Positions 1 through 33,627 of a stretch of DNA of 33,627 nt are shown piece after piece; the first letter of the stretch is position 1, and every line of letters starts with the position of its first letter. Location: assembly GCA_036500345.1 (NCBI GenBank), contig DASYCE010000029.1, positions 1 to 33,627 of the forward strand, written 5' to 3'. Under the pieces are notes generated by a model, which was given only the letters and a program-made list of their open reading frames with translations, made no database searches and had not been told where the DNA came from. This DNA comes from Gemmatimonadales bacterium (GTDB lineage: Bacteria > Gemmatimonadota > Gemmatimonadetes > Gemmatimonadales > GWC2-71-9). A program made the translations under genes and the position numbers.

Positions 1-939
1 GGGCGGTGAGCTCCTGATACCGCGCCGGATCGACGTTGCCGCCGGTGCAGACCAGCGCCGTCGGTCCATCCACCACATACTGGCCGGAGAGTACCGCTGC
101 GGTGGTGGCCGATCCCGATGGCTCGACGCGGAGGTCGTGCTCGCCGAGCCAGCGCATCGCGTCACGAAGCTGGTCGTCGGTGACGCCGATCACGCGGCTC
201 ACGGTGGCGCGTATGATCGGAAAGGTCAGCGCGCCGACCGACTTGGTGAGCAGGCCGTCGGCGAGACTGGCGCCATCGCTCAGGGTGGTCGGCCGGTCGG
301 CCGACATCGCCGCCGAGAGCTTGGGAATCGCCGCAGGCTCGACGGCGATCACCCGGACATTGGCCTGAGCGGCGCGCACCGCGGAGCAGACACCCGCGAG
401 CAGGCCGCCGCCGCCGATCGGTACCAGGATGGTGCGGACATCGGGCCACTGGTCGAGGAGCTCGAGGCCGAGCGTTCCCTGGCCTGCGATCACATCCGGG
501 TGATCGAACGGCGGAATCATCACGAGCCCATCCTCGGCGACGAAGCGTTCCGCCTCAGCCGTCTGTTCGGGACCGCGCGTCTTTCCCTTGAGCACGACCT
601 GGGCGCCGAGCCTGCGAACGCCGTCGACCTTCACGGCGGGTGCCGATTCCGGCATCACCACCACGGCGCGGATGCCGAGGCGTTGCGCGGCGAACGCGAC
701 ACCGAGACCGTGGTTGCCGCTTGATGAGGTCACGACGCCGCGACTGCGCGCGTCGGGGTCGAGCCGGCGCAGCGCGGTCCATGCGCCACGGATCTTGAAG
801 GCGCCGATCGGCTGCAGGTTCTCGGCCTTGAGCCGCACGTCATGTGGCGGTGCCAACGGGAGCGGAATGAGCGGCGTGCGCTCGGCGACGCCAGCGAGAC
901 CGGCGCGCGCTTCCTGCAGGTTGGCGAGATCGATCCGGG

Positions 940-943
<4 letters not shown>
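1..943 (-). CDS. PLP-dependent threonine/serine dehydratase family enzyme, partial (3' end outside window)
   Basis: The visible part is about 314 residues of a fold-type II PLP enzyme, in the threonine ammonia-lyase / serine dehydratase / serine racemase group. It shows [10 protein letters not shown] with the Schiff-base lysine at residue 50, the phosphate/substrate loop SSSGNHG near residue 73, and a glycine-rich PLP phosphate loop (GGGGLLAG). The reaction expected for the family is deamination of threonine or serine to a 2-oxo acid. The start is a GTG whose bases overlap the gyrA stop codon (GTGA), so translation is probably coupled to gyrA. The frame stays open to position 1. A C-terminal ACT domain, which would mark biosynthetic IlvA, would lie outside the window, so I cannot tell catabolic dehydratase, biosynthetic enzyme and racemase apart. 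The family call is firm; the exact substrate is not. Confidence 0.88.
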
Positions 944-3426
<2,483 letters not shown>

Positions 3427-3484
3427 CGGGGTCCGGATTGAGGGGGTACGGTCGCCGTCTCGATGCCGCGACCGGAAACGGCGA

Positions 3485-3513
3485 AATATACCGGAATCAC
3501 CCGAGGGTTACAA
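3485..3513 (-). promoter_or_regulatory. Sigma-70-like promoter of gyrA
   Basis: On the minus strand a TTGTAA -35 hexamer (3508-3513) and a TATATT -10 hexamer (3485-3490) are separated by exactly 17 bases. They sit in the 156-base gap between the pump operon and gyrA, and predict a leader of about 50 bases. The match to the housekeeping consensus is good for this GC-rich sequence. It means gyrA need not depend on read-through from the pump genes. It has not been tested by transcript mapping. Confidence 0.65.
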
Positions 3514-3582
3514 GTCGAACCCGTTCGCGCAAGTGCTTGAAAATGAAGAGGTTAGCCGGTCAGCGCCGACGGCGGTGGCGCG

Positions 3583-6500
3583 TTACGGTGCCGGCTCGAC
3601 GACGACCGGATGGGCGCGATGCGACCGCCGGTGCGCCATCCGCTGTTTCAGCCCGTCGAAGAAGACGTAAACGACCGGTGTCACGAACAGGGTAATCAGC
3701 TGAGATACCGCGAGGCCGCCCACGACCGCCACGCCGAGGGGCCGGCGCGATTCGGCACCCGCACCGCTGCCGAGCGCGATCGGCAAAGTTCCCATCAGCG
3801 CGGCCATCGTGGTCATCATGATCGGCCGGAATCGGACCATGCACGCTTCGTGGATCGCGGCGCGCGCCGATTTCCCTTCCTTCCGCTCCGCCTCGACGGC
3901 GAAGTCGATCATCATGATGGCGTTCTTCTTCACCAGGCCGATCAGCATGATGATGCCGACGAAGGCATAGACGCTGAGCTCCATGTGGAAGACCATCAGC
4001 GCCAGCAGCGCGCCGAACCCGGCGAACGGCAACCCCGAGAAGATCGTGAGCGGGTGGATGAAGCTCTCGTACAGCACGCCGAGGACGATGTAGATCACGA
4101 CGATCGCGAGCACCAGCAGGATGGCGAGTCCGTGCTGGGCATCCTGGAAGGCCTGCGCCGTGCCGGCCGGCTGCGCGGTGATCCCGGTCGGGAGGATCTG
4201 CGCCGAGACCCGCTGGACCTCTTCGAGTGCCGGACCGATCGACACTCCCGGCCCGAGATCGAACGAAATGGTGACCGCGGGGAGCTGGCTCGAGTGGTTC
4301 ACGGTGAGCGGGCCCACCGCCTCCGACACCTTGGCCAGCGCGGTGAACGGGACAAGCTGGCCGTTGCCGCCCTGCACCGAGATCAGCGACATCGCGCCGA
4401 GATCGCGCTGGTACTGGGGGAGGAGCTCCATCACGACCCAGTACTGGTTGGTGCTGGTGTAGATCGTCGACACCTGACGGGCGCCATAGGCGTCGTAGAG
4501 CGCGTTCTCGACCTGCTGCATCGTGACGCCGACGGCGGATGCGCGATCGCGATCGACGGAGAGCTGGATTTCCGGATTCTTGATCTGCAGGTCGCTGGTG
4601 ACGCCGCGGAGATCCTTCATCTGCTCCATCCGCGCCTGCAGTTCCTGCGACGCCTTGTACAACGCAGGAATGTCGGAACCCTGCAGCGTGTACTGGTAGA
4701 GGCTCTTGGACAGCCTGCCGCCGATGTTGATCACCGGCGGATTCTGGACGAAGGCCCGCAGTCCGGGGATCTGCGACAGCTTCGCCTGCAGCTCGCGGGC
4801 GACGTCGTCGGCCGTTTCCTTGCGCTGGTCGCGTGGGGCAAGCCGGACGATGAAGCGTCCCTGGTTGGTGGTGTTGCCGCCGCCGCCGGTGCCGAGGGAC
4901 GACATGAACCCGGCGACATTCGAATCACTGAGCACCATCTGATTCGCCTCGACCTGGTGCCGATACATCCCGTCGAACGAGGTCCCCTCGGATGTTTCCG
5001 TCGTGACGCGCAGCTGGCCCTGGTCCTCCGAGGGGATGAATCCCTTCGGTACGGCGCGCGCGAGCCAGATCGTCGCGAGGAGGATCACCGCCGAGAGGGC
5101 GTAGATCGGTCGCGGATGATCGAGCACCAGCCGGAGGCCGCGATCGTAGCCGTGCAGCGCCCGTTCGTAGATCCCCTCCGTGATGCGGAAGAGCGGGGCG
5201 AGCGCTCCGCGTCCCTCGTCGGCGTGGCCGACGCGGAGGAATCGCGAGCAGAGCATCGGTGTGAGCGTCAGCGACACGAATCCGGAGACCAGGATCGCCG
5301 CACCGATGGTGACGGCAAATTCATGGAACAGCCGGCCGATCAGCCCGCCGAGGAAGAGCACCGGAATGAAGACCGCGACCAGCGACATCGTCATCGACAG
5401 GATGGTGAAGCCGATCTCGGCCGACCCGGTATACGCCGCGTCGCGCGGGTTCTCGCCCATTTCCGTGTGGCGGACGATGTTCTCGAGCATCACGATGGCG
5501 TCGTCGACGACGAAGCCGACCGACAGCGTGAGCGCCATGAGCGAGAGATTATCGAGCGAATAGCCGAGGAGGTACATCACCGCGAAGGTGCCGACCAGCG
5601 ACATCGGCAGCGCAAGCGACGGAATGATCGTCGCCGACACGTTGCGCAGGAAGAGGAAGATCACCAGCACGACGAGGAAGAGCGTCAGGTAGAGGGTGAA
5701 TTTGACGTCCTTCACCGACGCGTCGATCGACTCGGACCGGTCGTAGATCGTGGTCACCTTGACGGAGGCTGGCAGCGACCTGGTCATCTGCGCCATCTCG
5801 TCGCGGACCGCCTGCGCCACCGCGATGGTGTTGGTGCCGGGCTGGCGCTGGATGCCGAGGACCACGCCGCGCGAATTGTTGAACCAGGCCGCCGCCTTGG
5901 TGTCCTGCACGCTGTCGACGACGTTGCCCAGGTCGCCGAGCCGGACGGGACGGCCGTCGCGCCACGCGACGATCAGCGGCCGGTACGCGGCCGCGTTGAG
6001 CAGCTGCCCCTGCGCGTCGAGCGAGTACGCCTTGTCACTTCCCCATAGCGTCCCGGTCGGAAGGTCGACGTTGCCGTTGTTCACCGCGTCGAAGACCTGG
6101 TCGATCCCGATCTTGCGCGCCGCGAGCGCCTGCGGATCGAGCTGGATCCGCACCGCGTACTTCTGCGATCCGTAGACCTGCACCTGCGCCACGCCGGAGA
6201 CAGTCGACAGCTGCTGCGCGATTTCGTTCTCACCGTATTCGTCGACGGTCGAGAGGGGCAACGTCGATGAGGTGAGGGAGTACAGGATGATCGACGACGC
6301 CGACGGGTCGACCTTGCGATAGGACGGCGGCAGCAGCGTCGTGGGAAGGGTACGCGACGCCTGCGTCATTGCCGCCTGCACGTCGGCGGCCGCCGCGTCG
6401 ATATTGCGATTGAGATCGAACTGCAGGGTGATCGACGTGGTGCCGAGGAGCGACGACGAGGTCATCGACGCGAGGCCGGCGATCGTCGAGAACTGTTTCT

Positions 6501-6780
6501 CCAGCGGCGTCGCGACGGCGGACGCCATCGTTTCGGGTGATGCCCCCGGCAGCGACGCGGTGACCGAGATGGTCGGATAGTCGACGCTGGGCAGGTCGGC
6601 GACCGGCAGCCCGCGGTACGACGCGATCCCGAAGATCAGGATCCCGCCCATGATGAGCGTGGTCATCACCGGCCGGGAAATCCATGGTGACGAGAGGCTC
6701 TTCGTCCGGCTCTTTACCCGTCCTCCGCCCTGGTCACCGGCCGGTGCGGCGGTTCCATGCCGGTCGTCACGATCGCTCAT
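3583..6780 (-). CDS. RND-family multidrug efflux permease (AcrB/MdtB-like)
   Basis: 1065 residues, the usual length of a hydrophobe/amphiphile efflux inner-membrane pump. After a hydrophilic start comes a first membrane helix (around the MTTLIMGGILIFG region) and a large periplasmic loop. The proton-relay helix 4 carries the paired aspartates Asp426-Asp427 in GFVVDDAIVMLENI. A second half repeats the layout, with the relay lysine in LVKKNAIMMID (Lys951-952). The long helix 4-5 segment resembles MdtB/MdtC-type pumps more than classic AcrB, but substrates cannot be read from sequence. The ATG overlaps the stop of the upstream adaptor gene (ATGA), so it is the last gene of a coupled outer-membrane factor-adaptor-pump operon. 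Proton-driven export of drugs, bile-like compounds or other amphiphiles is the family role. Confidence 0.95.
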   Translation of the reverse strand: MSDRDDRHGTAAPAGDQGGGRVKSRTKSLSSPWISRPVMTTLIMGGILIFGIASYRGLPVADLPSVDYPTISVTASLPGASPETMASAVATPLEKQFSTIAGLASMTSSSLLGTTSITLQFDLNRNIDAAAADVQAAMTQASRTLPTTLLPPSYRKVDPSASSIILYSLTSSTLPLSTVDEYGENEIAQQLSTVSGVAQVQVYGSQKYAVRIQLDPQALAARKIGIDQVFDAVNNGNVDLPTGTLWGSDKAYSLDAQGQLLNAAAYRPLIVAWRDGRPVRLGDLGNVVDSVQDTKAAAWFNNSRGVVLGIQRQPGTNTIAVAQAVRDEMAQMTRSLPASVKVTTIYDRSESIDASVKDVKFTLYLTLFLVVLVIFLFLRNVSATIIPSLALPMSLVGTFAVMYLLGYSLDNLSLMALTLSVGFVVDDAIVMLENIVRHTEMGENPRDAAYTGSAEIGFTILSMTMSLVAVFIPVLFLGGLIGRLFHEFAVTIGAAILVSGFVSLTLTPMLCSRFLRVGHADEGRGALAPLFRITEGIYERALHGYDRGLRLVLDHPRPIYALSAVILLATIWLARAVPKGFIPSEDQGQLRVTTETSEGTSFDGMYRHQVEANQMVLSDSNVAGFMSSLGTGGGGNTTNQGRFIVRLAPRDQRKETADDVARELQAKLSQIPGLRAFVQNPPVINIGGRLSKSLYQYTLQGSDIPALYKASQELQARMEQMKDLRGVTSDLQIKNPEIQLSVDRDRASAVGVTMQQVENALYDAYGARQVSTIYTSTNQYWVVMELLPQYQRDLGAMSLISVQGGNGQLVPFTALAKVSEAVGPLTVNHSSQLPAVTISFDLGPGVSIGPALEEVQRVSAQILPTGITAQPAGTAQAFQDAQHGLAILLVLAIVVIYIVLGVLYESFIHPLTIFSGLPFAGFGALLALMVFHMELSVYAFVGIIMLIGLVKKNAIMMIDFAVEAERKEGKSARAAIHEACMVRFRPIMMTTMAALMGTLPIALGSGAGAESRRPLGVAVVGGLAVSQLITLFVTPVVYVFFDGLKQRMAHRRSHRAHPVVVEPAP

Positions 6781-7982
6781 GGCGACGGCTTTCTCCGCGG
6801 AGCAGCGGTCGTGGCTGCCGACCCCTTGGCCGGTTGCGGATCGGCGGCAGCTGCAGCGGTCGTGCCAGCAGTCGTGTCGGCGCCCGTGTTCGCCGCCGGG
6901 GCCCGGATGCTCACGCGCGAACTGTCGGTCAGGCGAAGCTGGCCGTCGGTTACCACCGTCTGGCCAACGGAGACACCTCCCTCGAGCACCGAGAGCGTGT
7001 CCGAACTTCGGGCGACGGTGACCTTCACCGGGTGCGCGCGCTTGTCGGCGTCGACGACCCAGATCACGCTGCCGGTCTGGCTGTTCTGGACCGCCGCGGT
7101 CGGCACGACGAGCGCGTTGTGCATCACGTCGAGCTGCAGTGAGACGGCGTCGAGGCCGCCGGGCCAGAGCGTGCGATCCGTGTTGGGAAAGATTGCCTTG
7201 AGCAGCACGGTGCCGGTGAGCGAATCGACGTTGTTGTCGAGGAAGGTCAGCTTGCCGTGCTCGACGTGCGCCGAGTCACCGACCGGCCGCGCCTCGACGA
7301 TGAGGCCGCTGTCCGCGCGACGGCGCACCGCGTCGAACATCGCCGCCGGGACCGGAAAGCGGACCATGATCGGCGAGATCTGGTTGATCACCACCAGCGT
7401 CTGTCCGGCGCCCCCGCGGACCTGGTTCCCTTCCTTCACGAGGACCGATCCGGCGCGGCCATCGATCGGCGCGCGAATCGTGGCGTATTGCAGGTTGAGG
7501 CGAGCCTGCGCGATCGCCGCGCTGTCGGTGCGCAGTGTCCCCACCAGGGCGTCGGCCTGCGCGCGAGTCTGGTCGAGCTGCTGCTGCGTGACGTAGTCCT
7601 TCGACGCCAGCGCCTGGTACCGCGTCACGTCGTGCTGGGCGCTCACCCAGCTGGCGTTGTCGCGGGCCAGCGCACCCTGCGCCTGGTCGAGTGCCACGTC
7701 GAAGGTCCGCGGATCGATCTCGAAGAGCACCTGACCCTCGTGGACCTCGTCACCTTCCTTGAATCGGACATGCTGCAGCAATCCGCTCACCTGCGCCTGC
7801 ACCTCGGCGGTCTGGATCGGCTCCACCGTCCCGGTCGCCGCGATCATCCGCGGGACGTCGGCCTGGCGTACCTGCGTGACCGACACCGGTACCGGCGGGG
7901 TCGGTGCCGCGGTCCTGGTATGACACGCGGCGAGGCACAGCGCGGGAAGGACGAACCGGAACGGACGGGGCACGCGACTCAT
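6777..7982 (-). CDS. RND efflux membrane-fusion lipoprotein (periplasmic adaptor)
   Basis: 401 residues from the chosen ATG. The ORF extends upstream, but this start is preferred because it overlaps the stop of the outer-membrane factor gene as ATGA and begins a clean lipoprotein signal with lipobox LAAC (Cys20). The mature protein shows adaptor features in order: a beta-barrel/lipoyl half (TGTVEPIQTAEVQAQVSG, GDEVHEGQVLFEIDP), an alpha-helical hairpin with YQALASKDYVTQQQLDQ, the second lipoyl half (ATIRAPIDGRAG), and the distal barrel and membrane-proximal domains. A low-complexity Ala/Thr/Pro tail follows. It would be lipid-anchored in the inner membrane and bridge the pump to the TolC-like channel encoded next to it. 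The family call is secure. Confidence 0.94.
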   Translation of the reverse strand: MSRVPRPFRFVLPALCLAACHTRTAAPTPPVPVSVTQVRQADVPRMIAATGTVEPIQTAEVQAQVSGLLQHVRFKEGDEVHEGQVLFEIDPRTFDVALDQAQGALARDNASWVSAQHDVTRYQALASKDYVTQQQLDQTRAQADALVGTLRTDSAAIAQARLNLQYATIRAPIDGRAGSVLVKEGNQVRGGAGQTLVVINQISPIMVRFPVPAAMFDAVRRRADSGLIVEARPVGDSAHVEHGKLTFLDNNVDSLTGTVLLKAIFPNTDRTLWPGGLDAVSLQLDVMHNALVVPTAAVQNSQTGSVIWVVDADKRAHPVKVTVARSSDTLSVLEGGVSVGQTVVTDGQLRLTDSSRVSIRAPAANTGADTTAGTTAAAAADPQPAKGSAATTAAPRRKPSP

Positions 7983-9457
7983 CGATTGTTGCCTGGCGAG
8001 GATGGTTGGCCGGGAGCGAGTCGCAACGCTGTCGCCCCGCTCGGCTGGAGCAGACCTGCGTCGTGTGCGAGCTGCACCAGCGAGGTGTGCCACTGGACTC
8101 GTGATTGAATCCGCTGTCCCCGGGCGTTGGCAAGCGAATTCTCGGCGGTCAGAAGTTCGAGGAGCGAGCCGACGCCCTCGCGATACCGTGCGCGCGCCGC
8201 GTCGACTGCATCACTCGCGCTCGCATAAAGCTGCTCGGAGGTTGCGACGCTCTGGGTGGCGGTTCGCAGCGCCTGATAGCTCTGGTACACCTCGAGCGCG
8301 ACCTGCTGTTCCATGGTACGGAGGCGCGCCGCTTCCGCATCCGCGGTCAGCGCTGCCGCCTCGGCGGCGTATTGCCAGCCGAGACCATTGAAGACCGGGA
8401 TCGAAAGCGCGAGGCCGAGATTGTATGACGGGAAATTGCCGGAGCGCCCGGCGACCCACACCGTGCCGCTGGTGCCGGTCGCGCTGAGTGATGGGAGATA
8501 TTGCGAGCGGGTTTCGCGCGCCTGCGCCTGCCGCAGGTCGACCTGCGCCCGTTCAGCCGCGAGATCGGGGCGCTGGAGCAGCCCCTGCTGCATCAGCGAG
8601 TCGACCGTCGCCGCGATCGGGGCAACCGGCGCGCTCGCGTCGGTCGTGTCGACATCGAATCTCGCATTGGGCGGCATGCCGATCAGCGTGGCGAGTGCGC
8701 CGCGCGCACTATCGAGCGCGCCGTCCGCCTGCTGCAGCGCCAGCTCGGCCTGCGAGACCGCGGTGCGCGCCTGCAGCACGTCGGAGATCGTTGCCACACC
8801 GACACTGCGCCGTTCCTCGGTCGCGGCAAGGTTCACCTGCGTTTCCGAGAGGTTGATCCGCTGCGCGTCGCGAAGGCCGAGAGCACCGACATAGGCGAAG
8901 TAGCCCTGGGTCGTCCGGCGCACGACGTCGGACACCATCGCGTTGTGGGTCCAGTCCGCCGAGTACATCCCCTGTCGTGCGGCGTCGATCGCGCCGGCGC
9001 GCCCACCGAAATCAAGGAGGAGCCAGTCGAGCGAGAGGGTCGGCCCGTACGTCGTCTGCTGCACCGAGACCCGGCCGCCGGTCGAGGCGGTCTTCAACTG
9101 GTTCACACTGAGATCCCCGGTGATCTCGGGGAAGAAACTCGAGCGCGCCTCACCGTAGCTTGCCGACGCGGCCCGCGCGGCGAGCCACGTGGCGCGTGTC
9201 TCCGGACTCCGTTCCAACGCGAGATTGACGAGATCGGTCGTGGTGAGCGCCGTGCGGCGGCTCTCCATCGCCGCGGGGAGTGAATCGGCCGGGAGACGGC
9301 TTTCGCCGGCTTCTCGCGCGGCGGAAGCGGGCGGCGTCCACGCCGCGCCCGCATGCGGCGCTGACGGGCCCGCCCCTCCGGAGCCGGGGAGGGGCGGATA
9401 GCACGCCGAGACAAGGGCCATCATCGCGATCGAACTCGCGAACAGGGGAGCTTTCAG
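7979..9457 (-). CDS. TolC-like outer-membrane efflux lipoprotein
   Basis: 492 residues from a proposed CTG start. It is an outer-membrane factor of the OprM/NodT type, with two repeats of coiled-coil helices. Recognisable are DLVNLALERSPETRATWLAARA, a beta-strand stretch with DFGGRAG, and, in the second half, LALSIPVFNGLGWQYAAEA followed by a long helical segment. The frame is open upstream to a TTG at 9649. However, a lipoprotein signal ending in lipobox VSAC (Cys19) begins exactly at the CTG, and GGAGGT lies 9 bases before it. The upstream TTG would put about 64 extra residues before the signal. No ATG, GTG or TTG gives a sensible signal peptide. The 3' end overlaps the adaptor start by 4 bases. 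It forms the exit duct of the pump. Confidence 0.9.
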   Translation of the reverse strand: MKAPLFASSIAMMALVSACYPPLPGSGGAGPSAPHAGAAWTPPASAAREAGESRLPADSLPAAMESRRTALTTTDLVNLALERSPETRATWLAARAASASYGEARSSFFPEITGDLSVNQLKTASTGGRVSVQQTTYGPTLSLDWLLLDFGGRAGAIDAARQGMYSADWTHNAMVSDVVRRTTQGYFAYVGALGLRDAQRINLSETQVNLAATEERRSVGVATISDVLQARTAVSQAELALQQADGALDSARGALATLIGMPPNARFDVDTTDASAPVAPIAATVDSLMQQGLLQRPDLAAERAQVDLRQAQARETRSQYLPSLSATGTSGTVWVAGRSGNFPSYNLGLALSIPVFNGLGWQYAAEAAALTADAEAARLRTMEQQVALEVYQSYQALRTATQSVATSEQLYASASDAVDAARARYREGVGSLLELLTAENSLANARGQRIQSRVQWHTSLVQLAHDAGLLQPSGATALRLAPGQPSSPGNNR

Positions 9458-9466
9458 AAGTCCGGA

Positions 9467-9472
9467 ACCTCC
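9467..9472 (-). promoter_or_regulatory. Ribosome-binding site deciding the outer-membrane factor start
   Basis: GGAGGT on the minus strand, 9 bases upstream of a CTG codon at 9455-9457. It is the only strong Shine-Dalgarno motif near the lipoprotein signal peptide and argues for non-standard CTG initiation over the TTG at 9649. Confidence 0.5.
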
Positions 9473-9565
9473 AGCAGCCGGCGAAGACCTGCCGTGCGTG
9501 TCTGCTACGTGGCCGCACTCGCGAACGTTGACCGCGAAAACCCTCTCACATCCGAGGGCGGATAC

Positions 9566-9593
9566 AGGATAGTTCACCCCTGCAGCAACGCAA
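9566..9593 (-). promoter_or_regulatory. Candidate promoter of the efflux operon
   Basis: On the minus strand TTGCGT (9588-9593) and TATCCT (9566-9571) are 16 bases apart, in the 188-base stretch between the propeller gene and the outer-membrane factor. The rest of that stretch shows no gene I would support. The hexamers match the consensus only partly. If used, the leader would be about 100 bases, which also argues against translation from the TTG at 9649. Confidence 0.3.
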
Positions 9594-9645
9594 GGAACGG
9601 AAGAGTACGGGGCGTCACGATCTGGTGAGCGCGTCCGCTGCCGGC

Positions 9646-10800
9646 TCAATGGCCGCGGCGGTCGATCCGGAAGATGCGAACGCGGGGAACGTCGTTGTCA
9701 TCGATGTCGGCGACGGCAACGCGGTCGCCGGACCAGCTCACGTAGCTTGCCGCACGAAATGGGGAGGGGACGATCCCGAGGAACGCGCCATTGCGATCGA
9801 CGACGGCGAAGCCGGTGATCGGCGTGAAATAGCTGCCGAGCATGATCCAGAAGTCGCCGCGGTCATCGGTTCCGATTTCGCGCCAGAGCGGATAGGTGCG
9901 CGGCAGGTCGGACTCGTGTGCAACGGCGCGCAGCGCTTCGTTATGGTCGGTGTACAGGTGAAACAGCGAATCGCGGTTCACTGCCGGCACCGGTCGTGGT
10001 ACGAGTCCGCTGATGCGAATGATCAGCGTGGTGTCCCGTCCATCCGATGATCGCAACCACTCGGCACGGTCGGTCGCGCCGTAGATCATCGAGCCGTCCT
10101 GCTGGAACGCCATCGTCGTTTGCCCGGCGAACGGCACGCGGAACACAGCTTCTCCATGTTCGCTGTGCACGGTCCATTGCAGTGGCGGCGCGGCGACCGG
10201 CGACGGAATGGTGTCGGCGGAACCGCCACCAAGCGGGACTCTGGCCCAGTGACTGGTGAACGCGCCGCGGAGGTTGGTGGTGACATGGAGTATGGCGCGC
10301 CCTCGCTGGTCAACCGCAACGGGAAAACCATCGCAGCAGGGCGCACGCATCGTCCGGATCAGGCGTCCATCGATCGTGAACACGGTGATCCGAGCCAGAT
10401 GTATGTCGTCGACCACGATCGTATCGCGCAGCAAACCAACTTCATTCCTCCGAAATTCGCCGGGACCTTCGCCGTCGCGGCCGATCTTGCGAACCAGGGC
10501 GCCGTGCACGTCGTACACGTTGATTCCGGGTGTCTTCGAATCCCATTCCACCAGGCGCCCATCGCCGAGCAGAGAGATTCCCGCGGGATGCTCCAGCATT
10601 CCGGGCGAGTCGTCAGCAGGCTGAATCGTCCGTTCGTACGTGAGCTTCCATCCGTTGGTATCGCTCCACGACGTCGGCCCGGGATTCGTCACCCGCACGA
10701 TGTGATGGTCGACTGTATCGCGCACCGGCTTCGCCAGCCGCTGCGCGGCGAGCCCGTGCGTCGCGCCAAGCACCAGTGCCCACGCTGCGATCCGCCTCAC
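9646..10800 (-). CDS. Secreted 6-bladed beta-propeller protein
   Basis: 384 residues from a GTG start preceded by GGAG at 6 bases. An in-frame ATG at 10851 would add 17 residues before the signal peptide and is less likely. After RRIAAWALVLG there is a probable signal-peptidase site LAA|Q (Gln20). The mature part has the signature GRDGEGPGEFR of the 6-bladed propeller family and repeated strands such as ITVFTIDGRLIRTM and FAVVDRNGAFLGI. These proteins are common in multiple copies in Gemmatimonadota and Bacteroidota; their ligands are generally unknown. It lies upstream of the efflux operon on the same strand, with a 188-base gap and a candidate promoter between, so co-function with the pump is only possible, not shown. 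No enzymatic motif is seen. Confidence 0.75.
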   Translation of the reverse strand: MRRIAAWALVLGATHGLAAQRLAKPVRDTVDHHIVRVTNPGPTSWSDTNGWKLTYERTIQPADDSPGMLEHPAGISLLGDGRLVEWDSKTPGINVYDVHGALVRKIGRDGEGPGEFRRNEVGLLRDTIVVDDIHLARITVFTIDGRLIRTMRAPCCDGFPVAVDQRGRAILHVTTNLRGAFTSHWARVPLGGGSADTIPSPVAAPPLQWTVHSEHGEAVFRVPFAGQTTMAFQQDGSMIYGATDRAEWLRSSDGRDTTLIIRISGLVPRPVPAVNRDSLFHLYTDHNEALRAVAHESDLPRTYPLWREIGTDDRGDFWIMLGSYFTPITGFAVVDRNGAFLGIVPSPFRAASYVSWSGDRVAVADIDDNDVPRVRIFRIDRRGH

Positions 10801-10867
10801 TGGTGACTCCGATCGATGGGAATGATTCGCACTGCGGGCCGCATCGGTCACCTCGCAGGCTGTCCGC

Positions 10868-10873
10868 TATCTT
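10868..10873 (+). promoter_or_regulatory. Candidate -10 element (TATCTT) of the gcv operon
   Basis: TATCTT followed by TG, 27 bases before the gcvT ATG, inside the roughly 100-base divergent gap to the propeller gene. No convincing TTGACA-like -35 lies 16-18 bases upstream. The same hexamer recurs ahead of other genes in this window. The implied leader is only about 20 bases, too short for a glycine riboswitch. Confidence 0.4.
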
Positions 10874-10900
10874 TGTCGCGCGATCTCAACCGGACCCGGC

Positions 10901-11995
10901 ATGCACCACACCGCACTCGACTCCCGACACCGCGCTCTCAACGCCCGCATGATCCCGTTCGCCGGATGGGAGATGCCGGTGCAGTATGCCGGCCTGGTCG
11001 AGGAGCATAACGCCGTTCGCAAGGCGGCGGGGCTCTTCGACCTCTCCCACATGGGCGAGCTGTACCTCACCGGCAGCGGTGCAGGGGCGGCGCTCGACTT
11101 CGCCCTCGTCACCGCGCCGGGAAAACTGGCGGTGGGCCGGGCGCACTACTCGATGATCTGCGCTGCCGACGGGGGTGTCATCGACGATCTCATCGTCTAT
11201 CGCCTGGGTGACGCGCGGTACCTGGTGGTCGCCAACGCCTCCAACGCCGATGCCGTTGCCGCGGCGCTCCGTGAGCGGATCACCGGATTCGACGCGCGGC
11301 TCGACGATGCGTCGATGCGGACCTCGCTGGTGGCGATCCAGGGGCCGCGCGCCGCCGGAATCCTGCAACCATTTACCGAATTCGATCTCGCCACGCTCAA
11401 GTATTACGCGGGCATCGAGATCACGGCGTGTGGCGTCCCCGCGCTCCTCGCCCGGACCGGTTACACCGGCGAAGACGGTTTCGAGCTCTTTGTCGGTTGG
11501 GACGACGGCGTCACCGTCTGGGACTCGCTGCTCGACGCCGGGAGATCTGCCGGACTGATTCCCGTCGGACTTGGTGCGCGCGACACCCTGCGCCTCGAAG
11601 CCGGGATGCCGTTGTATGGCCAGGAGCTCGGTCGCGACACCACGCCGTTCGAGGCCAACCTCGGCCGCGTCGTGAAGTTCGACAAGAGCGGCGATTTCGT
11701 GGGCCGGAGCGCGCTGGAACGCGTCAAGGACACGCCGCGCAAGACGCTCGTCGGGATGCGGATCACCGGTCGAGGGATCGCCCGGACCGGCTATCCCGTC
11801 TATCTTCCCGCCGCGCCGGAACCGTGCGGGACGATCACCAGTGGAACGGCATCTCCCACGCTCGGCGTCGCCATCGCGATGGGGTATGTCCCGGTCGGTC
11901 AGGGCCACCCAGGCAACACCCTCGAGGTGGGAATCCGGAACCAGCGCGCCACGGCCGAGATCGTGCCGCTGCCGTTCTATCGACGTTCGACCTGA
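10901..11995 (+). CDS. gcvT: Glycine cleavage system T protein (aminomethyltransferase)
   Basis: 364 residues, full length. It transfers the methylene group from the aminomethyl-lipoyl arm of GcvH to tetrahydrofolate and releases ammonia. Family signatures are present in order: FAGWEMPVQY, GLFDLSHMGE, the GGVIDDLIVYR segment with the acidic pair Asp95-Asp96 near the folate-binding catalytic site, ARTGYTGEDGFE, the DTLRLEAGMPLYGQEL motif, and the C-terminal barrel with TSGTASPTLG. The ATG has no clear Shine-Dalgarno motif and lies close behind a TATCTT promoter element. gcvH starts 17 bases downstream and gcvP follows, so the T, H and P proteins form one operon. The L protein (dihydrolipoamide dehydrogenase) is not in the window. 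Confidence 0.97.
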   Translation: MHHTALDSRHRALNARMIPFAGWEMPVQYAGLVEEHNAVRKAAGLFDLSHMGELYLTGSGAGAALDFALVTAPGKLAVGRAHYSMICAADGGVIDDLIVYRLGDARYLVVANASNADAVAAALRERITGFDARLDDASMRTSLVAIQGPRAAGILQPFTEFDLATLKYYAGIEITACGVPALLARTGYTGEDGFELFVGWDDGVTVWDSLLDAGRSAGLIPVGLGARDTLRLEAGMPLYGQELGRDTTPFEANLGRVVKFDKSGDFVGRSALERVKDTPRKTLVGMRITGRGIARTGYPVYLPAAPEPCGTITSGTASPTLGVAIAMGYVPVGQGHPGNTLEVGIRNQRATAEIVPLPFYRRST

Positions 11996-12012
11996 GGCCT
12001 GGGAGGCGCCCG

Positions 12013-12396
12013 GTGGACATCCCCGAGAAGCTCAAATATTCGGTCGAGCACGAATGGCTCGCCGTCGACGGCAAGAACGGCACGGTCGGGATCACCGCCT
12101 TCGCGGTCGAGCAGATCGGGGACATCGTCTTCGTCGAACTTCCCGCCGTCGGCACGACGATCGAAGCGACCAAGGCGTTCGGCGTGATCGAGTCGGTCAA
12201 GGCCGTGAGCGAACTCTTCGCGCCGGCATCGGGGAAGGTGATCGCCATCAACGACACGCTGGCGGACGCACCGGAAACCGTCGCAAGCGACTGCTACGGC
12301 GCAGGCTGGCTGATCAAGATCGAACTGAGCAATCCCAACGACGTCAACGCGCTCAAGGATGCAGAGAATTATCGCGCCATGATCGCGAGCCTCTAG
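12013..12396 (+). CDS. gcvH: Glycine cleavage system H protein (lipoyl carrier)
   Basis: 127 residues from a GTG start with GGGAGG 6 bases upstream; no in-frame ATG gives the correct N-terminus. It begins with the family opening PEKLKYSVEHEW, continues with GITAFAVEQIGDIVFVELP, and has the lipoylation site ESVKAVSE with Lys63 as the lipoyl-bearing residue. The C-terminus (GAGWLIKIELSN, then a short helix) is complete. The lipoyl arm shuttles the aminomethyl group from the P to the T protein and electrons to the L protein. It sits between gcvT and gcvP with short gaps (17 and 12 bases), consistent with co-expression in stoichiometric amounts. Confidence 0.96.
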   Translation: MDIPEKLKYSVEHEWLAVDGKNGTVGITAFAVEQIGDIVFVELPAVGTTIEATKAFGVIESVKAVSELFAPASGKVIAINDTLADAPETVASDCYGAGWLIKIELSNPNDVNALKDAENYRAMIASL

Positions 12397-12408
12397 ACCA
12401 GACCGAGC

Positions 12409-15273
<2,865 letters not shown>

Positions 15274-15338
15274 CCGTTCCGCGCGATAGCTTCATCGATC
15301 CCCTTCGCTTTCCCCATTTTCCAACGCTGGAGGGTCAC

Positions 15339-16004
15339 ATGTTCGACGACGCCACCACCGGGGTCCCGCGCCGCGGATTCATTGGCAGTGTTGCCGCCGC
15401 CGCGGTCGGCCTCGGGATGACCGGGTTGACGGCAGATCGCGCCGCGGGGGAGAGTGTCGCATCGCGGGTCGCCGACGCCAAGCTCGAAGCGTGGTTCGGC
15501 AAGCTGACCGGGAAGCACCGCGTGGTCCTCGACGCACCGGCGGTCAACAGCGGGATGCCGATGGTATGGCCGCGCGTCTTCCTGATGACGACCGACGCGA
15601 CGTATCCCGGTGAGGGAAGCAGCGCGATGGTGATCTGTCGTCATGAAGGACTGCCGCTGGCGCTCCAGGACAGCATCTGGGCCAAGTACCATCTCGGCGA
15701 GATGTTCAACGTGAAGGATGGCGCGGCGCCGGCGACCCGGAATCCGTTCGCCAACATCACCAACCTGCCGCTCCCCAATCTTGGCACGTCCAACATGCTC
15801 AAGACCGGCGTCCTCGTCGGCGCATGCGACGTGGCGATCACCGTGTACAGCGGCGCCGCCGCGGCGAAGATGAAACTCGATCCTGCCGCCGTGAAGCGGG
15901 AGTGGGTCGCCGGCCTGTACCCGGGAGTGCAGATCGTGCCGTCGGGTGTCATGGCGGTCGCACGAGCGCAGCAGTTCAACACCCAGTACATCTTCGCCGG
16001 TTGA
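15339..16004 (+). CDS. Tat-exported DsrE/DsrF-like protein
   Basis: 221 residues from an ATG with GGAGG 5 bases upstream. The N-terminus holds a twin-arginine signal (PRRGFIGS followed by an alanine-rich hydrophobic run), so export of a folded protein is expected. The mature part resembles the DsrE/DsrF-like fold (COG1416-type). A first strand (WPRVFLMTTDATYP) is followed by helix/strand elements with Cys in MVICRHEG, a second Cys in VLVGACDVAITVYSG, and the typical end GVQIVPSGVMAVARAQQ. DsrE-type proteins often act in sulfur-transfer chemistry, but many exported homologues have no assigned role, and I do not assign one. It follows gcvP after 65 bases in which I see no firm promoter, and it is closed by a strong hairpin. 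Confidence 0.7.
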   Translation: MFDDATTGVPRRGFIGSVAAAAVGLGMTGLTADRAAGESVASRVADAKLEAWFGKLTGKHRVVLDAPAVNSGMPMVWPRVFLMTTDATYPGEGSSAMVICRHEGLPLALQDSIWAKYHLGEMFNVKDGAAPATRNPFANITNLPLPNLGTSNMLKTGVLVGACDVAITVYSGAAAAKMKLDPAAVKREWVAGLYPGVQIVPSGVMAVARAQQFNTQYIFAG

Positions 16005-16013
16005 CCGATTGAC

Positions 16014-16043
16014 GAGGTGAGGGGCCGCTCGGTCCCTCACCTC
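16014..16043 (+). terminator. Intrinsic-like terminator hairpin after the DsrE-like gene
   Basis: A perfect 10-base-pair stem, GAGGTGAGGG paired with CCCTCACCTC around a 10-base loop, lies 9 bases after the DsrE-like stop codon. Only CGTTGTT follows, so the U-tract is poor. It marks the boundary between the gcv/DsrE operon and the glycosidase operon. Confidence 0.65.
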
Positions 16044-16096
16044 CGTTGTTCGCGCTCACACCACGCTTCGCAAGCGCCTGCCAGCCCAGGGGACCA

Positions 16097-18106
16097 ATGA
16101 CCGATCAATTCTTGCCGCGGCCGCTTTCCCGTCGCGCGTTCGTGGAACAGGGCGCGGCGGCGGCGGCGATCGCGCTGCGGCCTCGCGGCATCACCGCGTT
16201 TCAGCGCGCCGGCGACGATTTTTCGATCGCGACCGAAGGGATCGACGCACACTGGACCGTCGCCGGAGGTTCCTTTCGCGTCGTGAAGCTCGTCGACCGG
16301 ATCGGCAACCGCGCCCTCACGCCGGCACCCGATCCATTTGTCCTCCGGCTCCACGACGGTTCGACGATCGCAGCCTCGGCGATGAGGATCGCGGCCGGCC
16401 CTCGACCGCTCCGGCTGGCGGCCGACCACCACGCCTCCCGCCGCGCGGAACAGGGCGGCGGTCGTGCCATCGAGCTCGACCTGGTGCACGAACCAACCGG
16501 TCTCCATGTGACCTGGCGGGCGATCGCCCGCGACCGGTCGGGGTACCTGCGCCAGGAGGCGACGCTCACGGCAACGGCGGCACCGGTGCCGATCGCCGAG
16601 ATTATCCTGGTCGACGCGGAAAGCAGTGGCGTCGCCATCGTCGGCACGGTGAAAGGATCTCCGGTCGTCGCCGGTAACCTCTTTCTCGGGTTTGAGCATC
16701 CCCTTTCGACGCACGAGGTAACGGGAAACCGCGCCACCGGATCGCTCCCGCGCGAGCTTCCGCTTCGTCCGGGGACCGCTTTCACCGTGTCGTCGGTCAT
16801 CGGTACCACCGCTACCGGCCAGCTGCGTCGCGATTTTCTCGGGTATCTCGAACGTGAGCGCGCCCATCCGTACCGTACCTTCCTGCACTACAACTCATGG
16901 TACGACCTCGGCTACTTCACCAAGTACGATGAAACCGGCGCGCTCGACGTGATCCATCGCTTCGGCGAGGAGCTGCATCGCAAGCGCGGCGTGACGCTGA
17001 GTTCGTTTCTCTTTGATGATGGCTGGGACGACGCGACGACCCTCTGGCATTTCAATGCCGGGTTCCCGCACGGGTTCGCGAACGTGCGGCGCGCGGCACA
17101 GCAATACGGCGCAGCCCCCGGCGTCTGGCTGTCGCCGTGGGGCGGATACGGCGACCCGCGCAAGCAGCGGATCCAGTATGGCAAGGCGCAGGGATACGAA
17201 ACGAACGCCGGCGGCTTCGCGCTCTCCGGGCCGAAGTACTACCAGCTGTTCCACGACACCTGCGTCGACTTCATCCGCACCTACGGGATCAACCAGTTCA
17301 AGTTCGACGGCACCGGCAACGCATCGCGCGTCGTTCCGGGGAGCGCGTTCGACAGCGATTTCGACGCGATGATCTCGCTGATCGGCGATCTGCGCCGAGT
17401 CGAGCCCGATCTGTACGTGAATCTGACCACCGGGACGTATCCGTCACCGTTCTGGCTCCGGCATTGCGACTCGATCTGGCGCGGCGGCGAGGACGATGAT
17501 GTCGCCGGGGTGGGACCAGACCGCGAGCGATGGATCACTTACCGCGACGGCGACACCTACGCCGGCATCGTGAAGAAGGGGCCGCTCTATCCATTGAATT
17601 CGCTGATGCTGCACGGGATGATCTACGCCAAGCACAACCGGCGGCTCACCGTCGATCCCGACCATCGGTTCCGCAACGAGATCCGGTCGTACTTCGGAAC
17701 CGGCACGCAGCTCCAGGAGATGTACATCACGCCATCGCTGCTCTCCACCGACAACTGGGACGACCTCGCAGAGGGCGCCAACTGGTCGCGCCGCAACGCC
17801 GGCTCACTGGTCGATACCCATTGGGTCGGCGGTGATCCGGTGAAACTCGAGCCGTACGGCTGGGCGTCGTGGTCACCGTCGAGTGCCACGCTGGTGCTCC
17901 GCAATCCCGGCGACGCCGCGAAATCGATCGACATCGATGTCGGTGCAGCGTTCGAACTTCCGGAACATGCGCGCGGGAAGTATCGCTTGTCGGTGCCGTG
18001 GCGCAGCGCACGCGGGACGTCGCCGATCACGGTCGCCGCGGGGTCGTCGCACACCTTCCGCCTCGAGCCGTTCGAGGTGCTCACCTTCGAGGCAAACCCC
18101 GCCTAG
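16097..18106 (+). CDS. Tat-exported alpha-galactosidase-like glycoside hydrolase (clan GH-D type)
   Basis: 669 residues. The ATG at 16097 is preferred over an upstream in-frame ATG at 16046 because it has AGGGGA just before it and starts a twin-arginine signal (SRRAFVEQ plus an alanine-rich run). An N-terminal beta-sandwich of about 250 residues precedes a TIM-barrel region opening with FLHYNSWYDLGYFTKYDE and SSFLFDDGWDD. In GH27/GH36-type enzymes the nucleophile lies in a K-x-D motif. Here NQFKFDG offers Asp404 as nucleophile, and CDSIWRGGEDD offers Asp458 as the likely acid/base. A C-terminal beta domain follows. Hydrolysis of alpha-linked galactose or N-acetylgalactosamine is plausible, but the family within the clan is unsure. 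Only 4 bases separate it from the beta-helix gene, so the two probably act together. Confidence 0.75.
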   Translation: MTDQFLPRPLSRRAFVEQGAAAAAIALRPRGITAFQRAGDDFSIATEGIDAHWTVAGGSFRVVKLVDRIGNRALTPAPDPFVLRLHDGSTIAASAMRIAAGPRPLRLAADHHASRRAEQGGGRAIELDLVHEPTGLHVTWRAIARDRSGYLRQEATLTATAAPVPIAEIILVDAESSGVAIVGTVKGSPVVAGNLFLGFEHPLSTHEVTGNRATGSLPRELPLRPGTAFTVSSVIGTTATGQLRRDFLGYLERERAHPYRTFLHYNSWYDLGYFTKYDETGALDVIHRFGEELHRKRGVTLSSFLFDDGWDDATTLWHFNAGFPHGFANVRRAAQQYGAAPGVWLSPWGGYGDPRKQRIQYGKAQGYETNAGGFALSGPKYYQLFHDTCVDFIRTYGINQFKFDGTGNASRVVPGSAFDSDFDAMISLIGDLRRVEPDLYVNLTTGTYPSPFWLRHCDSIWRGGEDDDVAGVGPDRERWITYRDGDTYAGIVKKGPLYPLNSLMLHGMIYAKHNRRLTVDPDHRFRNEIRSYFGTGTQLQEMYITPSLLSTDNWDDLAEGANWSRRNAGSLVDTHWVGGDPVKLEPYGWASWSPSSATLVLRNPGDAAKSIDIDVGAAFELPEHARGKYRLSVPWRSARGTSPITVAAGSSHTFRLEPFEVLTFEANPA

Positions 18107-18110
18107 CGGG

Positions 18111-20285
18111 ATGCGACGCGCCTCGGACGTTCGAACGAGTATCCGCCTGGTTGTCGCGCGGCTGATCATCCCGGCGATCCTGGGCGCGCAGGGCGTTGCG
18201 TTCTCGCCGGGAATGACGATCACGCACTCGGTTCGCATCCGTCCCGGGCGATACGACGCGCCCGCTGGCGACTCCGCCGCGATTACCGTGCGCGGGTCCG
18301 ACGTTACGGTCGACCTCACGGGCGTCGAACTCGTCGGCGACAGCGACCGGGCCGCGCCGGATCGCTTTACCGGCACGGCGATCCGGGTCGACGGCGGACG
18401 GAATATCGTGATCACGGGGGTGCGGGCGCGCGGCTACAAGGTGGGGATCATTGCGCGCCATGTGACCAGGCTGTCACTCCTCGACAACGACCTGTCGTAC
18501 AACTGGAGGCCGCGGCTCTACAGCGGGATCGAAAAGGAGTCGCTGATCGACTGGCTCGACTATCACAACAACGAGCACGATGAGTGGCTGCGATACGGCG
18601 CGGGGATCTATCTCGACGACATCACGATCGGCGAGATCAAGGGAAACAGCGTCACGCATGGAATGGACGGCCTGATGGTCGTGCGGTCGACGGGGATCAG
18701 GATCTGGAACAACACCTTCTCATACAACTCCGGCGTCGGCTTGGGCCTCTACCGCGCGTCCCACAACTACATCATGCACAACCGCATCGACTGGAACGTG
18801 CGAGGCTATGCCGACGGCTTCTACAATCGCGGGCAGGATTCCGGCGGCCTGCTGATCTACGAACAGAGCAGCAACAATGTGGTCGCCTACAACTCGGTCA
18901 CCCATTCGGGGGATGGGCTGTTCCTCTGGGCGGGACAATCAACGATGGACACCGGCCAGGGGGGTTGCAACGACAATCTCTTCTACGCCAATGACTTCTC
19001 GTACGCGCCAACCAACGGGATGGAAGCGACCTTCTCCCGCAATGCGTTCGTCGCCAATCGAGTCGACGGCAACTGGCACGGACTGTGGGGCGGATATTCG
19101 TACGGTTCAGTCGTGCTGGGAAACCACTTTGACGGCAACGGCGAAGCGATCGCGATCGAGCACGGTCAGGACAACGAGATCACCGGCAACACATTCTCCG
19201 GCGACACGACCGGCGTGCATCTCTGGTGGAACCGGATCGAGCCGTCGGACTGGGGCTATCCGAAGCATCGCGACACGCATTCCCGCGACTACACGATCAG
19301 CGACAACCGCTTTGCCGGCGAGCGGGTCGCGATGCGAGTCGACAACACCCAGCAAGTGCACGCCGCGGGAAATTTCTTCCGCACCGTCGACACTATTGTC
19401 CGCGCCAGCGGCGACACGACAGCGTGGCGCTTCGCGACGGCAGTCCGGCCGCGACCCCAGCCGGCAATTCCGGCTCGCTATCGTGTCGCCCGGCTCCCCG
19501 GGGGTACCGACGCCATCACGCCGCCGGCACAGCGGCGTGGACGATCGGCGATCATCATTGACGAATGGGGACCATACGACTGGAAGAGCCCGAGGCTCTG
19601 GCCGCTGGGCCGGGACGACGGACCGACTGTGACGCTCAAGGTGCTTGGGCCGCCAGGACGATGGCGCGTCGTTTCGCGCGAAGGGATCGCATCGTTGTCG
19701 GCCGACAGCGGAACGATGACGCAGACGATCATGGTGACGCCGATGCCGGGACGCGAAGGAGACGTCGATCTGGAGCTCGAGTATCACGGCGGGCCCGTGA
19801 TGACGGCGTTCGGCGAGCGGATCGCCGCCGGGAAGGCGATACGCTTTGGATGGCGCCGTTTCGCTCCGGCGGCCCGTTGGCATCTCGACTTCGTGCCGTT
19901 CGATTCGACCCGGACGTCGCGCAGTGATTCGGCTGCAATCAGCAAAGCATTCGCCCAGGCTCCCATTGCGTCACTCGACACCAACCGCCTCGACCTGACC
20001 TGGTACGCGCCGCCGTCGAAGGCGATCCGGCAATCCGACGTGCTGACCCGCGCGACCGCGTCGATCGACCTCGCGCCAGGGCGCTACCTGCTTCGCACCA
20101 TCGCGGACGACGCCGTTCGCGTCTACATCGACGACCGGCTCGTCCTCGATGATTGGACACCCGGCGAATCGCATCTCAAGGAGGTTCCGTTCGTGGCGAC
20201 CGGCACGCATCGCTTCCGCGTCGAGCATCTTCAACTCGATGGCTGGTATGAACTCCGGCTCGACATCGATCGGATGCCGCAATGA
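18111..20285 (+). CDS. Secreted right-handed beta-helix protein with C-terminal PA14-like domain
   Basis: 724 residues from an ATG 4 bases after the glycosidase stop. An Arg-rich start and hydrophobic run end at a probable site LGA|Q (Gln27). Residues of about 60-420 form many short repeats of the parallel beta-helix type (NosD/pectate-lyase-like), for example GIRIWNNTFSYNSGVGLGLY, NYIMHNRIDWN, NNVVAYNSVTHSGDGLFLW and NEITGNTFSGDTTGVHLW, with asparagine-ladder character. A middle beta region follows. The last 90 or so residues (SIDLAPGRYLLRTIADDAVRVYIDD to the end) look like a PA14-type carbohydrate-binding domain. Polysaccharide binding, lyase or epimerase activity is possible, but no catalytic set is clear to me. 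Its stop overlaps the uridine kinase start. Confidence 0.75.
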   Translation: MRRASDVRTSIRLVVARLIIPAILGAQGVAFSPGMTITHSVRIRPGRYDAPAGDSAAITVRGSDVTVDLTGVELVGDSDRAAPDRFTGTAIRVDGGRNIVITGVRARGYKVGIIARHVTRLSLLDNDLSYNWRPRLYSGIEKESLIDWLDYHNNEHDEWLRYGAGIYLDDITIGEIKGNSVTHGMDGLMVVRSTGIRIWNNTFSYNSGVGLGLYRASHNYIMHNRIDWNVRGYADGFYNRGQDSGGLLIYEQSSNNVVAYNSVTHSGDGLFLWAGQSTMDTGQGGCNDNLFYANDFSYAPTNGMEATFSRNAFVANRVDGNWHGLWGGYSYGSVVLGNHFDGNGEAIAIEHGQDNEITGNTFSGDTTGVHLWWNRIEPSDWGYPKHRDTHSRDYTISDNRFAGERVAMRVDNTQQVHAAGNFFRTVDTIVRASGDTTAWRFATAVRPRPQPAIPARYRVARLPGGTDAITPPAQRRGRSAIIIDEWGPYDWKSPRLWPLGRDDGPTVTLKVLGPPGRWRVVSREGIASLSADSGTMTQTIMVTPMPGREGDVDLELEYHGGPVMTAFGERIAAGKAIRFGWRRFAPAARWHLDFVPFDSTRTSRSDSAAISKAFAQAPIASLDTNRLDLTWYAPPSKAIRQSDVLTRATASIDLAPGRYLLRTIADDAVRVYIDDRLVLDDWTPGESHLKEVPFVATGTHRFRVEHLQLDGWYELRLDIDRMPQ

Positions 20286-20917
20286 CGCGACCGCTCGTCA
20301 TCGGCATCGTGGGCGGATCGGGCTCGGGAAAGACGACGGTGGTCCGCGCGATCGTCGAAGCGGCCGGCGTCAGCGCATCAGTGCTCGACCAGGACGGCTA
20401 CTACCATGATCTGTCGCATCTTGCGCTCGACGAGCGGCGCCAGGTCAACTTCGACCATCCCGATTCGATCGATGCAGCACTGCTGGCAGAGCACCTGGAG
20501 CGGCTGGTGCGGGGTGAGGCGATCGAGAAGCCGGTCTACGACTTTGCTGCGCATACCCGCGCGCCGGAACGCGTGCTGGTCGAGGCGAATCCGATCATCG
20601 TGGTGGACGGGATTCTCCTCTTTGCCGACCGCCGGCTTCGCGATCTCTTCGACATCAAGATCTATGTCGACGTCGCCGATGATATCCGGTTCATCCGCCG
20701 GCTCGAACGTGACGTGATCGACCGCGGCCGATCGATGGCCGATGTGGTGCGCCAGTATCTCGCCACGGTGCGGCCGATGCATCTCGAATTCGTCGAACCG
20801 TCGAAGCGCCACGCAGACATCATTCTCCCCGGTGGAGGGCACAACCGGATCGCGATCGAGATGATCGTGGCGCGGGTCCATTCTGAACTGCAACGGCGCA
20901 CGTCCCACGGTGCGTGA
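20282..20917 (+). CDS. udk: Uridine kinase
   Basis: 211 residues, normal for uridine/cytidine kinase. It phosphorylates uridine and cytidine with ATP or GTP in pyrimidine salvage in the cytoplasm. It has the Walker A motif GGSGSGKT (residues 11-18), then the family stretch VLDQDGYYHDLS, FDHPDSIDAALLAEHL, KPVYDFAAHTR, the strand IIVVDGILLF, the lid segment RFIRRLERDVIDRGRS, and the C-terminal HADIILPGGGHN. The ATG overlaps the stop of the beta-helix gene (ATGA), so it is probably translated by coupling. Its own end overlaps the gluQ start by 8 bases. Phosphoribulokinase is the closest alternative fold, but the motif order fits Udk. Confidence 0.93.
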   Translation: MTRPLVIGIVGGSGSGKTTVVRAIVEAAGVSASVLDQDGYYHDLSHLALDERRQVNFDHPDSIDAALLAEHLERLVRGEAIEKPVYDFAAHTRAPERVLVEANPIIVVDGILLFADRRLRDLFDIKIYVDVADDIRFIRRLERDVIDRGRSMADVVRQYLATVRPMHLEFVEPSKRHADIILPGGGHNRIAIEMIVARVHSELQRRTSHGA

Positions 20918-21812
20918 CCTTCAAGCCGCAGTCGCAGCGGCATCCGCACTCAAGAGTCAGCGGACCCGATGGATTACGCGATTTGCGCCGTCACCCACAG
21001 GCGAACTCCATCTCGGCCATGTCGTGCACGCGCAGTGGGTATGGGGGATCGCCGCCGCGGTCGAGGCGGTCGTGCTGATCCGGAGCGAGGACCACGACCG
21101 CAGCCGGAGCAGTGCCGAGTTCGAGGGAGCGATTCTTGAGGACCTCGCATGGCTCGGATTTGAAGGCGACGTACGGTCACGAACCTCGCTCGATCGCCAT
21201 CCATCGCCGTTCCGTCAGAGTGACCATCCCGAGCGCTACGCCGCCGCGCTCGTTCGGCTCCAGTCGGTCACCGACGTCTACCAGTGCCGCTGCACCCGCG
21301 CCGCGATGCCGCTGACTTCCGCCGGCGAGCGCCGCTACCCGGGGACGTGCCGTGGGACGCCGCTGGACGGTCGCGGCGACGCAGTCATCCGCGCCAGGAT
21401 TCCGGACGGGGAGGTCGAGATCGACGATCTGGTGCTCGGCCCGCTGGGGCAGCACCCGCAGGATGATCTCGGTGATGTTGCGATCCGCGATGCGCGTGGC
21501 CAATGGACCTATCAATTCTGTGTCGTGGTCGACGATCTGCACGACGACGTCAATCTCATCATTCGCGGTGAGGATCTTGCCGCGTCAACGGGAAGACAAC
21601 AGCTTCTCGCGCGGCTGCTCGGCGCGGTGACGCCACCGGTGATGGCGCATCACCCGCTCGTGCTGGCGCTGGATGGTCGAAAGTTGAGCAAGCGGGATCG
21701 AAGCAAGACGGTGCGGGCGATGCGCGCCGGGGGAATGACCCGCGACGACATCCTCAATGCGGCGTCGACGGCGCTCCGTAGACCATCCGGTACACCGACT
21801 GATTCCGGATGA
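20910..21812 (+). CDS. gluQ: Glutamyl-Q tRNA(Asp) synthetase
   Basis: 300 residues, the length of the GluRS paralogue that lacks the anticodon-binding domain. It glutamylates queuosine at position 34 of tRNA(Asp). It has the class I motif in APSPTGELHLGHV (HLGH at residues 34-37), a zinc-knuckle region (YQCRCTR then YPGTCRG), the binding-pocket strand QWTYQFCVVVDDLHDDVNLIIRGEDL, and a KLSKRD version of KMSKS. Initiation is at GTG, inside the last codons of udk. The final 59 bases overlap the end of the convergent transglycosylase gene on the other strand. A short catalytic GltX fragment is the alternative, but the intact motifs and end favour GluQ. Confidence 0.9.
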   Translation: MRDLQAAVAAASALKSQRTRWITRFAPSPTGELHLGHVVHAQWVWGIAAAVEAVVLIRSEDHDRSRSSAEFEGAILEDLAWLGFEGDVRSRTSLDRHPSPFRQSDHPERYAAALVRLQSVTDVYQCRCTRAAMPLTSAGERRYPGTCRGTPLDGRGDAVIRARIPDGEVEIDDLVLGPLGQHPQDDLGDVAIRDARGQWTYQFCVVVDDLHDDVNLIIRGEDLAASTGRQQLLARLLGAVTPPVMAHHPLVLALDGRKLSKRDRSKTVRAMRAGGMTRDDILNAASTALRRPSGTPTDSG

Positions 21813-24036
21813 TGGCCCGCACGTAGTCGCGCGTCTCGACGAAGGGAATCCGCTCCACGAACAGTTCCGGATCGTCAATCGGATCGTGGACGTGGTCGGC
21901 GCTTCGCCGCTGGCCGGTGAGCGGCGCGATCGTCCAGCTGTTCACCCGGCTCTCGCCCGCGTTGTACGCTGCCAGCGACCGCTCGACCTCGGGATACCGT
22001 CGCAGTGCCGCAGCGAAGTGATGAATGCCGAAGACGAGGTTGATCGGCGCGATCCAGAGGAGCGCGGGATCGAAATCGGGAAAGCCGAGCGCCCTGGCGA
22101 GATCCCGTCCGGTGGAAGGCTGCACCTGCATCAGGCCGCGCGCGTCGGTGCGCGACGTGGCGTGCGGCTCGAATCCCGATTCCTGGCGGATCACCGACGC
22201 GACCAGTAGCGGATCGACCGATTCGGACGCCGCCGTCTGCCGCAAGGATTCCGCGAACGGCAGCGGGTAGATCAGCTGCCAGAGCGTCGCATCCTTCGGT
22301 GCGCCGGCGCTCGCGGCGCGGCTCCCCAGCTGTGCTGCGCGCGCCATGAACCCATGTGCGAGGAACGCCTCGCCGGTACGCTCCGCGTCGGTGCCGCGCG
22401 CATCGCCGGAGAGTCGATCGCGCTCGAACCGCGCTTCCATGTCGAGGCCGAGGGCGTCGAGCCGGGCAGCGCGCGCAAAGACGCCATTGAGTGAGTCCGG
22501 AGGGATCGCTGGTGGAGTCGTGATCACGGGCCACGGGATCGTGTCGAGCCGGGCCGCGGCGCGCACCGCGTAGTAACTCTCCGGTCCGCGAGGGAGAAGC
22601 TCGCGCCACGCCTGACGTGCACCCGCCGTGTCGCCGATCTGCCAGCGTGCCCGCCCCAGCCAGTAGCGCGAGGCATCCGTTTCCTGCGGCACCGCGTGCA
22701 CGTCGAGGGCGTGACTGAGTTCACGGATGGCAACGCCGGCGTCGCCCCGCTCCAGGGCGATGAGCGCCGCCGTCAGAATCGCGTGCGAGCGCTGCGAGCT
22801 GCTGGGATATCGCGTCGCGAGGCGGAGGTAATCGGCGCGCGCCGAATCGACTTCGCCGGCGTCGATCGCGAGATCGGCGAGAAGGTACAATGCAATCGAT
22901 GCCGCGGAAGTATCGCCAGGATACTGCCGGACCACCTGGTGCAGCGCGTGTTCGGCGGGGTCCAGCTGATTGGCGCGCAGCAGCGCCCGGGCGCGGAAGT
23001 ACGCCGCTTCGCCGGCGTACGCCGGGTCGTGCACCGCGGCAAAGACTTCGGCCGCATCAGGCCAGCGTGACACCGCGCCGAGGGCGGTCCCCAGCATGAC
23101 GCGGTCCTTGTCGGCCAGCGGGAGTTCGACGGCAGCGCGCGAGAACTGGTCGACGGCGTCCTGCGGTCGATTGACCGCGGCGGCCCGGCGCGCGACCGCA
23201 AGGCGGTCGTCGCGAACCATCGGCGGATTGACCTGGTCGATCAGGTCGAGTGCGTCCCGTGATTCGGCGCTGTTCGAGCTGGCCCGCAGCAGTTGCGCCA
23301 GCCCGGCGCCGATCGCGGCTTTCGCCGAGTCGGTGGTGGCGCCGCGCCACTCGACCTTGAATCCCGCCACATGCGCTCCGAGGGCGTTGTAGCGCGCCGC
23401 AGCGCCGTCAAAGTCGTCGTCGCGGTCGTGCGCGAGCGCTTCGGTCCACGGAATTCGCGGGAGCGCCGCCGGGAGTGCGACCGATGCATACAGTGCGGCG
23501 CGTCCGGCGGAATCCGCCGTCACGCCCGCGGCACGTAGCGCCAGCCAGTCGGCAAGATCGGGGAGCAACGCCATGGCGCGCCGATAGGTCGTCGCCGCAC
23601 TGTCGAGCTGGTCGAGCCGGTCATATGCGCGGGCCAGATCGACGAGCCGGTGCGCCTGTTCCTCGTTGTCGCGGCTGCCGTCGACGACGGCGGCGGCCAG
23701 TGCGTCATCGAGAGCGTCGGCGTTGCGCGCCTGGGCAAGATCCGCATCGGTGAGCAGGCGCCGGCCGAGACGATCGAACTGGGCATCGAGCCACGTCTCA
23801 TGTTCGAGGAGCGACCGGACGGTCTGCCAGCCCTCCCACGCCGCGGCGGACCGGGCGGCAAGCAGGACGACGTCGGGTGTTCGCGTGGCGGGAACGGCGA
23901 GGAGTGGTGCGAGAATCTGGTTGGCGCGCCACGGTTGTCCTGCGGCAAGCGCCGAATCTGCCGAGGCGTACGGCGTCTGCGCCGCACCTCGTGCCGCGGC
24001 GATAACGACGAACCATCCGGCGAGCAATCGGCGCAT
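21754..24036 (-). CDS. slt: Soluble lytic murein transglycosylase (Slt70-like) with TPR-type superhelix
   Basis: 760 residues from the ATG that starts a signal peptide ending GAA|Q (Gln20). The ORF runs further upstream to 24114 but without a better signal. The long N-terminal part consists of tetratricopeptide-like helical repeats (ARAYDRLDQLDSAATTYRRA, YFRARALLRANQLDPAEHAL). The C-terminal part is the lysozyme-like SLT domain with VIRQESGFEPHATS, where Glu619 is the expected catalytic acid, then ARGLMQVQPSTG and AYNAGESRVNSW. It would cleave peptidoglycan strands in the periplasm to 1,6-anhydro products. It lies 37 bases after the gltP-like gene on the same strand and is probably the last gene of the tkt-tal operon. 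No Shine-Dalgarno motif is visible. Its 3' end overlaps gluQ. Confidence 0.9.
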   Translation of the reverse strand: MRRLLAGWFVVIAAARGAAQTPYASADSALAAGQPWRANQILAPLLAVPATRTPDVVLLAARSAAAWEGWQTVRSLLEHETWLDAQFDRLGRRLLTDADLAQARNADALDDALAAAVVDGSRDNEEQAHRLVDLARAYDRLDQLDSAATTYRRAMALLPDLADWLALRAAGVTADSAGRAALYASVALPAALPRIPWTEALAHDRDDDFDGAAARYNALGAHVAGFKVEWRGATTDSAKAAIGAGLAQLLRASSNSAESRDALDLIDQVNPPMVRDDRLAVARRAAAVNRPQDAVDQFSRAAVELPLADKDRVMLGTALGAVSRWPDAAEVFAAVHDPAYAGEAAYFRARALLRANQLDPAEHALHQVVRQYPGDTSAASIALYLLADLAIDAGEVDSARADYLRLATRYPSSSQRSHAILTAALIALERGDAGVAIRELSHALDVHAVPQETDASRYWLGRARWQIGDTAGARQAWRELLPRGPESYYAVRAAARLDTIPWPVITTPPAIPPDSLNGVFARAARLDALGLDMEARFERDRLSGDARGTDAERTGEAFLAHGFMARAAQLGSRAASAGAPKDATLWQLIYPLPFAESLRQTAASESVDPLLVASVIRQESGFEPHATSRTDARGLMQVQPSTGRDLARALGFPDFDPALLWIAPINLVFGIHHFAAALRRYPEVERSLAAYNAGESRVNSWTIAPLTGQRRSADHVHDPIDDPELFVERIPFVETRDYVRAIIRNQSVYRMVYGAPSTPH

Positions 24037-24073
24037 CCGGAAACTTATCTGCACTCGATTGCATTGCATCGTG

Positions 24074-25318
24074 CTAGACCGAGAGCTGTTCGGCCCGTTC
24101 GGGATGGAATTCACCTTCCCACCGCGCCATGACCACCGCGGCGAGGCAGTTGCCCAGCAGGTTGATCGACGTCCGGGCCATGTCCATCAATGCATCGACG
24201 CCAAGGATGACGGCGACCCCTTCGAGCGGCAGGCCGAACGATGCGAGGGTTCCCGAGAGGATGACCAGCGCCGCGCGCGGCACGGCGGCAACGCCCTTCG
24301 ACGTCAGCATCAGCGTCAGCAGCATCAGCAGCTGCGTGCCGATCGGCATGGCGACTCCCGCCGCCTGCGCCACGAACACCGATGCCACGGCGAGATAGAG
24401 CGTCGATCCGTCGAGATTGAACGAGTAGCCCGCCGGCAGGACAAACGCGACGATCCGCTTGGGGACGCCCATCTTCTCGATGTTTTCCATCGCGAGCGGA
24501 AGTGCCGCTTCCGACGACGCAGTGGAGAAGGCGATGAGGTAGGGCTCGCGAACGTGCTTCCAGAAGAGCCCCAGCGGTATGCGAAAGATGAAGGTGACCG
24601 GGACCAGTGCCACAAGCACAAAGACCAGCAGCGCGCCGTACAGCGTCAGCACCAGCACGCCAAGGTTGCGCAGGACGCCGAGTCCGCTGTGACCCACCGT
24701 GACGGCCACCGCGGCGCCGATCCCGATCGGGGCAAACTTCATCACGATCTCGGTGAACTTGAACATCACCTGCGTCAGTGAATCGCAGAACGAAAGCATC
24801 ACGTCGCGCGGCTTGCCGACCACCCGGCTCAGCGCGGCGCCGAAGATCACCGTGAACACGACGATCTGGAGCACCTCGTTCTTCGCCGCGCTGTCGAAGA
24901 ACGACGTCGGCACGGCGTGAGTGAGGACGCCGGCGAAGGTCACCTTGGTCTGCGCCAGCTGTTGTCCGGCGGTTCCGGCGCCGGTGAGCGCCACACCGAC
25001 CCCGGGCTTGATGAGATTGACCATCACCAGCCCGACGATCAGTGCGATGGTGGTGATGATCTCGAAATAGATGATCGAGCGGAGCGCCAGCTTGCCCACC
25101 CGCGAGAGATCATCGCCGTGCCCGGCGATGCCGACCACCAGGGCGCCGAAGATCAACGGGACCACGATGCACTTGATCAGTGCGAGGAAGATCGTCGAGA
25201 ACGGGCCGAGAATCTGTGCCATGTCCACGTCGGGCCAGTAGGCGTGATTGAGCCAGCCGATCACCACGCCCACGATCATCGACACGACGATCCATGAGGT
25301 CAGTGAGACCTTTCGCAT
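24074..25318 (-). CDS. gltP: Glutamate/dicarboxylate:cation symporter (DAACS family, GltP-like)
   Basis: 414 residues with about eight membrane helices and two re-entrant hairpins, as in GltPh, GltP and DctA. It has the serine-rich hairpin 1 FSTASSEAALPLAMEN, the helix 7 motif YSFNLDGSTLY (NLDGS, as in GltP/GltT-type carriers), hairpin 2 TSKGVAAVPRAALVIL, and the helix 8 substrate site DMARTSINLLGN with the arginine that binds the side-chain carboxylate. Uptake of glutamate, aspartate or C4-dicarboxylates by proton or sodium symport is expected; which one cannot be told. AAGGA lies 6 bases before the ATG. It starts 39 bases after the transaldolase stop and is followed at 37 bases by slt. Confidence 0.93.
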   Translation of the reverse strand: MRKVSLTSWIVVSMIVGVVIGWLNHAYWPDVDMAQILGPFSTIFLALIKCIVVPLIFGALVVGIAGHGDDLSRVGKLALRSIIYFEIITTIALIVGLVMVNLIKPGVGVALTGAGTAGQQLAQTKVTFAGVLTHAVPTSFFDSAAKNEVLQIVVFTVIFGAALSRVVGKPRDVMLSFCDSLTQVMFKFTEIVMKFAPIGIGAAVAVTVGHSGLGVLRNLGVLVLTLYGALLVFVLVALVPVTFIFRIPLGLFWKHVREPYLIAFSTASSEAALPLAMENIEKMGVPKRIVAFVLPAGYSFNLDGSTLYLAVASVFVAQAAGVAMPIGTQLLMLLTLMLTSKGVAAVPRAALVILSGTLASFGLPLEGVAVILGVDALMDMARTSINLLGNCLAAVVMARWEGEFHPERAEQLSV

Positions 25319-25357
25319 TGTGGTTCCTTCGTGGAGGTGGACCGGGTGCGAGGCCGG

Positions 25358-26467
25358 TCAGGCCGCGAGCGCGCCAGCCTTCTGCTTGACGCGATCGACC
25401 AGCGCATTCCAGCTGTCGGAGAACTTGCTCACGCCGTCCTCTTCGAGGAAGGCCGTCCGCTCCGCCAGCGGTGCCACGCCGAGTTTCTCGTAACCGGCCA
25501 GGAGCGCCTCGGCCTCGATCTCGCTCTGCGGCGTGATCCGGACCTCGGGCTTGCCGTGGTCGTTGTAGGCACGGAAGGTGTCGGGCGGCAACGTATTCAC
25601 GGTGTCGGGCGCGATCAGCGCCTCGGCATAGAAGATGTCGGAGAGTGATTTGTCCTTGGTGCTCGTCGACGCCCAGAGGGGGCGCTGCGCCTTGGCTCCG
25701 TGCGATGCGATCGCCTGCCAGCGCGGATGCATCAGCGACTGGCCGAAGACTGCATACGCCACGCGCGCATTCGCGATCGCCATCTGATGCAGGAACCGCT
25801 TGCCGCGATCACCGGCCTTGGCAAGGGCGGGGTCGGTCTGGCCATCCACCCGGCTCACGAAGAAGCTCGCGACCGAATAGACGGTAGCGACCGGGAGACC
25901 GAGCTTGATGCGCCGCTCCAACCCCGAAAGGAATGCCTCGATCACCTGCTTGTACCGATCGACGCTGAAGAGGAGAGTGATGTTGATGTTGATGCCGTCG
26001 GCGAGGCATTGCTCGATTGCCGGCAACCCCGCTGCGGTGCCGGGGATCTTCACCATCAGATTCGGCCGGTCGACCAGCTTCCACAGCCGGTGCGCCGCTT
26101 CGATCGTTCCCTCGGTGTCGTGCGCCAGCTTGGGCGACACCTCGATGGACACCGTGCCGTCTCCGTGCCCGCTGTGCTCATACACCGGGCGAAACACGTC
26201 GCACGCCGCCTTCACATCCTTGACCATCAGCGCTTCGACGATCGCCTCCGGTGATTCTCCGGCGCGACTGAGCGTACGGATGTCGTCATCGTAGTCGCCG
26301 CTGCCCGCGACCGCCTTCTCGAAGATCGTCGGGTTCGACGTCATCCCGCGCAGCGAATCCTGGGTCACCAGCCGCGCAAGTTCGCCGGACTGGATCAGGT
26401 CACGCGTGACGAAATCGTACCAGATGCTCTGGCCAAGCTCGGTGAGCTGCTGCAGTGGTTGCGCCAT
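25358..26467 (-). CDS. tal: Transaldolase (long form)
   Basis: 369 residues from an ATG with GGAG 7 bases upstream. The ORF extends into tkt, but that part is not used. It transfers a dihydroxyacetone unit between sugar phosphates in the non-oxidative pentose phosphate branch. It shows SIWYDFVTRDLI, the conserved SLRGMTSNPTIFEKAV, the Schiff-base lysine in NLMVKIPGTAAGLPAI (Lys140), the strand GININITLLFSVDRYK, and FVSRVDGQTDPAL. This length and motif set match the roughly 370-residue actinobacterial/cyanobacterial-type transaldolases rather than the short TalB form. It starts 13 bases after the tkt stop, so the two pentose phosphate enzymes are co-transcribed. The later gltP and slt genes are close enough to share the message. 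Confidence 0.95.
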   Translation of the reverse strand: MAQPLQQLTELGQSIWYDFVTRDLIQSGELARLVTQDSLRGMTSNPTIFEKAVAGSGDYDDDIRTLSRAGESPEAIVEALMVKDVKAACDVFRPVYEHSGHGDGTVSIEVSPKLAHDTEGTIEAAHRLWKLVDRPNLMVKIPGTAAGLPAIEQCLADGININITLLFSVDRYKQVIEAFLSGLERRIKLGLPVATVYSVASFFVSRVDGQTDPALAKAGDRGKRFLHQMAIANARVAYAVFGQSLMHPRWQAIASHGAKAQRPLWASTSTKDKSLSDIFYAEALIAPDTVNTLPPDTFRAYNDHGKPEVRITPQSEIEAEALLAGYEKLGVAPLAERTAFLEEDGVSKFSDSWNALVDRVKQKAGALAA

Positions 26468-26480
26468 CGCGATGCTCCGG

Positions 26481-28475
26481 TCAGACCAGTGCGCGCACGG
26501 CGGCCGCGACGTGGTCGGGGGTGAATCCGAATTCCTTGAAGAGCCGCTCCGCGGGAGCCGACGCACCGAAATGGTCGAGCCCGATCGCGGTCCCGCGGCT
26601 CCCTGTCCAGCGACACCAGCCGAACGACGAGGCGGCTTCGACTGACACTCTCGCGGTGATGGACGACGGCAGCACCCGCTCGCGCCACACGTCGTCCTGG
26701 GCCGCGAACAGCTCCCACGACGGCATCGACACGACGCGCGTGGGAATCCCTTCTCCGTCCAGTGTCTCCGCCGCCTTGATTGCCACCTGTACTTCGCTGC
26801 CGGTCGCGATCACGATGGCGCGCGGCGGCTGTGACGGTTCACGAAGAATGTACGCGCCGCGCGCGGTTTCGCCCACGGCGTCGGCCGCCCGCGCTTGCGC
26901 CGGGAGCTTCTGCCGGGTGAGAATCAGCGCGGTCGGTCCGTCGGTGTGATGCATCGCTGCTTTCCACGCTTCGACCGTCTCGGCCGCGTCGGCGGGGCGG
27001 AGGGCCACCATCCCCGGGATGCTCCGCAGCATCGCGAGCTGTTCCACTGGTTGATGCGTCGGACCGTCTTCGCCGAGACCGATTGAATCGTGGGTGAAGA
27101 TGTAGATCGGCGCCTGCTTCATCAGCGCGGCAAGGCGCACTGCCGGCTTGCAGTAGTCGAGGAAGATCAGGAATGTCGCGCCGTACGGGCGGAATCCCCC
27201 GTGCACCGCGATGCCGTTGAGCGCCGACATCATGCTGTGTTCCCGCACGCCCCAGTGCATGCGCGGCCCGGTGGTCTCGGCGTCGAAGATTTCGCCGATC
27301 TTGATATTCGTGCCGTTGCTGCCGCCGAGATCCGCGGAGCCGCCCATCAATGCGGGGACGCCCTTCGCAATCACTTCGAGCGCCTTCTGCGACGCCTGGC
27401 GCGTGGCGAGTGATTCCTTGGAGAGATCGGGGAGCGACGCCTCCCAGTTGGCCGGAAGCTCTCCGGCGAGCCGGCTCCGGAAGAGCGATGCCTCAGGGCT
27501 CCTGGCGAGCCGTGCTTCCCACGTCGACACCATCGTGTCGCCACGCGCCAGCAGCGGACGCATTTCATCGTACGCTTCGGGTGCGACGTGATACGGATCC
27601 TGCGGCCAGTGCAGGATCGCCTTGGTTCTTGCGACTTCGTCCCGGCCGAGCGGTGCGCCGTGCGCTTCCGGCGTCCCCTCCTTGGTCGGCGCGGGATTGC
27701 CGATCACGGTGCGGAGGCGGATCAGCGTCGGCCGCTCCGACTGCGACGCGGCATCGGCGAGCGCCGCATCGATCGCGGCGAGGTCGTTGCCGTCGTCGAC
27801 GTGCAGCGTCCGCCATCCGTACGCCTGGAAGCGCTGCTCGACGCTCTCGGTGAAGGTGATGCTGGTATGCCCGTCGATGGTGATCTGATTGTCGTCGTAG
27901 ATCACTGTCAACTTCCCGAGCTGCAGATGGCCCGCCAGCGACGCCGCCTCGCTCGCGACCCCCTCCATCATGTCGCCGTCGGACGCGAAGACCCAGGTGC
28001 GGTGGTCGACGAGGTCGGTGCCGAACTGCGAGGCGAGGAGCCGCTCGGCGATCGCCATTCCCACGGCGTTTCCCATCCCCTGACCGAGGGGGCCGGTCGT
28101 CGTTTCGACGCCGACGGTGTGGCCGTGTTCCGGATGACCCGGAGTCTTCGACCCCCACTGCCGGAAGTTCTTGATGTCGTCGAGCGAGAGGTCGTACCCC
28201 GAGAGGTGCAGCAGCGAGTACAGGAGCAGCGACGCATGGCCGCACGACAGCACGAACCGGTCGCGGTCGGGCCAGTCGGGGTGATGCGGGGCGTGCTTGA
28301 GATGGCGGCGCCAGAGCAGGTATCCCACCGGGGCCAGCGCCATCGGCGTGCCGGGGTGGCCGGAGTCGGCGGCCTGCACCGCGTCCATCGCCAACACCCT
28401 GATCGAGTTGATGACCTGCCAGGCTGCGGCGTCGTTGATCGGCGGCTTGCTGGAAATGGCAGCGGTGGTTGGCAC
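26481..28475 (-). CDS. tkt: Transketolase
   Basis: 664 residues from a GTG start, normal family length. It transfers two-carbon units with thiamine diphosphate. In order: [23 protein letters not shown], the diphosphate-binding stretch [20 protein letters not shown] with [26 protein letters not shown], the pyrimidine domain with [20 protein letters not shown] (the glutamate of the REH motif activates the cofactor), and the C-terminal domain [17 protein letters not shown] with SSFGW. A TTG at 28517 would extend the frame by 14 residues, but it lies inside a TATCTT promoter element on this strand, so I prefer the GTG. It is the first gene of a tkt-tal-gltP-slt string and is transcribed away from the LURP-like gene. 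Confidence 0.95.
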
Positions 28476-28513
28476 TGGTTCCGCCTGCGTGTGGAGTCCG
28501 AACGTTGGGTGCA

Positions 28514-28546
28514 GCAAGATAATGGGCGCCAGCCGAACTATCTTGC
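28514..28546. promoter_or_regulatory. Inverted repeat forming a divergent promoter between tkt and the LURP-like gene
   Basis: GCAAGATA (28514-28521) and TATCTTGC (28539-28546) are perfect 8-base inverted arms around a 17-base spacer. Each arm contains TATCTT in the direction of the gene it faces: 8 bases before the plus-strand ATG at 28553, and about 40 bases before the minus-strand tkt GTG. With a usual spacer, each -10 would sit on the -35 position of the opposing promoter. It may also be an operator; I cannot decide between these roles. Confidence 0.5.
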
Positions 28547-28552
28547 GAGCCG

Positions 28553-29044
28553 ATGCAATACCAGATGAAGCAGAAGCTCTTCTCCTGGGGCGACGACTTC
28601 ACCATCCGAGACAGTGCCGGAAACGACGCCTTCTTCGTCGACGGCAAGGTCTTCTCCCTCGGGCATCAACTCTCGTTTCAGGACATGTCGAAACGCGAGC
28701 TCGCCTTCATCAAGCAGAAGCTCCTCGCCTGGGGTCCCACCTACGAACTCTATCGTGACGGGGCACTCGCCGCCGTGGTGAAGAAGCAACTCTTCACGCT
28801 GTTCCGTTGCACCTTCAGCGTCGATGTCCCCGGTCCCGATGATCTCTCCGCCCTGGGCAACTTCACCGACCACGAGTACGTGATCTCGCGCGGCGGCAAC
28901 GCCGTCGCCACGGTGTCGAAACAATGGTTCGCACTGACCGACACGTACGGCGTCGATGTCGCCGATGGGGAAGACGCCGTGCTGCTCCTCGCCAGTACCG
29001 TGGTGATCGACATGGCATGTCACCCGGACGACAACCGGCGATGA
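28553..29044 (+). CDS. LURP-one-related (YxjI/LOR) family protein
   Basis: 163 residues, the full length of the family. It starts [20 protein letters not shown] and continues with YFVDGK-like [54 protein letters not shown] and [20 protein letters not shown]. This is the beta-barrel fold related to Tubby-type domains, found in bacteria as short stand-alone proteins. The biochemical role is unknown, though membrane or phospholipid association has been suggested for the fold. No signal peptide is present. The TATCTT element ends only 8 bases before the ATG and no ribosome-binding site is visible, so the message may be leaderless. It leads a plus-strand group with the molybdoenzyme (18-base gap) and the phosphatase. 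Confidence 0.85.
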
Positions 29045-29062
29045 GGCGACGGATCCCGCACC

Positions 29063-30130
29063 ATGTCGTCTGAACGGCGCAATTTTGACGCGGAAGGGTT
29101 CAACAGCGCCGCGTGGCCTGATCCCGCGGCCCCCGGCGGAATCACCGAGACGGCGCGGTTCTTCTCCAGGAGCCACGCCCCGGTCCCCCATGTCGATCCG
29201 GACCGATGGCATCTCGAGATCGGCGGCCTCGTCCAGCGGCCACAGCAGCTCCGCCTCGCCGATCTCGCCGCGATGCGCCGCCGCGAAGTCACGGCAACGC
29301 TGGTCTGCGCCGGATTGCGCCGGTCGGAGCTCCTCCGCGTGGCGCCCCTTCCCGGTGAACTTCCGTGGGGTCCCGAACCAGCGAGTACCGGCCGGTGGAG
29401 CGGGGTCCCGCTCGCCGACATCCTCGGAATCGTCGGCATCGACCCCGATGCACGGTATGTCGAATTCACCGGGCTCGATCAGATCGATCGCGATGGGCGC
29501 CAATTCGGCTTTGGCGGCTCGATCGACATCGAGAAGGCGCGCACCGCCGACGTGATTCTCGCGACGCATCTCAATGACGAGCCGCTGGCAGCGCGTCACG
29601 GAGCGCCGGTACGCGCCGTCGTTCCCGGGTGGATCGGGGCGCGCAGCGTGAAATGGCTCGGCGCGATCACCCTCCGCCGTGATCCGTCGGACAACTACTT
29701 CCAGACCCGCGCCTACCGGATGCAGCGCGAGATCGACCCGTCGAAACCGCGCGATGTTTCCGCCGGGACGGCGCTGGTAGAGGTATCGCTCAACGCGGTG
29801 ATCGTCGACCCTCGCGACGGCGCCAGATGCCGGCCGGGGCCAATCACCATCCGGGGTTGGGCAATCGGGTCGGGGGGTACGCCGCTCCGATCGGTCGAGG
29901 TCTCGGCCGATGACGGCATCCACTGGACCGCGGCCCGGATCTCCCCGACCGGACGGTGGGCGTGGAGTCTCTGGGAAGCCAACCTGTCATTCCAGACCGG
30001 CACGCACGTCATTGCAGTAAAGGCGACGGATGCCGACGGCCGAACCCAACCGGCTTCACTCGATGAGGTGTGGAATGTCAAAGGCTACTGCAACAACGCG
30101 TGGCATCGAATTGCCATTGAGGTCGACTAG
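29063..30130 (+). CDS. Sulfite oxidase-fold molybdopterin oxidoreductase
   Basis: 355 residues with the two-domain layout of sulfite oxidases. The molybdopterin domain contains TLVCAGLRRSE, with Cys82 as the expected molybdenum ligand. The usual motif reads CAGNRR, so Asn is replaced by Leu. WSGVPLADIL, GFGGSIDIEKA and HGAPVRAVVPGWIGARSVKWLG follow. The dimerisation domain (immunoglobulin-like) runs from about residue 230 (SLNAVIVDP through IRGWAIGSGG, SVEVSADDGIHWTAA) to the end GYCNNAWHR. There is no haem domain and no Tat or Sec signal, so unlike many bacterial SorA/SorT enzymes it seems cytoplasmic, as in the haem-free plant type. Sulfite is the likely but unproven substrate. The phosphatase start is nested in its last codons. 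Confidence 0.85.
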   Translation: MSSERRNFDAEGFNSAAWPDPAAPGGITETARFFSRSHAPVPHVDPDRWHLEIGGLVQRPQQLRLADLAAMRRREVTATLVCAGLRRSELLRVAPLPGELPWGPEPASTGRWSGVPLADILGIVGIDPDARYVEFTGLDQIDRDGRQFGFGGSIDIEKARTADVILATHLNDEPLAARHGAPVRAVVPGWIGARSVKWLGAITLRRDPSDNYFQTRAYRMQREIDPSKPRDVSAGTALVEVSLNAVIVDPRDGARCRPGPITIRGWAIGSGGTPLRSVEVSADDGIHWTAARISPTGRWAWSLWEANLSFQTGTHVIAVKATDADGRTQPASLDEVWNVKGYCNNAWHRIAIEVD

Positions 30131-30692
30131 GGGAGGTCGCGCCGGCCGCGTGATCCTCGCGCTCGCTGCGGCCGCGATCGGCGCAGCACCGCTGGCGGCG
30201 CAGGCCGGCCCGGCCCGCATCATCATCGTCCGTCACGGCGAGAAACCGGGCGACTCACGCAATCCCCATCTCTCTCCAGCCGGCGTGAAGCGATCACACG
30301 ATCTGGTGACCTTCATCACCACCACCCCGGCGATTCGGGACGGCGGCCTTCCGGTCGCGATCTACGCCACGCAGACGACGCACGATGCCGACGGCCAGCG
30401 CACCCAGGAAACGGTTGCGCCGCTCGCGCACCAGCTCGGCCTGGCCGTCCGCACACCATATCACGGCAGCGAGCCGGTCAAGCTCGCACGCGCAATTCTG
30501 CACGATAAGTCACTCGCGGGGAAGACGATCCTCATCTGCTGGAATCACGAAGAACTCCCGCAGCTCGAAGCGGCGCTCGGCGCACGACCGCTATCGCGGA
30601 AGTGGAAAAGCAGCAACTTCGACGAAGTCGACGTGATCACCTACCACAAGGGACGCGCGGCGCTGGGCGTCACCCGCTACGGCGCGCCGTAA
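30075..30692 (+). CDS. Exported histidine phosphatase family protein
   Basis: 205 residues from an ATG with GAGG 6 bases upstream, which overlaps the molybdoenzyme end by 56 bases. A GTG at 30150 is an alternative but lacks the basic region. A long basic N-terminus and hydrophobic run VILALAAAAIG end at LAA|Q (Gln43). The catalytic RHG motif is IIIVRHGEKPGD near the mature N-terminus; the second histidine is in ILICWNHEELPQL. This is the branch-2-like, phosphoglycerate-mutase-type fold; many such exported proteins have unknown phosphoester substrates. The end is tail-to-tail with the MBL-fold gene with only 27 bases between, in which I see no strong terminator. Confidence 0.8.
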   Translation: MSKATATTRGIELPLRSTRGGRAGRVILALAAAAIGAAPLAAQAGPARIIIVRHGEKPGDSRNPHLSPAGVKRSHDLVTFITTTPAIRDGGLPVAIYATQTTHDADGQRTQETVAPLAHQLGLAVRTPYHGSEPVKLARAILHDKSLAGKTILICWNHEELPQLEAALGARPLSRKWKSSNFDEVDVITYHKGRAALGVTRYGAP

Positions 30693-30719
30693 GTCGAAGC
30701 GACGGCACCCTGCGGCGCG

Positions 30720-31907
30720 TCAATCCGCGGGGCGTCGCGGTCCGAGCAGCGACACCCAGCCGCATTCGCTCAGTACGTCGAGATAACGGTGCAGTCCGTC
30801 GGTTCCGATCACGAACGGATTGGTCATCGGTCCCTTGGCGCGTCGGAGTGAATCCATCCTCGGCACGGCATTGTCGACAAAGGGGTAGCTGTTGAGCTCG
30901 ACATCGGCGTGCGCCGAGTCGGCAACCTTCGACAGGTGCGCCAGCGATGTGATGTAGGCGTTCTTCATGTCGCTTCCGGCCGGAATCTCGGTGCCCCCCA
31001 GGACCACTGCCGTGTGCGGCGTGCCGTGATCGGTCACCGGGACGATGACCGAAATCGTACCAGCAGTATGCGATGGAGTCATGAGGACCGTCACCGTTTC
31101 GTTGCCGAGGGTGAACGTCTGCCCGTCGACTGCGGTGAGATCGCGATGGGGTACGTCATCGACGGCCGCGCTCTCGTTCCCGGCTGACCGGTTTCCGCCC
31201 GTCGAGCCGCTGCGGCCGAATCCGCCACCACCGCCGCCGCGTCCTCCGCCAAACCCTCCGCGGCCGCCACCAAATCCGCCGCCGCCGCGACCACCCGTGC
31301 CGCCGCCCCCACCGCCGCCTCCGCCGCGCCGGCTGCCACCGCCGAGCGAATCACCCGCGCGAGTGCGCGACGGCCGGATCGCCGCGAGGCGTGCCGCTTC
31401 CGTCCAGTCTTCGGGTGACATGATCACCTGTGCTGCGTACTTGTCCTGGAAATATTTCGCGCCGCCGTATTCGTCGCCGTCGGCTTGCGTGACAATCACG
31501 TACTTCACTTGCGCCGGATCGAGGCCGACCTTGCGGAGCCCGCCCGCCACCATCGACTCGGCCGACCCGGTGTGCATTGCGTTGATCAGGATGATCCCCG
31601 CCGACGTCTGCACCGCCCACGCGCCGAGGCGGTCGGTTCCGACGTAATACAGGTTGTCGAAGACGCGGGTCGGCGGAAGGTGGGATTCCTTCCCACCGGC
31701 ACGATACGGATCCCCCTCGCCGAGTTCGTTGCATTGCACCTCCTCCGTGGTCAGGAAGGCACTTCCAGCGAGTTCGCGCGCCCGGGCGAGGTGCTGTCGC
31801 GCTTCATCCGTTGGACTTTGCGCATCAAGACGCGCCGGCGAACAGACGATCAGCGAGCAGGTGGTGGCAGCGATCAGGAATCGAATCGGGTGGTGACGCA
31901 TCGGCAT
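30720..31907 (-). CDS. Secreted metallo-beta-lactamase-fold protein with degenerate zinc site and glycine-rich insertion
   Basis: 395 residues from an ATG with GGAG 4 bases upstream (a second ATG at 31901 is equally possible). The signal peptide ends at LDA|Q (Gln30). The fold is like subclass B3 enzymes: VFDNLYYVGTDRLGAWAVQTSAGIILINAMHTG, then YVIVT, and TPSHTAGTISVIVPV later. But the HxHxDH zinc motif reads QADGDE (Gln141, Asp143, Asp145, Glu146), and the last histidine, usually in an N-H-P context, is Tyr341. Only His280 and Asp145 remain. Between the halves lies a 50-residue segment (189-238) with 36 glycines plus Arg and Phe. Normal hydrolase activity is therefore doubtful; a binding or structural role, or a different metal site, is possible. 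It is an intact reading frame, so not an obvious pseudogene. Confidence 0.8.
   Translation of the reverse strand: MPMRHHPIRFLIAATTCSLIVCSPARLDAQSPTDEARQHLARARELAGSAFLTTEEVQCNELGEGDPYRAGGKESHLPPTRVFDNLYYVGTDRLGAWAVQTSAGIILINAMHTGSAESMVAGGLRKVGLDPAQVKYVIVTQADGDEYGGAKYFQDKYAAQVIMSPEDWTEAARLAAIRPSRTRAGDSLGGGSRRGGGGGGGGGTGGRGGGGFGGGRGGFGGGRGGGGGGFGRSGSTGGNRSAGNESAAVDDVPHRDLTAVDGQTFTLGNETVTVLMTPSHTAGTISVIVPVTDHGTPHTAVVLGGTEIPAGSDMKNAYITSLAHLSKVADSAHADVELNSYPFVDNAVPRMDSLRRAKGPMTNPFVIGTDGLHRYLDVLSECGWVSLLGPRRPAD
31194..31343 (-). repeat. GGN-codon low-complexity repeat (glycine-rich insertion)
   Basis: An imperfect trinucleotide-like tract of (C/T)CG-CC units on the plus strand reads on the minus strand as 36 glycines in 50 codons. 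These are interspersed with Arg and Phe as RGG, FGGG and RGGF units, inside the MBL-fold gene. It probably grew by slippage and should vary in length between strains. Confidence 0.8.
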
Positions 31908-31951
31908 CAGGCTCCGTGTATTTGCGTGGGACGATGCGATGCTCGTCGCGT

Positions 31952-31957
31952 TATCTT
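31952..31957 (+). promoter_or_regulatory. Candidate -10 element (TATCTT) of the carbonic anhydrase gene
   Basis: TATCTT lies 68 bases before the chosen ATG, in the 118-base divergent gap to the MBL-fold gene, and is the same hexamer seen before gcvT and at 28539. No good -35 lies at the standard distance. A second candidate, TACACT at 31993-31998, is closer to the gene and equally unproven. Confidence 0.3.
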
Positions 31958-32025
31958 CGTTCCATTCCGAGCAGCACGCCATCCGCTGTTGCTACACTAC
32001 GCACAGCCCCACCCGAAGGACGACG

Positions 32026-32655
32026 ATGATCCCGGCGCGCGACGCTTTGAAACGATTGCAGGACGGTAACCACCGCTTCGTCGAACATGTGCGCAGTTCC
32101 GACGCATACCTGAGCCAGACTCGCCGCGCCGACCTCGCGGCGAAGCAGCCGCCGTTCGCGATCATCCTCGGATGCTCCGATGCGAGGGTGCCAGCGGAGA
32201 TCGTCTTCGATCAGGGGCTTGGCGACCTGTTCGTCATCCGCGTCGCGGGGAACATCGTCGCGCCGTCGCAGATCGCCAGTGTCGAATTCGCCGCCGCCCG
32301 CTTCGGGACCCGGCTCGTGATCGTGATGGGTCACACCGATTGCGGCGCGATCCGCGCGACGATCGAGGAATTGCGGGACCCCTCGCCGGCCGGCTCCCAC
32401 GCGCTCGATGCGATCGTCAATCGCGTCCGGCCATCGGTGGAAGAACTCCTGAGCACCGATCTCGTCAACGATCTCCCGGCGCTCGCGGCGCGCGCAGTCC
32501 GGGCCAACATCCGCGCGTCGGTGTCACACCTGCGCCACGGATCGCAGACGATCGAGCAGCTGGTTCGTGACGACGGTCTGTGGATCGTCGGCGCGGAATA
32601 CTCGGTCGAAACCGGCATCGTCGATATCTTCGACGCCGACATCCCGGCGCACTGA
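32026..32655 (+). CDS. Beta-class carbonic anhydrase
   Basis: 209 residues from an ATG with AAGGA 5 bases upstream. The frame extends 29 codons further back, but without a ribosome-binding site. It interconverts CO2 and bicarbonate with zinc. The ligands are all visible: Cys50 in ILGCSDARVP (with the Asp52-Arg54 dyad), then His103 and Cys106 in VMGHTDCGAIRA. The strand DLFVIRVAGNIV and the C-terminal end WIVGAEYSVETGIVDIFD are typical. No signal peptide is present, so it acts in the cytoplasm, supplying bicarbonate for carboxylations. It stands alone between two divergent/convergent neighbours and is followed by a strong hairpin. Confidence 0.94.
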   Translation: MIPARDALKRLQDGNHRFVEHVRSSDAYLSQTRRADLAAKQPPFAIILGCSDARVPAEIVFDQGLGDLFVIRVAGNIVAPSQIASVEFAAARFGTRLVIVMGHTDCGAIRATIEELRDPSPAGSHALDAIVNRVRPSVEELLSTDLVNDLPALAARAVRANIRASVSHLRHGSQTIEQLVRDDGLWIVGAEYSVETGIVDIFDADIPAH

Positions 32656-32683
32656 ATCGAGCGAAGGACTGATGTAGCAGAAC

Positions 32684-32705
32684 GGGGCGGCCTTTCAGCC
32701 GCCCC
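32684..32705. terminator. Bidirectional terminator hairpin
   Basis: GGGGCGGC and GCCGCCCC form a perfect 8-base-pair stem around the 6-base loop CTTTCA, midway between the convergent carbonic anhydrase and CHRD genes. The U-tract is weak on both sides (GCATTTCC on plus, GTTCTG on minus), but position and strength suit a shared terminator. Confidence 0.7.
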
Positions 32706-32731
32706 GCCGCATTTCCATTCTCTGCAATCGG

Positions 32732-33187
32732 CTAGTGCTTCATCACCTGGCCACGGATCTCACCGTTCGGGTTCGTGGCGGTGTGGACGTTTACGTACGC
32801 ATTGCCGTTGTTCAGGAGCGTCTTCAGCGAATCGCCGGAGATTCCCGGGTTGGCTCCCTTCCTCAGGTCAAGCGTTCCCGATGCCACCGTGCCGTCCTTG
32901 ATATGCTTGACGGTGAACGTGTAGACCGGCGGACCGGCTACGCCCGCGGCCCCGACATGGATGTGCGCCGCGGTCGCAGTGTTGGAAAGATTATGGACAG
33001 TCACGTCGTAATGGAGCATCGAACCGGTCAGCGTGAGGGTGGCGGTACCGGTTGCGGTCGACGTTGTTGCGGGGGTCTCGCTCGCACCGGACATCTCGGC
33101 GGTGTACTTGACGCTCTGGGCATGATGGATAACCGGACGCGGCCCGGGGGCGGCGGCGAGTCCGATAACGGCGATGGTCATGAACAT
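32732..33187 (-). CDS. Secreted CHRD-domain protein
   Basis: 151 residues from an ATG with GAGGA 4 bases upstream (another ATG two codons later). A hydrophobic start MFMTIAVIGLAAAPG is followed by a possible cleavage at HHA|Q (Gln24). The mature protein is a single CHRD domain: YTAEMSGASETPA at the start, GTATLTLTGSMLHYDVTVHNLS in the middle, AAHIHVGAAGVAGPP with the conserved histidines, and the closing NGNAYVNVHTATNPNGEIRGQV. CHRD domains occur in animal chordin and in many small bacterial exported proteins, where their role is unknown. The neighbour upstream, 64 bases away on the same strand, is the propeller-like fragment. It ends toward the shared hairpin. Confidence 0.88.
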   Translation of the reverse strand: MFMTIAVIGLAAAPGPRPVIHHAQSVKYTAEMSGASETPATTSTATGTATLTLTGSMLHYDVTVHNLSNTATAAHIHVGAAGVAGPPVYTFTVKHIKDGTVASGTLDLRKGANPGISGDSLKTLLNNGNAYVNVHTATNPNGEIRGQVMKH

Positions 33188-33251
33188 GTGATCCTCGGAG
33201 TGTTGGACGGCTCCGGGGACGACGGTCAGTCGGTCGGACGCACCGCAGATG

Positions 33252-33627
33252 CTATTGCGGGTGCGCTCCCGTCAGCAGCTTGGTCAGGTCGGCGATGGCG
33301 ATCCGTCGCACCGGTCGGGACCGGATGAATACCACCGTCTTGCCGTCGGGGGTCAGCGTGGCGGCACCTTCATCCGCGGCGGTGTGCGTCAGTTGGCGGC
33401 GAACTCCCGTCTTCCGGTCGAGAAGACCCAAATCGCGAGTTGCGCCGTTCACCTGGAGATAGAGGATTTTCGAGCCGTCGTCCGAGACGTACGCCAGATT
33501 GTCGCCGGGATTCAATAGCGACGCGGCGTCCTTCTCGCTTCCCATCGGCACCGCATAAAAAGCAAAGCCGCCGGCGGCGGGCTGGGCGACAATTGCAGAA
33601 TCACCCGGAAGGAGATCGACCGCGAAC
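33252..33627 (-). CDS. Propeller-like (TolB/WD40-type) protein, C-terminal part only
   Basis: The frame is open from the window edge to a TAG at 33252, giving 124 residues; the start is outside the window, so the first internal ATG at 33551 should not be taken as the start. The visible part has repeated beta-propeller-type strands: NLAYVSDDGSKILYLQVNG, LGLLDRKTGVRRQLTHT, and ATLTPDGKTVVFIRSR, ending in RRIAIADLTKLLTG. This resembles TolB/WD40-like or peptidase-associated propeller blades, where DG-K and TG-R-QLT turns recur. Whether a peptidase or receptor domain precedes it cannot be known here. The CHRD gene follows after 64 bases. Confidence 0.6.
   Translation of the reverse strand, partial: FAVDLLPGDSAIVAQPAAGGFAFYAVPMGSEKDAASLLNPGDNLAYVSDDGSKILYLQVNGATRDLGLLDRKTGVRRQLTHTAADEGAATLTPDGKTVVFIRSRPVRRIAIADLTKLLTGAHPQ

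Follow-up and report, generated by a model that had tools for sequence, protein, structure and literature searches.

Gene and features at the locus

The window, meaning the whole stretch of DNA that was analyzed (33,627 nucleotides), comes from a soil-type Gemmatimonadota bacterium. Its minus strand carries a gene for a protein of the metallo-β-lactamase (MBL) fold, with orthologues in two sister species, here called G012 and G273. The protein opens with a hydrophobic leader, followed by a region that is conserved among its relatives and by the MBL-fold domain, which contains a glycine-rich tract (Table 1). The coordinates, the QADGDE motif, Tyr341, the glycine count and the RGG and FGGG units described by the first-pass annotation were all confirmed, as was the integrity of the reading frame. 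An in-frame upstream ATG at 31982 is possible as an alternative start; the start at 31907 is favored because it gives a normal signal peptide. Sequence comparison shows that the leaders of the orthologues are likewise hydrophobic and end in TAQ or PAQ.

Two further plus-strand genes were noted in the window, one for a bacterial LURP-one-related (LOR) domain protein and one short open reading frame (ORF). The latter gave no Pfam match at an E value of 1e-4, and the start listed for it lies within the end of the gene before it.

Table 1. Positions of the features discussed, in window coordinates
Feature	Residues	Position	Strand	Remark
Exported B3-type MBL-fold protein, complete coding sequence	395 aa	30720..31907	minus	Intact reading frame
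Probable Sec signal peptide (..PARLDAQ), without lipobox	1-30	31818..31907	minus	From sequence, judged by eye
QADGDE, replacing HxHxDH (B3 positions 116, 118, 120, 121)	141-146	31470..31487	minus	
Glycine-rich RGG/FGGG tract	189-238	31194..31343	minus	36/50 Gly
His280, equivalent of ligand H196, retained	280	31068..31070	minus	Tyr in G273 orthologue
Tyr341, replacing ligand H263	341	30885..30887	minus	Tyr in G012, Thr in G273
LOR domain protein		28553..29044	plus	Adjoins molybdopterin oxidoreductase gene
Molybdopterin oxidoreductase gene		29063..30130		
Short ORF		30030..30692	plus	RHGE motif suggests histidine phosphatase

Fold and family assignment

The Pfam model Lactamase_B (PF00753) matched the window protein with 39.9 bits (cutoff, 22.7) over residues 97 to 290, a region that spans the tract. 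The closest solved structures by sequence are FEZ-1, GOB-18, and BJP-1, all of subclass B3. An AlphaFold2 model that was based on 13 aligned relatives has a core with pLDDT values mostly above 90, and the solved structures nearest to it are again all of subclass B3 (Foldseek E value of 2.6e-15). The nearest is FEZ-1 (1l9y), with a Z score of 27.0 over 248 residues and an rmsd of 3.0, and BJP-1 (3lvz) gives a Z score of 26.8. The predicted structure is thus a B3 fold in which the tract region is disordered. The curated cutoff and the modeled fold both place the protein in the MBL superfamily and, with the probable signal peptide, bear out the secreted MBL fold that had been proposed from the sequence.

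The assignment does not extend to a described B3 family. The top NCBIfam model, CAR_gen_B3 (NF000469), scores 113.6 bits against a cutoff of 500, and the subclass B3 equivalog NF033105 scores 98 bits against a cutoff of 240. Relatives with intact ligands also stay below the NF033105 cutoff (132 to 137 bits) and for this reason are likewise only B3-like, with predicted activity. Subclass B3 is marked by the ligands H/Q/E116, H118, and H196 and by D120, H121, and H263, where the window protein has Q, D, and H and D, E, and Y, respectively. The B3-RQK set (R118, Q121, and K263) is also absent, the corresponding residues being D, E, and Y. By its ligands, as read from the sequence, the window protein is outside subclass B3, though it is pseudoenzyme-like.

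Orthologues, phylogeny, and selection

The G012 orthologue (L042; contig PNAE01000007.1 of a congeneric palsa MAG) is 68% identical to the window protein, reads QAQGDD, keeps H196, and has tyrosine for H263. The G273 orthologue (L014 and L051; JANYAG010000153.1, congeneric) is 57% identical, reads QGEGDH, and has tyrosine for H196 and threonine for H263. The tract is present in both, so that the substitutions and the insertion, whose conservation the first-pass annotation had left to be checked, recur together in two sister species, though with different ligand sets. The G273 gene is split over two contigs, and we infer the junction from the fact that both pieces end in the tract.

Scanning of genome contigs found no orthologues beyond these two. 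The gene is present in 3 of the 10 genomes of the genus, and across 102 genomes of the family high scores were obtained only for the three clade members and for an intact-type gene of genome G194. The SHxHxDH motif is intact in about 15 members of the class, at roughly 33 to 41% identity, none of which has a tract at the corresponding position. A 26-protein tree joins the three orthologues in one clade (support, 100/100) on a long stem of 1.56, and the eroded, tract-bearing clade has a single origin. A separate Gemmatimonadota relative, L041, reads SEPHGDH and resembles the Glu116 variant of the B3-E type.

Within the clade the dN/dS ratios are 0.13, 0.22, and 0.21, and among intact relatives they range from 0.11 to 0.25, all of these values being rough because synonymous sites are close to saturation. 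Over the whole gene, the window and G012 copies differ at 86, 80, and 228 first, second, and third codon positions. The long stem, the patchy presence (three genomes of the genus, few in the family), and the unequal length of the tract between species are what would be expected of a decaying gene, or of an assembly artifact, with slippage behind the tract and relaxed selection behind the loss of ligands. This explanation is very improbable and is largely refuted by the frame, open in three species, by the low dN/dS ratios, by the concentration of change at third positions, by the conservation of the tract despite synonymous change, and by the location of the G012 copy on a 1.85-Mb contig. The lone decaying or misassembled copy that the first-pass annotation had named as its own refutation was therefore not found. 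The sequence comparisons point instead to a gene maintained by purifying selection.

The metal-ligand site

The six ligand positions of the window protein read Q-D-D-E-H-Y. Gln116 is a known working substitution in B3-Q enzymes (PMC10318434), and D120 (D145) and H196 (H280) are retained, so that the clear losses are confined to positions 118, 121, and 263. The original statement that most zinc ligands had been lost thus holds for these three positions, is arguable at position 116, and fails at the other two. Across the three species, position 118 is D, Q, or E, position 121 is E, D, or H, position 196 is H, H, or Y, and position 263 is Y, Y, or T. D120 is the sole canonical ligand of the six that is common to all three orthologues, and Q116 is likewise present in all of them. 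Residues that are otherwise invariant in the family have been lost, among them Trp75-Tyr76, Ser140-His141, His143, FNF at 308 to 310, and SNH at 339 to 341.

Among 15 intact relatives, 47 positions are invariant. With metal-motif blocks chosen by hand, 3 of 12 such positions are retained within the blocks versus 23 of 35 elsewhere, a difference of modest strength (Fisher P = 0.02). The six ligands taken alone give a P value of 0.05 to 0.06 (0.054), and the block test at a looser threshold of 85% is not significant (P = 0.17). The picture is one of a fold that was kept and an active site that was released.

Because D120, H196, and Q116 remain in the window copy, its sequence would allow one weakly bound metal. 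The site of the protein (Gln116, Asp118, Asp120, Glu121, and His196) could then be rebuilt, weak, or restricted to a single metal, in an enzyme that works with a different metal or substrate. Precedents exist in the active B3-Q, B3-E, and B3-RQK variants (PMC10318434; PMC7381538) and in the H121 and H118 mutants of CAR-2, which retain part of their activity (PMC12434095), and the conservation of Q116 and D120 in all three species fits such a site. However, positions 118, 121, 196, and 263 vary among these same species, and the flanking family-invariant residues are gone as well (all those listed above apart from the two histidines). A maintained metal site would not be expected to show this combination, and CSR-1, with three changes only, was already metal free in crystals (PMC7381538). 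A rebuilt enzyme is on this evidence improbable, whereas it is very likely that the protein is maintained and lacks a di-zinc center of the B3 type. Since selection maintains the protein despite its eroded site, it probably has a new, nonenzymatic job.

The glycine-rich tract

The Gly/RGG tract extends over about 60 residues, and the segment given in Table 1 is its glycine-richest 50. RGG occurs at residues 194, 207, 216, and 223 and FGG at residues 212 and 219. Together with its flanks (residues 182 to 249) the tract has a pLDDT of about 37 in the AlphaFold2 model and is probably disordered; it contains 8 arginines, 3 phenylalanines, and 2 acidic residues and is net positive. The two halves of the alignment to FEZ-1 flank the tract, which places the insertion between query residues 167 and 254, opposite the gap at FEZ-1 residues 97 to 123. 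In the L1 enzyme the α3-β7 loop (residues 149 to 171) gates the active site (PMC9977270), and by its position the tract appears to replace this loop beside the active site.

Between the window and G012, 45 of 56 aligned tract residues are identical, and at 27 of these the codons differ; the differences by codon position number 10, 7, and 32. The tract is in frame with a conserved gene and is found again in both sister species, with much synonymous change, and it is thus no chance reading. Its FGGGRGGFGGGR core is common to all three orthologues, and its length differs between species.

Similar tracts are frequent in the same genome, where a count made by DNA pattern rather than by protein located runs of eight GGN codons at about 20 separate sites. 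Many of these lie inside proteins of exported type, including an S9 peptidase, an amidohydrolase, sortilin/BNR-type propellers, a TPM-domain protein, and an HlyD-type protein, and a shorter glycine tract is present in an M61 peptidase that also has a PDZ domain. Glycine or RGG inserts in exported-type proteins were noted at loci L010, L084, L088, L090, L092, L093, L098, and L099. A search of this genome with a coding pattern for Gly5-Arg-Gly2 gave 16 matches (reversed control, 3); elsewhere in the phylum the pattern is common in certain genomes only. In G273, a protein identified by eye as ribosomal protein uS5 (L053, 1501-1854) has an N-terminal extension rich in RGG and NRGGQGG.

The genome scan rules out the tract as a unique feature of the window protein, and it leaves the proposed link from RGG units to nucleic acid unsupported, as many exported-type proteins carry tracts of this kind; cytoplasmic RNA binding would in any case be unlikely because of the export signal. 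The tract is best read as the flexible-loop type common in exported proteins of this lineage, and not as a nucleic-acid-binding domain. Nor did the idea of a special family defined by both features hold up. Relatives L126 and L127 have intact HAHGDH motifs and carry a glycine/RGG tract in an N-terminal linker, which makes the insertion and the loss of zinc ligands separable. For the same reason the tract was rejected as a cause or marker of zinc loss.

That unrelated exported-type proteins have tracts of similar style, and that L126 and L127 have theirs elsewhere in the chain, would also suit a protein in which the fold is kept for its own function and the tract serves as a spacer, neutral or of slight use, that binds nothing. 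The recurrence of the FGGGRGGFGGGR core in all three orthologues speaks against such a spacer, as does a tract identity no lower than that of the whole protein despite the many synonymous changes, although this last comparison is weakened by the low-complexity composition. A mere spacer is rather unlikely.

Genomic context and proposed role

The gene neighborhood is not conserved, the window and the G012 locus having only this gene in common. The neighbors of the G012 copy are a transposase and a VIT-family transporter; those in G273 are an S46 peptidase, on the upstream side, and an M28 peptidase, next to the downstream contig piece. At the window, G012, and G273 loci, no partner or operon that would point to a specific binding role was found. 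Pairing with a close active paralogue was considered and rejected: none was found in the same genome, where the B3-like and other MBL proteins are all distant.

The reading that we favor, and consider reasonably probable, is that of an exported pseudoenzyme of B3 lineage, reused for binding or scaffolding, whose glycine loop is the flexible loop typical of the lineage. The protein would be an offshoot, in part of one Gemmatimonadota genus, from a CAR-like B3-type MBL-fold family with an intact di-zinc motif. It would no longer hold a di-zinc center or hydrolyze β-lactams. Acting at the cell surface or in the periplasm, it may bind or serve as a scaffold through the face of its metal-free pocket together with the glycine loop, which is flexible and net positive and whose arginine, phenylalanine, and glycine residues may give flexible contact. 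The case for a pseudoenzyme is drawn from three species only. Of the earlier proposal of a scaffold or binding protein rather than a hydrolase, the second part stands, as the sequence suggests that the protein is probably no zinc hydrolase. With neither a partner nor a conserved neighborhood, the binding or scaffolding step is one that we infer, and such a role, taken by itself, is plausible but slightly doubtful. A bolder version, in which the clade is a new exported family with a B3 scaffold minus its metal center and a conserved, disordered FGGGRGG-type loop over the old active site that binds or self-assembles at the surface, is possible but appears unlikely.

If the favored reading is true, the protein would go further than the B3-RQK variants, which are still partly active, and be a clear MBL pseudoenzyme from a bacterium; it also serves as a warning that MBL matches in environmental resistance surveys may be nonenzymes. 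The glycine/RGG loops across the exported proteome of the lineage are possibly the more general question.

Comparison with known systems

A search of the open-access literature found nothing directly relevant on glycine-rich proteins or B3 pseudoenzymes of Gemmatimonadota, which does not prove that no such work exists. CAR enzymes resemble the window protein in fold, signal peptide, and best NCBIfam score, and their model is among the two best for its near relatives. CAR-2, however, has the full canonical set of six ligands and confers β-lactam resistance (PMC12434095), whereas the window protein is far below the CAR cutoff, has eroded ligands, and contains a glycine tract, a feature not reported for CAR.

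The B3-Q, B3-E, and B3-RQK variants (GOB-1/18, SIE-1, and CSR-1/SPR-1) tolerate substituted ligands on a B3 fold, with activity described (PMC10318434; PMC7381538), and B3-Q has Gln116 in common with the window protein. In these variants one or three substitutions are fixed and activity is kept, whereas in the window clade four ligand positions vary and neighboring active-site residues are gone.

Prokaryotic low-complexity regions (LCRs) are often glycine rich and can be conserved (PMC6821194). The window tract is similar to bacterial Gly/RGG LCRs in composition and predicted disorder but differs in its setting, the active-site loop of a protein that is folded and exported. CPSF100 and INTS9 also have an MBL fold that lacks key metal-site residues or is inactive, and they serve as partners in a complex (PMC4819959). 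These are eukaryotic relatives of nucleases that form heterodimers with an active paralogue, whereas the window protein is bacterial and exported and has no close active paralogue.
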